The notes below the pieces were generated by a model that was not told the DNA's origin, did not search any database, and saw only the letters and a program-made list of their open reading frames with translations. From contig NZ_WQNH01000011.1 in assembly GCF_009812055.1 (NCBI RefSeq), positions 1 to 64,000 on the forward strand: 64,000 nucleotides of DNA, given 5' to 3'. The position numbers and the translations under genes are program-made. Of this stretch, positions 1 through 64,000 are shown one piece after another. Position 1 is the first letter of the stretch, and the number at the start of each line of letters is the position of its first letter. This DNA is from Chelativorans xinjiangensis. GTDB taxonomy: Bacteria; Pseudomonadota; Alphaproteobacteria; Rhizobiales; Rhizobiaceae.

Positions 1-89
1 CCGCCGCGCCGCGCCAGGCGAGCGCGCCCGCGGCCGCCGCACCAGCGCCGGCCGCGCCCCCGTCGCCGGTTGTCAGGAGACCCGAATAA
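1..89 (+). CDS. 3' end of an upstream protein (partial)
   Basis: An open frame enters at position 3 and ends at TAA (87-89). It encodes about 28 residues rich in Ala and Pro and ends in VVRRPE. Such a low-complexity tail is typical of the C-terminus of many alphaproteobacterial proteins and does not identify the family. The call rests only on the open frame and its plausible composition. The body of the gene lies outside the window, and chance reading through GC-rich DNA cannot be excluded. Confidence 0.4.
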   Translation, partial: AAPRQASAPAAAAPAPAAPPSPVVRRPE

Positions 90-155
90 GCCGGCTTGAC
101 TGCCCTGCCCCTCCGGCGCAACGTCCACCCGTTCGATTGGTTGAGAGGGCGGGCG

Positions 156-569
156 ATGCTCACATTCATGAAGATACTGCACCTGTTCGGCCTCATGCTG
201 GGCGCCGGCGGCGGCCTGGGAAGTATGATGGTCGGCATCCAGGCGAAGCGCGCGGAGGGACCGCCGCCGCCCGCGCTCCTTGCGCTCAGGAAGAACTTCG
301 CGCTTGCTGCCCTGACAGGCGTCCTGCTCCTCTGGGTGACGGGCCTGTGGATGTGGCTGGTCGACTACAGCGGCGCTTGGCTCGGCACCGCCTTCGCGCT
401 GAAGCTCCTCGCCGCGGCAGCCATCCTCGCCATCCTCATCGCCGCGCGTATCGCCATGGCGCGCACCGCGCCTGGCAGCCCGCCTCCGGCCTTCCTCCAA
501 CGGCTGGGGCCGATCTCCGGCCTCTTGTCTTACATCGCCGTGGCGCTGGCGGTGATCGTCTTTACCTGA
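156..569 (+). CDS. Small four-helix membrane protein, unknown function
   Basis: The product is 137 residues with four hydrophobic segments (about 1-25, 45-70, 77-100 and 115-137) and short polar loops. It begins MLTFMKILHLFG, with a His in the first helix. Small CopD/DUF2269-like membrane proteins share this layout, but I cannot place it firmly. I chose the ATG at 156 over a TTG at 96 because the extra 20 residues are polar and would precede the first helix. It converges on glyS, with only two bases between the stop codons. No regulatory signal is evident. Confidence 0.6.
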   Translation: MLTFMKILHLFGLMLGAGGGLGSMMVGIQAKRAEGPPPPALLALRKNFALAALTGVLLLWVTGLWMWLVDYSGAWLGTAFALKLLAAAAILAILIAARIAMARTAPGSPPPAFLQRLGPISGLLSYIAVALAVIVFT

Positions 570-571
570 AT

Positions 572-2953
572 TTAACCGGCGATCTTCGAAAAGTCGGCCA
601 CCTGAACCGTCGCCTCGCGGATGCGGGACAGAAGCGCTAGGCGATTGGCACGAAGTGAATCATTCTCGACATTTACGAGAATATCTTCAAAAAACGAGTC
701 AATCGGTCCGCGAAGGCCAGCCAGCGCCTTCATGGCGGCGGAAAAGTCTTGCTTTTGAATCGCTTCGCCGGCTTTCTTCTCAGCTTGATTCACAGCCTCG
801 AAAAGTCGAATCTCTGCCCCTTCTTTCAGCAGCGCAGGGTCGACGGCCCCGGCAATCCGCGTGCCCTTCTTCTCCTCGATGTCAACGATGCTGGCGGCAC
901 GGTTGGTGCCGGCGAGCAGGTTCTTGCCATCCTCGGTTTCGAGCAGTTCCGACAGGGCCTGGACGCGGCGGACGATGAGGAGGAGGTCGTCATTCGATGA
1001 AGGTCCGATCTCCCCCCTTGTGGGGGAGATGCCCGGCAGTGCAGAGGGGGGCAACGTGGAGCGCTCCCCTTCCCCCTTGGCTGGCGGAGATGCCGGCGGG
1101 ACAGCGCCCCCCTTTGCCGGCTGCGCCGACATCTCCCCCACAAGGGGGGAGATCGGGCGCCCGCTTGCTAGCACCGCGTCGATGAGATCGTAACGGGCGC
1201 CCTGGTCACGGAGGTAGACCTTCAAGCGGTCGTGGAAGAAAGAGAGGAGGTCATAGGCGTAGGTATCAAGAACGTCCTGACCATCCACCTTCCTCACCGC
1301 CTTGCCAATTACCGTACGGGCTGTCGGACTAGCGATGATCCATTTTGAGAACTGGAGGATGTTTAGACCCACCTCATTCTCCACCACAATCCGGATCACC
1401 CCCAGCGCCGCCCTCCTCAGCGCGTACGGATCCTTGCTCCCCGTCGGCTTCTCATCGATCGCCCAGAAGCCCACCAGCATGTCGAGCTTGTCGGCCAAGG
1501 CGACTGCCACCGACACCGGGTCCGTCGGCACCACGTCGCTCGGCCCCAGCGGCTTGTAGTGCTCCTCCAGCGCCGCGGCCACGGAAGCATGTTCCCCTTG
1601 CAGTTCGGCGTATTTTCGCCCCATCGCCCCTTGCAGCTCTGGAAATTCCCCCACCACCTCCGTCGTGAGGTCCGCTTTGGCGAGCACCGCCGCGCGCTCG
1701 GCCAAATCCGGGTCGGCACCGACGATGGGCGCCAGTTCGCGCGCCAGCCGCCGGATACGCTCCACGCGCTCACCTTGAGTGCCCAGCTTGGCGTGGAAGG
1801 TGACGTTCAGGTGGTCGAGCCGCGCCATGCGCTGGTCGAGCGGTTTGTCGAGGTTAAGGCCGAATTTTTCCGCCGACTCGTTCAAGGTGGCGAGGTCCGG
1901 CAGGTCGGCCTGGTCCGTCTTCCAGAAATAGAACGCGTCGGAGAGCCGGGCGCGGACCACCTTGCCGTTGCCGTAGGCGATCTCCCTGCCGCCGTCCCTG
2001 GCCTCGATATTGGCGGTGATGACGAAGCGGTTGGAGAGCGTCCCCGCCTCCCGTCCTGAGCCCGCCGAAGGGGGCCGGGTGACGAAGCACTTCTGGTTGG
2101 CGCGGATCGTCAGGCGGACGACCTCGGGCGGGATCGCCAGATAGTCCTCCTCGAACTCGCCCATCAGCACCACCGGCCATTCGACAAGGCCGGAAACCTC
2201 TTCCAGAAGCCCCTCGTCCTCCACCAGTTCCAGCCCGTTGGCAAAGGCCAGGTTCCTGGCGTCGTCCAGGATCATGCGCTTGCGGCGTTCGGGGTCGAGC
2301 ACGACCTTGGCCTTCTCAAGGCTCGCCACATAGTCGTCGAAACGGCGCACGGTGATCGCCTCGGGCGCGTGGAAGCGGTGGCCGTAGGTGACGTTGCTAG
2401 AGCGGATGCCGTCGACCGCGAAGTCGACCACCACCGGCTCCTCCGTCTCCGGGCCGAAGGTGCACAGGATAGACTGCAAGGGGCGCACCCAGCGAAGCGA
2501 TCCGGGATTCTTCGAGGCCGCCCCCCAGCGCATGGATTTCGGCCACGGGAAGTCGCGGATGATGCCGGGCATCATCTCGGCGACAATCTCTTCGGCGGCC
2601 CTCCCCTTCTTCTCGATCACGGCGACGTAGAAATCGCCCTTCTTCGGGTCCGTCTGCACCTTGGCCTCACCGACGGAGGAAAGACCGGCCGCCCGCAGAA
2701 AGCCTTGAACCGCCTTTTCCGGCGCATCGACACGCGGCCCCTTGCGCTCCTCGCGCACATCCCTGGAGCGGACGGTGACGCCGCGCACGTCGAGCGTCAG
2801 CCGGCGCGGCGTCCAGTATTCCTGGCAACCCTCATAGGTCAGCCCTGCTTCCACCAGACCGTCGGTGACCAGCTTCTTAAGGTCGCCCGCCGCCTTGCGC
2901 TGCATGCGGGCGGGGATTTCTTCCGAGCGAAGTTCAAGAAGCAGGTCGGGCAT
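572..2953 (-). CDS. glyS: Glycyl-tRNA synthetase beta subunit with an in-frame repeat insertion
   Basis: This is the large subunit of the alpha2beta2 glycyl-tRNA synthetase, which charges tRNA-Gly in the cytoplasm. The 793 residues begin with the family motif [15 protein letters not shown]. The C-terminal part carries the conserved stretch [19 protein letters not shown]. The protein is about 100 residues longer than the roughly 690 usual for the family. Most of the excess is a block at about residues 600-649 encoded by a perfect-ended palindromic repeat (1007-1154). A second short insertion lies near residues 294-305. The frame is open across both, so the gene looks functional. Its partner glyQ lies upstream on the same strand across a 743-base gap that holds another repeat. 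Confidence 0.97.
1007..1154. repeat. Palindromic element inserted in frame inside glyS
   Basis: A 148-base element has perfect 25-base inverted ends (1007-1031 and 1130-1154). Each end contains CTCCCCCCTTGTGGGGGAG or its complement. The interior is an imperfect GC-rich inverted repeat. Read on the glyS strand it encodes a Pro/Gly/Glu-rich peptide beginning ISPLVGEM and ending SPTRGEIG. A relative lies between genes at 46752-46825 and shares the interior GGGGGAGATG-CCGGCAG-CAGAGGGGGGC. Short interspersed palindromes of this type are known in rhizobia. Insertion inside an essential gene resembles the Rickettsia palindromic elements. Confidence 0.9.
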
Positions 2954-3495
2954 CGGTCAATTCTTTCGTGAGGGTCCGGCGCGGCAATAGCAACTCCTCT
3001 CCGCCCTGTCACCTTTTTGGATCGCAATCCGATACGTGACAACGCATACGGCTGCGTCCAGGACGTGATGAGATTGGGGGCCGGTCGTCCCAACCGCCGT
3101 CATCCCGGAAGCCGGAGCGACAGCGGAGGTTGTCCGGGACCCGTTCCGGAACGCCAACGTCACGGAATGGGTCCCGGCCCTCACTTCGTTCGGCCGGGAT
3201 GACAGCGGTTGGGACGACCGGCCCCTAATCTCATCCCGCACCAGACGTCAAAAAAAATCACCCGTCATGTCGGACCGGTGAATACATACCCGTCCTCGGG
3301 ACGAAATCTCCCATGAACCTGCAAGGCGCGCTGAAGCGGCGGTCGCTTCAGACAGGGGAGTCTTGCGCGGTGAACGGCATCTGAACGGCGCTGCCACGCC
3401 CGGTTCAGCCGCAATCCGCACAATGGGGGAAGGATGAACTTTCCGGACGGCCAGGAGGAAAAGAGGCCGGAAAGTTCGGGAGAAGGACAGGGACG
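2954..3495. other. Long gap between glyQ and glyS, largely repeat
   Basis: This 542-base stretch has no convincing gene on either strand. Its centre (3067-3235) is a long inverted-repeat element. The remainder, 3236-3495, contains GC-rich sequence and several purine-rich ribosome-site-like patches ahead of the small frame at 3496. Because glyQ is transcribed toward glyS, any glyQ-glyS cotranscript must pass through the palindrome. The gap is unusual, since these two genes are normally close together. Confidence 0.6.
3067..3235. repeat. Long inverted-repeat (MITE-like) element between glyQ and glyS
   Basis: The outer arms are 42 bases each (3067-3108 and 3194-3235) and are inverted copies with two mismatches. 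The core (3109-3193) is itself partly inverted, with GGGACCCGTTCCG pairing against CGGAATGGGTCCC. The core has a diverged relative in opposite orientation at 43440-43530 (CCGAACGAAGTGAGGGCCGG in that copy). There is no coding capacity. It resembles the intergenic mosaic/palindromic elements known from rhizobial genomes. In RNA it would fold into a very long hairpin. Confidence 0.88.
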
Positions 3496-3693
3496 ATGAA
3501 AGCCGCTTCGACGCTCATTCAGGTCTTCGCACTCAGCGCCTGCCTCGCCGTGCAGGCCTCGTCGAGCGGCGAACTCAAAATGGCCGGTGTGCGCCGCGCG
3601 ATCCAGACGATCGCGGCAACCGGTGCCTCCACGCAGCTCATGCTGCCGGTCGAAGCGATGGCCGCCGACGACGGCGCCGCCTTCGCCGCCTGA
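3496..3693 (+). CDS. Putative small exported protein or lipoprotein
   Basis: The frame encodes 65 residues. It starts with a basic residue and a hydrophobic run (ASTLIQVFALSAC), and LSAC fits a lipobox. A purine-rich GGGAGAAGGACAGGG sequence lies just upstream of the ATG. It is on the strand opposite to glyQ, and the two stop codons are three bases apart. No family is recognised and the mature part is short, Ala-rich and featureless. It could be a real small lipoprotein or a chance frame in GC-rich DNA. The good ribosome site and signal-like N-terminus are the only support. Confidence 0.4.
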   Translation: MKAASTLIQVFALSACLAVQASSSGELKMAGVRRAIQTIAATGASTQLMLPVEAMAADDGAAFAA

Positions 3694-3696
3694 CCC

Positions 3697-4647
3697 TCAG
3701 GCAGCTTCCGCCAATCCGCCCGCTTGCGTCTTCAAAAACGCCTCGCCGCAGGCCTTCGCCAGGTCGCGCACGCGCAGGATGTAGCTCTGCCGCTCGGTCA
3801 CGGAGATGACGCCGCGCGCGTCCATGAGATTGAAGACGTGGGAGGCCTTGATGCACTGGTCGTAGGCTGGGAAGACCATCCTGTGCAGCGCGGAATTGTC
3901 GGTGGAGGACGGCGCGCCCGCCGCCAGCAGCGCCCGGCATTCCTTCTCCGCATCCTCGAAATGGCGGAAGAGCATGGCGGTGTCTGCATATTCGAAATTG
4001 TGCCGCGAATATTCCTGTTCCGCCTGCAGGAAGACCTCGCCATACGTCACCTTGTCCGGACCATCCAGCCCGTTGAAGTTGAGGTCGTAGACGTTGTCGA
4101 CGCCCTGCACATACATGGCGAGCCGCTCCAGCCCGTAGGTAAGCTCGCCCGAGACCGGCGCGCATTCGATACCACACACCTGCTGGAAATAGGTGAACTG
4201 CGAGACCTCCATGCCGTCGCACCAGCATTCCCAGCCGAGCCCCCAGGAACCCGTCGTCGGGTTCTCCCAGTCGTCCTCCACGAAGCGGATGTCGTGAGTG
4301 AGCGGGTCGAGACCGATGGCCGCCAGCGAGCCTAGATAGAGCTCCTGGAGATTGGAGGGGTTGGGCTTCAGGATCACCTGATACTGGTAATAGTGCTGCA
4401 GCCGGTTGGGGTTTTCGCCGTAGCGGCCGTCCTTCGGCCGACGCGAGGGCTGCACATAGGCGGCGTTCCACGGCCGCGGCCCCAAGGCGCGCAGCGTGGT
4501 GGCCGGATGCAGCGTGCCGGCGCCCACCTCCATGTCATAGGGCTGCAGGATAACGCAGCCGCGCTCCGCCCAGTAGTTGTGGAGCGTCAGGATAAGGCCC
4601 TGGAAAGAGCGGGCGGGATGCATGTGCGGCAGGGGTTCGGCGTTCAC
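3697..4647 (-). CDS. glyQ: Glycyl-tRNA synthetase alpha subunit
   Basis: This is the catalytic small subunit of the heterotetrameric glycyl-tRNA synthetase, which forms glycyl-adenylate and works with GlyS. The 316 residues include the highly conserved N-terminal run from [20 protein letters not shown] through [19 protein letters not shown], and the downstream [20 protein letters not shown] block. Length and motifs match class II GlyQ. The ATG at 4647 precedes a short polar leader; an internal Met at residue 9 is an alternative start. It is transcribed toward glyS. Confidence 0.98.
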
Positions 4648-4821
4648 ACGGGCGTCTCCGGCGATTGCGGGCGTTTCGTCCTATTGCGCGGGGGTGGAGG
4701 CGTCAAGCGGGGTAGCGAGTGCCTATTTAGCGATCGATTGTCCGCTTTTCGGCCGAACTTCCAAATGGAGATGCCTTCGCCCCTTCGCGCCCCCCTTTTG
4801 CCCTGAGCTTTGTCGAAGCCG

Positions 4822-6804
4822 CTACTCTCCTGCCGGCAGTTTCAGCTCCTGCCCCGTGCCGACGCGATCCGGATTGCCTCGCAGGAACGGGTTCAGTTCG
4901 AGGATGTCGTGGTAGCGGTTCCCGTCGCCCAGTTCTTCCACGGCGATGGACCACAGCGTCTGTCCCGGCTTCACCGTGTAGGTCCGCGTCGCAGCCGCAT
5001 CCGCCGGCCCGCCGGCTTTCCCAGCACTGCCGTCGTTCATCGCGTTGCGTGCCGTGCCGGCGGCGTCTGCGAGCTTCTTGCCCTCCTCGGGCGGCAGGCC
5101 TTCGGACATCTTCTTCTCGACCTCGGCCAGAAGCTCGGGCTCGGGATCGAGGCTGAGTGCATGCGACCATTGATAGCGCGCCTCCAACTGGCGGCCGACA
5201 CGCCAATAGGCGTCGCCCAGATGGTCGTTGAGCACTGCGTCGTCCGGGCGCAGGGAGACGGCACGCTCCAACTGCTCGACCGCCTTATCATACTCGCGCA
5301 GCCGGTAATGCGCCCAGCCGAGCGAATCGACGATGTAGCCGTCGCTCGGGCGCAACTCCACGGCGCGGCGGATGAGGTCCATCGCCTCCTCCAGGTGCAT
5401 GTTCATATCGACCCAGGAATAGCCGAGATAGTTCATGACCTGAGGATGGTCGGGGTAGAGCTCCAGCGCCGTCTTGAAGTTCGGCTCGGCCTTCTCCCAT
5501 TCCTTCAGCCGCTCATAGGCGATGCCGCGCTGGTAGAAGATGTTCCAATGCTGGCGCTCCGGTTCCTCGACCTGGGCCACGGCACGGTCGTAGAGGTCGG
5601 CTGCTGAGCGGTAGTCCTTCTGTGCGGCATAGACCCCGCCGAGGGCGAGATAGGCGCGCATGTCGGACGGATCGGCGTCCAAAACCCTCTTCAGATGGTC
5701 GACCGCCTCGTCGTTGCGATCGAGGTCGGCGAGGTTCAGACCGATCTGGAACTCGGCGATGCGCGCCCATGGCGAGCTTTCGTCGATTTGCTCATAGAAG
5801 GCGATGGCGCGCTCGGCTTCCTGCTGCCTTTCGGCCACTTGCGCGAGCTGCAGGAGGATGGCGTCGTTGCCGGGCCGCAGCGCCTCCGCGAAACGAAGGT
5901 AGAGCCGGACAAAGGCATCGCCGCCGCCGCTGGCAAGCTCGGTGGCGATGTTGAGCAGGATTTCCGAGGCTCCTCCAGCGGGTGCGACCACCGGCGGGAC
6001 GAGCGTTTCGCCGGCCGTCAGCCGCTCTCGCAGCACGGGAATGGAAGCGACGGCGCCGCCCAGCTCCTCCGCCTGGTCGAGCACCTCTATCGCTTTCTCC
6101 GTCTCGCCAAGTTGCGACAGATGGGCGGCATAGGCCTCGCCCAGGCGGCCAAGCGTCTCGGGCGCCACGGAGCGGGGCGCGATCCCGCCGAACAGCCCCT
6201 CGAAGGCCTCCGTGGCTTGCGTTTCACTGCCGCCCTGGCTCAACATCAGTGCACGGTGGTAGTCCTTGAACAAACCGTACCAACTCGGCCCCTCGAGACC
6301 ATCCAGATAGTCGAGCGCGCCGTCCAGGTCGCCCTGCCCCGCAATGGCCCAGGCGGTCATGATGCCGGTGATCAGCCGGTCGAGGTCGGACTCCACGACG
6401 ATCTCCAGCCAACGCTCGGCGGCGGCGAAATCGTCCTTGCGAAGAGCGTCCACGGCAAGCGTCAGCCGCGAGAAGCGCTCCACCTCCGGCTCGGACTTCA
6501 GTCTCTCGGCGTGGGGCAGCGCCTCGTCCAGCCGGCCCTGCCAGACGAGCGCCAGGAGCAGGTTCTGTTGCAGAGCTACGTTGTCAGGATCGTAGGAGAG
6601 CGCGCGTTCGTAATAGGTGGCAGCGCTTTCCAGGTCATCGTCGGCTTCCGCCGCCCTGCCGGCAAGATAGGCGCCGGAGAAGGAATGCGTGGGCACGGTC
6701 TCGACCGGCTTCACGGTCTCTTTGGCGAATCCCGCATCGAGTGAGAACGCCATGAACGCCACCAGTGCCGCGGTCGCTTTCAAACCTGTTTTCATCCGCC
6801 GCAT
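4822..6804 (-). CDS. Exported TPR-repeat protein with C-terminal LysM domain
   Basis: The 660 residues begin with a signal peptide (about 1-28, ending near AGFA). A long series of tetratricopeptide repeats runs from about residue 45 to 560, for example NFKTALELYPDHPQVMNYLG and LERAVSLRPDDAVLNDHLGD. The last 55 residues form a LysM module (TYTVKPGQTLWSIAVEELGD). TPR arrays mediate protein-protein contacts, and LysM binds peptidoglycan glycan strands. A periplasmic scaffold anchored to the wall is the natural inference. Exported TPR proteins are common at this position in Rhizobiales; the LysM tail is less usual. The stop codon overlaps a CCTGAGCTTTGTCGAAG repeat fragment (4802-4818 region). 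Confidence 0.85.
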   Translation of the reverse strand: MRRMKTGLKATAALVAFMAFSLDAGFAKETVKPVETVPTHSFSGAYLAGRAAEADDDLESAATYYERALSYDPDNVALQQNLLLALVWQGRLDEALPHAERLKSEPEVERFSRLTLAVDALRKDDFAAAERWLEIVVESDLDRLITGIMTAWAIAGQGDLDGALDYLDGLEGPSWYGLFKDYHRALMLSQGGSETQATEAFEGLFGGIAPRSVAPETLGRLGEAYAAHLSQLGETEKAIEVLDQAEELGGAVASIPVLRERLTAGETLVPPVVAPAGGASEILLNIATELASGGGDAFVRLYLRFAEALRPGNDAILLQLAQVAERQQEAERAIAFYEQIDESSPWARIAEFQIGLNLADLDRNDEAVDHLKRVLDADPSDMRAYLALGGVYAAQKDYRSAADLYDRAVAQVEEPERQHWNIFYQRGIAYERLKEWEKAEPNFKTALELYPDHPQVMNYLGYSWVDMNMHLEEAMDLIRRAVELRPSDGYIVDSLGWAHYRLREYDKAVEQLERAVSLRPDDAVLNDHLGDAYWRVGRQLEARYQWSHALSLDPEPELLAEVEKKMSEGLPPEEGKKLADAAGTARNAMNDGSAGKAGGPADAAATRTYTVKPGQTLWSIAVEELGDGNRYHDILELNPFLRGNPDRVGTGQELKLPAGE

Positions 6805-6935
6805 TTTATCCCTTCTGTCCGGCCGTACCCGCTGCAGCGCCCGGCAGCGCTGGAAGGCTGTCCCCTATGGCAAGAGCATGGCCTTTTTGCGATGAGGCTT
6901 CAACGTGTAATGGCAAATTTCCGGCCGGTCGCCGA

Positions 6936-7967
6936 TCACGTCACCCGGCTGATGCAGAAATCGATGACGTCGAAGAGCGCCGCCTTCTGCGGCGTGGACT
7001 TCAGGGGCGCCAGCGCGTCGCGGGCGATCTCGCCGAAATGGCGGGCGCGGCCGATCGTGTCGCCGATTGCGCCATGCTTGTTCATCAGCCCGATGGCCTT
7101 GTCGAGCGCGGCACCTTCGCACTCGTTCTTCTCGATGGTGCGTTTCCAGAAGTAGCGCTCCTCCTCGGAGCCGCGGCGGTAGCTCAGGATCACCGGCAAG
7201 GTCACCTTGCCCTCGCGGAAATCGTCGCCGATGTTCTTGCCGAGATCGCTGCTGTTGCCGCCGTAGTCCAGCGCATCGTCGACGAGCTGGAAGGCGAGGC
7301 CCAGATTGGCACCGAAGGAGCGGAGTGCGGCGCGGTCGTTGCGCGAGGCCTCGGCGATCACCGGACCAACCTCGGCCGCGGCGGAAAAGAGCGCGGCGGT
7401 CTTGGCCTTGATGACTGCCAGATACTCGTCTTCCGTCGTCTCCAGGTTCTTGGCCACGCCAAGCTGCATGACTTCGCCTTCGGCGATGACGGAGGCAGCG
7501 GCGGAAAGAATATCGAGCGCGTCCAGAGAGCCGACATCGACCATCATGCGGAAGGCCTGGCCAAGCAGGAAGTCGCCGACCAGAACACTCGCCTGATTAC
7601 CCCAGATCATGCGCGCGGTCTTGCGGCCGCGCCGCATGTCGCTCTCGTCCACCACGTCGTCGTGCAGAAGCGTGGCCGTGTGCATGAACTCCACGCTGGT
7701 AGCGAGCTTCACGTGGCCTTCGCCCGCATAGCCGAACATCTGTGCCGCGGCCAGCGTCACCATGGGGCGGAGGCGTTTTCCCCCGGAGGAGATCAAGTGG
7801 CGGGCAAGCTCGGGGATCAGTTCCACGTCCGAGCCGGCCTTGGAGAGGATGAGCTCGTTGACGCGCCCCATATCGTCCTTGGTCAGGTCGATCAGACCCT
7901 CGATCGAAGCCGCACCGCGCTTGCCGCCTTCGAGATTCACTACGACGCCCACCGGGAGATCCTCCAT
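6936..7967 (-). CDS. ispB: Polyprenyl (octa/decaprenyl) diphosphate synthase
   Basis: This trans-prenyltransferase elongates farnesyl diphosphate with isopentenyl diphosphate to make the ubiquinone side chain. The 343 residues carry both Asp-rich motifs: DDVVD at 103-107 and DDALD at 230-234. The surrounding blocks GGKRLRPMV and GDFREGKVTLPVI-type sequence are also present (here IGDDFREGKVTLPVI). Length and motifs fit the long-chain synthases. The chain length, probably decaprenyl (Q10) as in most Rhizobiales, cannot be read from sequence alone. It is divergent from the DUF2007 gene at 8111. Confidence 0.95.
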   Translation of the reverse strand: MEDLPVGVVVNLEGGKRGAASIEGLIDLTKDDMGRVNELILSKAGSDVELIPELARHLISSGGKRLRPMVTLAAAQMFGYAGEGHVKLATSVEFMHTATLLHDDVVDESDMRRGRKTARMIWGNQASVLVGDFLLGQAFRMMVDVGSLDALDILSAAASVIAEGEVMQLGVAKNLETTEDEYLAVIKAKTAALFSAAAEVGPVIAEASRNDRAALRSFGANLGLAFQLVDDALDYGGNSSDLGKNIGDDFREGKVTLPVILSYRRGSEEERYFWKRTIEKNECEGAALDKAIGLMNKHGAIGDTIGRARHFGEIARDALAPLKSTPQKAALFDVIDFCISRVT

Positions 7968-8110
7968 TCCACTGGTTTCCGGGCAGACGCCCGGTGCGGA
8001 CTGTATGGCCGCAATCGCCCTTGCCGCAAGCGGCGAATTGGCGCGTCAGGCGGGTTAGGACAACCGCTCGGCATTTACAAGCGCCGGTCGACCTGCCAAC
8101 GTCGCTGCCC

Positions 8111-8335
8111 ATGATCGAGCTTATCCGCACCAACGACGCCGTCACTATCTCCTTCGTCGAGAGCCTGCTGCGCGATGCCGGCATCGACTACCTGGTCGCC
8201 GACCAGAACATGAGCATCATGGAAGGCTCGCTCGGGGTGCTGCCTCGCCGCGTGCTCGTCGATACGGAAGAGGTGGAAGCGGCGCGGCGACTTTTGGCCG
8301 ATGCCGGCGTGATGGATGGCGGCGACGCCGGCTGA
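8111..8335 (+). CDS. DUF2007 small protein
   Basis: The 74-residue protein starts MIELIRTNDAVTISFVESLL and contains the DUF2007 pattern: choose-a-substrate-like N-terminus, then AGIDYLVADQNMS and the closing VDTEEVEAARRLL. The family is called a putative signal-transducing protein but has no established role. I chose the ATG at 8111, where similarity to the family begins; the upstream 39 codons look like untranslated leader. The stop overlaps the next gene's likely start at 8340 within five bases, which suggests cotranscription with the methyltransferase. Confidence 0.85.
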   Translation: MIELIRTNDAVTISFVESLLRDAGIDYLVADQNMSIMEGSLGVLPRRVLVDTEEVEAARRLLADAGVMDGGDAG

Positions 8336-8339
8336 GCCG

Positions 8340-9113
8340 ATGCGCGAAGCGATGGCCTTCACCACCGACGCCTTCCACCGCGGCCGATTCCATCTCGTTC
8401 AGCCTGCGGGCAAGGGCCACCGTGCCGGCCTCGACGCCATGCTGCTCGCCGGTGCGGCGCCGGAAGGCTTCAGCGGGCTCCTGGCCGATATGGGCGCCGG
8501 GGCCGGCGCGGCGGGCTTTGCCGTCGCCGCGCGCTGCGCAGGGGCGCACGTCGTCCTGGTGGAGCGTGCAGCGGAGATGACGGCCTGCGCACGCGAAAGC
8601 CTCGCCCTGCCGGAGAACGACGCACTGGCGTCCCGGATTACCGTCGTCGAAGCGGATGTGGAGCTCTCCGGCCGGGAGCGGCAGGGCGCAGGGCTTGCCG
8701 ACCGATCCTTCGACTTCGTCGTCATGAACCCGCCCTTCAACGCGGCGCGCGACAGGGCGACGCCGGATACGCTCAAGCGGCAGGCGCATGTGATGGAGGA
8801 TGGTCTGTTCGAGCGCTGGCTGAGGACGGCGGCTGCCATCGCGAAGCCCGGCGCCGGGCTGGCGATCATCGCCCGCCCTGGCTCGATCGTCGAAATCCTC
8901 TCCGCGCTTGCTGGCCGCTTCGGCAGCCCGGAGGTCCTGCCCATCCACCCGCGCCCGCAGGTGGAGGCGATCCGTATTGTCGTCAGGGCACGCAAGGGCG
9001 CGCGAGGAGGCCTGCGCCTTCAGCCGCCGCTCGTGCTGCATGGAGAGAGCCATGGCTTCACGCAACGCGCCGAGATGGTGATCAACGGCCGGGCAACCCT
9101 TTTTGGCGATTGA
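8340..9113 (+). CDS. SAM-dependent methyltransferase, TrmN6 family
   Basis: This is a Rossmann-fold methyltransferase of the small-domain family that includes tRNA1(Val) adenine-37 N6-methyltransferase (TrmN6/YfiC). It shows the glycine-rich SAM loop LLADMGAGAGAAGFAVA at about residues 45-62 and the N6-adenine-type catalytic motif NPPF in FVVMNPPFN near residue 130. The most likely start is ATG 8340, or the in-frame ATG at 8352. It directly follows the DUF2007 gene. The methylated substrate is inferred from family membership, and other nucleic-acid or protein targets remain possible. Confidence 0.85.
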   Translation: MREAMAFTTDAFHRGRFHLVQPAGKGHRAGLDAMLLAGAAPEGFSGLLADMGAGAGAAGFAVAARCAGAHVVLVERAAEMTACARESLALPENDALASRITVVEADVELSGRERQGAGLADRSFDFVVMNPPFNAARDRATPDTLKRQAHVMEDGLFERWLRTAAAIAKPGAGLAIIARPGSIVEILSALAGRFGSPEVLPIHPRPQVEAIRIVVRARKGARGGLRLQPPLVLHGESHGFTQRAEMVINGRATLFGD

Positions 9114-9194
9114 CGTTCATTCAGCCGGGCGCCATTGCGCGGCGCCGGCAAATGCCTACATGACAACCGACCCGAGGCACTGGAGACCCCGCCA

Positions 9195-10055
9195 TTGAAA
9201 CAGTTGCTGTCGCGCCTTCTGCCGAAATCGCTCCGTTCCGACATCGTCACCATCCCCGTTGTCAGGCTGCAAGGCACCATCATGGCCAGCGGCAGCCCGT
9301 TGCGCCAGCACCTTTCGCTCGCTTCCACCGCCGGTCTCATCGAGAAGGCATTTTCCTATTCGGCGCCGGCGGTAGCGATCGCGCTCAACTCTCCCGGCGG
9401 CTCGCCGGTGCAATCACGCCTCATCTACAAGCGCATCCGCGATCTGGCGGAGGAGAAGAAGCGGAAGGTGTTCGTCTTCGTCGAGGACGTGGCGGCTTCC
9501 GGCGGCTACATGATCGCGCTCGCCGGCGATGAAATCATTGCCGACCCCTCTTCCATCGTCGGCTCCATCGGCGTCGTGTCGTCCGGCTTCGGTTTCCAGG
9601 AGATGATCAGTAAGATCGGTGTCGAGCGGCGCCTGCACACGTCTGGCCGCAACAAGGCCATCCTCGACCCCTTCCAGCCGGAGAAGAAGCAGGATGTAGA
9701 GCATCTCAAGGCTATCCAGGAAGAGCTGCACCAAGCCTTCATTGCGCTGGTGAAGGAGCGGCGCGGGGCCAGGCTCGCCGATGACGACGACATTTTCACC
9801 GGCCTGTTCTGGAGCGGCGAGCGGGGCCGCGCGCTCGGCCTCGTGGATGTGCTGGGCGACATGCGCTCCTATCTGAAGAGCCGTTACGGCAACAAGACCC
9901 GGCTCAAGCTGGTGAGCCAGCCGCGCGGCCTGTTCGGGCGCCGGCTGACGCTTTTCAGCGCGGCGACGCAAGGGGTCGACATCGCCGCCGCGGCCACCGA
10001 CGGGCTTCTGCAGGCGGCCGAAGAACAGGCGCTGTGGCGCCGCTACGGACTGTAG
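9195..10055 (+). CDS. S49 family serine peptidase (SppA/SohB-like)
   Basis: The 286-residue protein is related to signal-peptide peptidase SppA and SohB, membrane-associated Ser/Lys peptidases. The nucleophile region reads EDVAASGGYMIALAGDEI, followed by the family run SSIVGSIGVVSSGFGFQE. The Lys partner probably lies in GRNKAILDPFQ. I chose the TTG at 9195 because GGAG sits nine bases upstream and the earlier frame (from 9135) lacks family character. There is no strong N-terminal membrane segment, unlike full SohB, so it may be soluble or peripheral. Confidence 0.88.
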   Translation: MKQLLSRLLPKSLRSDIVTIPVVRLQGTIMASGSPLRQHLSLASTAGLIEKAFSYSAPAVAIALNSPGGSPVQSRLIYKRIRDLAEEKKRKVFVFVEDVAASGGYMIALAGDEIIADPSSIVGSIGVVSSGFGFQEMISKIGVERRLHTSGRNKAILDPFQPEKKQDVEHLKAIQEELHQAFIALVKERRGARLADDDDIFTGLFWSGERGRALGLVDVLGDMRSYLKSRYGNKTRLKLVSQPRGLFGRRLTLFSAATQGVDIAAAATDGLLQAAEEQALWRRYGL

Positions 10056-10162
10056 AGCGCCGCGCATCCGATCCCGATTTTTCAGGCCGGTGCTGCAGCC
10101 CTTCCTTTGCACCTTTCGGCAAACAGGCCTATCATGGAATGACCGCCAGGGAGGCAACACAG

Positions 10163-10348
10163 ATGCCGCAACTGATCTTCTTCTCCCTCATCGCCTTCGT
10201 GGCCTACTACGGCTACAGGGCCTTTGTGCGCGAGGCCGAGCGGGTGACCCAGCGGGCCGAACGCGCCCGCAGGGAAGCAGCAACAGGTAGCATGGGCACG
10301 CTCGTCAAAGACCCGGAGACGGGCGAATACCGGCTGGCGAAAGACTGA
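10163..10348 (+). CDS. Small single-span membrane protein
   Basis: The 61 residues begin with one membrane helix (MPQLIFFSLIAFVAYYGYRA), continue with a basic amphipathic segment rich in Arg and Glu, and end LVKDPETGEYRLAKD. Proteins with this N-terminal helix and a 'DPETGEYR' C-terminus are widespread, uncharacterised proteins in Rhizobiales. AGGGAGGC lies just upstream of the ATG. It lies ten bases before ispE and is probably cotranscribed with it. No function can be assigned. Confidence 0.8.
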   Translation: MPQLIFFSLIAFVAYYGYRAFVREAERVTQRAERARREAATGSMGTLVKDPETGEYRLAKD

Positions 10349-10358
10349 GACGACCTTC

Positions 10359-11240
10359 ATGCCGACAAGTCTGGAGCGCGCCGCACCGGCGAAGGTCAAT
10401 CTGGCGCTCCATGTCACCGGGCGCCGCGCCGACGGCTATCACCTCCTGGAAAGCCTTGTCGTCTTCACCCGCCACGGCGACCGGGTGCGCGCCTCGCCGG
10501 CGGAACGCGACACCTTCTCCCTTGCAGGCCCCTACGGTGCGCAGGTGCCGCGCGACGCGGAGAACCTCGTGCTGCGCGCCCGCGATCTGCTGCGCCGGCA
10601 TTTCGGGGCGGAGAAGCCCGTGGCGCTGACGCTGGAGAAGAACCTGCCGGTCGCCTCGGGCATCGGCGGCGGATCGAGTGATGCGGCCGCCGCGCTTCAT
10701 CTGCTTTCCCGCCACTGGCGCATCGCCGCCGGACAGCGCGATCTCGCAAAGATCGCCCTGGCGCTCGGTGCCGACGTGCCCATGTGCCTGGCGTCCCGGC
10801 CGCTTCTGGCGCGCGGCATCGGCGAGGCGCTGGAGCCGGTCCGCCTGCCGGCACTGCCGCTCCTCCTCGTCAATCCCGGGCAGATGCTCGCCACGCCGCA
10901 TGTCTTCGCCGCGCTCGAAAGCCGCGACAACGCCCCTCTCCCGCCCTTTCAGGGCGGCGATGACGTGTCCGACGTCGTGCACTGGCTCGGCTCGGTGCGC
11001 AACGATCTGGAGGCGCCGGCGCTGGAGCTTGTGCCGGAGACCGGCGTTGCGCTGAAGGAACTCCTGTCGGAAGGCGCGCTGATTGCCCGTATGTCCGGCT
11101 CGGGCGCTACCTGCTTTGGTATCTTTAAGACGGAGGGACAAGCACAGGCGGCCGAAAAGGTTATTGCCGGCCGCCGTCCTGAGTGGTTCGTTCAGGCGAC
11201 GATAACCACGCCTTCCGCGGAGGCAACCCACAATGGCTGA
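10359..11240 (+). CDS. ispE: 4-diphosphocytidyl-2-C-methyl-D-erythritol kinase
   Basis: This GHMP kinase phosphorylates the 2-hydroxyl of CDP-methylerythritol in the MEP route to isopentenyl diphosphate. The 293 residues show the N-terminal APAKVNLALHVTGRRADGYH signature and the ATP-binding loop LPVASGIGGGSSDAAAALHL (about residues 94-113). The C-terminal GHMP motif is MSGSGATCFGIF. Length is normal. The last eight bases overlap the start of moaB. Its product pathway feeds the polyprenyl synthase encoded at 6936-7967. Confidence 0.97.
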   Translation: MPTSLERAAPAKVNLALHVTGRRADGYHLLESLVVFTRHGDRVRASPAERDTFSLAGPYGAQVPRDAENLVLRARDLLRRHFGAEKPVALTLEKNLPVASGIGGGSSDAAAALHLLSRHWRIAAGQRDLAKIALALGADVPMCLASRPLLARGIGEALEPVRLPALPLLLVNPGQMLATPHVFAALESRDNAPLPPFQGGDDVSDVVHWLGSVRNDLEAPALELVPETGVALKELLSEGALIARMSGSGATCFGIFKTEGQAQAAEKVIAGRRPEWFVQATITTPSAEATHNG

Positions 11241-11769
11241 CCGCAGCTTCATCCCGGTGCGCTTCGCCGTGCTCACGGTCTCCGACAGCCGCACGCTCGA
11301 CGACGACAAATCCGGCGACACGCTCGCCGAGCGCATTGAGGCCGCGGGCCATCACCTCATCGACCGCGCCATCGCCCCCGACGAAATAAAGCGTATCAGC
11401 GACATCGTCAGCGCCTGGTGCGTCGACAGCGAGATCGACGCCGTAATCACCACCGGGGGCACGGGCTTCACCGGCCGCGACGTGACGCCGGAGGCGCTGG
11501 AGCCGCTGTTCGACAAGCGCATGGACGGCTTCTCGCAGCTCTTCCACCGCATCTCCTTCGACAAGATCGGCACCTCCACCATCCAGTCACGCGCCACGGC
11601 AGGCCTTGTCGACCAGACCTTCGTCTTCGTGCTGCCCGGCTCGCCCGGCGCCTGCCGCGACGCCTGGGACCACATCCTTAAGGACCAGTTCGACTACCGG
11701 CACATGCCCTGCAACTTCGTCGAGATCATGCCGCGCCTCGACGAGCACCTGCAGCGCGGTGGCGGATAA
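11233..11769 (+). CDS. moaB: Molybdenum cofactor protein MoaB (molybdopterin adenylyltransferase family)
   Basis: The 178-residue MogA/MoaB-family protein adenylylates molybdopterin ahead of metal insertion. It contains the family opening LTVSDSRTLDDDKSGDTLAE, the nucleotide-binding motif ITTGGTGFTGRDVTPEA and the downstream FVFVLPGSPGACRDAW. It overlaps ispE by eight bases, which points to translational coupling, although the two pathways are unrelated. Whether it catalyses adenylylation or is a MoaB-type protein of unclear role cannot be decided from sequence. Confidence 0.94.
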   Translation: MADRSFIPVRFAVLTVSDSRTLDDDKSGDTLAERIEAAGHHLIDRAIAPDEIKRISDIVSAWCVDSEIDAVITTGGTGFTGRDVTPEALEPLFDKRMDGFSQLFHRISFDKIGTSTIQSRATAGLVDQTFVFVLPGSPGACRDAWDHILKDQFDYRHMPCNFVEIMPRLDEHLQRGGG

Positions 11770-11821
11770 AAGCCGCCGCCTCCACCCGAGCCGTTATACC
11801 TATCCACAACCCCCGCAAAAA

Positions 11822-11836
11822 GTTCTTGCTTTGTTC
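11822..11836 (+). promoter_or_regulatory. Alphaproteobacterial LexA box upstream of the radical SAM gene
   Basis: GTTC TTGCTTT GTTC matches the direct-repeat consensus GTTC-N7-GTTC used by LexA in Alphaproteobacteria. It lies 62 bases before the start of the radical SAM gene at 11899. Two bases downstream is a perfect palindrome (11839-11855, ATTCCTA-AAA-TAGGAAT) that may form part of the promoter or a second operator. The surroundings are AT-rich against a GC-rich background, which fits a promoter. Confidence 0.7.
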
Positions 11837-11898
11837 TCATTCCTAAAATAGGAATAGATTCATCGACACTGATCGACGATTCGCGGAGGTGCAGAGCC

Positions 11899-13053
11899 AT
11901 GGACCAGATTGCGCGGGCAGATCTTGCCGCCTCTAAGGGTGGTGGCGCGGCGATGGCCAATGCGATGATCGAGGAAGCGGGCCTGCGCGTCGGCGAGGAT
12001 CGCCGCCGCGGGCGCGCCGCCGGCATCAACCCGACGGGCCGCTTCGAGCCGCTCACGCGGCACGTCTTCGACGACGGGTGGGAGACGCTGGAGGATCTGC
12101 CGCCCTTCAAGACAGAAGTGCAGGTGGAGAAGCCGCGCACCATCATCACGCGCAACACCTCGCCCGATATCTCCTTCGACCGCTCCATCAATCCCTATCG
12201 CGGCTGCGAGCACGGCTGCGTCTACTGCTTTGCGCGGCCGACGCACAGCTATATGGGGATGTCGCCCGGTCTCGATTTCGAATCGCGGCTGTTCGCCAAG
12301 CCGGATGCGGCGCGGCTTCTGGAAAGGGAGCTTTCCAAGCCCGGCTACGAGCCGCGCACCATCGCCATCGGCACCAACACCGATCCCTACCAGCCGGTCG
12401 AGAAGAAGTGGCGCATCATGCGCGAGATCCTCGAGGTGCTGGAGGCACACGGGCACCCCGTAGGCATCGTCACGAAATCGGCGCTGGTCACGCGCGACAT
12501 CGACATCCTGTCGCGCATGGCCGAACGGGGACTTGCCAAGGTGGCCCTGTCGGTGACCACGCTCGACCGCAAGCTTGCGCGCACCATGGAGCCGAGGGCG
12601 GCCACGCCGCCGCGCCGGCTGGAGGCGCTGCGCAGTTTGAGCGATGCCGGTATTCCCGTCTCGGTGATGATCGGCCCGGTGATCCCCGGCATGAACGACA
12701 GCGAGATGGAGCGTATCCTGGAATCGGCCTATGCGGCAGGCGCGCGCGAGGCCGGCTACATCATCCTGCGCCTGCCGCTGGAAGTGAGCCCGATCTTCAA
12801 GGACTGGCTGCTGCGCCACTATCCGGACCGCTACCGCCACGTCATGTCGCTTATCCGTTCCATGCGCGGCGGCAAGGACTATGATGCCGAGTGGGGCAAG
12901 CGCATGAAGGGAAGCGGGCCCTATGCCTGGCAGATCGGCCGCCGCTTCGAGATCGCGGCTAAGCGCATCGGCCTCAACGTCCAGCGTCGCAAGCTGCGCA
13001 CGGATCTGTTCAAACCGCTCAACGGCCAGGGGGAACAACTCGTGCTTCTTTGA
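11899..13053 (+). CDS. Radical SAM protein, PA0069/SplB-like family
   Basis: The 384 residues carry the radical SAM cluster motif CEHGCVYC (Cys 103, 107, 110) in the context NPYRGCEHGCVYCFARPTH. This is typical of the PA0069/Rv2578c group related to spore photoproduct lyase. These bind a 4Fe-4S cluster and cleave SAM; the substrate of this group is unknown, though relatives repair or bind DNA photoproducts. A LexA box lies 62 bases upstream, which suggests DNA-damage induction. Gene length and the C-terminal GRRFEIAAKRIGLN block match the family. Confidence 0.9.
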   Translation: MDQIARADLAASKGGGAAMANAMIEEAGLRVGEDRRRGRAAGINPTGRFEPLTRHVFDDGWETLEDLPPFKTEVQVEKPRTIITRNTSPDISFDRSINPYRGCEHGCVYCFARPTHSYMGMSPGLDFESRLFAKPDAARLLERELSKPGYEPRTIAIGTNTDPYQPVEKKWRIMREILEVLEAHGHPVGIVTKSALVTRDIDILSRMAERGLAKVALSVTTLDRKLARTMEPRAATPPRRLEALRSLSDAGIPVSVMIGPVIPGMNDSEMERILESAYAAGAREAGYIILRLPLEVSPIFKDWLLRHYPDRYRHVMSLIRSMRGGKDYDAEWGKRMKGSGPYAWQIGRRFEIAAKRIGLNVQRRKLRTDLFKPLNGQGEQLVLL

Positions 13054-13170
13054 GTTTGGCTTCGGATAGGCCTTAGCGTTTATGCTTTCCATGTCTTCCC
13101 GTCGCGAGCCCGTCCCCCGGCCCGACGGCGCCTTCCCGGTTTTCTCCGCCCCCTGACCGGGAAAGGCTTG

Positions 13171-13231
13171 CGGAGAATCGGAAGCGATGCGAGCATCGCC
13201 GACAATGGCTCCTTCGCATTCCGATTCTCCG
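13171..13231 (+). promoter_or_regulatory. Strong hairpin spanning the rnhB translation start
   Basis: A perfect 13-base inverted repeat (13171-13183, CGGAGAATCGGAA; 13219-13231, TTCCGATTCTCCG) encloses a second hairpin (13184-13190 with 13193-13199, GCGATGC and GCATCGC). The GGAG ribosome site lies in the outer stem and the ATG at 13187 in the inner stem. If transcribed, the structure could mask initiation of rnhB. It may instead be a small repeat element. Confidence 0.5.
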
Positions 13232-13864
13232 CTTCTCTTCGACCTGCCGGTGCGCCCCGACTTCGTGCTGGAAAATGGCATCATGCGCGATGGCCACGCG
13301 CCTGTGGCGGGCCTCGACGAGGCCGGACGCGGGCCGCTGGCCGGTCCCGTGGTGGCGGCGGCGGTGGTGCTCGACCCCGAGCGCATTCCGAACGGTCTCG
13401 ATGATTCGAAGCGGCTTTCATCGGAAGCCCGCGAGGGCCTGTTCCTCGACATTTTCGAGGCAGCGCTTTCCGTTTCCGTCGCCTCGCTCTGCGCCAACTC
13501 CATCGACGGATCGAACATTCTCAAGGCGAGCCTGGAGGCCATGCGCCGGGCGCTGGACGGCCTGTGCATAAGCCCGGCCTATGCGCTTGCCGACGGGCGC
13601 GACGTGCCGCCGGGCCTTACCTGCCCCTGCCGCGCCATCGTCAAGGGCGATCAGCGCTCGCAGTCCATCGCCGCTGCATCCATCGTCGCCAAGGTGGTCC
13701 GCGACCGCATGATGGTGCGTACGGGCGCGCTGGTGCCGCACTATGGCTTCGACAGCCACGTCGGCTATGCCACGATGCGCCACCGCTCGGCAATCGCCGA
13801 GCATGGCCCCATCGCGCGCCTTCACCGCATGAGCTTCTCGCCCTTCAAACCGTTCGAGGTCTGA
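13187..13864 (+). CDS. rnhB: Ribonuclease HII
   Basis: This enzyme cleaves the RNA strand of RNA/DNA hybrids and removes single ribonucleotides from DNA. The 225 residues contain the catalytic opening [21 protein letters not shown], the [11 protein letters not shown] block and the later Asp-containing [11 protein letters not shown] region. The start could be ATG 13187 or ATG 13205. A GGAG sits 11 bases before the first, but both lie inside a strong predicted hairpin (13171-13231). It is convergent with the NnrU-like gene, seven bases apart. Confidence 0.95.
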
Positions 13865-13870
13865 ACCTTC

Positions 13871-14440
13871 TCAAAGAGGCGATACGCCGAAGAGCACGCG
13901 ATGCAGCCCGCCGACGAAGACGACGTAGACGAGCAATCCGCCGACCACCGCGATCACGTCGTTCCTCAATGAAGCTGCCTTGGAAGATGCGGCCCCCTGC
14001 GGTCGCCGCGTCACCGAAGCCCAGTCGGCAACCGCCCAAAGGGCAACGCCTCCGAAAAGGAACAGGTCCGCCAGCGTGCCGTTGGCGAGAAGATGCGCCG
14101 CCCCCCAGAGGATGGTGGCGATGAGCATGGGATGGCCGATGGCGGCCTTGATATGCCCTGGAGCGTAAGCCGCAATGAGGAGCGGAAAGACCGGCAGCAT
14201 CAAGAGCAGCGTTGCGTGCCGCAGCGCTAGAGGCGGCGCGTAGAGAACGGTCGGATCCTGCCGCGCCAGCCCGTAGCCCCAGACGATCAGCACCAGGCCG
14301 ATGATCGAGGCGATGGCGTAGGGCAACATCCAGGCGCCCTTGCCGCTGGCTGCCACGACGTTCTCCCGCAGATGCGGAGCGACCATGATAAGCGAGTGCG
14401 TTCCCAGGAACAGCAGAAGACCGAGGATAAGGACCAGCAT
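13871..14440 (-). CDS. NnrU-like integral membrane protein
   Basis: The 189-residue protein has about five or six hydrophobic segments. It shows the NnrU pattern: N-terminal LGLLLFLGTHSLIMVAPHLR, then the pair APGHIKAAIGHPMLIATILW and GTLADLFLFGGVALWAVADW. NnrU is linked to nitrite/nitric oxide metabolism in some denitrifiers and is related to plant 15-cis-zeta-carotene isomerase (Z-ISO); function here is unknown. I chose the ATG at 14440, where the first helix begins, instead of 14521. It is divergent from the TetR gene, so the operator at 14526-14540 may control both. Confidence 0.85.
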   Translation of the reverse strand: MLVLILGLLLFLGTHSLIMVAPHLRENVVAASGKGAWMLPYAIASIIGLVLIVWGYGLARQDPTVLYAPPLALRHATLLLMLPVFPLLIAAYAPGHIKAAIGHPMLIATILWGAAHLLANGTLADLFLFGGVALWAVADWASVTRRPQGAASSKAASLRNDVIAVVGGLLVYVVFVGGLHRVLFGVSPL

Positions 14441-14525
14441 GCGACTTCCTCCGCTTCCCGCTCCGCCCAGCCCCGCAGCCGCGACATGAGCGGCTTCAGG
14501 CGCCTCACTTGCGCCACTCACTAAT

Positions 14526-14540
14526 GTTAGATACTCTAAC
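14526..14540. promoter_or_regulatory. Candidate TetR operator in the divergent NnrU/TetR promoter
   Basis: GTTAGA TAC TCTAAC is a perfect 6-3-6 inverted repeat. It lies 35 bases upstream of the TetR-family start codon and 86 bases upstream of the divergent NnrU-like gene. Position and symmetry suit autoregulation by the adjacent TetR regulator. No protein-DNA evidence is available. Confidence 0.55.
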
Positions 14541-14574
14541 TAACGTTATTAGCAATTTCGTGTCAACACACCCG

Positions 14575-15312
14575 ATGACCAGACAAGCCGTCACCGCAAA
14601 GCAGACGATGAGCCGGAGGGAAAAGCTCCGTGAGGCCACGCTGGTGGAAATCCGGACAACCGCGCGCACGCTGCTCGTCACCAAGGGGAGCACCGCAGTC
14701 ACCGTCAACGCCGTCGCCCGCAAGATGGGGATGAGCGGTCCGGCACTTTACCGCTACTACGCCAGCCAGGCCGAACTGATCGAGGCGCTCAGGGCGGATT
14801 TCTATCGCGAATTGATCGCCAAGATGCGCAACGCCGGCGAAAGCCGCGCCGGCACGGCCGGCTGCCGGCTCTTGGCCATCTGCCGCGCCCTGCGCGGCTG
14901 GGCGGTTGCGCATCCGGCCGAGTTTCGCTGGCTTTTCGCCAGCCCCGCGCCCCCGCTGGAAGAGCGGCGGTGCGATCCGTCGGCAAGCGGGTCGGGCCAG
15001 GCCTTCGGCCTGGTGTTCCTGGAACAGGTGGTGGAGATCTGGCAGACGCGCCGCTTTCCCATCCCCAGCCTCGAAGACATGGACCCCTCGATCGCCAGCC
15101 AGCTTCGCGCCTATTCGGAGAAAATCGGCGGGAGCCTGCCGCCCGAGGCGGCCTACATCTTCCTGTCCTGCTGGATGCGGCTCTACGGCCTTCTATGCAT
15201 GGAGGTGCTCAACCAGATAAGCTTCGCCTACAGCGACTTGGAGCCGGTCTTCGAGGAGTGTCTGCAGGAGCTGTGCGGGCTGCTGGATATTCCCTATGAA
15301 GCGCGGGCTTGA
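14575..15312 (+). CDS. TetR family transcriptional regulator
   Basis: The 245-residue repressor-type protein has an N-terminal helix-turn-helix (about residues 25-60) reading VNAVARKMGMSGPALYRYYA, typical of TetR. The long C-terminal ligand domain includes AICRALRGWAVAHPAEFRWL, as in the WHG-type C-terminal family. I chose ATG 14575, because translation from an upstream frame start would place the operator inside the coding sequence. It likely regulates itself and the divergent NnrU-like gene through the palindrome just upstream. The ligand is unknown. Confidence 0.9.
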   Translation: MTRQAVTAKQTMSRREKLREATLVEIRTTARTLLVTKGSTAVTVNAVARKMGMSGPALYRYYASQAELIEALRADFYRELIAKMRNAGESRAGTAGCRLLAICRALRGWAVAHPAEFRWLFASPAPPLEERRCDPSASGSGQAFGLVFLEQVVEIWQTRRFPIPSLEDMDPSIASQLRAYSEKIGGSLPPEAAYIFLSCWMRLYGLLCMEVLNQISFAYSDLEPVFEECLQELCGLLDIPYEARA

Positions 15313-15360
15313 GAGGGGCCGGGCGGCCGCGCACCGACACTTCCCCCATCAACAAACAAA

Positions 15361-15385
15361 AATGCCGCCGGAGACCGGCGGCATT
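15361..15385 (-). terminator. Rho-independent terminator of the atp F0 operon
   Basis: A perfect 11-base stem (AATGCCGCCGG with CCGGCGGCATT) closes on a three-base loop. On the minus strand it is followed by TTTGTTTGTTG. It lies 28 bases past the stop codon of atpF. Confidence 0.85.
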
Positions 15386-15412
15386 CGGTGATCCCGGAGA
15401 ACGCGAAGCCTC

Positions 15413-15892
15413 TCAGTTCAGCTTCGACTTCACTTCCTCCAGCGAATTGTCGAACAGCGCCCCGCTCACCTTGCCGTCCACCTTCTCGGCCAGGATGCTG
15501 CTGGCCGCGGCGACCGCCACATCGACGGCGCGCGCGCGCACCTCGTTCACGGCGTCCTGCTCGGCCTGGGCGATCTTCTGCTCGGCCAGCGCGGTGCGAC
15601 GGGCGACGTACTCTTCCGTCTTCGTCTTCGCCTCGGCGACGATGATCTTCGCCTCGCGCTTGGCGGCGGCGACCATTTCCTCCGCCTCCTGCTCGGCTTC
15701 CTTGCGCTTGCGCTGATACTCGGCCAGAAGCTGCTGAGCCTCCTCGCGCAGGGCACGTGCCTCGTCGAGCTCGTTCTTGATGCGCTCGGCCCGCTTGTCG
15801 AGCGCGCCGTTCAGCATCGCCGGCACCTTCAGATAGGCGAGAATGGCGAGGAAGATGATGAGGGCGATCAGAGCCCAGAATGTCGCGTCCAT
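15413..15892 (-). CDS. atpF: ATP synthase F0 subunit b
   Basis: The b subunit forms the peripheral stalk that ties F1 to the membrane sector. The 159 residues begin with a membrane helix (FWALIALIIFLAILAYLK) and continue as a long charged amphipathic coil rich in Ala, Glu, Lys and Arg. It is the last gene of atpI-B-E-b'-b, nine bases after the b' gene, and is followed by a clear terminator. Having two b-type genes is normal for Alphaproteobacteria; the F1 genes lie elsewhere. Confidence 0.95.
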   Translation of the reverse strand: MDATFWALIALIIFLAILAYLKVPAMLNGALDKRAERIKNELDEARALREEAQQLLAEYQRKRKEAEQEAEEMVAAAKREAKIIVAEAKTKTEEYVARRTALAEQKIAQAEQDAVNEVRARAVDVAVAAASSILAEKVDGKVSGALFDNSLEEVKSKLN

Positions 15893-15901
15893 GGCCTTCT
15901 C

Positions 15902-16474
15902 CTACTGCCGTGCAGCCTTGACGGCGGCGGCAAGCGCCTTCTTGTCGACCTCGCCGCCGACAAGCTCGCCAACGATGGCGCCGGCGGTCTCCTCGGCGAT
16001 AACGCCGACATCGGCAAGGGCCGTGGCCTTGATGTCGGCGATGCGGCCCTCGGCGTCTTTCAGCTTGGCATCGAGCGCTTCTTCCACCTTGCGGCGCTCG
16101 GCCTCCGCCTCGGTCTTGGCACTATCGCGCGCTTCCTGGGCGATGCCGCCCGCCTTCCTGCGGGCCTCGGCCAGTTCCTGCTCGTAGGCCGCCACCGCCG
16201 CGTCCGCCTCGTCCTTCATGCGCGCGGCCTCGTCGAGGTCCTGGGCGATGCGGTCGCGCCGCACTTCTAGGATACCGGCGATGCGCGGCAGTGCCACCCG
16301 CTTCAGGAACAGGTAGAACAGGCCGAAGGTGATCGCCAGCCAGAGAAGCTGCGAGGGATAGGTCTCGGTTTGGAACGGCGGAAAGCCCCCGCCGCCGTGG
16401 TCGGTGTCCTCCACGGTATGGGCTTCGTCCAATGCAGGCGGTGTTTCCTGCGCGAACCCCGGTGTCACAAACAT
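15902..16474 (-). CDS. atpF2: ATP synthase F0 subunit b'
   Basis: This is the second stalk subunit, which pairs with b. The 190 residues have an extended N-terminus ([18 protein letters not shown]), a membrane helix ([20 protein letters not shown]), and a long Ala/Glu-rich coiled coil. The N-terminal extension is typical of rhizobial b' subunits. I chose ATG 16474, preceded by GGGGAAG; an open frame extends 16 codons further but without family similarity. It sits between atpE and atpF. Confidence 0.93.
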
Positions 16475-16541
16475 ACGCTTCCCCTGTTCACATCGGCCGG
16501 CCACGCATCCCGTGGCCGGCATTGCCAGCGATGCCGCGCTC

Positions 16542-16766
16542 TTAGGTGAAGAGCAGGAGGAGTGCGACGAGCAGCGAGAAGATGCCGAGGGCCTCGGTCA
16601 CGGCGAAGCCGAAGATGAGGCGGCCGAACTGGCCGTCGGCGGCCGACGGGTTGCGCAGGGCGCCCGCCAGATAGTTACCGAAAATGTGGCCGAGGCCGAT
16701 GCCGGCGCCGCCCATGCCGAGGCAGGCGATGCCCGCGCCGATTGCCTTCGCTGCTTCTACTTCCAT
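16542..16766 (-). CDS. atpE: ATP synthase F0 subunit c
   Basis: The 74-residue proteolipid forms the rotating c ring that carries protons. It has two membrane helices joined by a polar loop ([14 protein letters not shown]). The first helix is the Gly-rich run [20 protein letters not shown], and the second contains the proton-binding acidic residue in [13 protein letters not shown]. The start ATG 16766 follows AAGGAG. Size and motifs are normal. Confidence 0.97.
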
Positions 16767-16840
16767 CTTGCAACTCCTTGTGGATCGTAGCTTTTTCAAA
16801 CTGCCTGGATTGTGGCGGAGAGACCCGCCGATGAAGCTTC

Positions 16841-17590
16841 CTAGTGGCCGGGGTGCAGTGCGTCGTTGAGGTACATGCAGGTCAGGACCGCAAAGACATA
16901 GGCCTGCAGGAATGCCACCAGAAACTCGAGACCGGTCAAGGCCACCGTCATGGCGAGCGGCAGCACGGCGCCTGCGGCACCCGCCACGCCGAACGCCCCA
17001 AGCGAGGTGACGAAACCGGCAAAGACCTTGAGCGTGATGTGGCCGGCCAGCATGTTGGCGAACAAACGCACGGACAAGCTGACAGGCCGGGAAAGGAAGG
17101 AGACCACCTCGATCGCCACCACCAGCGGCATCAGCACGCCGGGCACGCCGTCGGGCACGAACAGCTTCAGGAAGCCGAACCCGTGTTTCCAGAACCCGTA
17201 GACCAGCACCGTGCCGATGACGAGTATGGCAAGCGCGAAGGTGACGATGACGTGGCTGGTGACGGTGAAGAAATAGGGGAACATGCCCAGAAGGTTGGCC
17301 ACCAGCACAAACATGAACAGCGAGAAGACGAAGGGGAAGAACCGCATCCCATGGCTGCCTGCCGCATCGCGCAGCATGGAGGCGATGAACTCGTAGGCCA
17401 TCTCGGAGATGGACTGCAGCCGGCCGGGTACCAGGCCGCGGCTCGACGTCGTCAGGAAAAGAAAAGCGCCGGCGCCGGCCACCGTGGCGACCATGAAGGC
17501 GGAAGCGTTGGTGAAGGAAAAGTCCAGCCCGCCGATTTCGATCGGAATCCATTTCGAGATCTGAAACTGGTGGATCGGGTCTGTGGCCAC
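16841..17590 (-). CDS. atpB: ATP synthase F0 subunit a
   Basis: Subunit a forms the proton half-channels against the c ring. The 249 residues span the membrane five or six times and contain the essential Arg region [19 protein letters not shown] and the C-terminal [18 protein letters not shown] chose GTG 17590 as start (MATDPIHQF), which has GAGGGG upstream and matches alphaproteobacterial AtpB. The open frame extends further but runs back through atpI. It follows atpI with a 47-base gap. Confidence 0.95.
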
Positions 17591-17637
17591 TGGGAGCCCC
17601 TCGCTTTCACGCAGCGGCCAAGCGCCGCTTTCCTTCC

Positions 17638-17985
17638 TTAAAGATCGTCGTCGCCCTTCTTCGGCGCCTTCGATCCAAACTCGGCAATCAGCCCCGCGGA
17701 ACGCAGGACATTGAGAATGCCCGCTCCGAAACCCAGGAGCAGGAAAACGATCAACCCCCAAGGCGACGTTCCGGCCATCCGGTCGATGAACCAGCCCAGC
17801 GCCACACCGACCACGACGCCGGCGATAAACTCGCTGGAGAGCTTCAGCGCATTCGCGAAATCGCTCTTACCGCCCCTCTCCGCGCCCTCGCCGCCGTTCG
17901 GCCTTTCCCGCCGCCTGGCTGCCAGCGCCGCATCGAGGTTGCGCCGGCGTCCGTCCAGATCGCCCGGCTTTCCTCGATTGGCCAC
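17638..17985 (-). CDS. atpI: ATP synthase assembly protein AtpI
   Basis: The 115-residue AtpI/gene-1-type protein assists assembly of the c ring and may handle magnesium. A basic hydrophilic N-terminus (about 1-45) is followed by two membrane helices ([18 protein letters not shown] and [20 protein letters not shown]) and an acidic tail. It is first in the atpI-B-E-b'-b operon; the promoter presumably lies in the 18000-18200 interval. Confidence 0.93.
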
Positions 17986-18212
17986 TGCAACCTCCGCACC
18001 AGCTACCGGTCAGCTTCCGTCGCCTCAAAGTCGCGCGCAACATAGAGAGCGGCCCGGCGCCAGTCAAGCCGCGCGACCCCGACTCCAACAGAGCATTTTC
18101 TACAGTAGTAACAATATGTTAGCTAGGTGCGACAAAGCGCCTTCGGCGGTGCACACTCTTCGCCCGGCGGAATCGGGCGCTTTTGCGTGCCAAGCCCGGC
18201 CCACGCGTATGC

Positions 18213-19454
18213 TCAGTTCCAGCCGCCGCCATAGGTGCGGTAGAAGATGTGCTGGCCGATCTTCTTCATGCGCTCCATGGCCGAGGCCCAGCGCGGGCGC
18301 ACATAAGTGGCGTGGTAGTGGGTGGAGGAGCCCACGCCTTCGAGCCAGATCTTGCCGGCGGTGACGGCCATCGCCACCTGCTCGGCCGTCTCGAAATGGC
18401 CGGGGCTTTTCACGCGATCGCGGATGCCGTCGCAAGCGAAGGAGAACTGGCAGCGGTTGCGCCACTTCTCGTTCTGGTAGACGACGCCGCAGATGGAGTC
18501 CGGATAGACGGGATTGCGGACGCGGTTGAGGATGACCTGGGCGACCGCCGCCTGCCCCTCCACCGGCTCGCCGCGCGCCTCGAAGTAGATACCGGCGGCA
18601 AGGCACTGCTGCTCGCGCTCGGAAAAGACGGCGGCGGGAAGCGGCTGGCGTGCCCAAGGATGATCGCTCGGCGGCACCGGCGGGACGAAGCGCCCGTCGT
18701 TCTCGTCGCGCAGGATGCTGGCAAACGGCGAAGCCTTCGCATAGTCGGGCTCGGGCGGTGCATAGGCGGTGGCCAGGACGTCGGCCTTCTCATTGTTCAC
18801 GAGGCTGGCGATCATGGACGGCAGCGCGGGCCCGGCCGGCTCGTCGTGTTTCAGGTGAAAGGCGGAGGCGATCTGCACTTCCTGGCCTTCTATCTCCGGC
18901 TTTACGAAAGCCATCAAGGTATCGCCCGCCTGCGGGGGTGCCATGAGCACGGCGCTCTTTTGCTGAAAAATCGAGCCGGCGTTGAAGAGCCTGGGCGGGG
19001 CCATGGGAAGGGTCTTGACCACACGTCCTTCCTTGTCGGCGCGGTTGATACGCTCCTCGTCCGGCGTGGCCGCCCCCTTGCCCTTGGTGCGGAAGGCAAC
19101 CTCGCCGATGCCCGGCGCAGCAAGCCCGGAGCCGGAGATCGCGCCAAGCTTGGCGTCGGCGCTGGCAAACGGCATCTCCGCCTGGTGAACGGAACCGGCC
19201 ACCGAACGTTCGATGACGGCGGCCCAACGGTTAGCGCCTTCCTGATTGGCGATCAGGCTCGTCATATCCTGATAGGCGGCAACGGTCGGAAAGCCGATCC
19301 ACATGCCGAAGCCCACCAGCAAAGGAGAAAGAAGAGAACGATTCCGGCCGAAAAACCGACGCAGCCACTCTACACCCGAAACAAGCACCCGACCCCTCAC
19401 TGAAACGCGCGCAACGCCAACTGCCGGGCAAGCTATTTCATTAACCTTGACCAC
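18213..19454 (-). CDS. Cell wall hydrolase, SleB-like
   Basis: The 413-residue envelope protein has an N-terminal membrane segment (about 40-62, LSPLLVGFGMWIGF region). A long linker follows, and a C-terminal hydrolase domain (about 280-413) contains the SleB/Hydrolase_2 signature QCLAAGIYFEARGEPVEGQA and the downstream VILNRVRNPVYPDSICGVVY. SleB proteins cleave peptidoglycan as lytic transglycosylases. It likely acts in the periplasm in wall remodelling. The exact start within the first 30 codons is uncertain. About 225 bases separate it from atpI, and I see nothing else there. Confidence 0.87.
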   Translation of the reverse strand: MVKVNEIACPAVGVARVSVRGRVLVSGVEWLRRFFGRNRSLLSPLLVGFGMWIGFPTVAAYQDMTSLIANQEGANRWAAVIERSVAGSVHQAEMPFASADAKLGAISGSGLAAPGIGEVAFRTKGKGAATPDEERINRADKEGRVVKTLPMAPPRLFNAGSIFQQKSAVLMAPPQAGDTLMAFVKPEIEGQEVQIASAFHLKHDEPAGPALPSMIASLVNNEKADVLATAYAPPEPDYAKASPFASILRDENDGRFVPPVPPSDHPWARQPLPAAVFSEREQQCLAAGIYFEARGEPVEGQAAVAQVILNRVRNPVYPDSICGVVYQNEKWRNRCQFSFACDGIRDRVKSPGHFETAEQVAMAVTAGKIWLEGVGSSTHYHATYVRPRWASAMERMKKIGQHIFYRTYGGGWN

Positions 19455-19598
19455 CCGTTAACGACCGAAACGAAATTGAATCCACCCCGCACAGGCAGCA
19501 GAACCGCCACAGAGCGCGGCGGCGCCCGCGACAACTTGATGCGACGGCCGCATCGCATGAGGTATGCTGCGCCGGCGGCGGGAAACGGGAGGAGAAAG

Positions 19599-20126
19599 AT
19601 GATGGATGCCAGCACGCTGCGCGCCCTTCAGGCGCCGATCAAGGAACGCTACAAGTCCGATCCGCAGGCCGCCCGCATAACGCTTCGCGCCAGCGGCACG
19701 CTCGACGAGCAGAATGTCGCCTGCAAGGTGGAGACCGGACGGGCACTCGCCGTTGCCGGCCTGCACCCGGCGACCGGCGGAACGGGCCTTGAGCTTTGCT
19801 CCGGCGACATGCTGCTGGAGGCGCTGGTGGCGTGCGCGGGCGTAACCATGAAGGCTGTGGCGACGGCACTGGAAATCCCGCTTCACGCTGCCGCCGTGTC
19901 GGCGGAAGGCGATCTGGATTTCCGCGGCACACTGGGTGTCGCCAAGGATGCACCGGTGGGCTTTGCGCAGATCCGCCTCAGCTTCGACGTCGAGACCGAC
20001 GCGCCACAGGAGAAGCTCGACCAGCTCCTCAAGCTCACCGAGCGCTACTGCGTGGTCTACCAGACCATCCGCAGCGGCCCGCCGGTCGAGGTGAGACTGC
20101 AGCGCTCGGGCAAGGCCGGCGCTTAA
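19599..20126 (+). CDS. OsmC family protein
   Basis: The 175 residues have the OsmC/Ohr fold pattern. The first Cys motif appears in [20 protein letters not shown], and the second Cys lies in [11 protein letters not shown]. These proteins reduce organic peroxides through paired cysteines, though many orphan members are uncharacterised. The start at ATG 19599 has an excellent GGGAGGAGAAAG site. It converges on der with a four-base overlap of the two stop regions. Confidence 0.88.
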
Positions 20127-21541
20127 TCCCGCCGGCGCTTGGCGCGCCCCGCATAGGGGTTGTCCGACGTGCGCAGGGCGATGCGGATGGGCACGCCAAA
20201 GATGTCGAAGGCCTCGCGCAGGCCGTTCACGAGGTAGCGCACATAGGCTTGCGGCATGGCTTCCGGGCGCGAGCAGGACAGCGCGAAGCCGGGCGGCCGC
20301 GTCTTGATCTGCGACATGTACTTCACCTTCAGCCGGCGCCCGGCCACGGCGGGCGGCGGATGCCGCGCGGTTGCCGCTTCCAGCCAGCGGTTGAGCGGAC
20401 CGGTGGGTACGCGCCGGTTCCACACCGCGTGGGTGGCAAGGGCGGCCTCCATCATCTTATCGAGGCCGCGGCCGGTCTCCGCAGACACGGGTACCGCCCT
20501 CAGTCCACGCGCCTGCGGCAACAGGCGTTCCGTCTTCTCGCGCAGCTCGGCCAGTGTCTGCTCGCGGTCCTCGATCAGGTCCCATTTGTTGAAGACGACG
20601 ACGGGGGCGCGGCCCTCGCGGATGACGAGGTCGGCGATCTGCAGGTCCTGTTTGTCGAAGGGCATGGTCGCATCGAAGACGATGATCACCACCTCGGCAA
20701 AGCGGATGGCGCGCAGCGTCTCGGCCACGGACAGCTTTTCAAGCTTGGCCTGCACGCGCGCCTTGCGCCGCATGCCGGCGGTATCGAACAGCTTTATGCC
20801 GCGCCCGCGCCAACGCCATTCGACGGAGATGGAATCGCGCGTGATCCCCGCCTCCGGTCCGGTCAGCATGCGCTCCTCGCCGATCAGCGCGTTTATCAGC
20901 GTCGACTTGCCTGCGTTGGGCCTGCCGATCACGGCGACGCGGACCAGCTTGTCCGGGTCGTAGGCCGGCTCCTCCGCATCCGCGTCGATGTCGTCGCCTA
21001 CCAGCGCCCCGTCGGTAAGCACCTCCGTCTCCGCCTCCTCAGCCATCTCACCGGCCACGGCGGCGATCGCGTCGCGCAGTTCCGCCATACCGTTCCCATG
21101 CTCGGAAGAGACGGCGACAGGCTCCCCGAGCCCCAGGCTCCACGCGTCCAACACGCCGGCTTCGGCACTGCGCACATCCGTCTTGTTGGCAACCAGCACG
21201 ACCGGCTTGCCCTTGCGGCGCACGATCTCGGCGAAGGTCTGGTCGTCAGGCAACAGCCCGGCCTTTGCATCGATCATGAAGATGACGAGATCGGCCTCGT
21301 CGATGGCGATCTCCGTCTGCATGCGCATGCGCGCTTGCAGCGTGGGGGCGGCAGCGTCCTCCAAACCGGCCGTGTCGATGACGTCGAAGCGCAGATTCTG
21401 CAAGCGCGCTGGATGCACGCGCCGATCTCGCGTCACGCCGGGCGTGTCGTCGACGAGCGCTATCCTGCGTCCCACCAGCCTGTTGAAGAGGGTCGACTTG
21501 CCGACATTCGGCCGGCCGACAATGGCGACCTTGAATGCCAT
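20123..21541 (-). CDS. der: Ribosome-assembly GTPase Der (EngA)
   Basis: The tandem-domain GTPase is required for maturation of the 50S subunit. The 472 residues contain two G domains with P-loops GRPNVGKS (9-16) and GRPNAGKS (206-213), NKTD (119-122) and FNKWD as base-recognition motifs, and a C-terminal KH-like domain. The acidic linker between domains (about 163-195) is typical. It starts two bases after the YfgM-like gene ends, so the two form an operon. In many proteobacteria bamB sits between these genes; it is absent here. Confidence 0.98.
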
Positions 21542-21543
21542 GG

Positions 21544-22209
21544 CTAGCCGGACTCGCCGGAGCCGGCGATCAGCTCGGACATCATCTCCGCCCGCTGGCG
21601 CGCGCCGACGGGAGCCTGCGGGTCGTCGATGATCTGCCCGAACAGGGCAAGCGCATTTTCCCGGTCGCCCTCATTCCAGGCGGCAAGGGCAAGGGTCTCG
21701 CGGGCGGTGTGGCGCATGGCATTGCCCTCGGCCGTCAAAGGCTCGACGCGGGTGGCGACATCGGTATAGCTGCCATGGTCGACGAGCAGCAGGGCGGCGC
21801 GCAGGCGCGCCATGTCGCGGATGGCAGCGGGCACCGAATTGTCGCCGGCGACAGCATCATACTTGGCGACCGCCTCTTCAGCTTTGCCGCCGTCGGCCAG
21901 GGCCGCCGCCGCGCGCAGGCGCGCCAGAACCGGATATGAGCCATAGCCGGAAGTCTCCAGTTCCTCCAGGGCGGCGAGCGCCTCATCCGTGTTGCCCTCG
22001 TCGGCCAGTTCCAGAGCGCGGGCGAACGCGTCGCCCGCCTGGTTGGCGCGTGACGTCGACCAGTATTGGTAGCCCACATAGGCGGCCGTCGCGAGAATAA
22101 CGAGGGCCACGGCGGCGATCGCCATGGTCCCGTAGCGCCGCCACAGCGCCTTGAGCTGGTCCTGGCGAAGCTCTTCATTGACCTCGCGGATGAAACTGTC
22201 GTCTGACAT
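21544..22209 (-). CDS. YfgM-like TPR membrane protein
   Basis: The 221 residues have a short cytoplasmic N-terminus, one membrane helix ([20 protein letters not shown]) and a periplasmic tetratricopeptide-like domain. This matches the YfgM/TPR_21 family, which associates with the SecYEG translocon and periplasmic chaperones. I chose ATG 22209 because the remaining upstream frame lacks family features and overlaps the DksA-like gene. It is followed immediately by der. Confidence 0.88.
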
Positions 22210-22344
22210 GAAAAACCTGTTCACCGCCGGGGCGGTGCCCGGATTACTTTTCTGCCCGCGTTTTAGCGGAAATTCGCGCGCATGGAAGGGGGTTGGCGGA
22301 AAGAGACGATTGCGGCCTCGAAGCCGCATGCCTACGATGACGCG

Positions 22345-22683
22345 ATGGCGATCGACCCAGACCTGGCGCGGCGGCGGCTTGCTGCAAAGCGCTCCGAACT
22401 CGAAGAGTTTTCCCGCCTCTCCGAAGAGGCGCGCAAGCCCGTGGAACTCGACCAGCAGTCGGTGGGTCGTTTGTCGCGCATGGACGCCATGCAGCAGCAG
22501 GCAATGGCGGAAGCAGCCGAGCGCGCGCGGCGGCGCGACCTCGCCCGCATCGAGATGGCCGAGCGGCGGCTGGCGGAAGACGAATACGGATACTGCCTCG
22601 ACTGCGGCGAGGAAATCCCCGATCGGCGGCTGGAGATCGATCCGATGGCGGAGCGCTGCGTACGGTGCGCGACCGGCCGGTAG
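22345..22683 (+). CDS. DksA/TraR family zinc-finger protein
   Basis: The 112-residue protein has an N-terminal helical part and a C-terminal four-cysteine zinc finger (YCLDCGEEIPDR ... CVRCATGR). The DksA/TraR family binds the secondary channel of RNA polymerase. This short form is common in Alphaproteobacteria besides the canonical DksA. Start ATG 22345 fits the MAIDPDLARRRLAAKRSEL opening; an in-frame ATG at 22327 is possible. It is divergent from the YfgM-der operon. Confidence 0.87.
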   Translation: MAIDPDLARRRLAAKRSELEEFSRLSEEARKPVELDQQSVGRLSRMDAMQQQAMAEAAERARRRDLARIEMAERRLAEDEYGYCLDCGEEIPDRRLEIDPMAERCVRCATGR

Positions 22684-22799
22684 AGGCACGCCACCGCTTC
22701 TCACTATCCAAACCTGTGCAAACCCCGTCGCGGGCCCACACTGCGCCATAATTCCCCCCTACCCGGCGTGCGGGTTGTTCTTTCATACATGGCTGTTGA

Positions 22800-23783
22800 A
22801 TGTCGTTCCTATTGCGTCTTGTCGCGTTCGCGCTTCTCCTCCTCGCCGTTCCCGCTCATGCCGTCCAGCGGCCGCAATATGTGATCGTCTCCTTCGACGG
22901 CGCGTCCTTTATCGAGCAGTGGGAGCGCAGCCGCGAATTGGGGGAGCGGACAGGCGCGCGCTTCACCTACTTCCTGTCCTGCGTCTATCTGCTCTCGTCC
23001 GAAACGCGCGACGTCTATCGGGGCCCCGGCATGGCGGCGGGCAGGTCCAATGTTGGCAACGGCGCATCCGAAGAGGACGTGCGCCGGCGGCTTATGCAGA
23101 TTTGGCAGGCGCGTGGGGAAGGCCATGAGATCGCCAGCCACGGCTGCGGCCATTTCGACGGCGGCAAATGGAGCGCTTCCGACTGGAAACAAGAGTTCGG
23201 ACAGTTCCGCGCCATCCTGCGCGAGGTCTGGGAGATCAACGGTCTCGAAGGCAAGCCCGAGGGCTGGCGCCCCTTCGCGGAACGCGAGATCGTCGGCTTC
23301 CGCGCGCCCTACCTGGCGACCGGTCCCGGCCTCTTCGAGGTGCTGGCCGACGAGGGCTTCCGCTACGATGCCAGCACCGTGTCGCGCGGGCCGGCGGCAC
23401 CCGCGGCCAAGGGCGGGGTGATACGGTTCTCCTTGCCGCTGATACCGGAAGGGCCCGCCGAAAAGCGCATCATCGCCATGGACTACAATCTCTATGTGCG
23501 CCATTCGGGCGGGCTGGAGCGGCCGAGCCAGACGCAGGCCTTCGAGGACCGCGCCTATCGCGCCTTCGAGGCCGCCTTTGAAAAGGAATACGCGGGGGAG
23601 CGTACGCCGCTGCAGATCGGCTTCCACTTCACCCTCATGAACGACGGCGCCTATTGGCGCGCGCTGGAGCGCTTCGCCGAGGCCGTCTGCGCCAAGCCGG
23701 CGGTGCGCTGCGTCAGCTACCGGCAATACCTCGACGAAACCGCGCCGGCCTCGGCCGCATTGCAGGGAAGCGTCGACGGGTGA
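22800..23783 (+). CDS. Exported polysaccharide deacetylase-like protein
   Basis: The 327 residues start with a clear signal peptide (MSFLLRLVAFALLLLAVPAHA). The NodB-type domain (CE4) has the first motif as VIVSFDGAS, a metal-binding H-x3-H in SHGCGHF, and the third motif GFRAPYLATG. The usual first motif is FDDG; here the second Asp is replaced, so catalysis may differ or be lost. It probably acts on cell-wall or surface polysaccharide in the periplasm. No operon partner is seen; a repeat pair follows it. Confidence 0.82.
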   Translation: MSFLLRLVAFALLLLAVPAHAVQRPQYVIVSFDGASFIEQWERSRELGERTGARFTYFLSCVYLLSSETRDVYRGPGMAAGRSNVGNGASEEDVRRRLMQIWQARGEGHEIASHGCGHFDGGKWSASDWKQEFGQFRAILREVWEINGLEGKPEGWRPFAEREIVGFRAPYLATGPGLFEVLADEGFRYDASTVSRGPAAPAAKGGVIRFSLPLIPEGPAEKRIIAMDYNLYVRHSGGLERPSQTQAFEDRAYRAFEAAFEKEYAGERTPLQIGFHFTLMNDGAYWRALERFAEAVCAKPAVRCVSYRQYLDETAPASAALQGSVDG

Positions 23784-23827
23784 GGATGTAGGCCAGGAGA
23801 GGGTAAGGCACACAGCATCCGCCCTCG

Positions 23828-23941
23828 CCCTTCGACAAGCTCAGGATGAGGGCTTGCCTATGCGCCTCTCCTTCGACATCGTGACTCGCGAAGCCGTGGC
23901 CTTGCCTTCACCCTTATCCTGAGCTTGTCGAAGGACGAGGG
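23828..23941. repeat. Inverted pair of TTCGACAAGCTCAGGAT repeats
   Basis: Two copies of a repeat containing CTTCGACAAGCTCAGGAT lie in opposite orientation (about 23828-23852 and 23911-23935) around a 60-base spacer. The unit is a widespread intergenic repeat in GC-rich Proteobacteria. Degenerate fragments of the same unit occur at about 4802-4818 and, within glyS, at 2055-2072. The pair lies between two convergent genes (the deacetylase and sbmA), where it could act as a bidirectional terminator. Confidence 0.75.
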
Positions 23942-23971
23942 TGAAGGCACGCATCGCAGCGCTGACGAAAC

Positions 23972-25285
23972 TCACGCCACCGGCTGATCCTCCGGCCGCA
24001 TGCCCGTTTGCTCGCGTTCCATGTAGTGCCGGTCGATATCGGGCAGCGGCTCGCCCTTGAGCGTCGCCTCGAAGGCCTTCAGGCGCTTGTAGATCGACAT
24101 CAGTTCGACGATCGTCGTCCAGGAATTCACCAGATACTGGAAGGAACCTTCAACGCGGCTGAAAGCGCGGATGATCTGCTGCATGACGCCCAGCGTTATG
24201 GCGCCGCCGACGATGGAGGGTCCGAGCGCGATATAAGGCACCAGGTTGCCGATCTGCAGATAGAAGATACGCACTAGGTTGAAATACATGTAGTTGAGAT
24301 AAAGACGGAAATAGTTCCTCCGCACGTTGTCGAACAGTTCGCGCACAGTGGGCGGCTTGGCGCGGTCGGCATGGTCCTCGCCATAGACCAGTTCCTTGCG
24401 GTAGGCCGCCTCCACCCGCTGGTTGCGGAACTCCAGGCCCGGCAGCCGGATGCCGGCCACTGCCACCAGCGCCGTGCCCAACACGGACCACAGGATAGCC
24501 ACGAAGACGAGCCCCTGGCTCACCTCGCCGATGATCGGCAGTTCCTTCACGTTCGCCGACAGCCCCCACAAAAGCGGCAGGAAGGCGATCAGCGTCATCA
24601 GCGAGTCGAGCAGGCTGATGCCCAGGCTCTCGGTGATCGAGGCGAAGCGCATGGTGTCTTCCTGTACACGCTGCGCTGCGCCCTCGATGTGCCGCAGCTT
24701 CTGCCATTGCGCCATGTAGTGCGCGTTCATCGCCGTGCGCCAGCGGAAGATGAAATGGCTGACGAAGAAGCGGAAAAGCGTGCCGAAGAAGACATAGACC
24801 AGCGCAATGCGCAAGAAGGCAGCGATCTGCCAATAGAAGTCGCTCGCCTCCACCGCGTTCGGCGTGCCGAGGGCCGTCTGCACCATGTCGTAGAAGGTAC
24901 CGAACCACTCGTTGATCATCACGTCGAGCTGGACGAGGAACCAGTTCACGAACAGGATGAGCGCCGAGCCGGCAACCGACCAGCGCGCCCAGGTGTGCGG
25001 GGAGAACCACATCCAGCCACCGACGAAGACGCCGATGACGGCGAGGAAATACTGATAGAACCAGAAACCCCCGGCTGACGACGCCGCTTCGGCGGCGGCG
25101 GCACGCGCCGCCTCCTCCGCCTCGGGGCCGAGCACGGCGGGATAGCCGTAGCCGAAGAAGCCGCCGAGGCTCAGCGACGGTCCGAGGCCCTTTGCCAGTC
25201 CGTACCACAGGAGAATGCAGAAGAGGCTCCAAAGAATGAAGCTGGCGAAGAACAGGCGCGGACGGGGGAAGAAGGAGACGAACAT
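23972..25285 (-). CDS. sbmA: SbmA/BacA-type peptide transporter
   Basis: This inner-membrane transporter imports proline-rich and other antimicrobial peptides and bleomycin-like drugs by proton coupling. The 437 residues match SbmA/BacA over their length. They include the opening MFVSFFPRPRLFFASFILW, several membrane spans, the motif FRWRTAMNAHYMAQW and the C-terminal GSFQYLVNSWTTIVELMSIY. In rhizobia, BacA is needed for survival against host NCR peptides and for long-chain fatty acid modification of lipid A. There is no ATPase domain, so it is the SbmA form and not the BclA form. Confidence 0.93.
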   Translation of the reverse strand: MFVSFFPRPRLFFASFILWSLFCILLWYGLAKGLGPSLSLGGFFGYGYPAVLGPEAEEAARAAAAEAASSAGGFWFYQYFLAVIGVFVGGWMWFSPHTWARWSVAGSALILFVNWFLVQLDVMINEWFGTFYDMVQTALGTPNAVEASDFYWQIAAFLRIALVYVFFGTLFRFFVSHFIFRWRTAMNAHYMAQWQKLRHIEGAAQRVQEDTMRFASITESLGISLLDSLMTLIAFLPLLWGLSANVKELPIIGEVSQGLVFVAILWSVLGTALVAVAGIRLPGLEFRNQRVEAAYRKELVYGEDHADRAKPPTVRELFDNVRRNYFRLYLNYMYFNLVRIFYLQIGNLVPYIALGPSIVGGAITLGVMQQIIRAFSRVEGSFQYLVNSWTTIVELMSIYKRLKAFEATLKGEPLPDIDRHYMEREQTGMRPEDQPVA

Positions 25286-25394
25286 GGTGCATTCCTGAGT
25301 GCGGGTATAGAGCTGACGCAGGCCCCGCGGGCGTTATCTATCGCGCCGTATCCGAAGCGATACGGTGCGCCGCACATTACGGACGCCCATCACG

Positions 25395-25427
25395 CACCAC
25401 AACATACGATTCTGTAACGTTGTGGTG
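25395..25427. promoter_or_regulatory. Inverted repeat upstream of sbmA
   Basis: CACCACAAC (25395-25403) and GTTGTGGTG (25419-25427) form a perfect nine-base inverted repeat with a 15-base spacer. It lies about 110 bases upstream of sbmA and next to a terminator. It could be an operator or part of a terminator; position favours neither strongly. Confidence 0.3.
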
Positions 25428-25448
25428 ACGGCGGTGAGCGCCACAAGA

Positions 25449-25476
25449 AAGGGCCCGCCGGTTATGGCGGGCCCTT
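25449..25476 (-). terminator. Rho-independent terminator after the BCCT gene
   Basis: A perfect 11-base stem (AAGGGCCCGCC with GGCGGGCCCTT) and six-base loop lie 36 bases past the BCCT stop codon. On the minus strand it is followed by TCTTGT after the pyrimidine end of the stem. Confidence 0.8.
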
Positions 25477-25511
25477 CGTCGACCGGATTGCCGGCTCTGT
25501 CGTGTCTTTCC

Positions 25512-27092
25512 TCAGCGCTCCTCTGTCGCCAGTGCCCGCCAGGTGGCGTAAAGCATGAGCATCAGCAGGATTGCGAACGGAAAGCCGGTGGCGATGGCGC
25601 CGGCCTGCAATGCCGTTAGGCCGCCGCCCAGAAGCAGAACGATCGCCACCAGCCCTTCGAAGATCGCCCAGAAAACGCGCTGGGCCACCGGGGCGTCGAT
25701 CTTGCCGCCGGCGGTGATGGTGTCGATCACCAGCGAACCCGAGTCGGACGAGGTGACGAAGAAGACGATCACCAGGATGATGCCGATCAGCGAGGAGATC
25801 GCGGCCAACGGCAGGTCCGCCAGCATGGCGAACAGCGAAAGTTCCGGCACGTAGTCGACCACCGTCTGCTGAACGCCCGTATAGCCCTCGACCAGGAACT
25901 GATCCAGCGCCGTGCCGCCGAACGTGGTCATCCAAAGGATGGACACCAGCGTCGGGATGATGAGCACGCAGGTGATGAACTCGCGCACCGTGCGGCCCTT
26001 GGAGACGCGGGCGATGAACATGCCGACGAAGGGCGACCACGAGATCCACCACGCCCAATAGAAGGTGGTCCAGCCGTGCACGAAGCTAGTATCGTCACGG
26101 CCGACCCAGTTGGAAAGTGTGGGCAGGTTCTTCACATAGGCCCAGACGTTACCGAAGAATCCGGTGATGATCGCTAGCGTCGGCCCAAGAAGGATGACGA
26201 AGAGCAGGAGGGCGATGGCCAACACCATGTTGATCTCCGACAGCCGCTTGACGCCCGCATCGAGCCCCGCCACGACCGAGACCAGCGCAATCGCCGTGAT
26301 CCCCATGATGAGAAGCACGGTGTTGGTGTCGTTCACCGCAACCCCGTAAAGCTCGTTGAGGCCGGCCATGGCCTGCGAGGCGCCCAAACCCAGCGAGGTC
26401 GCCAGGCCGAACAGGGTGGCGAACACCGCCATGGTATCGATGACATGGCCGACCCAGCCGCGCACGCTCTCGCCGAAGATAGGATAGAAGGCGGAACGGA
26501 TGGAAAGGGGCAGTCCCTTGTTGTAGGCCGCCAGCGACAGCGACAGCGCGAGTACCGCATAGATCGCCCAGGGGTGCAGGCCCCAGTGGAAGATGGTGGC
26601 CGCCATGGCCATCTCGCGCGCTTGCGCCACGGCGCCCGGCACCACCGTGCCGTCGACCACCGGCGACGCCACGCCGAGTGGCGGGTTGTTGAAATGATAC
26701 ATCGGCTCCAGCACGCCGAAGAACATCAACCCGATGCCCATGCCGGCGGCGAAAAGCATGGCGAACCAGCCCGCATAGGAATAGTCGGCCACGGCGTCCT
26801 TGCCGCCGAGGCGCACCTTGCCAAGCGGCGTCAACGCCACCACGAGACAGAAAATGACGAACAGGTTGGCCGAGATCATGAAGACCCAGTCGAAAGTCGA
26901 GGTGAGCCAGGTGCGCAGCCCCTCGAGCACCGGGCCGACGCTGTCGCGGAAAATCAATGTGACGATGACGAACGCGACAATGACGACGGCAGAAACGAAG
27001 AAGACGGGATTGTGGACATCCAGGCCCATGATCCGGACATTGTCCTGCCCTGGCGCAAGGCCGTGCTCCTCCTGGACGGGCGTATCAGCCAT
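25512..27092 (-). CDS. BCCT family betaine/choline/carnitine transporter
   Basis: The 526-residue secondary transporter of the BetT/BetP family takes up trimethylammonium compounds for osmoprotection or catabolism. About 12 membrane spans are visible, with the signature WAWWISWSPFVGMFIARVSK and the Gly-rich AMLFAAGMGIGLMFFGVLEP. I chose ATG 27092, which has ATGGAG four bases upstream as ribosome site; a frame continues a further 100 codons but is not family-like. The C-terminus is short, unlike BetP with its osmosensing tail. Substrate cannot be fixed from sequence. Confidence 0.93.
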   Translation of the reverse strand: MADTPVQEEHGLAPGQDNVRIMGLDVHNPVFFVSAVVIVAFVIVTLIFRDSVGPVLEGLRTWLTSTFDWVFMISANLFVIFCLVVALTPLGKVRLGGKDAVADYSYAGWFAMLFAAGMGIGLMFFGVLEPMYHFNNPPLGVASPVVDGTVVPGAVAQAREMAMAATIFHWGLHPWAIYAVLALSLSLAAYNKGLPLSIRSAFYPIFGESVRGWVGHVIDTMAVFATLFGLATSLGLGASQAMAGLNELYGVAVNDTNTVLLIMGITAIALVSVVAGLDAGVKRLSEINMVLAIALLLFVILLGPTLAIITGFFGNVWAYVKNLPTLSNWVGRDDTSFVHGWTTFYWAWWISWSPFVGMFIARVSKGRTVREFITCVLIIPTLVSILWMTTFGGTALDQFLVEGYTGVQQTVVDYVPELSLFAMLADLPLAAISSLIGIILVIVFFVTSSDSGSLVIDTITAGGKIDAPVAQRVFWAIFEGLVAIVLLLGGGLTALQAGAIATGFPFAILLMLMLYATWRALATEER

Positions 27093-27437
27093 ATTTAACT
27101 CCATTTTTGTCCGGCACAGGCAAGAAACAGGCCCCACGGCCCACGCGCCGGAACATTCCTCCGCACAACGAGCCTGTATAAAAACAGACGTCGGAAATGG
27201 TCTCTTTGCGACCTTAACCGTGCGGAATGAGACGAAAGTCCAACAATTCAGGCGGAAAATGAACCCTGCGGCGGCGAAAATGTGGCGAAATCGGCGCGTT
27301 TCCAGAAGATTCTCGCCGCTTGGGCGCATGGCGCTTGACGCGAGGAGTGCGACAGGGAAGCATCTATAGCGTTCATAGCCGGAACAATTCGTCGCAGGGC
27401 GCATTATATCCGGTGCAACGTCACGTTGGAGAGTCTT
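27093..27437. other. Divergent promoter region, BCCT and small lipoprotein
   Basis: This 345-base interval separates two divergent genes and holds no convincing gene. It contains AT-rich patches, including CCTGTATAAAAACAG near 27175 and TTGACG near 27335, that could be promoter elements. I cannot define a spacing that makes a good sigma-70 promoter. Small frames across it are weak and lack ribosome sites. Confidence 0.5.
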
Positions 27438-27704
27438 ATGAGAAAGCTCATTCTTTTGGTGCCGTTCCTGGTCGCCGCCGCGGCGTGCACGCCCACCGAG
27501 CAGGGCGCGGCAATCGGCGGGCTGGGTGGCGCGGCAGTCGGCGCGGCGGTGGCCGGTAACGAGCTCGAGGGCGCGGTCGTCGGCGGCGCAGCCGGCGCTA
27601 TTGCCGGCGCGCTTATCGGACGCGCGTCCGAGGGCCGTAACCAGTGCATCTATCGCGACGAGTACGGCCGCCGCTATTCCGCACAGTGCCCCCGCGGCTA
27701 CTGA
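27438..27704 (+). CDS. Small glycine-zipper lipoprotein
   Basis: The 88-residue protein has a lipoprotein signal peptide (MRKLILLVPFLVAAAAC; Cys 17 as lipidation site). A Gly/Ala-rich zipper follows (GGLGGAAVGAAVAG and GGAAGAIAGALIGRA), then a short basic C-terminus with two cysteines. Such glycine-zipper proteins embed in or associate with membranes and are often envelope-stress genes. GTTGGAGAG precedes ATG 27438. A terminator follows at 27745. Confidence 0.85.
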   Translation: MRKLILLVPFLVAAAACTPTEQGAAIGGLGGAAVGAAVAGNELEGAVVGGAAGAIAGALIGRASEGRNQCIYRDEYGRRYSAQCPRGY

Positions 27705-27744
27705 GCTTTCTGCCGCGGCACGTGCCGAACGGCAAAACCTGAAT

Positions 27745-27774
27745 GGAAAGGCCGAAGCGAGCTTCGGCCTTTCC
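27745..27774 (+). terminator. Terminator after the small lipoprotein gene
   Basis: A perfect 14-base stem (GGAAAGGCCGAAGC with GCTTCGGCCTTTCC) closes on a GA loop 40 bases past the stop codon. The following tract is only weakly T-rich, so it may also serve the convergent GH4 gene. Confidence 0.75.
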
Positions 27775-27822
27775 GTACTTGCGTCATCGAAACGGGTGCT
27801 GGCCCGGAAAGGAACCGCCCGC

Positions 27823-29193
27823 TTACGCTACCCGCCGTTTCGTCTCCCCACGTGCCCATTCGGGCAGCATGTCGCCATGGGCGGCGACGAGGTCATCGGT
27901 GAGGCTCCATATCTGTTCGAGGTCTAGTTCCGCCGCCGCGTGCGGGTCCATCATCGCCGCGTGATAGATGTGCTCGCGGCTCTCCTTCATGAGTGCGGTC
28001 ACCGTCAGTTCCTGTACGTTGATGTTGGTGCGCATCAGCGCCGTGAGCTGGGGTGGCAGGGAGCCGACCACCGTCGGCTGAATGCCGTTGGCGTCCACCA
28101 GGCACGGCACCTCCACCGCACACCCCTCAGGCAGCGAGGTGATGTAGCCCTTGTTGGAGACGTTGCCGTAGATGACGGAAGGCTCGCCGGTCCACACGGA
28201 GTTCATGATCGAGGAGGCATATTCGTGACTCTCCTCCACTTCGATGCGCTCGGCTTTGCGATAGGCGTCGGCCTGCGCCTTCCAGCGCTCGATCTGCTCC
28301 ACGCATCGCTTCGGATATTCGTCGAGCGGGATGCCGAACTTCTCGATGAGGTCGGGCCGGTCGCGCTTGATGAACCATGGCACGTATTCGGCGAAATGCT
28401 CGGAGCTCTCGGTGACGAAATAGCCGAGCCTCGTCAGCATCTCATAGCGCACCTTGTTGGGGCAGCGCGGGTTCCAGTGGCTGGGCTTCGGGAAACGCCC
28501 TTCACGATAGCCCTTGAGAAGTTCGGGATAGAGGTCCCTGTAGCTCCCGTCCGGCTGCCGGTGCTCGAAATTCAGGTAGAAGGCCATGTGGTTGATGCCG
28601 GCGGCACGGTAGCGGATCTCCTCCACCGGGATGCCGAGATCGCGCGCAAGCTCCCACGCCGTGCCCTGTACGGAGTGGCACAGCCCCACCTGCCGGATCT
28701 GCGGGTATTTTTCGGCGATCGCCCAGGTATTGATGGCCATCGGGTTCACATATTGCAGGAGGATAGCCTCGGGGCACACCTCCATCATGTCCGCGCACAC
28801 GTTCCACAGGTGCGGCACGGTCCTGATGGCCCGCATGATGCCACCCACACCCAGCGTATCGGCAATCGTCTGGCGCAGGCCGTACTTCTTCGGCACCTCG
28901 AAGTCTATCACCGTCGACGGCTCGTAGCCGCCCACCTGGAAGGCGACAATGACGAAATCCGCGCCATCGAGCGCGGCACGCCGCTCCGTATAGGTCTCGA
29001 CCTTCGCCGGGACCCCCAGTGTGGCCACCAGCTTATTGGCGACGACCGCGCTTTCCTCCAGCCGCTGGCGATCGACGTCCATCAGCGCGACGGTGGCGCC
29101 GGCAAGGGCGGGACGCTGCAGCACGTCGCCGATGATGTTCTTCATGAACACCGTCGATCCGGCACCGATGAAGGCAATTCTCGGGTATGCCAT
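27823..29193 (-). CDS. GH4 family alpha-galactosidase-like enzyme (first copy)
   Basis: GH4 glycosidases use NAD+ and a divalent metal in a redox-elimination mechanism. The 456 residues carry the dinucleotide-binding opening IAFIGAGSTVFMKNII and the family blocks LLQYVNPMAINTWAI, VGLCHSVQGTAWEL (with the metal-ligand Cys) and AGINHMAFYLN (with His). Placement as last gene of an oligopeptide-type ABC operon with a divergent AraC regulator matches the agp alpha-galactoside locus of Sinorhizobium meliloti (AgaL). I chose ATG 29193, preceded by CGGAG. The substrate, melibiose- or raffinose-type sugars, is inferred from context. Confidence 0.9.
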   Translation of the reverse strand: MAYPRIAFIGAGSTVFMKNIIGDVLQRPALAGATVALMDVDRQRLEESAVVANKLVATLGVPAKVETYTERRAALDGADFVIVAFQVGGYEPSTVIDFEVPKKYGLRQTIADTLGVGGIMRAIRTVPHLWNVCADMMEVCPEAILLQYVNPMAINTWAIAEKYPQIRQVGLCHSVQGTAWELARDLGIPVEEIRYRAAGINHMAFYLNFEHRQPDGSYRDLYPELLKGYREGRFPKPSHWNPRCPNKVRYEMLTRLGYFVTESSEHFAEYVPWFIKRDRPDLIEKFGIPLDEYPKRCVEQIERWKAQADAYRKAERIEVEESHEYASSIMNSVWTGEPSVIYGNVSNKGYITSLPEGCAVEVPCLVDANGIQPTVVGSLPPQLTALMRTNINVQELTVTALMKESREHIYHAAMMDPHAAAELDLEQIWSLTDDLVAAHGDMLPEWARGETKRRVA

Positions 29194-29210
29194 TCTGTTT
29201 TCTCCGAAAT

Positions 29211-30878
29211 TCAAGCGGCAATTTCAAACGCGGCACGGACGAGCCGCGCCGTATATTCGGTTTTTGGGTTGGACAACACGTCTTCCACCGGGCCTTCTTC
29301 GACGATCTTGCCGAACTGCATCACCATCACCCGGTGGCACAGAGCCCGCACCACCTTCAGGTCGTGCGAGATGAACAGGTAGGAAAGGCCCTTCTCGTCC
29401 TGCAGCTTACGCAACAGCTCGATGATCTGCGCCTGCACCGACAGATCGAGCGCCGAGGTCGGCTCGTCGAGCAGGATGAATTCCGGCTCCAGCGCGATCG
29501 CCCGGGCGATGGCGATGCGCTGGCGCTGACCGCCGGAGAACTCGTGCGGAAAACGGTTGAGGATCGTGTCTGGCAGCCCGGCGTCGACGAGCGCCTGGCG
29601 CACGCGATCCACCCGCTCGCGCGTGTTCGCGCCGATACCGTTGACGATCAGCCCCTCCTCGATGATCTGCCTGACGGACATGCGTGGGTTGAGCGAGGCG
29701 AAGGGGTCCTGGAACACCACCTGCATGCGCGAACGCAGCGGCTGCATGGCCTTGCGGTTCCGCCCGTGGATCGCATCACCATTGAAGAAGATCTCGCCGC
29801 CCTGGTTGTCGATCAGCCGGATGAGGGCCTGGCCGAAGGTGGTCTTGCCCGAGCCGCTCTCGCCGACGAGGCCGAGGGTCTCGTGACGCTTCAGCCCCAG
29901 GTCGAGATTGTCGACGGCCACCAGGTCGAAATAGTCGGGCTTGAACATGCCGCCGCGCCGGAGCTTGAAGGTGACGTTGACCGTTCTGCCCTCCAGCACG
30001 ATCGGCTCACCCCCGCCGAGCGGCTTTGCCGAACCCTTGGGTTCGGCGCCCATAAGACGTTTGGTGTAGGGGTGCTGTGGCTTGCGGAACAGCGCCTCGG
30101 TCTCGTTGTGCTCCTGCACGACGCCGTTCTGCATCACATAGACGTATTCGGAGAACTGCCGGACGATGGTCAGGTCGTGGGTGATCAGGATCACCGCCAT
30201 ACCGTACTTGTCCTTCAGCTCTTTGATGAGATTGAGGATCTGCGCCTGCACCGTCACGTCGAGCGCCGTCGTCGGCTCGTCGGCGATGAGGATATCCGGC
30301 CGGTTGGCCAAGGCCATCGCGATCATCACGCGCTGGCGCTGACCGCCGGAAAGCTGGTGCGGGTACTGCCTCAGCCGCGCCTCCGGCTCGGGAATGTGCA
30401 CTTCCTCCAGAAGCTGCCGCGCCCTTTCCGTAGCTTCCTTGCCACTGATGCGATTGTGCAGATGCAGGATCTCGCAGATCTGCCGGCCGATCGTATAGAC
30501 CGGGTTGAGCGAGGACATGGGCTCCTGAAAGATCATTGAGACCTTTTTGCCGCGCAAGCGCCGCATCCCCCGATCACTCATGGACACGATGTCCATTCCC
30601 GAAAGCGTGATGTTCGTGCCTGGCTTGATCGTCGCCCGCCGCGACAAGAGCCGCATCACCGTGCGCGCGGTGACCGACTTGCCCGACCCGCTCTCGCCGA
30701 CGAGCGCAATGGTCTCGCCCTTGTGGAGCTGGAAGGAAACGTCGCGCACGGCATTCACCACTCCGCCCTCGACCTTGAAGTCGACGGCGACGTTGCGCGC
30801 GTCGAGGATCAGCTCGCGGCCGTGCCGGCCAAGATCGTGCCGCTCGGGCGGGGCGAAGGGATTGCTTCTGTCGAGCAT
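29211..30878 (-). CDS. ABC transporter ATPase with two nucleotide-binding domains
   Basis: The 555-residue protein fuses two OppD/OppF-type ATPase domains. Both Walker A motifs are present (GESGSGKS and GESGSGKTTFG), as are both signature motifs (LSGGQRQRVMIA and FSGGQRQRIAIA). It energises import through the two permeases encoded just upstream. I chose ATG 30878, which follows GAGGGGGAAC and overlaps the permease stop by 12 bases. Fused double ATPases are common in rhizobial sugar and peptide transporters. Confidence 0.93.
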   Translation of the reverse strand: MLDRSNPFAPPERHDLGRHGRELILDARNVAVDFKVEGGVVNAVRDVSFQLHKGETIALVGESGSGKSVTARTVMRLLSRRATIKPGTNITLSGMDIVSMSDRGMRRLRGKKVSMIFQEPMSSLNPVYTIGRQICEILHLHNRISGKEATERARQLLEEVHIPEPEARLRQYPHQLSGGQRQRVMIAMALANRPDILIADEPTTALDVTVQAQILNLIKELKDKYGMAVILITHDLTIVRQFSEYVYVMQNGVVQEHNETEALFRKPQHPYTKRLMGAEPKGSAKPLGGGEPIVLEGRTVNVTFKLRRGGMFKPDYFDLVAVDNLDLGLKRHETLGLVGESGSGKTTFGQALIRLIDNQGGEIFFNGDAIHGRNRKAMQPLRSRMQVVFQDPFASLNPRMSVRQIIEEGLIVNGIGANTRERVDRVRQALVDAGLPDTILNRFPHEFSGGQRQRIAIARAIALEPEFILLDEPTSALDLSVQAQIIELLRKLQDEKGLSYLFISHDLKVVRALCHRVMVMQFGKIVEEGPVEDVLSNPKTEYTARLVRAAFEIAA

Positions 30879-30888
30879 CTGTTCCCCC

Positions 30889-32049
30889 TCAATACGGATC
30901 GATGGCATCGCGCAGGCCGTCGCCCAGCGCGTTGAAGGCGAAGACGGTGATCAGCACGAACACCACCGGCGAAAGGATCCACGGGTAGGAGCCGATGACG
31001 GAGAAGTTGGACGTGTCCTGCAGCATCAGCCCCCAGGAGATGAGCGGCGGCTTCACCGCAAAGCCGAGGAAGCCGAGGAAGCTTTCCAAGAGCACCACTG
31101 TCGGGATTGCCAGCGTGACGGCGACGATCACATGGGAGAGCACATTGGGCAGGATGTGGCGCAGGATGATGCGTCCGTCGCCCGCACCCACCGCCATCGC
31201 CGCGCGTACATAGTCGACGCGCGCCAGCGCCAGTGTCTTGCCGCGCACCTCGCGCGAAAGCTGCGCCCAACCGAGCGCGGCGAGCACGATCACGACGAAG
31301 GCCAGGAAGACGTTGGACGACGCGGTGGCCGGGATCAGCGAAGCAAGCGCGAGATATAGCGGCAGCTGCGGGAAGGCCAGCACCAGCTCCACGAAGCGCT
31401 GCAGCCAGGTGTCCGCGCGCCCGCCCAGATATCCGGAGGTGATGCCGACCAGGGTGCCGACGGTCGTCGTGATGCTAACGACGATAAGAGCGATGGCGAG
31501 CGAGATGCGTGCGCCGACAATGCCGCGCGAAAAGATATCGCGGCCAAACTTGTCGGTACCCAGGAAGTGCACCGGCTGGCCGTCGCGCGCGCCGAAGAAA
31601 CGCACACTGGCTGGAACGAGGCCGAAGAGCCGGTAGGGGCTGCCCTCGACGAAGAAACCGAGCGCAATCGGGTTCTCCAGGTCCGGCCCGGTAACAGGCT
31701 GAAACGTCACCGGGTCAAGCTCCCCCGTCTCGCCGATCGGATAGGCGTAGGGCACGAGAGAGAGGCTGCCATCGGGCGCGAAGAATGTGATGTGGTCCGG
31801 CGGCGCGAAGGCGATGCCAGGCTCCTTCGGGTTCATCGGCGCGAAGAAATCGCCGAAGATCGCCACGATCACCAGGAGCGACACCAGAACCAGGCCGACC
31901 ATGCCGCTGACGGAGCGGCGAAGGCGCCGCCAAACGAGCCGCGAATAGCTCTCCTCGCCGTGGCCGGGCCGGGTCGTCGGCACCTCCGGCGGCATTCCGG
32001 GCGTGGTTTCCTCGTGCTCGGTCGGGGTGGGAAGGATGGTCGTGCTCAT
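30889..32049 (-). CDS. ABC transporter permease, DppC-like
   Basis: This inner-membrane permease of the oligopeptide type has 386 residues. After the first helix (MVGLVLVSLLVIVAIFGDFF) there is an unusually long periplasmic loop of about 100 residues. The core helices follow, with the EAA loop near ALARVDYVRAAMAVGAGDGR. It overlaps the upstream permease by four bases (ATGA), so the two are translationally coupled. It is probably a heterodimer partner of the DppB-like permease. Confidence 0.92.
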   Translation of the reverse strand: MSTTILPTPTEHEETTPGMPPEVPTTRPGHGEESYSRLVWRRLRRSVSGMVGLVLVSLLVIVAIFGDFFAPMNPKEPGIAFAPPDHITFFAPDGSLSLVPYAYPIGETGELDPVTFQPVTGPDLENPIALGFFVEGSPYRLFGLVPASVRFFGARDGQPVHFLGTDKFGRDIFSRGIVGARISLAIALIVVSITTTVGTLVGITSGYLGGRADTWLQRFVELVLAFPQLPLYLALASLIPATASSNVFLAFVVIVLAALGWAQLSREVRGKTLALARVDYVRAAMAVGAGDGRIILRHILPNVLSHVIVAVTLAIPTVVLLESFLGFLGFAVKPPLISWGLMLQDTSNFSVIGSYPWILSPVVFVLITVFAFNALGDGLRDAIDPY

Positions 32050-33056
32050 TCGGCTGCTCCTCCCAGTCGTACGCGCGGGTCGAGCAGGGCCAACAGGAAG
32101 TCGGCGATGATGTTGCCGATGATCAGCGTCGCCGCCAGCACCAGCATGAACGTGGCCGTCACATAGACGTCGCCGCGGTTCATGGAGCCGACGATGGCCG
32201 GGCCGACGGTGGCGAGCGAGAAGACGATGGCGACCTCGATCTCGCCGGTCAGCATATAGGGCAGCACCACGCCCTGATAGGCGACAAGCGGATGCAGCGC
32301 GTTTGGCACGGCATGCTTGAGCACCACCGCGCCTTCCGACAGGCCCTTGGCGCGCGCCGTCTCCACATATTGCGCGTTCAGCGTATCGAGCAGGTTCGAC
32401 CGCATGACGCGCATGTTGTAGGCAAGCCCGCCGAAGGTGGCGATGGCAATCACCGGCCAGACATGCTTCACCAGATCGACGAATTTCGCCCATGACCACG
32501 GCGCACCGCCATAACGCGGCGAGAAGAAGCTGCCGAGTTCCTGTACGTTGAGCTTGAAAGCGAGGATGTAGAGGATGATCAGCGCCAGCAGGAAGCGCGG
32601 GATCGTCATCCCGAGGAACGAGATGAACGAGAACAGCGTGTCGACCCAGCTATATTGCCGCGTCGCCGCGACGATGCCGAGTGTGATGCCCAAGATCGAC
32701 GCCAGGATGTGACAGGTAAGCGCCAACAGGATCGTGCGCGGCAATCGTTCCGCCACCACGTCACCCACCGGCTTGTTGTAGAAGAAGCTGTGCCCGAAAT
32801 CGCCGCGCGTCACGATGCCGGTGAGCCAGCGCGCATATTGCACCGGGATCGGATCGTTGAACCCGCGCGCCTCGCGCCAGGCCTCGGCCTGCGCCTCCGC
32901 CTGCTCGATCGAGGCGCCGCCCTGGTTGATAAGCTGGGAGCGGATGTAGTCGCCATAGTCGCCCGGCGGCGCTTGAATGATGGCGAACGTCACCACGCTC
33001 AAGACGAACAAAACGGGCAGCGCCGACAAAACGCGTATGGTCACGAAGCGCAGCAT
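32046..33056 (-). CDS. ABC transporter permease, DppB-like
   Basis: The 336-residue permease has six membrane spans: an N-terminal TIRVLSALPVLFVLSVVTFA segment, a periplasmic loop, then the core. The EAA-type loop reads LNAQYVETARAKGLSEGAVV. This is the DppB/OppB component of the alpha-galactoside-type importer. It is the second gene of the operon, 55 bases after the binding protein. Confidence 0.93.
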   Translation of the reverse strand: MLRFVTIRVLSALPVLFVLSVVTFAIIQAPPGDYGDYIRSQLINQGGASIEQAEAQAEAWREARGFNDPIPVQYARWLTGIVTRGDFGHSFFYNKPVGDVVAERLPRTILLALTCHILASILGITLGIVAATRQYSWVDTLFSFISFLGMTIPRFLLALIILYILAFKLNVQELGSFFSPRYGGAPWSWAKFVDLVKHVWPVIAIATFGGLAYNMRVMRSNLLDTLNAQYVETARAKGLSEGAVVLKHAVPNALHPLVAYQGVVLPYMLTGEIEVAIVFSLATVGPAIVGSMNRGDVYVTATFMLVLAATLIIGNIIADFLLALLDPRVRLGGAAE

Positions 33057-33111
33057 GTTTCAACTCTTCCTGGTGGACGAGGGGGCGGACCCCCTCGTCA
33101 TTGTCGTTGCC

Positions 33112-35205
33112 TCAGTTCACCGGACCGTCCGCGCCCGGCTCTCCGGGCAGCGTCTCGGCAAACAGCTCGTAGTCCTGCTGCTTGTCCTCCGGCACATACA
33201 CCCGCTCGCGAATGATGTTGTCCTCGGCCCAGTTGAACATGAAGATGGGCGAACCCGCGGGGATGTTGGCAAAGCGCTTGTTGATGATGAGCGCACCGGG
33301 ATATTGCGTCACACCGATCCCCCAGAGGTTTTCAGTGTAGAGCTTCTGGTACTGCTTCATCAGCTCGAGGCGCTCCGCATTGTCCGTGCTCGCAGTGAAG
33401 GCGTTGACGGCCTGCACCATTTCCTCCTCGAAAGGCAAGAGGTCGAGTGTGCCGTCCGAGCCCGCGCGCCGCGTCCAGGTCGAGCGCGGCCCGACGGGTG
33501 CCAGCCGCTCCGTGAACTTAAGCGCTGTCGCCAATTCCTCGGAGTTGCGGTTCAGGGCCCAGTCGAACTTGCCGCCCTGCATGAGTTGGTCGTGCGTGTT
33601 GGAGTTCTGGATATCCAGAACCACGCGCAGGCCGATCCGCTCCATCATGGCGATGATGCCCTCGGCAAGGCTCCTGTCGGTCTGATAGTCGCCATTGATG
33701 AGCATGACGACCTCGACGTCCTCGCCGGCCACGCCTTCCGTGTCGTCAGGGAAGTTCACGATGCCGTTGCCATCGGTGTCGGTCAGTCCGGCTTTCTCGA
33801 GAAGGGCCTGCGCGGTCTCCACCGAATATGGATAGTAGACCGTGGACTCCTTGTCATAGAAGGACGTGCCGGAATAGAGCCCGCCCGGATAGATGGCCGT
33901 GAACGGCCCCTTGACCAGCGCCTCGCCCAGCCGCTGCCGGTCGAGCGCATGGGACACGGCCTTGCGGAAATCGAGATTGCGGTTGAGCTCCCTGAGCGCC
34001 TGGCCGCGTGCATCTGGGCTTCCCCAGCCATTGGCTGAAAGGTTCGGATAGACCGTGTAGCCGATGGTGCGCGCACCGAAGGCGAGCCGCGCCGGTGCGT
34101 CCTCGTTGGCCGCCTTGCGCAGCGCCTCGACATAGTTTTCCGGCTGTTCGAGGTTGGAGAAGTCGCCTGTGCCCGCCACCGCCTGCACGTCGCGGTCGGC
34201 CCAGGTGGACAGTTTGTAGTGCACCTCGTCGAGATAGGGCAGTTGGTTGCCCTCTTCGTCTACCTTCCAATAGTAGGGGTTGCGGCGCAAGACGATGATA
34301 TCGTCCGACCGGTGCTCGACCGGCACCCACGCCCCCATCACTGGCCAGTTCATGAACTCCGGCGGGAAGGCGTTCTTGTACTGATCGTAGGTGTTGTCCG
34401 AGTATTTGGGATGTTCGGGTTTGAGGATATGCGCTGGCCCCGGGCAGAATGTGCCATAGGCCATCTGGTAGAGATATTGCTCGGGGAAGGCCTCCTCGAA
34501 GGTCCACCTGATCGTGTAGTCGTCGAGCGCTTCGAGCTTGGTTCCCGCGCCGCCGAAGGTGTCGACGGTAGCGCCGTTGAGCGGCGAGACGTTCGGGTCG
34601 ACCACATGGTCTTCCCAGTAGAACATCACGTCCTCGGCATCGAAAGGATCGCCGTCGGACCATTTCGCGCCTTCGATCAAGTGCATGGTGAGTTGATGGC
34701 CGTCTTCCGACCATTCCCAGCTTTTGGCGAGGTTCGGCATCGGCTCCACCTCGTCGGCCTTGACCGTGAAAAGCGGCCCGACACGGGTCAGGCATTCCAT
34801 CATGCCGATATCGATGCCGCCCCAGCCTTGGCTCTGGCCGGCGATGTAGTTCCAGCCCTCCGGCCTTCCGCCAATGACATGGCGCATCACGTCGCCATAG
34901 GTGCCGACGCCGTCGGGCATGTTGCCGGCCTTGAAGACCAGCGGCTCCTTCGGCAGGCGTTCGGCGACCGGCGGCAGCTTGCCTGTCTCGACGAACTTCT
35001 CGGTCACCCATTCGGGCTCGTGATATTCGTCCAGCGCACGGTATTCCATGATATCGGAAATGCCGACGAAGACCGGCTCGGTCTGCGCCGTGAACTTCGG
35101 CGGATCCGGGGGGACGGTCGGCTCGACCATCTCGGCGTGCACTGCCAGCGCGGACGCGCTCAGCAGCAGACTTGCCCCGCCAAGGGCAATCAGCTTCCTG
35201 TACAT
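33112..35205 (-). CDS. Periplasmic solute-binding protein, family 5 (AgpA-like)
   Basis: The 697 residues include a signal peptide (MYRKLIALGGASLLLSASA, cut near VHA) and a large SBP_bac_5 domain. The lobe-hinge segment VEPMPNLAKSWEWSEDGHQL and the later FRKAVSHALDRQRLGEALV are typical. The length is about 150 residues above a normal peptide-binding protein and fits AgpA, the alpha-galactoside-binding protein of Sinorhizobium meliloti. Ligand assignment rests on that resemblance and on the neighbouring GH4 and AraC genes. It is the first gene of the operon. Confidence 0.88.
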   Translation of the reverse strand: MYRKLIALGGASLLLSASALAVHAEMVEPTVPPDPPKFTAQTEPVFVGISDIMEYRALDEYHEPEWVTEKFVETGKLPPVAERLPKEPLVFKAGNMPDGVGTYGDVMRHVIGGRPEGWNYIAGQSQGWGGIDIGMMECLTRVGPLFTVKADEVEPMPNLAKSWEWSEDGHQLTMHLIEGAKWSDGDPFDAEDVMFYWEDHVVDPNVSPLNGATVDTFGGAGTKLEALDDYTIRWTFEEAFPEQYLYQMAYGTFCPGPAHILKPEHPKYSDNTYDQYKNAFPPEFMNWPVMGAWVPVEHRSDDIIVLRRNPYYWKVDEEGNQLPYLDEVHYKLSTWADRDVQAVAGTGDFSNLEQPENYVEALRKAANEDAPARLAFGARTIGYTVYPNLSANGWGSPDARGQALRELNRNLDFRKAVSHALDRQRLGEALVKGPFTAIYPGGLYSGTSFYDKESTVYYPYSVETAQALLEKAGLTDTDGNGIVNFPDDTEGVAGEDVEVVMLINGDYQTDRSLAEGIIAMMERIGLRVVLDIQNSNTHDQLMQGGKFDWALNRNSEELATALKFTERLAPVGPRSTWTRRAGSDGTLDLLPFEEEMVQAVNAFTASTDNAERLELMKQYQKLYTENLWGIGVTQYPGALIINKRFANIPAGSPIFMFNWAEDNIIRERVYVPEDKQQDYELFAETLPGEPGADGPVN

Positions 35206-35265
35206 CTTTCCTCCCTTTCATCGCTTTACGCGTATTGCCGGAACTCCCATCCGGGGCACAGTTGC

Positions 35266-35285
35266 GTACCCCATGACGGTACCCC
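35266..35285. promoter_or_regulatory. Direct repeats in the divergent AraC/ABC promoter
   Basis: Two GTACCCC heptamers (35266-35272 and 35279-35285) are spaced 13 bases start to start, upstream of the binding-protein gene. Paired direct repeats are a usual form of AraC-family sites. The evidence is only positional. Confidence 0.3.
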
Positions 35286-35352
35286 TTGCGCGACGCCACG
35301 CAATCCGGTTCTCTAAGCACTTGTTCCGGTTTTTAAAGATCGGGGAGGAAGC

Positions 35353-36342
35353 ATGTCGGATGTGATCGAAAGGCGCGGGACGCGGAAGGAAAAGGCGAAG
35401 GCGCCGAAGCCGGTGCCGCGTCCTGATCGCCGGTTCTATGCCACCACGAAAGCCTTCGGCCGCTTCGGCATCCGCTGGTTCGACCCGCAGCTGATGCCGT
35501 CCGAGCACTGGCACGGCCATATCGAGTTCAACTGGCTGACCGAGGGAGGGATGGGCTATCTCTTCGACGGCCGGCCGGTGGAGATACCCCCGCAGCGCCT
35601 GGTGATGTTCTGGGCCGGCATTCCCCACCGCACGGTGAGCACCGACCGGGGAAGGAGCGGCGAGGCCCGCCAGTGCAACATCTACCTGCCGCTCGACACC
35701 TTTCTCTACATGCCCAATCTGGGCCGCCTTACCGAAACCATGATCGGCGGCGGTGTGATCGCGCTGCCGGACGACGCCGTCGACAACGCGCTTCTGGAGC
35801 GCTGGTACCAGGATTACCGCAGCGGCGATGCCGAGCGCACGGACATCCTGAAATCCGAGATCGCCAATATGCTGCGGCGCACGACGCTAGTCGGCTGGGA
35901 GGAGCTCCTGCCGCCATGGATCGAGACGCTGGAGCCGGTAACCCGCACCGCCTCGCCGCTCAGCTACGTCGTGGCGATGGTGCGCTATATCCACGAGAAC
36001 CTGGCCGAGCCGATCTCCTCAAGGGATATCGCCCGCGTCGTCGGCCTGCACCCCAACTACGCGCTCAACCTGTTCACCCGTGTCATGCGCATTCCCGTGC
36101 GCCGCTTCGTCATCCGCATGCGGCTCATCCGCGCCCGCGCGCTGCTCTTCGAGGGCAACCTGTCGATCGCCAACGCCGCCTTCCAGTCCGGCTTCGCCTC
36201 GCTCAGCCAGTTCTACGCCCATTTCCGCGCCGCCTACGGCATGACGCCGCTGGAGATGCGGCGGAACCTGGTGGCGAGCGGAAAGCTCTCCGGGAAGCCG
36301 GGAAAGGATACCTGGACCGACTGCCAGCGCGATGCCGTGTGA
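35353..36342 (+). CDS. AraC family activator (AgpT-like)
   Basis: The 329-residue regulator has an N-terminal cupin-type sugar-sensing domain (about 45-150; EHWHGHIEFNWLTEGGMGYL with metal/ligand-like His residues). A C-terminal AraC double helix-turn-helix follows (about 220-320; SRDIARVVGLHPNYALNLFT and IANAAFQSGFASLSQFYAHF). Its architecture matches MelR and AgpT, activators of alpha-galactoside genes. It is divergent from the binding protein of the ABC operon, as agpT is from agpA. Confidence 0.88.
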   Translation: MSDVIERRGTRKEKAKAPKPVPRPDRRFYATTKAFGRFGIRWFDPQLMPSEHWHGHIEFNWLTEGGMGYLFDGRPVEIPPQRLVMFWAGIPHRTVSTDRGRSGEARQCNIYLPLDTFLYMPNLGRLTETMIGGGVIALPDDAVDNALLERWYQDYRSGDAERTDILKSEIANMLRRTTLVGWEELLPPWIETLEPVTRTASPLSYVVAMVRYIHENLAEPISSRDIARVVGLHPNYALNLFTRVMRIPVRRFVIRMRLIRARALLFEGNLSIANAAFQSGFASLSQFYAHFRAAYGMTPLEMRRNLVASGKLSGKPGKDTWTDCQRDAV

Positions 36343-36367
36343 GGCGGGGCCGTGCGAGGCGGGTCGC

Positions 36368-37018
36368 TCACGCCACCCGCCGCACCTCCTCCACCTCCTT
36401 TGCCAACGCCACATGCACCAGCGCTGATAGAAGCCGTGGCAGGTCGCGCCGCGTCACCAGCTGCGCAAGCCCCTCCGCACTCGCAGGCAGTCCGACCTTC
36501 TTCGCCGCATCCAGCGCCTTGCGGTCGGCAAAGGGATAGAGCTCGTCCCAGGCGCTTTGCGCCTCGCGGAAGAAGATGTCCGCGCCGACATCGCCGATGC
36601 CCTTGAATTCCTTCAAGAGCTCGCGCTCGCGCTTGGGATCGCGCCCGGCCGCCTCGCGCAGCTTCCTGAGATCGCCGCCGTAGCGCTCCTGGATGAGATC
36701 GGTGGAAAAGCCGATATAGCGCGAGGTGCTCTCGTCGTAGCGGGCATAGCTGGAGCGGTTGAGCACCTTCACCCGTTCGGCCCAGGTTGTCGCCGCCATC
36801 TTCTTCGGCGTGCGCCAGCCCTGGTCGAACAGGGCCTGGGCCGCGTTCTGCGCTGCGCCGGCGGAAATGCGCGCACTGAACAAGAGCGAGGCGATCAGCC
36901 ACTGGTAAAGAGGCGCCGGCGTGTTCTTCGCCACGTCGATGCGCAGCATGTCAGCATAGCTCTTGGGATAGCGGTCGAGTACTGCCTGCGCGAGATTTCG
37001 GTCGCTTGCCTTGGCCAT
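36368..37018 (-). CDS. HhH-GPD-like endonuclease/glycosylase fold protein
   Basis: The 216 residues contain a helix-hairpin-helix in LLKEFKGIGDVGADIFFREA, similar in position to endonuclease III. The canonical catalytic Lys is not seen at that site, and no 4Fe-4S cysteine cluster follows. It is an all-helical protein without a membrane segment. It could be a divergent DNA glycosylase or a non-catalytic relative. I chose the ATG at 37018 (MAKASDRNLAQAVLDRYPKS); ATG 37024 is an alternative. Confidence 0.75.
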   Translation of the reverse strand: MAKASDRNLAQAVLDRYPKSYADMLRIDVAKNTPAPLYQWLIASLLFSARISAGAAQNAAQALFDQGWRTPKKMAATTWAERVKVLNRSSYARYDESTSRYIGFSTDLIQERYGGDLRKLREAAGRDPKRERELLKEFKGIGDVGADIFFREAQSAWDELYPFADRKALDAAKKVGLPASAEGLAQLVTRRDLPRLLSALVHVALAKEVEEVRRVA

Positions 37019-37079
37019 CGTCACACCTTTCTCGCTTTCGCCTACCAGACGCGCGAGAGCCCGGAATGTTCCGATGTCC

Positions 37080-38186
37080 TCAAGCCGCGGCCTTCGCCCG
37101 CTCCGGAAACAGCTTCGCCAGCCCCTCCGCCGAGGCCTCCGCCACCCCGCGTTCAGTGATCAGCCCGGTCACCAGCCGCGATGGCGTCACATCGAAGGCC
37201 GGGTTGCCGGCGGGGGTCGCGTCGGGCGAGATGCGCACCTGCCGCGTCCTCCCGTCCTCGTCACGCCCCCACACCAGCGACACCTCGTCGCCCGAGCGTT
37301 CCTCGATGGGAATTTCCTTCACCCCGTCGCGTACCGTCCAGTCGATGGTCGGCGAAGGCAGGGCGACGTAGAAGGGCACGCCGTTGTCCTTCGCTGCGAG
37401 CGCCTTCAGGTAGGTGCCGATCTTGTTGCACACGTCGCCATGGGCGGTGGTGCGGTCTGTACCGACGATCACCAGGTCCACCATGCCCCTCTGCATCAGG
37501 TGACCGCCGGCATTGTCGACGATCAGCGTATGCGGCACGCCATGCCCCGCCATCTCCCAAGAGGTGAGATGCGCACCCTGGTTGCGCGGCCGCGTCTCGT
37601 CCACATAGACGTGGACGGGGATGTTCTCCTCCGTCGCCAGATAGATCGGCGAGGTGGCGGTGCCGTAGTCCACCGTCGCCAGCCAACCAGCGTTGCAGTG
37701 GGTGAGGATGTTCACCGGCTCACCCGGCTTCTTGGTCCTGGCAATCTCCTTGATGATCTTCATGCCGTGCCTGCCGATCGAGCGGTTCAAGTCCACGTCT
37801 TCATGGGCAATCTCCGCCGCGCGGCGATACGCCGCCTCTGCGCGTTCAGGCTCCGGCAGGGGCTTGAGCAGATTGCGCATCTCGTCCAGCGCCCAGCGCA
37901 GGTTGATGGCTGTGGGACGCGTCGCGTGCAGTTCTTCCCACGCGGCGTCGAGCGCCCCGTCGGACGGATCCTCGCGCATCCTGATCGCAACGCCGTATGC
38001 CGCCGTCACGCCGATCAGCGGCGCCCCGCGCACCCACATGTCGCGGATGGCGGTGGCGATGCCCGCGACGTCGCGCACGTTTTCCACGCGGAACTCGTGC
38101 GGCAGCCAGCGCTGGTCGATGAGGTCGACGGACCAGCCGTCCGCGTTCACCCAGATGGTACGGTAATGCTTGCCTGCGACTTTCAT
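37080..38186 (-). CDS. mtnA: S-methyl-5-thioribose-1-phosphate isomerase
   Basis: This enzyme converts methylthioribose-1-phosphate to methylthioribulose-1-phosphate. The 368 residues belong to the eIF2B-like isomerase family. The catalytic Cys is at 164 ([17 protein letters not shown]) and the catalytic Asp at 244 ([20 protein letters not shown]); the N-terminal block [13 protein letters not shown] is also present. It overlaps mtnK by four bases. Next to an aldolase-dehydrogenase fusion and a ribose-type importer, it is likely part of a methylthioribose or 5-deoxyribose route and not necessarily of full methionine salvage. Confidence 0.95.
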
Positions 38187-39469
38187 GACTGCCTCCCCAT
38201 CAAGGCGCTAGCGCGCCCTTCATCAAGCAGTTGCGCCAAGTGGTTGATCTCCGTGAGCGAGGCGATGTGGCGCCGGTTCACCGCGATGTGACGCCCGAGT
38301 TTCAGCGCCGCTGCCTCGCAGGTCGCCCTCATCCCCGTGTCCTCGATATCCTCGAAGTCGGCATTGTGGGCGAGGCCGAGGATGCGCCGGTGCATCTCCA
38401 CCCCGGCAAAGCCCAGCATGTCGGTCCAGATCTCGTGTAGCACATGGCCCAGCGCCTGCTCGGCCCCCAGCGCATCGCCCTGATCCTCATAGAGGCAACT
38501 AGGATACAGCATGCCCGCACGCTCCGTGCGCCACAGCCGGGAAAACTCCGCCCGGAAGACGGCCCACGTCTCCTCGATCACCTGCAATAGATAGGTGCGC
38601 ATTCCGGCACGGGAACCCCCTGCCTCGTGGCCTTTCTGCGAGAAGAAAGCCATCCAGTAGTTGGCGAGCAGCATGCCGACATCGAAGGCGATGGGGCCGT
38701 AGAAGGCAAACTCCGGGTCGATGACCCGCGTGTCCTTAGCCGTCACCATCACCGAGCCCGTGTGCAGGTCGCCGTGCACCAGCGTCTCGGCCTTGGCGGC
38801 GAAGAGATGCTTCATCCTCTGCGCCTCGACCTTGAGGTCGCGGTCAGCCCTCAGTTCCGCCACCACCGGCTCGAGCTCCGGCGTGTGCCGGTTCATGGGG
38901 GCGTCGAAATAGGGATCGGTGAAGACGAGGTTCTCGGTGATGTCGCAAAGCTCTGTGTTGTCGGCGAACAGCGCCAGGTCCGCCTTGCGTTCGCGCGTCT
39001 CCATGTGAAAGTCCGAGCCGCGGAAGAGCGTGCGCGCCATGAAGAGCCCGAGGTCCTCGGCGATCTTCGGAAGCTGTTCCCCCTTGATGAGCGCGCGCCG
39101 CAGGATGATGTGCGGCGACAGATACTCCATGACGATCAGCGCCTGGGCCTCATCGAAGTAAAAGACCGCCGGCACCGATCCCGGCGCCCGCTTTTCCTGC
39201 CGCGTCAGCGCGTGATACTCGAAGAAGGAGCGTTTCAGCGGCAGCGGCCAGCTGTCGCCGACGAGCCGCACATAGGGAAGCGCCTGTTTGACGACGACAC
39301 TGCCCGCCTCACCCTTGACGATGAAAACGAGATTGAGGTTGCCGTCGCCCACCTCGCGCACCTTCCAATGCTCCGGCGCCGCACCGACCCGCTCCGCCAC
39401 GGCGGGAAGCGCGCTCAGCCGCGGGGCCAGCGTCTCCACCGTCAACGCCTGAAACGCGTCTTCCTTCAT
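38183..39469 (-). CDS. mtnK: S-methyl-5-thioribose kinase
   Basis: This kinase phosphorylates methylthioribose at C1 with ATP. The 428 residues have a protein-kinase-like fold. The catalytic loop is [11 protein letters not shown] (His 232 onward) and the metal-binding DPE is at 251-253. The N-terminal nucleotide loop is [11 protein letters not shown]. It is the first gene of a two-gene operon with mtnA. A kinase, not phosphorylase MtnP, implies that free methylthioribose is the substrate, as would come from import or from MTA nucleosidase. Its promoter shares the palindrome at 39623-39647 with the divergent ABC operon. Confidence 0.95.
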
Positions 39470-39622
39470 TCTCTTGCCTCCTCCCGTACCCCCACCGATT
39501 GTGGAGCCTCAACAGTTCATCGTCTATCCGACCTTGCGCCTCTTGGCCGTGGATCCCCGGGTCAAGCCGAGGGCCTACCTCCCCCGCGCCTGCCGTCTCG
39601 GATCACGCTACCAACGCTCTGT

Positions 39623-39647
39623 CATTTGTCAATGATGTTGACAAATG
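39623..39647. promoter_or_regulatory. Palindromic operator with two divergent -35 elements (mtnK / ABC)
   Basis: CATTTGTCAA TGATG TTGACAAATG is a perfect 10-5-10 inverted repeat. Each arm contains TTGACA facing outward as a -35 hexamer. TAGCGT follows at 17 bases on the plus strand (39661) and at 16 bases on the minus strand, as a weak -10. A related palindrome with the shared core TTGACAAA lies at 46690-46707 before the SorC-type regulator gene, so the same regulator may bind both. Confidence 0.75.
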
Positions 39648-39683
39648 CTTGGCCTGTGCCTAGCGTCATTCTGGGAGGAAGTC

Positions 39684-41195
39684 ATGGCAGAGGACGCCAT
39701 TTTCCGCATTGCGGGTCTCGGCAAATCGTTCGGCCGCAACGAGGTGTTGCGCGGCATCTCGCTGGAATTGCGTGCCGGCGAGGTGACCGTGCTGATGGGC
39801 GCCAACGGCGCCGGCAAGTCCACGCTCGTCAAGATCATGAGCGGCATCCACCGTGCCGACAGCGGTTCCATGGCGCTGGGCGCCTCCCCCTTCGCGCCTT
39901 TGACACCCGCCGAGGCGATGCGCGCCGGCGTCGTCACCGTTCACCAGAACATCGATGACGGCGTGGTCGGCACGCTGGACGTCGCCACCAACCTCGTCCT
40001 CGACCGGCTCAACGGCGCCGGCCGTGGCACCTTCTTCAACCCCCGCCGCGTACGCCGCGAGGCGCGGGAGGTTGCAAGCCGCATGGGGCTCGCCATCGAC
40101 CTGTCCACCGATGTTACCGAGCTTCCGCTGGCCGACCGGCAGATGGTGGCCATCGCCCGCGCCATGGCGCACGAGCCGAAGGTGATGATCCTCGACGAGC
40201 CCACCTCGTCCTTGTCGAGCAACGAGGCCGAGCGCCTCTTCGCCCTTATCGAGCGCCTGCGCGCCCGCGGCGTCGCCATCCTCTACATCTCACACCGCAT
40301 GTCCGATATCCGCCGCGTGGCCGACCGCATCATATCCTTGCGCGACGGGCGCATCTCCGGCCTCTTCGAGGAAAAGCCGCTCGACTACGAGGGCGCGGTC
40401 AACGCCATGCTGGGGCAGAGCCTGGGGGCGAGCGGCGTCGCCTCGCAGTCGGCAACGCGGGCGATCTTCGCGGCAAGCGGTCTGCAGCTTGCCGAGGGCG
40501 CGCGACCGTTCTCGCTCGAACTCGGCGCCGGCGAGGTGGTGGCTGTCACCGGCCTCGTCGGCGTCGGCAAGACGCGGCTGGCCGAAACCCTCTTCGGCAT
40601 CCAGGCTCCGCTCGTCGGCGAAATGCACCTCGACGGCAGCCCCTACGCGCCGGCAACCCCCACTGAGGCCATCCGCCGCGGCGTCTTCCTCGTCGCCAAG
40701 GACCGCGCCAAGACCGGCATCGTGCCCGATTTCAACATCTACGAGAACATGAGCCTGCCCTTCTTGCCGCGCTTCTCGCATTTCGGCATGGCCAGGCGCC
40801 GGGCCGAGCGCGCCGCCGCGCGCCGCCAGATCGCCGACCTCAAGGTGGTCTGCCGCTCCGAACGCGACGATCTCGCCACCCTTTCGGGCGGCAACCAGCA
40901 GAAGGTGACGGTCGCGCGCTGGCTGTCGCAGTCGTCCCGAATGCTCATACTCGACGAACCCTTCCAGGGCGTCGACATCGCCGCCCGCCACGACATCGCG
41001 GCCAAACTGCGCGAAAGCGCCGCCAAGCGGGCGACGCTCCTGTTCCTGACGGAACTCGACGAGGCCTTGGAGACGGCAGACCGCATCCTCGTCATGTCCG
41101 AGCACACAATCGTCGGCGAGCATTTGAACCGGGACGTGGACATGGATCGCCTCCTGGCCGAGGTGGCGGGCAAGGGGCTTCAGGGTGCGGCGTGA
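39684..41195 (+). CDS. Ribose-type ABC transporter ATPase (RbsA-like)
   Basis: The 503-residue protein has the RbsA double ATPase layout. The first domain has Walker A GANGAGKST and a Walker B region ending LDEPTSSLSSNEAERLF. The second has GLVGVGKTRLAETL and signature LSGGNQQKVTVARWL. I chose ATG 39684, which follows GGGAGGAA. It powers uptake through the permease and binding protein encoded downstream. It is divergent from mtnK-mtnA across a 214-base region with the shared operator. Confidence 0.92.
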   Translation: MAEDAIFRIAGLGKSFGRNEVLRGISLELRAGEVTVLMGANGAGKSTLVKIMSGIHRADSGSMALGASPFAPLTPAEAMRAGVVTVHQNIDDGVVGTLDVATNLVLDRLNGAGRGTFFNPRRVRREAREVASRMGLAIDLSTDVTELPLADRQMVAIARAMAHEPKVMILDEPTSSLSSNEAERLFALIERLRARGVAILYISHRMSDIRRVADRIISLRDGRISGLFEEKPLDYEGAVNAMLGQSLGASGVASQSATRAIFAASGLQLAEGARPFSLELGAGEVVAVTGLVGVGKTRLAETLFGIQAPLVGEMHLDGSPYAPATPTEAIRRGVFLVAKDRAKTGIVPDFNIYENMSLPFLPRFSHFGMARRRAERAAARRQIADLKVVCRSERDDLATLSGGNQQKVTVARWLSQSSRMLILDEPFQGVDIAARHDIAAKLRESAAKRATLLFLTELDEALETADRILVMSEHTIVGEHLNRDVDMDRLLAEVAGKGLQGAA

Positions 41196-41216
41196 AGGAA
41201 GTGGAGAGTTCAACTC

Positions 41217-42278
41217 ATGGACAGTAACCTGGCCGAGAAACCGACGGCTGAAATGCATGAGACGACGCCCGCCCGTCCGCGCCTTCCGCTGCGCAACCTC
41301 ATCATTCGCTACGGCTTCCTGACCCTCCTTGCCGGCCTCATCGTCTTCTTCTCGCTGGCCACGCGCGGCTTCGCCTCGCCTCAAGCTGCGGTCTTCATTT
41401 TGCAGTCGGTCTCCATCACCGGTATCCTGGCGCTCGGTGTGACGGCCACCCTGGTCGTCGGCGGCTTCGACCTTTCCATCGGCTCCATCGCCACCTCCGC
41501 CATGATGGCAGCCGCCTATGTCATGGTGATTCTGGAGCAGAACGCCTTCGTTGCCGTCGTCGCCTGCCTCGCCATCGGCGCTTTCGTCGGCCTTATCAAC
41601 GGCCTCATCATCTGCTACATGCGCGTGCCGGACCTGCTTGCCACCCTGGGCATGATGTTCCTGCTCATCGGCCTGCAGCGCATTCCCACCGAGGGCCGCT
41701 CCATCGCCGCCGGCATGACCATGCCCGACGGCTCGACCGCCGAGGGCACCTTCAGCACCGCCTTCCTGGCGCTTGGCCGCCACCGCTTCGACTTCTTCAT
41801 CGAAAACCTGGTGCCGGCTGCGGTGGTGGTGCTCATCGTGCTCGCCGTCCTCATCTGGTTCTTCCTCGAATACACCCGCTTCGGCCGCATGATGTATGCC
41901 GTGGGCTCGAACGCGCGCGCCGCCGAGTTCGCCGGCGCACCGGTCAAGGCCTACAAGATCTGGGCCTATGTCATCTCCGGCGTCTTCGCGTCCATCGGCG
42001 GCATCCTCTTGGCCGCCCGCCTCGGCCGCGGCGACATCGCCTCGGGCAACAATCTTCTGCTCGACGCGGTCGCCGCCGCCCTCATCGGCTTCGCCGTCCT
42101 GGGCGCGGCCAAGCCAAACGCCTTCGGCACGGCCATCGGCGCGCTTTTCGTCGGCGTGCTCCTACAGGGCCTGACCATGATGAACGTGCCCTACTACACG
42201 CAGGATTTCGTCAAGGGGGCGGTGCTGGTCGTCGCGCTCGTATTCACTTTCGCACTGCTTGGCCGCAACGGCCGGTAG
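41217..42278 (+). CDS. Ribose-type ABC permease (RbsC-like)
   Basis: The 353-residue permease has about 8-10 membrane segments. The family motif IGAFVGLINGLIICYMRVPD and the C-terminal GIGALFVGVLLQG-type sequence (AIGALFVGVLLQGLTMMNVP) are visible. An insert of about 25 residues (GRSIAAGMTMPDGSTAEGTF) sits in the middle. It lies 21 bases after the ATPase gene. Ligand is inferred from linkage to mtnK/mtnA as methylthioribose or 5-deoxyribose. Confidence 0.92.
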   Translation: MDSNLAEKPTAEMHETTPARPRLPLRNLIIRYGFLTLLAGLIVFFSLATRGFASPQAAVFILQSVSITGILALGVTATLVVGGFDLSIGSIATSAMMAAAYVMVILEQNAFVAVVACLAIGAFVGLINGLIICYMRVPDLLATLGMMFLLIGLQRIPTEGRSIAAGMTMPDGSTAEGTFSTAFLALGRHRFDFFIENLVPAAVVVLIVLAVLIWFFLEYTRFGRMMYAVGSNARAAEFAGAPVKAYKIWAYVISGVFASIGGILLAARLGRGDIASGNNLLLDAVAAALIGFAVLGAAKPNAFGTAIGALFVGVLLQGLTMMNVPYYTQDFVKGAVLVVALVFTFALLGRNGR

Positions 42279-42312
42279 GCGGGACATCGGGAGGGTAAAA
42301 GTGGAGGAAAAC

Positions 42313-43368
42313 ATGAAATTCTCACGCAGACATCTGGGCAGGCTCGCCGCCGGCCTTCTGGGGGCAAGCATGCTGTGGCCGGCGGCCGCAGGCGCGCAGG
42401 ACATGCCCGCCCCCTTCGACAATCCGGGCGACGTGGAGATTGCGCTGGTGCGCTATCTGTCGACCGGCGATTTCTTCCAGGCCTATCTGTCGGGCGTCGA
42501 GGCCCAGGCCAAGGCGCTGGGCGTCAACCTGCGCGTCTTCGACAGCCGCCAGGACGCGGCCCTTCAGGCGGACATGGTGGACCAGGCGATCGCGCTTGGC
42601 GTCGACGGCATCGTCATCCAGCACGGCCTGACGGAATCCATGAAGGAAGCCGCGCAGCGCGCCGTGGACGCCGGCATCAAGGTCGTCGCCTTCGACGTCA
42701 ACGTGGAGAACGAGGCGATCCCGCAGATCGAGCAGTCCGACCGCGACCTTGCCCGCCTGGCGCTCGAACAGGCGATCGAGGACAACGGCGAGGAGTGGAA
42801 GGCCGGCTACGTCTACGTCGCCGGTATCGCGCCGCTCGACCGGCGCAACGAGACCTGGGTAGAGTTCAAGGAGAAATATCCGGGCATCGAGGAAGTCGCG
42901 CAGTTCGGCACGCTCGACAACCCGATCGCCAACTCGGTCGCCAACCAGGCACGCTCGGTCGTCACCGCCAACCCGGACATTGAGGTCATGTTCGCGCCCT
43001 ATGACGAGTTCGCCAAGGGCGTGAAGATCGCCGTCGACGAGGCGGGGCTTGCCGACGGCATCAAGATCTACTCCGCCGACATCTCGACGGCCGACATCTC
43101 CGCCATGCGCGAGCCCGGCAGCGCCTGGGCCGCGACGGCCGCCACCAACCCGGCCGTCGTCGGCGAGGTCTCGGTACGCGCGCTCGCCATGCTCTTGGCC
43201 GGCGAGGACCCCGGCCAGAACGTCATCGTCCCGCCGACGCTGATCACCCAGACCCAGCTCAACGACGAGGACATCAAGAACATGGAGGAGCTGTCGCAGA
43301 AGCTGCCGCAGTTCGCCCATGCCGACGTCGCGGTGCCGGAGTGGATGCCGCTGCCGCCGCGCGAGTAG
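42313..43368 (+). CDS. Ribose-type periplasmic binding protein (RbsB-like)
   Basis: The 351 residues have a signal peptide (MKFSRRHLGRLAAGLLGASM, cut near AGAQD) and a peripla_BP_4 fold. It shows the repeated pattern ALGVDGIVIQHGLTESMKEA, with the pocket loop VVAFDVNVENEAIPQIEQSD. An excellent GTGGAGGAAA precedes ATG 42313. It completes the ATPase-permease-binding protein operon. A repeat element (43405-43560) follows the stop codon. Confidence 0.92.
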   Translation: MKFSRRHLGRLAAGLLGASMLWPAAAGAQDMPAPFDNPGDVEIALVRYLSTGDFFQAYLSGVEAQAKALGVNLRVFDSRQDAALQADMVDQAIALGVDGIVIQHGLTESMKEAAQRAVDAGIKVVAFDVNVENEAIPQIEQSDRDLARLALEQAIEDNGEEWKAGYVYVAGIAPLDRRNETWVEFKEKYPGIEEVAQFGTLDNPIANSVANQARSVVTANPDIEVMFAPYDEFAKGVKIAVDEAGLADGIKIYSADISTADISAMREPGSAWAATAATNPAVVGEVSVRALAMLLAGEDPGQNVIVPPTLITQTQLNDEDIKNMEELSQKLPQFAHADVAVPEWMPLPPRE

Positions 43369-43404
43369 GCAGTTCAGGTCGGGACCGAGAAGGGCCTTGT
43401 CAGA

Positions 43405-43560
43405 CGAGATTAGGTCGGTTCCCCACCGCGCGTCATTCCGGCCGAACGAAGTGAGGGCCGGGATCCATTCCGTGACGGAGACGTTTCGGAATGGGTCCCG
43501 GACAGCCCTCGCCCTACGGGCTCCGGCTTCCAGGATGACGTCCCGCCTGATCCGGCCTCA
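43405..43560. repeat. Second copy of the long palindromic element
   Basis: The core 43440-43530 is a reverse-oriented relative of the element at 3067-3235. It includes CCGAACGAAGTGAGGGCCGG and a GGAATGGGTCCCGGACA segment, and flanking arms around GAGATTAGGTCGG are partly preserved. The arms no longer form a perfect inverted repeat. It sits between two convergent operons (the ABC transporter and the aldolase). Confidence 0.75.
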
Positions 43561-43572
43561 ATTCATCCAGCG

Positions 43573-45627
43573 CTACCGCAGCGCGGCCGCGATATTCCCG
43601 CCGTCCACCGTCGTCACATCCGCTGTCGTGCGCTCAGCCAGCGCCTGGTGCAGGAAGGCCTGCGCCACGTCCTCGGCACGCACTTCAAGGCCAAGCAGGT
43701 TGCCGCCCATATAGTCCTTCTCCGACACCCCACGCGCCTTGGCGCGGCTGGCGATCATCTCGTCGGTCAACAGCCCGGAGCGAATGCGGTCGGCATTGAC
43801 CGCGTTGGAGCGGATGCCGTCCGGCCCGTAGTCGAGGGCGTATTGGCGGGAGAGGAACAGGGTGGCGGCCTTGGGCAGGCCGTAGGCGCCGAAATTGGCG
43901 CCGGGGTTCACCGCCTGCTTGGACGTGTTGAAGAGGAGCACGCCGCCGGTCTTCTGCATCTGGAAGATTCGCACGGCGTTCTTCGCCACACTCTGGTGGG
44001 CGAAGAAGTTGAGCTCGAAGCTCCTGCGCAAGGTGGCGTCGTCGAGTTCGCCGATCCTGCCCTGCCAGGCCGCCCCTGCGTTCGAAATGGCGATGTCGAC
44101 ACCGCCATAGACCTCCACCGCGCGGTCGAAGGCGGCGCGCACGGAGGCGGGGTCCGTCACGTCGGCGCCGACGCCGACCGCGGCGTTGCCCACCTCCCTG
44201 GCGACCGCCTCGGCCTTCCCTGCATCGAGATCGACCACCACCACATGCGCGCCCTGGGCGGCGAAGAGCCTGGCCGTCGCGGTGCCGATGGCGCCGGCGC
44301 CGCCGGTGATCAGCATCACCTGGCCGGACAGCGCCTTCGGCTTGTTGGCGGCGAGCTTGGCCTGCTCCAGCGACCAGTATTCGAGTTCGAACAGGTCAGA
44401 AAGGGCGAGCGGATGGAAGGCGCCGACGGTCTCCGCCCCGGTCACGGCCTCGACCAGCATCTCGCCGCAATCGGCCGCGACTTTCGCCTCCTTTAGGCTG
44501 CGCCCGTGGCCGAAGAGGCCCAGGCCCCGGACGAGGGTAAGCCGCGGCATGGGGTCGAGCATGGTGCGCTTGACGTCGTCGCGCGCATCGTTGGTCTCGA
44601 AATAATCGCGGTAGCGGGCGGAGAACTCCGTCACCTTCGCGCGGATCGTCTCGCCGTACTCCTCGAGCTTACCCGCCTCCGGCGCCGGCAGCACCATGGG
44701 GCCGGTCTTGATGCGGATGGAAAGATCGGGCGTGGAGACGCCGCGCGTGGCAAGCTCCTCCGCCGTCTTAGCGTTCACATAGTCGAGGATCTTCGGCGAG
44801 GTGCGGAAATCCGAAACCATGCGGCCGAAGCGCTCCTCCCCCTCTGGGATAGCGATGGCGCCGCGCAGATAGGGCCCGATCTCAGCCGGCTTGGCGAGCG
44901 CTGTGGGCAGCGCGACGGATACGAAGGGCTTCTTGCCCTTCCGCGCCACGCAATCCTCGGCCATGGTCACGAACTCGATCATCAGGTCGTAGGCCTCCTT
45001 CGCGCCTTGGGCGAAGGTGAAGATGCCGTGCTTGTCGAGGATGAAGCCTTCCATGGAAGGGTCGGCGTCATAGATGTCGGCAGCCGCCTTGGCGAGATCG
45101 AAGCCGGGCTTGATGTAGGGCACGAAGCCGAGCCGCTTGCCGAAGACCTCGCGGCACAAGGGCTCACTGTCCTCCTGGTCGACCAGTGCCAGAATGGCGG
45201 TGGAATGCGTGTGGTCGACGAATTTGTGCGGCAGGAAGGCGTGCAGCAGCGTCTCGATGGAGGGGTTGGGAGCGTAGGCGTCGATGAGGTTGGCGCGCTG
45301 CATGGCCACCATATCCTCATCGGAAAGCGCGTCGAGCTTGCGGGCGGCCAGAAGCGCATCCATCTTCACCGCGGGCAGGCCGGCAGGCTCGATGACGCCC
45401 ATATCCCAGCCACTGCCCTTGACGCAAAGCACTTCCCATTCCTGGCCGAGAATGTCCTTCGCCCTGGTCTTCAGCGAGGTGTTGCCGCCGCCGTGCAGCA
45501 CCAGCCGCGGCTCGCCCCCGAGCAGGCGTGTCGTGTAGACCCTGAGTGCCAAGTCGCGGCCAACGCCCTTCGCGGCATAGTCCTCGACCAGCTTTTCGGC
45601 ATGGCTGCTATTCCAGAGGTTCTGCAT
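43573..45627 (-). CDS. Bifunctional class II aldolase / short-chain dehydrogenase
   Basis: The 684-residue fusion has an N-terminal class II aldolase of the FucA/RhaD type (about 1-420). The zinc ligands are His 139 and 141 (HTHS) and His 200 (DKHGIF). The C-terminal SDR domain (about 433-684) has TGGAGAIGTATARLF and the catalytic Tyr 582 and Lys 586 (AYGLPKAATL). Fusions of this type act in rhamnose catabolism (RhaD), but no rhamnose isomerase or kinase is nearby. With mtnK and mtnA present, cleavage of methylthioribulose-1-phosphate to dihydroxyacetone phosphate and methylthioacetaldehyde, then conversion of the aldehyde by the dehydrogenase, is a strong inference (the DHAP shunt). Confidence 0.9.
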   Translation of the reverse strand: MQNLWNSSHAEKLVEDYAAKGVGRDLALRVYTTRLLGGEPRLVLHGGGNTSLKTRAKDILGQEWEVLCVKGSGWDMGVIEPAGLPAVKMDALLAARKLDALSDEDMVAMQRANLIDAYAPNPSIETLLHAFLPHKFVDHTHSTAILALVDQEDSEPLCREVFGKRLGFVPYIKPGFDLAKAAADIYDADPSMEGFILDKHGIFTFAQGAKEAYDLMIEFVTMAEDCVARKGKKPFVSVALPTALAKPAEIGPYLRGAIAIPEGEERFGRMVSDFRTSPKILDYVNAKTAEELATRGVSTPDLSIRIKTGPMVLPAPEAGKLEEYGETIRAKVTEFSARYRDYFETNDARDDVKRTMLDPMPRLTLVRGLGLFGHGRSLKEAKVAADCGEMLVEAVTGAETVGAFHPLALSDLFELEYWSLEQAKLAANKPKALSGQVMLITGGAGAIGTATARLFAAQGAHVVVVDLDAGKAEAVAREVGNAAVGVGADVTDPASVRAAFDRAVEVYGGVDIAISNAGAAWQGRIGELDDATLRRSFELNFFAHQSVAKNAVRIFQMQKTGGVLLFNTSKQAVNPGANFGAYGLPKAATLFLSRQYALDYGPDGIRSNAVNADRIRSGLLTDEMIASRAKARGVSEKDYMGGNLLGLEVRAEDVAQAFLHQALAERTTADVTTVDGGNIAAALR

Positions 45628-45674
45628 CGTCTTCCCATATATCGTTTGTCAGGTTGCGGCTGACGGCCGGGTCG

Positions 45675-46658
45675 TCACGCGGTGGCTTTGGCCGGTTCGT
45701 GCTCATCCGCCCTTGCGCCGGTGTGCTGGATGAGGCGCGCGGCCATGCGCGAGGTCAGCACCAGATGGGTGAAGAAGCGCCCGTTGATCGCCGCCAGAAG
45801 CGGCTCGAACTTCTCGTCCTCCTGCACCACCATGAGCCGGCGCGGGATGGCGCGGATGGCGTCGAAATCGGCCGAGATCATGCGGCGGTTGTAGTCGCAG
45901 TCGAGCCACGCGCCTTCGGCGTCGATGATCTGTCCGGCGATGACGCCGGTCGCCCCTTGTTTCTTGAGCCGGTGAAGCTCCTCAAGGCCGAGCGCACCGC
46001 ATTTGATGACGTGGCTGTCCTCATCGAGCGTGCCGACGGTGAACAGCGCCAGATCGCAGGAGCTGATACCGTCGAGCTGCTCGCGGACGACCGGCTCCTC
46101 ACGCAAAGCGCGCGCCAGCTCTTCCGTGCTCAGGACCAGCGGCGCGTAGAAATTGAGGCCGCGCGCGTTGAGCCGGCGGGCGATCTCCATGGTGCACTGG
46201 TCGGGGCGGTAGGAATAGGGCGAGCCGAGATTGCCGCACAGTTCCACCACCGTGACGCCCTGGCGATCCGCATAGGCCATGGCGTCGGCGATGGCATAGA
46301 CCGTGCGTCCCCAGGCAACGCCGACACGCTCGTTGTTCCTCACCATCTCCAGGAACACGCTCGCCGCCAGCGTCGGGATCTCGGCGGCGGGGTCCTGCGT
46401 CAGCCCCTCCTCGCCCACCAGCCACACCGTCTCCAGCCCCAGCGCGTCCTCGAGACGCCGCGCCATCATGTCGGTGCGGAAAAGCTGCGTGGAGGTGGAG
46501 ATGTTGACGATGCCCGCCTCGCGCGCCCGGCGCAGGTAGAGCGCCACGGAGGCGCGCGAGATATTCAGCCGCTGCGCCACTTCGTCCTGGCGCAGGCCAT
46601 GCGTATAATAGAGCCACGCGGCCTTGTGGACGATCTGATCTGCCGGACGATATGCCAT
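45675..46658 (-). CDS. SorC/DeoR-type sugar-responsive regulator
   Basis: The 327-residue regulator has an N-terminal helix-turn-helix (about 20-60; LRQDEVAQRLNISRASVALY) and a C-terminal sugar-phosphate-sensing domain of the SorC type. The pattern AVSAVGTLDEDSH-like segment reads CDLALFTVGTLDEDSHVIKC. I chose ATG 46658. It lies 47 bases upstream of the aldolase gene on the same strand, so they form an operon. A perfect palindrome overlapping the -35 element (46690-46707) fits autoregulation. A related palindrome lies between mtnK and the ABC operon. Confidence 0.9.
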   Translation of the reverse strand: MAYRPADQIVHKAAWLYYTHGLRQDEVAQRLNISRASVALYLRRAREAGIVNISTSTQLFRTDMMARRLEDALGLETVWLVGEEGLTQDPAAEIPTLAASVFLEMVRNNERVGVAWGRTVYAIADAMAYADRQGVTVVELCGNLGSPYSYRPDQCTMEIARRLNARGLNFYAPLVLSTEELARALREEPVVREQLDGISSCDLALFTVGTLDEDSHVIKCGALGLEELHRLKKQGATGVIAGQIIDAEGAWLDCDYNRRMISADFDAIRAIPRRLMVVQEDEKFEPLLAAINGRFFTHLVLTSRMAARLIQHTGARADEHEPAKATA

Positions 46659-46689
46659 CGGTCTCCTCCGGCTAGACATTATTCATGTG

Positions 46690-46707
46690 CATTGACAAAA
46701 GTCAATG
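46690..46707. promoter_or_regulatory. Palindromic operator overlapping the SorC-type gene promoter
   Basis: CATTGAC AAAA GTCAATG is a perfect 7-4-7 inverted repeat sharing TTGACAAA with the palindrome at 39623-39647. On the minus strand it supplies TTGACT as -35, followed at 16 bases by AATAAT as -10, a good sigma-70 promoter. The site ends 32 bases before the regulator's start codon. Confidence 0.7.
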
Positions 46708-46751
46708 TCGGTGTGACCTTTCCTCCTTGTGTTCGAGTAGATGCGGTTAGA

Positions 46752-46825
46752 TGGAGATGTCGGCGCTCCTTGGGGGAGATGTCCGGCAGGACAGAGGGGG
46801 GCGCGAAGGAGCGCTGACATCTCCA
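46752..46825. repeat. Short palindromic element, relative of the glyS insertion
   Basis: Twenty-base ends (46752-46771 and 46806-46825) are inverted copies with one mismatch. The interior GGGGGAGATGTCCGGCAGGA and ACAGAGGGGGGC match the interior of the element at 1007-1154. It lies between the SorC-type gene promoter and the GFA gene. Confidence 0.8.
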
Positions 46826-46852
46826 GCCTTCCATCCCCCTAAACACCACCAC

Positions 46853-47296
46853 TCACCGATTGATCGGCGGTCCCTCGAAGACATGCCGCTCATATTGCGG
46901 CAGGTCGTCGTTGATCGTGTACCACGGCGCCTTGGAGCCCACGAAGATGTGCTCGTTCGGCCGGATTGTCGGGTCGTCGGTGAGCGTGCCCATGACGATG
47001 TGCACGAACGCGCCGTCGCGCACGACGGAATAGAGGAACGAACCGCAAGCGCTGCAGCGCGCGTCGTGGTTATCCTCGTCGCCGAAGATCAGCAGGCGGC
47101 CTTCACCCTCGATAACCGTCATCTTCTCCCGCTCGATGCCGGCGAAGGGCTTGAAAGCCGAGCCAGTCGCCCGGCGGCAGTCGGCGCAATGGCAATTGGC
47201 CGCGTAGCCGAATGCGTCGTCGACGGTGTAGTGGACGGCGCCGCACAGGCATCTTCCCGCAAGCCTGCGAACGCCGTCCGGTCCAGCACTTGTCAT
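46853..47296 (-). CDS. GFA family (Mss4-fold) zinc protein
   Basis: The 147-residue protein resembles the glutathione-dependent formaldehyde-activating (GFA) family. The zinc ligands are CLCGAVHYT, the pair NCHCADCRRATG, and CSACGSFLYS. Despite the family name, most members have no proven activity with formaldehyde. It lies between the palindromic repeat and the second GH4 gene, 57 bases from the latter, and is probably cotranscribed with it. Confidence 0.88.
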   Translation of the reverse strand: MTSAGPDGVRRLAGRCLCGAVHYTVDDAFGYAANCHCADCRRATGSAFKPFAGIEREKMTVIEGEGRLLIFGDEDNHDARCSACGSFLYSVVRDGAFVHIVMGTLTDDPTIRPNEHIFVGSKAPWYTINDDLPQYERHVFEGPPINR

Positions 47297-47353
47297 AGCG
47301 CCTCTCCCGGTGCATTCGGCGGCGATCCACGCCGCCGCTGCCGCACACTACAT

Positions 47354-48808
47354 CTACCGATGCGCCCCCGCCATCTGCCTGAGCTCCTCGACCGTCCGCA
47401 CCCGCTTGCGCGCCGCGCCCTGCCAATCGCGCGTGGCGACTTTCGAATTGGCGAGCCGCTCCGTCGCAGCGGGCACCGCGTCGGCATATTGCGGCAGCCA
47501 GGCGGCCTGCGCGACGACCATCTCGTCCACCATCGCCCACACCTCCTCGGGCGTGCAGACGGCGCCGACCAGCGGGTCGTGCAGCATGGCGAGCTTCAGG
47601 AGGTCGATGTCGCCCGTCATCGCCGCTTCGACGGCCATGCGCTGGACGGAGATCGAGACCGAGCAGGTGGCGGCGCAGGCGAGCGGCAGGGTGATGCCCT
47701 CGACCATGTTGATGCCGAAACGGTCCACGAAGCCGGGGCTTTCGATGATGGCGTCCTCGGGCAGGTTCGTGATGATACCGCCGTTCTTCACGTTGAAGTG
47801 GCCGCGATAGACGCGCCCCGTTTCCAGCGCCTCGATGATGTGGCTGGCGTGCTCGGTGGTGCGCTTGTGCTCCGTGAGCGGCTTTCCGGCCTCTTCGAGG
47901 AATTTTGGAAAGTCGGTCTCGAACCAGTTGCGGCGCTCGGTGCAGTAGCGCAGGTAGCCGCCGGTCTCGCCATGGATCCACTCGCTCATGTCGATCCAGT
48001 TGCCGATCTCGTCCGGGCGCTTGCGATACCAGGGCAGGTATTCGGAAAGGTGTCCGTTGCTCTCGGTGGAATAGACGCCGAAGCGCTTCAGCACGTCGAT
48101 CCGGAGCTTCTCCTGCTTCGAATAGACGGGATGGCGCTCGAAGGCGGCGATCAACTCCTCCTTCCCGATCCTGCGCCCGTTGACACGCAGGTCGATGTAC
48201 CAGGTCTGGTGGTTGATGCCGCTGCAGACGTAGTCGAGTTCCTCGTCCATCACACCCAGGACCTGGGCGATCTGATGGGCGCCGTGCTGCACGCCGTGGC
48301 ACAGGCCCACCGTGTTGACGCCGCCATACTTCAGCGCTGCCCAGGTGTTCATGGCCATGGGGTTGGCGTAGTTGAGGAACAGCGCCCCCTCCTCCGCCAC
48401 CTCGCTGATGTCCTTGCAGAAGTCGAGGATGACGGGGATGTTGCGCTGGCCGTACATGATGCCGCCGGCGCAAAGCGTGTCGCCCACGCACTGGTCGACG
48501 CCATATTTGAGCGGGATGTCGACGTCCGTGGCGAAGGCTTCCAGCCCGCCGACGCGCACACAGCTCATGATGTAACGGGCGCCCTCCAGGGCCTTGCGGC
48601 GGTCGGTGGTGGCCGTCACCCTAGCAGGCAGGCCGTTTACCGCGACGATCTTCTCGATGATCTGGCGGATCATGTCGAGATTGCGCTCGTTGATGTCCGT
48701 CAGGGCGATCTCGATGTCGCTGAACTCAGGGACCTTGAAGAGGTCCGAAACAAGCGTCTTGGTGAAGCCGACCGAGCCGGCGCCGATGATAGCCACCTTG
48801 AATGTCAT
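47354..48808 (-). CDS. GH4 family alpha-galactosidase-like enzyme (second copy)
   Basis: The 484-residue NAD+- and metal-dependent glycosidase has the dinucleotide motif VAIIGAGSVGFTKTLVSDLF and the blocks FLNYANPMAMNTWAALKY, VGLCHGVQHGAHQIA (metal-ligand Cys) and SGINHQTWYIDL. It shares the fold with the first copy at 27823-29193 but is clearly diverged. Resemblance is to MelA/AgaL. A dedicated AraC regulator is divergently encoded at 48911. I chose ATG 48808; frames extending further upstream are antisense to the AraC gene. Confidence 0.9.
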   Translation of the reverse strand: MTFKVAIIGAGSVGFTKTLVSDLFKVPEFSDIEIALTDINERNLDMIRQIIEKIVAVNGLPARVTATTDRRKALEGARYIMSCVRVGGLEAFATDVDIPLKYGVDQCVGDTLCAGGIMYGQRNIPVILDFCKDISEVAEEGALFLNYANPMAMNTWAALKYGGVNTVGLCHGVQHGAHQIAQVLGVMDEELDYVCSGINHQTWYIDLRVNGRRIGKEELIAAFERHPVYSKQEKLRIDVLKRFGVYSTESNGHLSEYLPWYRKRPDEIGNWIDMSEWIHGETGGYLRYCTERRNWFETDFPKFLEEAGKPLTEHKRTTEHASHIIEALETGRVYRGHFNVKNGGIITNLPEDAIIESPGFVDRFGINMVEGITLPLACAATCSVSISVQRMAVEAAMTGDIDLLKLAMLHDPLVGAVCTPEEVWAMVDEMVVAQAAWLPQYADAVPAATERLANSKVATRDWQGAARKRVRTVEELRQMAGAHR

Positions 48809-48827
48809 GCGCTCGTCCTCCTCGCGG

Positions 48828-48860
48828 GGATAGTAACCTAGCCTTGCCGAAGCACTATCC
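48828..48860. promoter_or_regulatory. Inverted repeat between GH4 and AraC genes
   Basis: GGATAGT (48828-48834) and ACTATCC (48854-48860) form a seven-base inverted repeat with a 19-base spacer, in the 102-base region between the divergent GH4 and AraC genes. It is a candidate regulator site, supported only by symmetry and position. Confidence 0.3.
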
Positions 48861-48910
48861 TGTAACGGCGCCGTGGTGTAGAGAAAGCTTGTGCTGGAAA
48901 GGGTAATTTT

Positions 48911-49798
48911 GTGCTTTCGAAGCTGATCGAGCATGGCCACGGGATGCGCCGCGTCGCGCCGCCGAAGGGCGGGGCAGGGCTTTTCTGCATGGCCAGCGGC
49001 GCCGGCTACGAGTTGCGCGTCAACGAGGTCTATTCCTGGGACGGCTTGCAACGCGGCGACGTGCCGTTTGTGCTTATCCAGCACACGATCGCCGGCGAAG
49101 GCCGGCTCGACTACGAGGACGTGCGGCATGTGCTGTCGCCGGGCGAGACGATGTTGCTCACCTTTCCCCATGCCAACCGCTACTGGCTGGAGCGGGGGAA
49201 GAGCTGGGAGTATTTCTGGATCATCCTTTCCGGGCGCGAGGCGCTGCGGCTGGCCGGCGCCATCCTGGCAGCGAAGGGCCCGGTACTGAGGCCCGCGCAG
49301 CCGGCAGCGGACAGGCTTGCAGGCGCCTGCCTGGCGCTGCTTTCCGGCGCGGCAGACGTGCCTGGCGCCGTATCCGCTGCCGCCTACGGAGCCATCACAG
49401 CGCTCTACGACGAGGCCTTCGAGGCCACCGCGGAAGCGGCGGATCTGCCGGCGCCGGTACTGCGGGCACAGCGTTTCGTCGAGGACAACCTGGCGCGGCT
49501 GACGGATGTCGGCATGCTGGCGCGCGCGGCGGGCTTGAGCCGGGCGCATTTCGTGCGGCTGTTCACCGCCGAGGTGGGGCGGCCGCCCTCGGAGTACGTG
49601 TTCGAGAAGCGGATGGAGCGGGCCATGCGCATGCTGCTTGCCACCGATGCACCGATCGGTGCTATAGCCAGGGCCTGCGGCTTCGCCGACGCCAACTACT
49701 TTTCCAAGGCCTTCCGGCGCGCCAGGGGCTGCTCGCCGGGCGCGTTTCGCAATGCCGGCCGCACGGGGCTGCTGACGACCATCGACGGCGAGTGGTAG
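48911..49798 (+). CDS. AraC family regulator of the second GH4 gene
   Basis: The 295-residue regulator has an N-terminal cupin domain (about 20-110; AGEGRLDYEDVRHVLSPGET) and a C-terminal AraC helix-turn-helix pair (about 195-285; LARAAGLSRAHFVRLFTAEV and IARACGFADANYFSKAFRRA). It starts at GTG 48911, with no better ATG upstream. It is divergent from the GH4 gene at 47354-48808, which it presumably controls. An epimerase-like gene follows 34 bases on. Confidence 0.88.
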   Translation: MLSKLIEHGHGMRRVAPPKGGAGLFCMASGAGYELRVNEVYSWDGLQRGDVPFVLIQHTIAGEGRLDYEDVRHVLSPGETMLLTFPHANRYWLERGKSWEYFWIILSGREALRLAGAILAAKGPVLRPAQPAADRLAGACLALLSGAADVPGAVSAAAYGAITALYDEAFEATAEAADLPAPVLRAQRFVEDNLARLTDVGMLARAAGLSRAHFVRLFTAEVGRPPSEYVFEKRMERAMRMLLATDAPIGAIARACGFADANYFSKAFRRARGCSPGAFRNAGRTGLLTTIDGEW

Positions 49799-49832
49799 GC
49801 TCGACAGACACATTGAACAGGGAGAATGCGAG

Positions 49833-50687
49833 ATGATCATCGTAACGGGAGGAAGCGGCCAGGCAGGGCGCGCTTGCGTGCGGGACCTGATGGAGCACGG
49901 CTACGAAGTCACCTCCATCGACCTCGTGCCGCCGACGGACAAGACGGTGCGGTTCAGCCGTGCCGACCTTACCGATTTCGGCCAGGCCATCGCCGCGCTG
50001 TCGATGATCGACGAGCGGGTGTCGAAGGTGACCGGGGTTGTGCATCTGGCCGCCATCCGCGCACCGGGGCTGGCCACCAATCACGTGACCTTCGCCACCA
50101 ACACGGTGTCGACATACAACATCTTCGAGGCGGCAAGGCAGCTCGGCATCAAGAACGTGGTGTGGGCGTCGAGCGAGACCGTGTTCGGCATCCCCTACCC
50201 CAACGGCCCCGCCTACGCGCCGGTGGACGAGGAGGTCGAGCGGCCGGAGACGGCCTATTCGCTGTCGAAGCTGATGGGCGAGAAGATGGCCGAGCAGTTC
50301 TGCCGCTGGGATCCGGAACTGAAGATCGTGGGCTTGCGGCTTTCCAACGTGATGGACCCGGAGGACTACGCGCGCTTTCCCGCCTTCGATGAAGACCCGC
50401 ATGCGCGCAAGTTCAACCTGTGGACCTATATCGACGCGCGCGACGCCGCGCAGGCCGCAAGGCTGGCGCTGGAGGCGAAGCTGACGGGGGCGCATGTCTT
50501 CGGCATCGCCAATGCGGATTCGGTGATGAGCCGGGCCAACGACGCGTTGCTCGACGAGGTCTATCCCGGCACGAAACGCAAGCGGGCGATCGAGGACAAC
50601 GAATCGCTGATCTCCATCGACAAGGCACGCAAGGTGCTGGGCTACAAGCCGCGTTATTCCTGGCGGGACCACGTGGGCGGGCGCTGA
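49833..50687 (+). CDS. Extended SDR, NAD-dependent epimerase/dehydratase-like
   Basis: The 284 residues have the NAD-binding motif VTGGSGQAGRACVRDLMEHG and the active-site Tyr-x3-Lys in AYSLSKLMGEKMAEQ. The wider pattern, with a Tyr at YIDARDAAQAARLAL, suits sugar-nucleotide epimerases or uronate-type dehydrogenases. No specific substrate is visible. It is placed after the AraC gene, so a role in handling galactose or a related sugar is plausible but inferred only from context. Upstream AACAGGGAGAATG provides a ribosome site. Confidence 0.82.
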   Translation: MIIVTGGSGQAGRACVRDLMEHGYEVTSIDLVPPTDKTVRFSRADLTDFGQAIAALSMIDERVSKVTGVVHLAAIRAPGLATNHVTFATNTVSTYNIFEAARQLGIKNVVWASSETVFGIPYPNGPAYAPVDEEVERPETAYSLSKLMGEKMAEQFCRWDPELKIVGLRLSNVMDPEDYARFPAFDEDPHARKFNLWTYIDARDAAQAARLALEAKLTGAHVFGIANADSVMSRANDALLDEVYPGTKRKRAIEDNESLISIDKARKVLGYKPRYSWRDHVGGR

Positions 50688-50694
50688 CGACGCC

Positions 50695-51609
50695 TCAAAT
50701 GCCCGGGGGACAAAAATCCTTGAGCTCGCGCCCGAAACGCTCTGCCAGCCAAGAGGCGGCCGGGCGGAGGGGCCTGTCGCAGGCGTGGATGGCGTACAGA
50801 TCGTAGCTGAACGGCGGATAAGGCTCCAGCGAAAGCCCGGCCAGACGGCCGGCCTTGATGTCGCCTTCGACCATCCACAAGGGCATGCCGCCCCAGCCGA
50901 GACCCGCTAGAAGCAGGGCGTGCTTGGTGGCGATATCACTCACACGCCATGTCTTGAGGGCGTAGACGTGGAAGTCCTTCCCCTTGGTGCGCTCGGATGA
51001 GTCGGTGACGACGATCTGGAAGTGTTCGCGCACGACCAGGCCAGGAACCGGCCCTTCCGCCTGGGCCAGCGGATGATCCGGGGCGGCAACGGGAATCATC
51101 TCCCGCTCCGCGATCTTGCGGGTGACGAGTTCGTCCTGCCTGATCATCGCCTTGCCGGCGATGCCGAGGTCGACCTCCCGCCGAACGAGAAGGTCGGCGA
51201 CCGTGCCAAGCGCGCCCGTGTGAAGGCGCACGCCGACCGTGGGGAACTCTTCCTGGAACGCTCTCAGCGCCGACGTCAGCACCGGCATGGGCAGAAGCAA
51301 ATCGACCGCCAGCCCCACCTCGCCTTCGAGCCCCTGGCCCATGCCGCGGGCGCGGGCGCGCAGAAGATGCAGGGAGGTGACCATGCGGCGGGCGTCTTCC
51401 GTAAGGGCCATGCCCGCCTCCGTCAGCTGCGGCTGGCGCGTGCCCGTGCGCTCGAACAGCTTCAGTTCGAGCTGCGCTTCCAGGTTGGCGATGGTGTAGC
51501 TGACGACCGACTGGGCGCGGTTGAGCCTGCGCGAGGCGGCGGAGAAGCTGCCTTCCTCCGCCACGGCGAGGAAGACCTGCAGCTGGTCGAGGGTCGGATT
51601 GGCGTCCAT
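50695..51609 (-). CDS. LysR family transcriptional regulator
   Basis: The 304-residue protein has an N-terminal winged helix-turn-helix (about 1-65; FLAVAEEGSFSAASRRLNRA) and a C-terminal effector-binding domain of the LysR type. It is divergent from azoR, the usual position for a LysR controlling the opposite gene. A TTATC-N9-GATAA palindrome directly upstream of its start (51613-51631) resembles a LysR site. It converges on the epimerase gene with seven bases between stops. Confidence 0.92.
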   Translation of the reverse strand: MDANPTLDQLQVFLAVAEEGSFSAASRRLNRAQSVVSYTIANLEAQLELKLFERTGTRQPQLTEAGMALTEDARRMVTSLHLLRARARGMGQGLEGEVGLAVDLLLPMPVLTSALRAFQEEFPTVGVRLHTGALGTVADLLVRREVDLGIAGKAMIRQDELVTRKIAEREMIPVAAPDHPLAQAEGPVPGLVVREHFQIVVTDSSERTKGKDFHVYALKTWRVSDIATKHALLLAGLGWGGMPLWMVEGDIKAGRLAGLSLEPYPPFSYDLYAIHACDRPLRPAASWLAERFGRELKDFCPPGI

Positions 51610-51612
51610 GCC

Positions 51613-51631
51613 TTATCTATTCCATCGATAA
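51613..51631. promoter_or_regulatory. Candidate LysR-type binding site
   Basis: TTATC TATTCCATC GATAA is a five-base inverted repeat around a nine-base spacer and contains a T-N11-A pattern. It lies four bases upstream of the LysR start codon, in the 128-base region shared with azoR. Autorepression by occlusion is plausible. Confidence 0.4.
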
Positions 51632-51737
51632 ATCCAAACGATATTTTCCCAGTTTTCGAAATGGGTGTCCATGACCAAATTCCCTCCGAAACATCTCGCC
51701 CGGCACGGCCGGGCAACGGAGAGAAGGACCAAGGCCA

Positions 51738-52355
51738 ATGTCATCCATTTTGCTCGTCACCTCCAGCCCGCGCGGCGAGGCATCCCATTCCACCCGTCTG
51801 GCCACCGAGCTGGCGGAGAAGCTGCGCGAGGCCCAGCCGGGAAGCCGGCTCGTCAAGCGCGACCTCGCCCGTGAGCCGCTGCCGCATATCGGCTCGGACT
51901 TCGCTTCCGGCATCTACACGCCGGAGGAGGCACGCACACCTGAGCAGGCGCGCGCGGTGGCGGTTTCCGATCTTGCGGTCGACGAACTTTTCGCCGCCGA
52001 CCAGATCGTCATCACCGCCGGCATGATCAACTTCACCATCCCCTCCGCGCTGAAGGCGTGGTTCGACAACGTGGCACGCTCAGGGCGCACCTTCCGCTAC
52101 ACCGAGAACGGGCCGGAGGGTCTGGTCAAGGGCAAGAAGGTCTATATCGTCCTGGCCTCCGGCGGCGTTTATTCGGAAGGGCCGGCGGCGGCGTTCGACC
52201 ACGCGGCTCCCTACATGAAGTCCATCCTCGCCTTCCTGGGGATGACCGACGTCGAGGTGATCCGCATCGAAGGAGTGTCGATGGGCGCGGAGGCCGAGCA
52301 GCAGGCCGTGTCGAAGGCGCAGGGCCTGGTATCGGAATATGCGCTAGCGGCCTGA
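51738..52355 (+). CDS. azoR: FMN-dependent NADH-azoreductase
   Basis: The 205-residue flavodoxin-fold reductase reduces azo bonds and quinones with NADH. The opening SSILLVTSSPRGEASHSTRL and the flavin-contacting motif INFTIPSALKAWFDNVARSG are typical of AzoR. A GGAGAGAAGGACC tract precedes the ATG. It is divergent from the LysR gene and probably induced by it in response to quinone-like compounds. A weak hairpin (CGGGGCC region near 52367) follows the gene. Confidence 0.93.
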   Translation: MSSILLVTSSPRGEASHSTRLATELAEKLREAQPGSRLVKRDLAREPLPHIGSDFASGIYTPEEARTPEQARAVAVSDLAVDELFAADQIVITAGMINFTIPSALKAWFDNVARSGRTFRYTENGPEGLVKGKKVYIVLASGGVYSEGPAAAFDHAAPYMKSILAFLGMTDVEVIRIEGVSMGAEAEQQAVSKAQGLVSEYALAA

Positions 52356-52463
52356 AGGTTCTCGGCGGGGCCATACCGGCCCCGTCCTCTCGGGCATGGG
52401 CCAGCGGGGATAAAAACGGCACCGCTCAATTTTCCACTTAAATTAAAAGAATGGAATATCAAT

Positions 52464-52490
52464 CGGATGGGCGATCAGGCGGCCCATCCG
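52464..52490. terminator. Inverted repeat between azoR and the DUF2793 gene
   Basis: CGGATGGGC (52464-52472) and GCCCATCCG (52482-52490) form a perfect nine-base stem with a nine-base loop. It lies in the 218-base gap and could terminate azoR transcription or form part of a leader. No clear T tract follows. Nothing else is evident in the gap besides an AT-rich patch around 52435-52460. Confidence 0.35.
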
Positions 52491-52573
52491 CTGCCGATTT
52501 TTCCGGCGATTTATCCCCGGCGGCCGGGGCGGCCGCATGCTTCTCGCGAGAGTTGAACCGCTACGAGGCCGCA

Positions 52574-53659
52574 ATGATCGATCCCGAAAACACCGCCAGG
52601 CTGAAACTTCCCTACATCATGCCGAGCCAGGCGCAGAAACACGTTACCCACAACGAGGCAATCCGGCTCATCGACGCGCTGGTGCAGCCTGGCATAAAGG
52701 ACCGCGACCTTGCCGCGCCTCCGGCCGAGCCGGCCGAAGGCGATCAGTATATCGTCGCCCAAGGCGCCGCCGGCGAATGGGCGGGCAAGGAGGACCACCT
52801 TGCCGCCTTCATGGACGGGGCATGGTTCCTGCTGCCGCCGGTGACGGGTATGCTTGCCTACGTCGCCGACGAAGCGCGCCTCATCGCCTGGGACGGGAGC
52901 ACCTGGAGGGACGCGGCGGCGCAGGACTTCCAGAACATTGCACTGCTCGGTGTCGGCACGATTGCGGATGCGACGAACCCCTTTGCGGCAAAGCTGGAAA
53001 GCGTGCTGTGGACGGCGAAGACCATCAATGAGGGTGGGTCCGGCGACCTGCGCTACAAGCTGAACAAGGAGGCGGCGGGCAACACGCTCTCCTGCCTATT
53101 CCAGACGGCGTTCTCCGGCCGTGCCGAACTCGGCCTTGTCGGCGACGACGATTTCTCCCTCAAGGTGAGCCCGGACGGCAGCGCCTGGACGGAGGCCATG
53201 CGGGCGGGCGGCGACACCGGCGCCATGGGCTTTCCCGAGCACCCGAAGTTCTCGGCCTACTCCGACTTCGACAACTACGTGGCGGCCAACAGCTGGACCA
53301 CCATCGCCATGAACAACGCCCATTTCAACGATCAGGGCGATTTCGATGCCGGGACGAGCGCCTTCACCGCGCCGCACGACGGCTACTACGTGTTCGGGGC
53401 GGGCTACCAGTTCAAGGAAAATTCCGCTGTTCCCGGCGCGATCCATGTGGGCCTGGGGATCAACGGCGCAAATCCAACCAACCCCAACACCGAGGTACAG
53501 GGGGACGCCACGATCCTCACCGTCCGCAGCAAGGTGAACATCACCAGGATTCTGAAGCTTTCGGCGGGAGACACCGTCGAGGCAATGGCTTACATGGCCG
53601 CCAACGACGGCTATGTGCGCGCCGACTGGAACCACTTCTTCGGCTATCAGGTGCCGTGA
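52574..53659 (+). CDS. DUF2793 protein with C-terminal C1q-like jelly-roll domain
   Basis: The 361 residues begin with a DUF2793 domain (about 1-200). Its typical opening includes LPYIMPSQAQKHVTHNEAIR and DQYIVAQGAAGEWAGKEDHL. The C-terminal part (about 225-361) looks like a C1q/TNF-type beta jelly roll, with the closing motif VRADWNHFFGYQV. DUF2793 occurs in phage and gene-transfer-agent tail or head-fibre proteins of Alphaproteobacteria. No other phage gene is near, so this is an orphan. I chose ATG 52574 (ACGAGG upstream) over an open frame from 52451, which lacks a ribosome site and would contain the hairpin. Confidence 0.8.
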   Translation: MIDPENTARLKLPYIMPSQAQKHVTHNEAIRLIDALVQPGIKDRDLAAPPAEPAEGDQYIVAQGAAGEWAGKEDHLAAFMDGAWFLLPPVTGMLAYVADEARLIAWDGSTWRDAAAQDFQNIALLGVGTIADATNPFAAKLESVLWTAKTINEGGSGDLRYKLNKEAAGNTLSCLFQTAFSGRAELGLVGDDDFSLKVSPDGSAWTEAMRAGGDTGAMGFPEHPKFSAYSDFDNYVAANSWTTIAMNNAHFNDQGDFDAGTSAFTAPHDGYYVFGAGYQFKENSAVPGAIHVGLGINGANPTNPNTEVQGDATILTVRSKVNITRILKLSAGDTVEAMAYMAANDGYVRADWNHFFGYQVP

Positions 53660-53787
53660 TCGCGCAGGCGGCACCGCCGTTGCCACGGATGGCCGGCGCC
53701 CTTCGACGAGTTCGGGGCGCAGGCGGCGGCAAGCGGAATCCAGCCTTGCCAGCGCCCGCGCCAGCGATCGCCGGGGGACTTGTGTTT

Positions 53788-53801
53788 CCAAAACGCTTCG
53801 G
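53788..53801. promoter_or_regulatory. LacI-type operator 1 upstream of the alpha-glucosidase gene
   Basis: CCAAAACGCTTCGG matches the LacI-family pattern with two substitutions relative to the perfect second copy (53810-53837), whose core is CCAAAGCGCTTTGG. Their centres are 29 bases apart, nearly three helical turns. Confidence 0.6.
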
Positions 53802-53809
53802 GCAATGTC

Positions 53810-53837
53810 CCGTCATCCAAAGCGCTTTGGATGACGG
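53810..53837. promoter_or_regulatory. LacI-type operator 2, perfect 28-base palindrome
   Basis: CCGTCATCCAAAGC followed directly by its exact inverse complement GCTTTGGATGACGG makes a perfect palindrome. Its centre AAAGCGCTTT is the LacI-family operator core. It lies 40 bases upstream of the alpha-glucosidase start. AglR, a LacI-type regulator, controls alpha-glucoside genes in rhizobia, but no such gene is present in this window. Confidence 0.7.
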
Positions 53838-53877
53838 ATACAATCAAATTTCAGACCCCATATCAGAGAAGAGTGCC

Positions 53878-55476
53878 ATGACCGGCAACAATGCATGGTG
53901 GCGAGGCGCCGTCACCTATCAGATCTACCCGCGTTCCTTTCAGGACAGCAATGGCGACGGTGTCGGCGACCTGAAAGGCATCACCCGCCGGCTGGGCCAT
54001 GTGGCCGAGTTGGGCGTCGATGCCATCTGGCTTTCGCCGATCTTCACCTCGCCGATGGCGGACATGGGCTACGACGTGTCGAACTACACGGACATCGATC
54101 CGACATTCGGCACGCTCGCCGATTTCGATGCCATGGTGGCCCGTGCGCACGAATTGGGGCTGAAGGTCATCATCGACCAGGTGTTGTCGCACTCCTCCGA
54201 TCAGCACCCCTTCTTTCAGGAAAGCCGCCGCTCGCGCGACAATCCCAAGGCCGACTGGTATGTGTGGGCGGACCCAAAGCCGGACGGCTCGGCCCCCAAC
54301 AACTGGCAGTCCATGTTCGGCGGTATCGCCTGGCAGTGGGAGCCGCGCCGGCGGCAGTACTACCTGCACAATTTCCTGAAGGAGCAGCCGGACTTCAACT
54401 TTCACAATCCGGACGTCCAGGAGTGGCTTCTGGGCACCATGCGCTTCTGGCTGGAGCGCGGCGTGGACGGCTTCCGCCTCGACACGGCCAACTTCTATTT
54501 CCACGACAAGACGCTGCGCGACAACCCGCCCTTCGACAACGGCGCCAATCTGCCGCCCGTCAATCCGACGGCGATGCAGATCCACAAGTTCCAGAAGAAC
54601 CAGCCGGAAAACATCCCCTTCCTCGAAAGGCTTCGCGCGCTTCTCGACGAGTTCAGCGACCGCGCGATGGTCGGCGAGATCGGCGAGCAGCACTTCTCGA
54701 TCCAGCTCATGGGCGAGTACACCACCGCCCGGCGGCTGCATATGGCCTATTCCTTCGAGATGCTGAGGCCGGATTTCTCGCCGAAGCACTTCTGCCGTCA
54801 GGTCGAAGAGTTCTTCCAGCTCGCTCCCGGCGGCTGGCCGTGCTGGGCCTTTTCCAACCATGACGTCGTACGGCATGTCACGCGCTGGGCCAAACACGGG
54901 CACGACCAGGACAGCCTGGCCAAGCTCGCCGCCGCCCTGCTGTTGTCGCTTGAGGGGTCGATCTGCGTCTATCAGGGCGAGGAACTGGGGCAGAGCGAGA
55001 CCGAGCTCGAATTCGAGGAATTGACCGATCCGCAGGGCATTGCCTTCTGGCCGGACGACAAGGGGCGCGACGGATGCCGCACGCCGATGGTGTGGAGTGC
55101 CGCCGAGCCACATGCGGGCTTCTCAAACGCGGAGACCACGTGGCTTCCCGTGCGCGCGCCGCAGCGCGCCCGTGCCGTGGACACGCAGGCGGGCGACCCG
55201 AATTCGGTGCTCTCCTTCTACAAGAAGATGCTGGCGCTGCGCCGCGGCCGCGAAGACCTGAAAACCGGCAAGACCCGTTTCCTCGACGTTACTGAACCGA
55301 TGCTCGCCTTCGTGCGGGGCGGGCGCACCCTTTGCCTCTTCAACCTTTCCCCCGAAGAGCGGGCGACCGCGGCGCCGCCCATCGACGGGGTGTTGCTTTC
55401 CTCGGCCGCGCAGGTGGAGGCGGGTGCGGTCAAGCTGGGGCCCAACGGGTTCCTGCTGGCAGATATCGCCGGGTAA
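53878..55476 (+). CDS. aglA: GH13 alpha-glucosidase (AglA-like)
   Basis: The 532-residue enzyme hydrolyses alpha-glucosidic bonds, for example of maltose, sucrose or trehalose-type sugars. It has the GH13 (alpha/beta)8 barrel motifs: nucleophile Asp 202 (GFRLDTANFYF), acid/base Glu 267 (MVGEIGEQH) and transition-state Asp 329 (FSNHDVVRH). The opening VTYQIYPRSFQDSNGDGVGD is typical of oligo-1,6/alpha-glucosidases. I chose ATG 53878 where family similarity begins. Two LacI-type operators lie just upstream. It is isolated from the transporter genes that accompany aglA in Sinorhizobium. Confidence 0.93.
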   Translation: MTGNNAWWRGAVTYQIYPRSFQDSNGDGVGDLKGITRRLGHVAELGVDAIWLSPIFTSPMADMGYDVSNYTDIDPTFGTLADFDAMVARAHELGLKVIIDQVLSHSSDQHPFFQESRRSRDNPKADWYVWADPKPDGSAPNNWQSMFGGIAWQWEPRRRQYYLHNFLKEQPDFNFHNPDVQEWLLGTMRFWLERGVDGFRLDTANFYFHDKTLRDNPPFDNGANLPPVNPTAMQIHKFQKNQPENIPFLERLRALLDEFSDRAMVGEIGEQHFSIQLMGEYTTARRLHMAYSFEMLRPDFSPKHFCRQVEEFFQLAPGGWPCWAFSNHDVVRHVTRWAKHGHDQDSLAKLAAALLLSLEGSICVYQGEELGQSETELEFEELTDPQGIAFWPDDKGRDGCRTPMVWSAAEPHAGFSNAETTWLPVRAPQRARAVDTQAGDPNSVLSFYKKMLALRRGREDLKTGKTRFLDVTEPMLAFVRGGRTLCLFNLSPEERATAAPPIDGVLLSSAAQVEAGAVKLGPNGFLLADIAG

Positions 55477-55500
55477 GGAAAGGCGGGGCAAGTATCGGCT

Positions 55501-56175
55501 TCAAGCGCCGACGCCGCCCAGCGCCTTTTCCTTGAGCGTGCGGAACTTGGCTGACATCTCTTCAAGGCGCGCGTCCCAGGCCGGGTCGGGCGTCTGTCCC
55601 TCGATGGTCTTGAAATAGACCTGCATGAGGCAGGTGATGGCGAAGGGTTCCAGCAACGCGGCCTTGACGGCCCAGGCGAACAGCAGCGCAAAGACGATAC
55701 CGCCCGCCGACCAGGCGCCGGGAATGAGATAGACGACCAGCGCGGCCGGCGCGAGCATGACCAGGAAGACGATGAAGGACAGACCGGAGACGATGAGCGT
55801 CAGCCAGGCCGCGTTCTTCAGCATCGTCTTGTAGTTCTGGCCGTAAAGAACGAGCGCCGTGCGCGCCGAACCCCATGGGTTGGCCGCACCGGTGCGGATC
55901 GCATAGGCAAGGATCACCTCATCGATGAAGCCGACCGCGATGCGCAGGAAAGCGTGGACCAGGCCGACAAGCTGCCGGACGGCGGGAATGGGCAGCACCG
56001 TCAGAAGGCCGCGCACCAGGCCCGTGATGGCGGCGAGCACGCCCCTGACAAGCTGATCCACGGCAAACAGCACGCTCGCCTGGGCGACGCGGTGGCGAAC
56101 ACGCTTGCCTTCGCCGAAGCCTATCTCGACTTCGTGACTGCCAACGCGCGGCTGTGGGGCGTTATTCTCGAGCAC
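55501..56175 (-). pseudogene. Membrane protein gene, 5' end replaced
   Basis: The open frame encodes 224 residues, of which about 35-224 form a multi-span membrane protein (for example FIDEVILAYAIRTGAANPWG and LVLYGQNYKTMLKNAAWLTL). The first roughly 30 residues (MLENNAPQPRVGSHEVEIGF) are antisense to a TetR C-terminal remnant and do not look like a real N-terminus. The natural 5' part appears to have been lost in a rearrangement near 56080. A shortened product might still be made, starting at the ATG at 56175 or at an internal codon. The family itself is not recognised. Confidence 0.55.
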
Positions 56176-56190
56176 ACCTTGCCTGGAGGC
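56080..56190 (+). pseudogene. Remnant of a TetR-family regulator (C-terminal fragment)
   Basis: On the plus strand, about 37 codons read LGDAVANTLAFAEAYLDF followed by VTANARLWGVILEHTLP. This is close to the conserved 'AYLDFA..NP.LW..LFEH' region of TetR C-terminal domains. The fragment has no upstream partner, because the sequence before it is antisense to the membrane gene. It ends in repeat-like DNA (CAGCCGGGATGAC near 56203). This looks like a deletion or inversion scar. Confidence 0.5.
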
Positions 56191-56236
56191 GGCCGATTCG
56201 TTCAGCCGGGATGACGCGCGTGGGGAAGACGCGACC

Positions 56237-57679
56237 TCAATTCATCCCGCTCTGAAGGCGGCGAAGCGCCGCTTTCAGCGCCGGATAATCCACCTTCGAG
56301 CGATGCCGCCGGTCAAGAGGGATCGCGGGGACCGGGACGACGCGGATATCTCCCATCGTGCACGCCTTCTCCTGCCAAACCTCAAGCAAGGCGCCGTCCC
56401 CTTCGACGGCGAGCACCGGCCTCTCCTCGATCGAAACCAGCGCCGCACGGGCGACGCCCGGCCAGCAGCGCGCCGCCGCTTCCACGCCGAAGGGAAACAG
56501 TCGGCCGGCCCGCCCATCCTGCCGTCCGAGCAGCCACAGGCGGCCATTGGCGTCGAGCCGCCCGGCATCACCCGTGCGATGCCAGATCTCGCCGTCGAGC
56601 GCCATCTTGGTGGTGCGGTCGTCCTGCTCGTCCAGATAGCCCTTGTTGACATGCTCGCCCGTGACCACGATCTCGTCATCCAGGATCTTCACCCGGATTT
56701 CGGGAATGGGCCGGCCGGCCAACAGGCCGCCCCCCTCGCGCATGGCCTGCCAATCCGCCGCCGATATTTCGGACAGACGCTGGTGGGCGATCGGCTCCGC
56801 CTCCGTCGAGCCGTAAACGGAAACGATGTCCGCGCCCGGCAGCTTCGAGGATAGACGATCGAGCAGATCGGGAAAGACCGGGCCGCCGCCGGTGAAGATC
56901 GTATCGAGCGCCATGTCCGGGCCGTCCACCAGCCCGGCGCAGATCGAAGGCGGGATCAGCGCCCTGTTGATACGGTTGTCCGCGATGTGGCGCGCGATGC
57001 GGCCCGCATCAGCCGTCTCCTGGCGGCTGAGGGGCCAGTTGGGCAGGACCGAGGTCACGCCGAGGCTGAGATTGGCCAACACGAAGACCGGGAAGCCAAC
57101 GAGGTCGACACAGCCGTCGCGCTCCGGCGCCAGCAGCTCGGCGACGCGCGCATTCTGCAGCGCGAGGAAGCGGTGGCTGCGCACGATCGCCTTCGGCCGG
57201 CCGGTCGAGCCGCTGGTGAAGGAGATCAGGGCCGGGTGTTCGGTTGCGACGGTTTCGATGCTATCGGCCAATGCCGGCCCGACCGAATGGTCTTCCGGCG
57301 AGAGCGTGAGGGGCATGGACCACAGCGCCGGCAAGGCGTAGCGCAGGAACCGGTACCAGCCGGCGGCAAGAAACGCCTTGGGCTTCGTCGCCTCCAGCGC
57401 ATGGCGCAAGCCCCGCAGCCCCAGCGCCGGTTCGGGGAAGACGGCAACGGCGCCCAGCCGCCACAGCGCCACGAGGCTCGTATAGAGCGCGATGCCGACC
57501 GGCATGGCGATCAACACACGGTCTGCCGGCGCGATACCGGCACGCTTCCAGGCCGCCGCCAGGGCCTTCGAGCGCGCCAACAGGTCGCCGTAAGTGGCGC
57601 GCGTACCATCGGCGGCGATGATCGCGGTGCGCCCGCTCCTGGCCGTCAGTTCGTCAAGAATGGGTTCGAGCAGGTTCAT
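56237..57679 (-). CDS. AMP-forming acyl/aryl ligase
   Basis: The 480-residue adenylate-forming enzyme has core motifs SFTSGSTGRPKAIVRSH (P-loop-like A3), VYGSTEAEP (A5) and WHRTGDAGRLDANGRLWLLG (A7-A8). The C-terminal lysine domain has RRHRSKVDYPALKAAL with a probable catalytic Lys. It is shorter than typical acyl-CoA synthetases and has no carrier-protein domain. The 'STEAEP' form recalls the OleC branch, but assignment is loose. It is last in the six-gene operon and probably activates a carboxylic acid for transfer to the amino or hydroxyl group of the product. Confidence 0.85.
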   Translation of the reverse strand: MNLLEPILDELTARSGRTAIIAADGTRATYGDLLARSKALAAAWKRAGIAPADRVLIAMPVGIALYTSLVALWRLGAVAVFPEPALGLRGLRHALEATKPKAFLAAGWYRFLRYALPALWSMPLTLSPEDHSVGPALADSIETVATEHPALISFTSGSTGRPKAIVRSHRFLALQNARVAELLAPERDGCVDLVGFPVFVLANLSLGVTSVLPNWPLSRQETADAGRIARHIADNRINRALIPPSICAGLVDGPDMALDTIFTGGGPVFPDLLDRLSSKLPGADIVSVYGSTEAEPIAHQRLSEISAADWQAMREGGGLLAGRPIPEIRVKILDDEIVVTGEHVNKGYLDEQDDRTTKMALDGEIWHRTGDAGRLDANGRLWLLGRQDGRAGRLFPFGVEAAARCWPGVARAALVSIEERPVLAVEGDGALLEVWQEKACTMGDIRVVPVPAIPLDRRHRSKVDYPALKAALRRLQSGMN

Positions 57680-57694
57680 CGCTCGCGGCCTTCC

Positions 57695-58540
57695 CTAAAG
57701 CCGCTTCCCCATCAGCGCATAACGGCGGAAGACACGCGCGGCATGCCTTTGGCTGCGGTCGCGCGAAACATTCTTCTCGTGCATCAGAGCATGGATGACG
57801 TCGGTAAAGCCGAGATCGCGGGCAGTCCTGTGGAAGGTGTCCAGGAGCAGGTGCCCCACACCCCGGCGGCGGCTGGCATAGGTCTTCACGATGGCCGTCT
57901 TCGGCTCCTTGCCTTCCGCCAGGTTGGGCAGACCGAAGAGGAAGCCCACGATCCCGTCGGCATCCCTGGCGAAAAGGACAAGCCGCGGATCGACGGCCGG
58001 CAGCACCGGTTCGTAGAGAGCCTGAAAGGCTTCGCGGGAGATCGGCTTGAAGAATGGGTTCGCGGCAAAACTTGCCGCCGACATATCGAAGAGATGGGCG
58101 AGCAGCCCTTGTGCCTCCTCTCCGTCCCACGGACGGACGGTCACCCCGTCGACCGCGGGCGGGACGGAGGGGCCGATGGCTTCATCGAGTGGGGCGCGGG
58201 CGGAGATGTAGGACGAGACCGGCGTGAAGCCGCACGCCTCGAATGCTTCCCTGTCATACGGCCCGCTCACCGGCTCCAGGGGAAAGGGCGGCGAACCGTC
58301 GCTCTCGGTGACGAGGCGGTAGCTGTGCCAGGTGTCGCCGTCCATGGGACCGAGAATGGCCTGGAAGCCCTCGCAGCGCAGCGCTTCCTCCGCCTTGGCC
58401 AGAATGCCCGCGCCCGCCGCCGCGCTCCCGCAGCGAAAGCCGCCTATGGCAGCCGTTCGCAACCCGTCCCAGCCCGGCGCGTCGCGGTGGATGCGGCATG
58501 CCGCGCCGTCCGTCTCGATGTCCTGTGGAGCCGTGTTCAT
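57695..58540 (-). CDS. GNAT family acyltransferase
   Basis: The 281-residue protein has a C-terminal GNAT fold. The acyl-CoA-binding motif reads KTYASRRRGVGHLLLDTFHR, with the R-R-G-V-G-H form of motif A. The preceding beta-strand VGFLFGLPNLAEG also fits. It likely acetylates or acylates an amine. I chose ATG 58540, whose first codon overlaps the previous stop (ATGA). It sits 15 bases before the ligase gene. Confidence 0.82.
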   Translation of the reverse strand: MNTAPQDIETDGAACRIHRDAPGWDGLRTAAIGGFRCGSAAAGAGILAKAEEALRCEGFQAILGPMDGDTWHSYRLVTESDGSPPFPLEPVSGPYDREAFEACGFTPVSSYISARAPLDEAIGPSVPPAVDGVTVRPWDGEEAQGLLAHLFDMSAASFAANPFFKPISREAFQALYEPVLPAVDPRLVLFARDADGIVGFLFGLPNLAEGKEPKTAIVKTYASRRRGVGHLLLDTFHRTARDLGFTDVIHALMHEKNVSRDRSQRHAARVFRRYALMGKRL

Positions 58541-59838
58541 AGGAAAAATACCTTTGCCATGAAGAAGGTGACAGGGACCGGCAGTGCCAGCGCCAGGGTG
58601 CGCGGGCCGCGATAGCGGTCGAGGAGTTGGGGCCAAAGAAGCGGGATCGTAAGGCACACCGCGAAGCTGGCGGCGATCCACGGCCACAGCGGCCCGTGCC
58701 ACGCGGCGGCCTCCAGGTTGCGTCCGGCGACCGCCACACTGACAGCAAAGAGGACGACGGCCCCTGCCCCGGCCAGCGCCAGCCGGCGCCCGGCGGCCAG
58801 CACCACGAAGACGAGGGCGGCACCGGCGAAGGAGAGGTTGTACATGCTGATCGCGTTACGGTCGGCATAGCGGCCCACGAACAGCCAGAACACGGCGACC
58901 ACGACGACGAGCGCCAGGACGTCGAGATCCGGATAGCGGCTCTTGCACGGGCGGACATGCCGCGCCGCCAGATGAGCGAGGATCGCCAGCACCGGCAGCA
59001 GCGCGTTATGCACCTCCGTCACCGCGCAGATCATGAAGACGGCGATGGTGTAGGCGCGCGCGGCGTGGTTCGACAGGCTGAGCCTGGGCGCCAGAATGAG
59101 AACCACGAGCAGTGTCGCAAGGAAGAAGAGCGTCAGCCCCAGAAGCGGCAGCGGCGGCGTTTCCAGATGGCTCGACAGGAAAAGATGAAGCCCGACGGGA
59201 AGGAACAGGTTGTCGAAGCCGTGCCAGGAATCGGCCTCCACCAGCGTGCCGAAGGCGGCGATGACGAGCGAGAGCAGAACGACGTTCGGGCGCGCGATGT
59301 CCGTCATCAGGAGCAGCAGGACCATGGCGACGATCCACGTCACCAGGAAGAACATCGCCGAGCCTTCGAAGCTCTTCGTCCCGGTCTCCACGGAGAGGAA
59401 TCTACTGCCGTAGAGCACCCCTGTCATCGCTGCCGCCGCGTCCGAGAGCGTCACCACGGCGATGGGCAGCACGTAGAGGACAGGGTTGCCGTGGGAGAAG
59501 AAGAAGACGATGCCGACGGCCAGCGCCAGCAGGATGTCGCCATAGGAATGGCGCTCGACGCTGTGCAGCGTCGATCCGAGGCCGCTGCGGGCGAGGACCG
59601 GTGTGCGCAAGAGCAGGAGGACCGCCGCCGCGCCACCGGCGATGACAAGAACCGGCCAGCGGTTCGCGAACATCCAGGGCAGCGTCAGCGCATAGGCGCC
59701 CGTGGCGACGTGGACACTCTTGCGCTGCAACTCGGCCGACCACGCGAAGTGCCGCGCAAGCCACTTCACCGCCATCATGATGGCGAGCAGCATCGCCATG
59801 GACAAGGCGATCAGACCGACCTGCGGCGCGATGCTCAT
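58537..59838 (-). CDS. Phytol/dolichol kinase-like integral membrane protein
   Basis: The 433-residue protein has about 10-12 membrane segments. Its N-terminal half carries the phytol/dolichol kinase (VTE5/SEC59) and phosphatidate cytidylyltransferase-like signature: RKSVHVATGAYALTLPWM, ERHSYGDILLALAVGIVFF, and DAAAAMTGVLYGSRF followed by GTKSFEGSAMFFLVTW. These enzymes phosphorylate long-chain isoprenoid alcohols with CTP. The C-terminal half is extra membrane helices of unknown role. The start overlaps the previous gene by four bases (ATGA). Confidence 0.8.
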   Translation of the reverse strand: MSIAPQVGLIALSMAMLLAIMMAVKWLARHFAWSAELQRKSVHVATGAYALTLPWMFANRWPVLVIAGGAAAVLLLLRTPVLARSGLGSTLHSVERHSYGDILLALAVGIVFFFSHGNPVLYVLPIAVVTLSDAAAAMTGVLYGSRFLSVETGTKSFEGSAMFFLVTWIVAMVLLLLMTDIARPNVVLLSLVIAAFGTLVEADSWHGFDNLFLPVGLHLFLSSHLETPPLPLLGLTLFFLATLLVVLILAPRLSLSNHAARAYTIAVFMICAVTEVHNALLPVLAILAHLAARHVRPCKSRYPDLDVLALVVVVAVFWLFVGRYADRNAISMYNLSFAGAALVFVVLAAGRRLALAGAGAVVLFAVSVAVAGRNLEAAAWHGPLWPWIAASFAVCLTIPLLWPQLLDRYRGPRTLALALPVPVTFFMAKVFFL

Positions 59839-60944
59839 CTCACCTCCTCGACGACGAAGTCCGAATAGAAGAAGGCCTTGTCCATGGCGCGTCCGCGCGT
59901 CTCCACATCCTCCACCGTGCGCATGCGGTCGCCGAACTCCGGCGGCATGCGGCGCGGCGCCATCATGTTCCAGTAGACGAGGCGGGCGCCCGGATTGGCG
60001 GCGCCGATCAGGCTGCCATAGACTGCGCGGAAGGTATCCTCGCCCATATATTCGAAGATGTCGGAGAGATTGAAGCCGTCCGCCTTCTCGCCGGTCGCCA
60101 CGAAGGTTTCGAGAGAGCCGTGGCGTATGTCGAGCCGGTCGAGCCGGTCGCGGATGGTCTCGAAGTGCTCGGGCCGGAGCGCCAGCGGCAGGGCCTCACC
60201 GTGCGTGCCCTTGAGGATCCAATGCAGATAGGGGTTCTGGGCAGGGTCAAGATTGGCGACCGCGTGCACGATGCGGCGTGCAACGTGATCGGCGACGCTG
60301 CCTTCCACATGGTCGAAGAAGGCCGGGTCGCGGCCAAGCCGCCCCATGGTGAAACGCGAGAAGAAGAACTTGAGCAGGAGGCGCCAGCGCCAGGTGTCCC
60401 ATTCCTCCTGCAGGAAGCGCTCGCGCTCCGCCCGCGGGCGCGACCGGAGAAGCGCGTCGACCGTCGAGCGGCTATGGACGAGCGGCAGGACGTTGCGCCG
60501 GAAGATGCGGAAATAGCGCTCGAACCGGCCGGCGCCGCCGAGCCCGTGCTCGACCACCTCGTCACGGAGCGCGGCCCAGAAGGCTTGCGAGGTATCGGGA
60601 AGCCGGGTGGCGACCTCGTCGAGAAGGGCGCCGCGGCGGCCGGAAGGGCGCGAGCCCATCAGTTCCAGAAGGGCGGCGTGGTCGAGCGTCCGGTAGGCGG
60701 CAATACGGATCTTCAGACACTCGATCTGGGCGGCCGACAGGTCGACGGCGACGACGCGCTCGGGATCGAGGGTGAGCATGGCGAGCGCGTTGTCGCCCGC
60801 CGAGCAGATCGAGACGAGGGTCGCGCCGGAAAGCGCCTCGCGGCCCTCCGCAAGGCTGGCCAACAGGCAATCCGCATCCTCCCAGAGCTGGGCGTAGCGG
60901 ATCTTCTCGAAACTGGCCTTGGCGGCGATTTCGGTATCAGGCAT
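59835..60944 (-). CDS. DUF3419, BtaA-like aminocarboxypropyl transferase
   Basis: The 369-residue protein belongs to DUF3419, with the BtaA motifs IRYAQLWEDADCLL and SICSAGDNALAMLTLDPERV (SAM site). The later FNLSDIFEYMGEDTFRAVYG is typical of the family. BtaA transfers the 3-amino-3-carboxypropyl group of SAM to diacylglycerol to make betaine lipid. Here the partner genes suggest that an isoprenoid or other acceptor hydroxyl is used. No BtaB methyltransferase is adjacent. It overlaps the PEP-utilising gene by eight bases. Confidence 0.85.
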   Translation of the reverse strand: MPDTEIAAKASFEKIRYAQLWEDADCLLASLAEGREALSGATLVSICSAGDNALAMLTLDPERVVAVDLSAAQIECLKIRIAAYRTLDHAALLELMGSRPSGRRGALLDEVATRLPDTSQAFWAALRDEVVEHGLGGAGRFERYFRIFRRNVLPLVHSRSTVDALLRSRPRAERERFLQEEWDTWRWRLLLKFFFSRFTMGRLGRDPAFFDHVEGSVADHVARRIVHAVANLDPAQNPYLHWILKGTHGEALPLALRPEHFETIRDRLDRLDIRHGSLETFVATGEKADGFNLSDIFEYMGEDTFRAVYGSLIGAANPGARLVYWNMMAPRRMPPEFGDRMRTVEDVETRGRAMDKAFFYSDFVVEEVR

Positions 60945-63414
60945 CGAGCTTCCTCACGGTCCCCGCGGCCCCGTCCACCGCGATACGCTCGCCCGAGGTC
61001 AGCCATTCGGTCGCGCCACGCACGCCGACGACGCAGGGCAGCCCCAGTTCGCGGGCAACGATAGCCGAGTGGGAAAGAAGACTGCCGCGCTCCACGACGA
61101 TGGCCGAGGCGTTGGCGAAGAGCGCGATCCACCCCGGATCGGTAAAGCGCGCCACCAGCACCTCGCCCTGCTTCACGGATTGGGTGCGCGGATCGCGCAC
61201 CACGCGCGCGGGCGCCTGAACGATGCCGGCGCAACAGGCCGTTCCCGTGCGCACCTCCTCGTCGTCGTCGTCATCACCAGGTGAAGCGGACGGCACGTCC
61301 GCCGCGTTTATGGCAGCGCCTTTGATGGTGAGCCGTTCGGGCGGATCGGGCCGCTTTTCAGCGCGCGCCATCTCCGCCTTTCTTGCGGCGGCGAGCGGCG
61401 CAAGGTCCGTGCTCGTGCCGAAGCCCTCGATGGCGCCAAGCACTTCAGGCACCGTGAGATGGAAGACATCGCGGGCATCCTCCAAAACACCGTGGGCGTG
61501 AAACTGCCGCCCCATGGCGAGGAAGAGACGCCGTGCATGGCCAAAGACGCGCGTGCGCTCGAAGCGCAGGTTCTCCCGGTCGCGCACCCGCGCCTTGGCC
61601 AAGGCCAGCACGCGGCGGGCGATGAAGCGCCGGATCGGGCGGCCGGTAAAGAGCGCAGCGACAGGATCCTTCTCCCGCTCTTCACGGTGCACGGGCTTGC
61701 GCCCGCTGCGCGCCGCGGCGGCGATGGCCGCGAGCAGCGGGCGCGGCTCCTCCTCCAGCGTGATGCTTTCGAGCTTGAGTTCCTGGGTGCAGCGGTCGCC
61801 GAACTTGGCGATGTAGTCCGCGACCTCCCGTTCAAGCTCCGGGTGCTGCGTGAGGGCAGCGAAATCGCCGGCCTCCAGAGCCTCGATAAGTCCTTCCTCG
61901 CCAGCCGCCAGTGTTCCCATGCGGGCGATGCGCCGGGCGGGCTCGGCGGAGACGATGTCGCCCTGGCCGATCATGACGTCGTTGTGGACTTCCAATCCCG
62001 CTTGCCCCGCCCAGCGCTCGATAAGCTTGCGCGATGCGCCGAACATCATCATGCACAAGAGATCGTTGACAAGCGGCGCGTCCCAGCGGTCGAGCAGTTC
62101 GCCTTCCACCCGCCGATATTCCGCTGCCAGCGCGGTAGGCGGCATTGCGTCGATGTCGGCGGGCTTCACTTCAAGCGCCCGGTCCAGCCGCCCGTGAAAA
62201 GCGCGGATCGTGCGCGGCAGGCGGATTGCCTCGCGGACGAGCCCAAGGCCGGTTCTGCCGATGCGGGCATATTCCCTGACCGCCGCCCAGCCCTTCGCCG
62301 GCTTCGGCGCCAGCGCGTCGGCGATCTCGGCGGGCAGCGGCTCGCTCACGCCCATCATGGTTTCCATATGCGCGCGGTTGAGCGAGAAGCCGGGCAGAAG
62401 CGCGATGAGCCGGTACCAGTTGATCAGGTTGTAGTAAACCCGGCAGTCGATGCGCCCCAGAAGGTTCTCGAAGGCGGCGCCCTGGGCGCGGATTACATCC
62501 TCGCGCACGCCCAGAAGCGCCATGAGAACCGGGTAGACCCGCGCATAGACATATTGCGCGAAGCTGTAGGTGAGCGGGGAGACGAGGCCCGGATAGCTCT
62601 CGATGATATTGGAGTTGTCGAAGATGGTGATCTTCGGATCGGCGATGGGTGCCGTGCGCAGCGGCGTGGTGATCGGACGCGCCTGGAGGAGGAAGAGGCG
62701 CCCGCCTTCGAACGCCCATTCGACATCTTGCGGGGCGCCCCGTGCCGCCTCGATCCGGGCGACCATGGCGGAAAGCGCCTCGAGGTCGTCCCTGGACAGA
62801 ACGCCCTCCTCGGGTCCTTGCAGGAGGGCGCCGCTGAGGCGATCGACAAGATAATCATCGCCATCCGTCTCGCCGCCGACGAGCCGATCGCCAAGGCCGG
62901 CGACGGCGGAGACGACCATGCGGTCGCGCCGGCCGGAGACGGGATCGGCCGAGAAGGCGACGCCCGCCACCCGCGCCCGAACCAGCCGCTGGACAAGGAC
63001 AGCGGGCGCATGATCGCCCGATCCAAGGCCGCGCTCGGCGCGATAGGCGCGCAGCGTCTCGGTGCCGCCGGACTTCCAGATGCGGTGCGCGGCCTTGGGC
63101 ACATCGGCAGCCTCAACATCCAGAAGCGACAGGAACTGGCCGGCATGGGAATGCTCGGCGCCGTCCTCTTCGCGGGCCGAAGAGCGAACGGCGAAGGGGC
63201 CGGGGCCGATGTCTTTCAGATGGCCGGCGAGCCCCTTCCTTACCTCGGCGCGCAAGCCGGTGCGGGTGAAGGCCGCGGGCGTGATGGTGAAGAAGGGCGG
63301 CACGTCGAACCCGTCCTGCGCGAGGGCGGCAAGGGTCGCAGCCTTGCCGCCGATCTCCGCCGCTTCCGCCCCCTCCGATCCGTTGACGATCATGCTGGTC
63401 GCCCCTCCCCTCAT
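60937..63414 (-). CDS. PEP-utilising phosphotransferase, rifampicin phosphotransferase-like
   Basis: The 825-residue enzyme has an N-terminal PPDK/PEP synthase ATP-grasp domain (about 1-320; FAVRSSAREEDGAEHSHAGQ and QDVEWAFEGGRLFLLQARPI). A long central substrate-binding domain follows (about 330-720; IIESYPGLVSPLTYSFAQYV). The C-terminal swivelling domain has the catalytic His at about 782 (GSLLSHSAIVARELGLPCVV). Layout and length match rifampicin phosphotransferase, which phosphorylates a hydroxyl with ATP and releases AMP and phosphate. I chose ATG 63414, overlapping the previous stop (ATGA). A small-molecule phosphorylation role in the operon is inferred. Confidence 0.85.
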   Translation of the reverse strand: MRGGATSMIVNGSEGAEAAEIGGKAATLAALAQDGFDVPPFFTITPAAFTRTGLRAEVRKGLAGHLKDIGPGPFAVRSSAREEDGAEHSHAGQFLSLLDVEAADVPKAAHRIWKSGGTETLRAYRAERGLGSGDHAPAVLVQRLVRARVAGVAFSADPVSGRRDRMVVSAVAGLGDRLVGGETDGDDYLVDRLSGALLQGPEEGVLSRDDLEALSAMVARIEAARGAPQDVEWAFEGGRLFLLQARPITTPLRTAPIADPKITIFDNSNIIESYPGLVSPLTYSFAQYVYARVYPVLMALLGVREDVIRAQGAAFENLLGRIDCRVYYNLINWYRLIALLPGFSLNRAHMETMMGVSEPLPAEIADALAPKPAKGWAAVREYARIGRTGLGLVREAIRLPRTIRAFHGRLDRALEVKPADIDAMPPTALAAEYRRVEGELLDRWDAPLVNDLLCMMMFGASRKLIERWAGQAGLEVHNDVMIGQGDIVSAEPARRIARMGTLAAGEEGLIEALEAGDFAALTQHPELEREVADYIAKFGDRCTQELKLESITLEEEPRPLLAAIAAAARSGRKPVHREEREKDPVAALFTGRPIRRFIARRVLALAKARVRDRENLRFERTRVFGHARRLFLAMGRQFHAHGVLEDARDVFHLTVPEVLGAIEGFGTSTDLAPLAAARKAEMARAEKRPDPPERLTIKGAAINAADVPSASPGDDDDDEEVRTGTACCAGIVQAPARVVRDPRTQSVKQGEVLVARFTDPGWIALFANASAIVVERGSLLSHSAIVARELGLPCVVGVRGATEWLTSGERIAVDGAAGTVRKLDA

Positions 63415-64000
63415 GCGAACAGCGGCACAAAGCCGGCCGCACCGTAGCAGATCAGAACCCACAAACCGGCCATCGCGTCTACCCGGCGTTCGGCACCTTT
63501 GGTGGGAGCGCGAAGGTAGAGCAATGCGCTCACGAGACAGACCGCAAGCCCCAGGAAACCGACGATGGCGACAGCATGGAAAGCCCCCACCGCGCGGCCC
63601 ACCGCCAGTAACAGGCCGAAGCCGGCGAGAAGCAGTGCGCACCACAGAAAGGCCGCTCTTCGCGGGCCGAGCAAGGCCGAATAGGTGTCCACCCCCTCCC
63701 GCTCGTTTTCCGGCGCCCGCAGCTTGCGGCCGATCTCGATCACGCAGCCGTTGACGAAGCTCAAGACCAGAAACAGCCAGAGCTTCTCCGGTGGAGCACC
63801 GCTTGCCGTCAGCCACTCGCAGCCCGTCACCAAAAGGTCGAGCAGCGGCATGATCATCATATGCGAGACGAGATAGAGGAACGGCCGCGCGCGCAGCCAC
63901 TCCGGCGCGAAGAACTCGACCGTCATCAATCCCAACCACAGCCAGGCGAGGGCCAGAAGCCACAGCAGCGCGGGCGCGAGCATCGCCGCCGCGACAGCCG
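63411..64000 (-). CDS. UbiA-like prenyltransferase homologue (5' end outside window)
   Basis: The frame is open to the window edge, so about half the gene is missing. The visible 196 residues contain five or six membrane spans. The polar loop NGCVIEIGRKLRAPENEREG lies where UbiA enzymes carry their second Asp-rich motif, followed by VDTYSALLG like the usual 'xTLxxxLG'. The Asp residues that bind prenyl diphosphate there are Glu, Gly or Lys, so catalysis may differ. It is first of six tightly coupled genes visible here. An in-frame ATG at 63983 could be an internal methionine. Confidence 0.7.
   Translation of the reverse strand, partial: AVAAAMLAPALLWLLALAWLWLGLMTVEFFAPEWLRARPFLYLVSHMMIMPLLDLLVTGCEWLTASGAPPEKLWLFLVLSFVNGCVIEIGRKLRAPENEREGVDTYSALLGPRRAAFLWCALLLAGFGLLLAVGRAVGAFHAVAIVGFLGLAVCLVSALLYLRAPTKGAERRVDAMAGLWVLICYGAAGFVPLFA

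Follow-up and report, generated by a model that had tools for sequence, protein, structure and literature searches.

The mtnK-mtnA region of Chelativorans xinjiangensis, contained in a window of 64 kb (the whole stretch of DNA analysed), probably encodes an importer-fed DHAP shunt for external methylthioribose or 5-deoxyribose, in which an aldolase-short-chain dehydrogenase (SDR) fusion replaces the aldolase Ald2. Judged from the genes and their relatives, this reading has a probability of roughly 0.78. A ribose-type ABC importer would take up 5-methylthioribose and/or 5-deoxyribose, MtnK would phosphorylate the imported sugar at C1, and MtnA would turn the C1-phosphate into the isomeric ribulose-1-phosphate. 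Cleavage of the latter by the aldolase half of the fusion would then yield DHAP, destined for glycolysis, plus acetaldehyde or (methylthio)acetaldehyde; the released aldehyde would be reduced, or possibly oxidised, by the fused NAD-type SDR half. A SorC-type regulator is predicted to control its own operon and the divergent mtnK and importer promoters through a shared operator. Behind this reading stand the observed gene identities, the gene order and its recurrence, the exchange of the fusion with Ald2-like aldolases and a recurring palindrome. The DHAP shunt had been proposed in the initial annotation, and the proposal was largely right: gene families, neighbourhoods, the aldolase exchange and a separate rhamnose locus agree with it.

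Gene organization and predicted substrates

The genes mtnA and mtnK, which overlap by 4 bp, are divergent from the ABC sugar importer, and the operon formed by the regulator and the fusion is convergent with the importer genes (Table 1). All the genes were located as first described, including the class II aldolase-SDR fusion and the SorC-type regulator with which it shares an operon. In the window, mtnKA forms an operon apart from that of the fusion. A search of 43300-43640, where the importer and fusion genes converge, found neither a terminator nor a promoter. Judging by upstream ribosome-binding sites and the starts used in relatives, the likely start positions are 39684 for the ATPase, about 42313 for the binding protein and 46658 for the regulator.

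Table 1. Features of the mtnK-mtnA-importer-fusion region
Feature	Position	Strand	Evidence or context
mtnA, (methylthio)ribose-1-phosphate isomerase	37080..38186	-	TIGR00512, 421.9 bits (cut-off 279)
mtnK, methylthioribose kinase	38183..39469	-	TIGR01767, 511.4 bits (cut-off 275)
Operator-like perfect palindrome, TTTGTCAA-N5-TTGACAAA	39625..39645	.	mtnK/importer divergent interval
ABC importer ATPase, sugar type, two ABC domains	39684..41195	+	ABC_tran, two stretches
ABC importer permease	41217..42278	+	BPD_transp_2, 141.8 bits
Periplasmic binding protein, methylthioribose type	42313..43368	+	best PDB sequence match 4ry8, E 1.9e-65
Aldolase-SDR fusion, whole gene	43573..45627	-	NF006192, 1093.6 bits (cut-off 639)
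SDR half, C-terminal, about residues 431-684 (with stop codon)	43573..44337	-	adh_short, 122.4 bits; adh_short_C2, 124 bits
Class II aldolase half, N-terminal, about residues 1-420	44368..45627	-	Aldolase_II, 78.6 bits at 31-224
SorC/LsrR-type regulator, 5' of the fusion and in the same direction	45675..46658	-	Sugar-bind PF04198, 170.2 bits
Degenerate palindrome copy, 3 mismatches	46679..46699	.	regulator-fusion promoter region

The closest solved structures to MtnK are 2pyw (E 2.1e-99) and the methylthioribose kinase 2olc (E 1.3e-80). The importer ATPase matches monosaccharide-importer ATPase models, in every case below their cut-offs. For the binding protein, 4ry8 ranks first both by sequence and by fold, with 37-38% identity; its title names it the 5-methylthioribose transporter solute binding protein TLET_1677, of Thermotoga lettingae. 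The importer proposed at the outset as a dedicated uptake system is present, and its binding protein is nearest to a methylthioribose-binding structure.

The identity of the main sugar allows two versions of the shunt. In one, the cluster would serve mainly as a carbon route for 5-deoxyribose, and this version competes with a methylthioribose route, for sulfur or carbon, and not with the shunt itself. According to the available text of the respective reports, the DHAP shunt enables E. coli to grow on 5-deoxyribose without the sulfur of MTA being salvaged (PMC10986504), and DrdK of Bacillus thuringiensis accepts both sugars (PMC6079011). The title of the nearest solved binding protein, however, points to methylthioribose, and the 5-deoxyribose version is considered possible, with the odds leaning against it.

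Neighbourhoods of the fusion in relatives

Among 46 full-length fusions drawn from one order, the window included, 33 have mtnK, mtnP or mtnA at no more than 9 kb; the other 13, some of them at contig ends, have no mtn gene within that distance. The same holds for 39 of 78 fusions from named records, where many contigs are short. The fusion lies directly 3' of mtnA in many relatives, and it overlaps or nearly touches mtn genes at loci L078, L074, L075 and L077. Some fusion loci carry mtnP in place of mtnK, the fusion being tied to mtnA in kinase-type and phosphorylase-type clusters. Named genomes with the link include Pelagibacteraceae and one Longimicrobiales record. The view of the locus as one "in a rhizobium" holds in a loose sense and fails in the strict one; the nearest named fusion is that of Chelativorans intermedius (89% identity).

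At mtnK-mtnA-importer loci the fusion and an Ald2-like aldolase trade places: of 44 such loci, 15 have the fusion nearby, 21 a single-domain FucA/Ald2-like aldolase, none has both and eight have neither. Both aldolase types are present at the named locus L244. A clade of 15 fusions sits away from mtn genes, the one locus annotated there (L092) having an FGGY kinase and an alcohol dehydrogenase of the iron type nearby. Because this clade is located elsewhere, membership of the fusion family does not fix the substrate.

Salvage and RuBisCO-family genes in the genome

The assembly searched is 99.61% complete and comprises 118 contigs. It contains no match to ARD/MtnD, and the best scores for MtnB and MtnC are 29.9 and 24.5 bits, with cut-offs of 137.05 and 128.1, respectively. 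The absence of mtnB, mtnC and mtnD, originally stated for the cluster, applies within these searches to the entire genome, and canonical methionine salvage was rejected. An endogenous supply by MtnN or MtnP was likewise rejected, as both are under cut-off in the genome, where the MTA phosphorylase model finds two sub-cut-off matches (76.9 and 73.4 bits); because neither enzyme exceeds its cut-off, an external source of the sugar seems to be favoured. No close candidate for a separate Ald2 is encoded elsewhere in the genome, the best match to the Ald2-like protein of locus L118 having 28% identity (E 3.6e-7).

Alternatively, mtnKA could feed a salvage completed by unrecognised later enzymes, or by a RuBisCO-like protein encoded elsewhere, with the fusion serving another sugar. 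The separate operons of the window, the pair of RuBisCO-like genes carried by contig C62 and the unlinked clade, which indicates that the fusion family can serve other clusters, are consistent with such an arrangement, and the DeepYkr RuBisCO-like protein of Rhodopseudomonas palustris is described, in the available text, as isomerising the same intermediate (PMC5893883). However, the later salvage enzymes are under cut-off, the fusion follows mtnA in many relatives and exchanges with the Ald2-like aldolase, and the two C62 proteins are nearest to OiaX (439.8 and 392.9 bits, below the cut-off of 700), scoring only 148.1 and 136 bits against MtnW (cut-off 513.6), which in the Bacillus type of methionine salvage acts with MtnX in place of MtnC. 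The alternative is judged improbable. The third RuBisCO-family gene of the genome encodes a true large subunit (811.1 versus 438 bits; 93.9 bits against MtnW). The RuBisCO-like protein of related mtn loci scores 83.6 bits against OiaX, and the scores of the C62 pair are unlike it.

The aldolase-dehydrogenase fusion

The aldolase half has a fold match to 3m4r. Its residues E125, H139, H141 and H200, together with D466, S569, Y582 and K586 of the SDR half, are kept in 72 of 72 mtn-linked fusions. The unlinked clade has the same active-site residues at the positions examined, apart from Thr in place of S569 in 3 of its 15 members, and the examined catalytic residues do not separate linked from unlinked fusions.

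A role of the fusion as aldolase for L-rhamnulose-1-phosphate (or another 6-deoxyketose-phosphate) and as lactaldehyde dehydrogenase, with its place near mtnKA due to chance, is very improbable and was rejected on the curated cut-offs and a separate rhamnose locus: although the protein resembles RhaD fusions (TIGR02632, RhaD_aldol-ADH) in whole architecture, domain order, length and the two-in-one make-up of aldolase plus dehydrogenase, and is 34-35% identical to the RhaD fusion of the same genome, it belongs to another subfamily with other neighbours, falls below the TIGR02632 cut-off (484.3 versus 567.75 bits), lies far over that of the bifunctional aldolase/SDR family NF006192 (PRK08324.1-6; Table 1), has Glu125 where the two RhaD-type proteins compared have Asp, and shows the mtn link counted above, while the genome has its own rhamnose aldolase-isomerase-importer locus. 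In that locus, on contig C38, a RhaS-type binding protein accompanies rhaI and a genuine RhaD fusion (1082.8 bits with TIGR02632); no rhamnulose kinase was identified among the ten proteins scanned there.

Relation to known systems

The DHAP shunt of Rhodospirillum rubrum, R. palustris and some E. coli has in common with the window the kinase/phosphorylase-isomerase-class II aldolase logic, and its E. coli operon is described with a putative transporter gene and the adjoining regulator gene mtnR (available text of PMC5893883, PMC10986504 and PMC12632272). The window differs in three respects: instead of Ald2 it has an SDR-fused aldolase of distant kinship, its ABC importer includes a binding protein of the methylthioribose type, and the fusion operon contains a SorC-type regulator. 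MtnK and MtnA are present as in the shunt and in 5-deoxyribose disposal, and the single-domain FucA-like aldolase (Ald2/DrdA) is not; since the fusion takes its place, the cluster is a variant working like the shunt and not a plain member of it.

The drdK-drdI-drdA cluster of B. thuringiensis also encodes a kinase, an isomerase and a class II aldolase; its aldolase is fuculose-1-phosphate-aldolase-like, with no fused SDR mentioned in the available text, whereas that of the window is fused (PMC6079011). The same text describes sugar transporter genes in some 5-deoxyribose disposal clusters, and the pathway with transporter genes was already known (PMC6079011); the 5-methylthioribose type of ABC importer is already named in print, with mtrB of Pectobacterium versatile (available text of PMC7843439). 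The DHAP shunt and importer-bearing clusters are known already. No description linking the fused aldolase-SDR form to the shunt, mtnA, methylthioribose or 5-deoxyribose was found among the papers listed in the literature searches, which covered mostly papers open without subscription.

With this reading, a widespread family that carries no annotation beyond "bifunctional aldolase/short-chain dehydrogenase", for instance on plasmid p3 of Pararhizobium qamdonense, gains a function open to test, and a candidate enzyme is at hand for the DHAP-shunt step attributed by R. palustris work, in the available text, to a "putative alcohol dehydrogenase" (PMC5893883). The reading also suggests that SAM-derived sugar waste is used by soil, plant-associated and marine bacteria on a wider scale than Ald2-only clusters would show. 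A broader reading, in which many Alphaproteobacteria, SAR11 included, would run a shunt whose fusion handles the reactive aldehyde in one protein, with a further exit for the same intermediate through a RuBisCO-like protein and a split transketolase in related loci, is tentative and falls a little short of even odds. There, the dehydrogenase half would take the step left to the putative alcohol dehydrogenase in R. palustris.

Regulator and operator-like palindrome

The N-terminus of the regulator has weak helix-turn-helix-type matches. An exact copy of the palindrome occurs in the genome only in the mtnK/importer interval, and the TTGACA arms of this copy may also serve as -35 boxes. In 27 of 27 loci, the window included, the best palindrome match in this interval has at most four mismatches; in 29 of 29 relatives, the region upstream of the regulator has a match with at most five mismatches. 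The degenerate copy before the regulator is the only other match in the window, where 0.05 were expected in all. Operator-like sites in the genome total 11, nine besides the two of the window, and the reversed control gave 7. None of the 11 is on C38, where a UlaR/DeoR-type regulator is adjacent to the rhamnose genes; rhamnose genes under the same regulator elsewhere, which would have spoken against the shunt, were not encountered. The degenerate copy overlaps promoter-like elements.

Association of the fusion with MtnA

The class II aldolase-SDR fusion is a recurrent partner of MtnA. NF006192, the family model passed by the fusion, exceeded its cut-off in 49 of the 397 genomes drawn from the order, at 50 listed loci, of which 48 were examined (47 stretches and the window, but neither of the contig-end loci in genomes G047 and G297). 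After exclusion of two partial proteins (loci L106 and L107), 33 of the 46 full-length fusions have mtnK, mtnP or mtnA within 9 kb (mtnK in 21, the window included, mtnP in nine and mtnA only in three), and 13, some of them near contig ends, have none of these genes at that distance. The alignments of fusion and mtnA are 0-35 bases apart in loci L074, L075, L077, L078, L079, L081, L086, L091, L100 and L103, and in L078 the order mtnK-mtnA-fusion has a 4-base overlap at each of its two joints; phosphorylase-type clusters are ordered mtnP-(apt)-mtnA-fusion. Since both types of cluster hold mtnA and the fusion, the fusion accompanies MtnA whichever enzyme feeds it.

The same cluster is found in Chelativorans intermedius, Nitratireductor aquimarinus, several Mesorhizobium, Rhizobium lusitanum, R. 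setariae and Phyllobacterium. The fusion is adjoined by mtnP and mtnA in Rhodospirillales records, a Longimicrobiales (Gemmatimonadota) MAG and several Pelagibacteraceae records, and a beta-proteobacterial MAG has mtnK-mtnA-fusion. Named records gave 39 mtn-linked and 39 unlinked among 78 full-length fusions, which come from the 80 best named loci, many on short contigs, with some genomes also in the order draw. At the Pelagibacteraceae (SAR11) loci L246, L256, L257, L258 and L269 the fusion and mtnA are on opposite strands, 10-208 bases apart, and four of the five also have mtnP; a DHAP shunt in these marine oligotrophs is possible.

The genome of the window comprises 5.69 Mb in 118 contigs. 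Its nearest named fusion is that of C. intermedius (89% identity), so the host is Phyllobacteriaceae-like; it is not strictly the rhizobium of which the initial annotation spoke.

Positions and arrangement of the features discussed (coordinates without a locus refer to the window)
Feature	Location	Strand	Remarks
mtnK and mtnA		-	4-bp overlap between them
ABC sugar importer, 3 genes			Divergent from mtnK
SorC/LsrR-type regulator and 684-residue class II aldolase-SDR fusion	43573-45627 (fusion)	-	Pair, convergent with importer
Perfect palindrome TTTGTCAA-N5-TTGACAAA	39625-39645		mtnK/importer interval; genome's only exact match
Second palindrome site	46679-46699		Just upstream of regulator-fusion operon
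Family 4 glycosyl hydrolase gene	47354-48808		Near cluster's regulator end
AraC-type regulator	48911-49798		Divergent from family 4 glycosyl hydrolase gene
Separate rhamnose locus	L061:4753-12016 (contig C38)		RhaD fusion, L-rhamnose isomerase, RhaS-type importer
True RuBisCO large subunit	L287 (contig C86)
Two RuBisCO-like proteins	L288, L289 (contig C62)		About 12 kb apart
Annotated locus of unlinked clade	L092:8135-15787		Sole annotated locus of this clade
Split transketolase/DXS-like pair and RuBisCO-like protein	L151:8040-13500; L062:1-3700; L110:2101-5269; L286:17820-20052

Predicted reaction and substrate

In the DHAP shunt, phosphorylation or phosphorolysis is followed by isomerisation and aldol cleavage (accessible portions of PMC5893883, PMC10986504, PMC12632272 and PMC6079011). 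The aldehyde step is assigned to a putative alcohol dehydrogenase in Rhodopseudomonas palustris (accessible portion of PMC5893883), and for E. coli the accessible portion of PMC10986504 names general alcohol dehydrogenases. In the window's cluster the aldolase carries a fused dehydrogenase. This SDR half of the fusion would take the aldehyde step, most likely by reducing the aldehyde, although oxidation is possible, as for lactaldehyde with rhamnose fusions. Among the papers listed, our literature search found none tying this fusion to the DHAP shunt, and the annotation of the fusion on a Pararhizobium qamdonense plasmid reads only 'bifunctional aldolase/short-chain dehydrogenase'.

The structure model of the fusion (mean pLDDT 90.5) has matches to 3m4r, a class II aldolase domain, and to numerous SDRs. 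Residues E125, H139, H141 and H200, which by position and FucA chemistry we take to be the acid/base and metal ligands, are kept in all 72 mtn-linked fusions, as are S569, Y582 and K586, presumably the SDR triad, and D466, presumably the NAD-type acidic residue. In the two RhaD-type proteins compared, Asp takes the place of E125. Unlinked fusions have the same residues, save that 5 of 52 carry Thr in place of S569 and one letter could not be read, which indicates that these positions do not discriminate substrates.

The best PDB sequence match of the importer's binding protein is 4ry8 (E 1.9e-65; runner-up 3.5e-37), also the top fold match of the AlphaFold model (mean pLDDT 88.4; E 2.9e-33, 38% identity), and the entry is titled as the 5-methylthioribose transporter solute binding protein TLET_1677 of Thermotoga lettingae. 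This match agrees with the substrate of the kinase. Import as such is not new, since sugar transporters occur in some published 5-deoxyribose clusters (accessible portion of PMC6079011).

Exchange with a single-domain aldolase

mtnK was over cut-off at 110 loci in 103 of the 397 genomes, and neighbourhoods were taken for 109 (all except the window's). Forty-four of these hold mtnA together with a binding protein that shares 60% identity or more with the window's, and 38 of the 44 have a SorC-type regulator gene nearby. Within 8 kb, 15 of the 44 have the fusion, 21 a FucA-like single-domain class II aldolase (at least 40% identity to any of three proteins, from L114, L115 and L118), none both and eight neither, the last including L069, where the fusion lies just past 8 kb. 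Importer, kinase and isomerase stay constant while the aldolase is of one of two dissimilar kinds, which is most simply explained if both kinds catalyse the same step. The closest match of the L118 aldolase is E. coli FucA (E 1.8e-60); a further match is 6btd (E 2.2e-47), which we take to be the B. thuringiensis 5-deoxyribulose-phosphate aldolase. One exception, the named locus L244 of Phyllobacterium myrsinacearum, holds both aldolases. Over all 109 loci, mtnA accompanies the fusion in 18 and a single-domain aldolase in 35 (weak matches under 40% included), and stands without either in 20; the fusion without mtnA occurs in one, a weak aldolase match without mtnA in two and none of these genes in 33.

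Candidate operator

In the window, the palindrome allows one other match with at most three mismatches (the second site), 0.05 matches being expected in all. A shorter core pattern with at most two mismatches finds the first site only, with a chance match in 39 of 100 shuffles. Genome-wide, three mismatches gave 11 sites, one orientation counted, vs 7 for a reversed control, so the weight of the second site derives from its position. All 27 mtnK/importer intervals, the window's included, have a best match with at most four mismatches, and regulator upstream regions of relatives have one with at most five in 29 of 29 and at most four in 27 of 29; the control, 300-bp pieces drawn at random from these loci and so possibly containing true sites, gave 107 of 2900. 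Because the TTGAC core is also similar to -35 boxes, this recurrence is supporting, not decisive, sequence evidence of regulation.

Possible other fates and other substrates

The initial annotation had noted that mtnB, mtnC and mtnD were missing, and this absence extends to the whole genome: family-model searches gave no match for MtnD and, at best, 29.9 bits for MtnB (cut-off 137.05), 24.5 for MtnC (128.1) and 76.9 for MTA phosphorylase (274.85), with no MTA/SAH nucleosidase over cut-off. Each of these models gave matches in control genomes. The best match in the genome to a relative's Ald2-like aldolase reaches 28% identity (E 3.6e-7). These negatives leave the fusion as the only aldolase-type candidate found there to act on the product of MtnA. 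An exit through a RuBisCO-like protein may also exist: the RuBisCO family has three genes in the genome, and the two RuBisCO-like proteins are nearest to OiaX, yet under its cut-off and well below that of MtnW.

In the tree, mtn-linked fusions spread through most of the family, but mtn genes are missing from the neighbourhoods of one clade of 15 rows (Agrobacterium, Rhizobium, Ensifer and others). Its annotated locus has an FGGY kinase, a separate SDR, a SorC-type regulator and an iron-type alcohol dehydrogenase nearby. These fusions probably serve another sugar; belonging to the family is therefore no proof of the substrate by itself.

For the window's fusion, rhamnulose-1-phosphate is disfavoured: it scores 1093.6 bits with NF006192 (cut-off 639) and 484.3 with the RhaD model TIGR02632, under its cut-off of 567.75, and the rhamnose genes, whose placement under the same regulator would have told against the initial annotation, lie on C38 with a UlaR/DeoR-type regulator match (below cut-off), the second fusion there passing TIGR02632 (1082.8 bits) and adjoining a rhizobial-type L-rhamnose isomerase (860.1 bits, cut-off 646.75), with a RhaS-type binding protein (473.9, cut-off 342.25) and no rhamnulose kinase identified among the ten proteins scanned.

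At some related loci, genes for a RuBisCO-like protein and for a split transketolase lie next to the importer or form part of the mtnKA operon; the window's cluster has neither. The nearest solved structure to the L110 RuBisCO-like protein is 3qfw (E 6.6e-72). With L069 set aside, the transketolase pair occurs at 7 of 7 importer loci that have no aldolase close by vs 8 of 36 that do (Fisher p 2e-4, the loci being related and not independent samples), and the RuBisCO-like gene in 6 of 7, the stretch of the seventh, L109, stopping before its place. From sequence, the pair and the RuBisCO-like protein could be a further fate of methylthioribulose-1-phosphate, an intermediate that the R. palustris DeepYkr RuBisCO-like protein isomerises (accessible portion of PMC5893883). 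This alternative exit is weakened by a fusion-family member elsewhere in five of the seven genomes (G067, G172, G115, G040 and G080), two of the mtn-linked type and three of the unlinked clade by the tree. Plasmid p3 of P. qamdonense (L286), typed as conjugative, carries the whole cluster together with the RuBisCO-like protein and the split transketolase.
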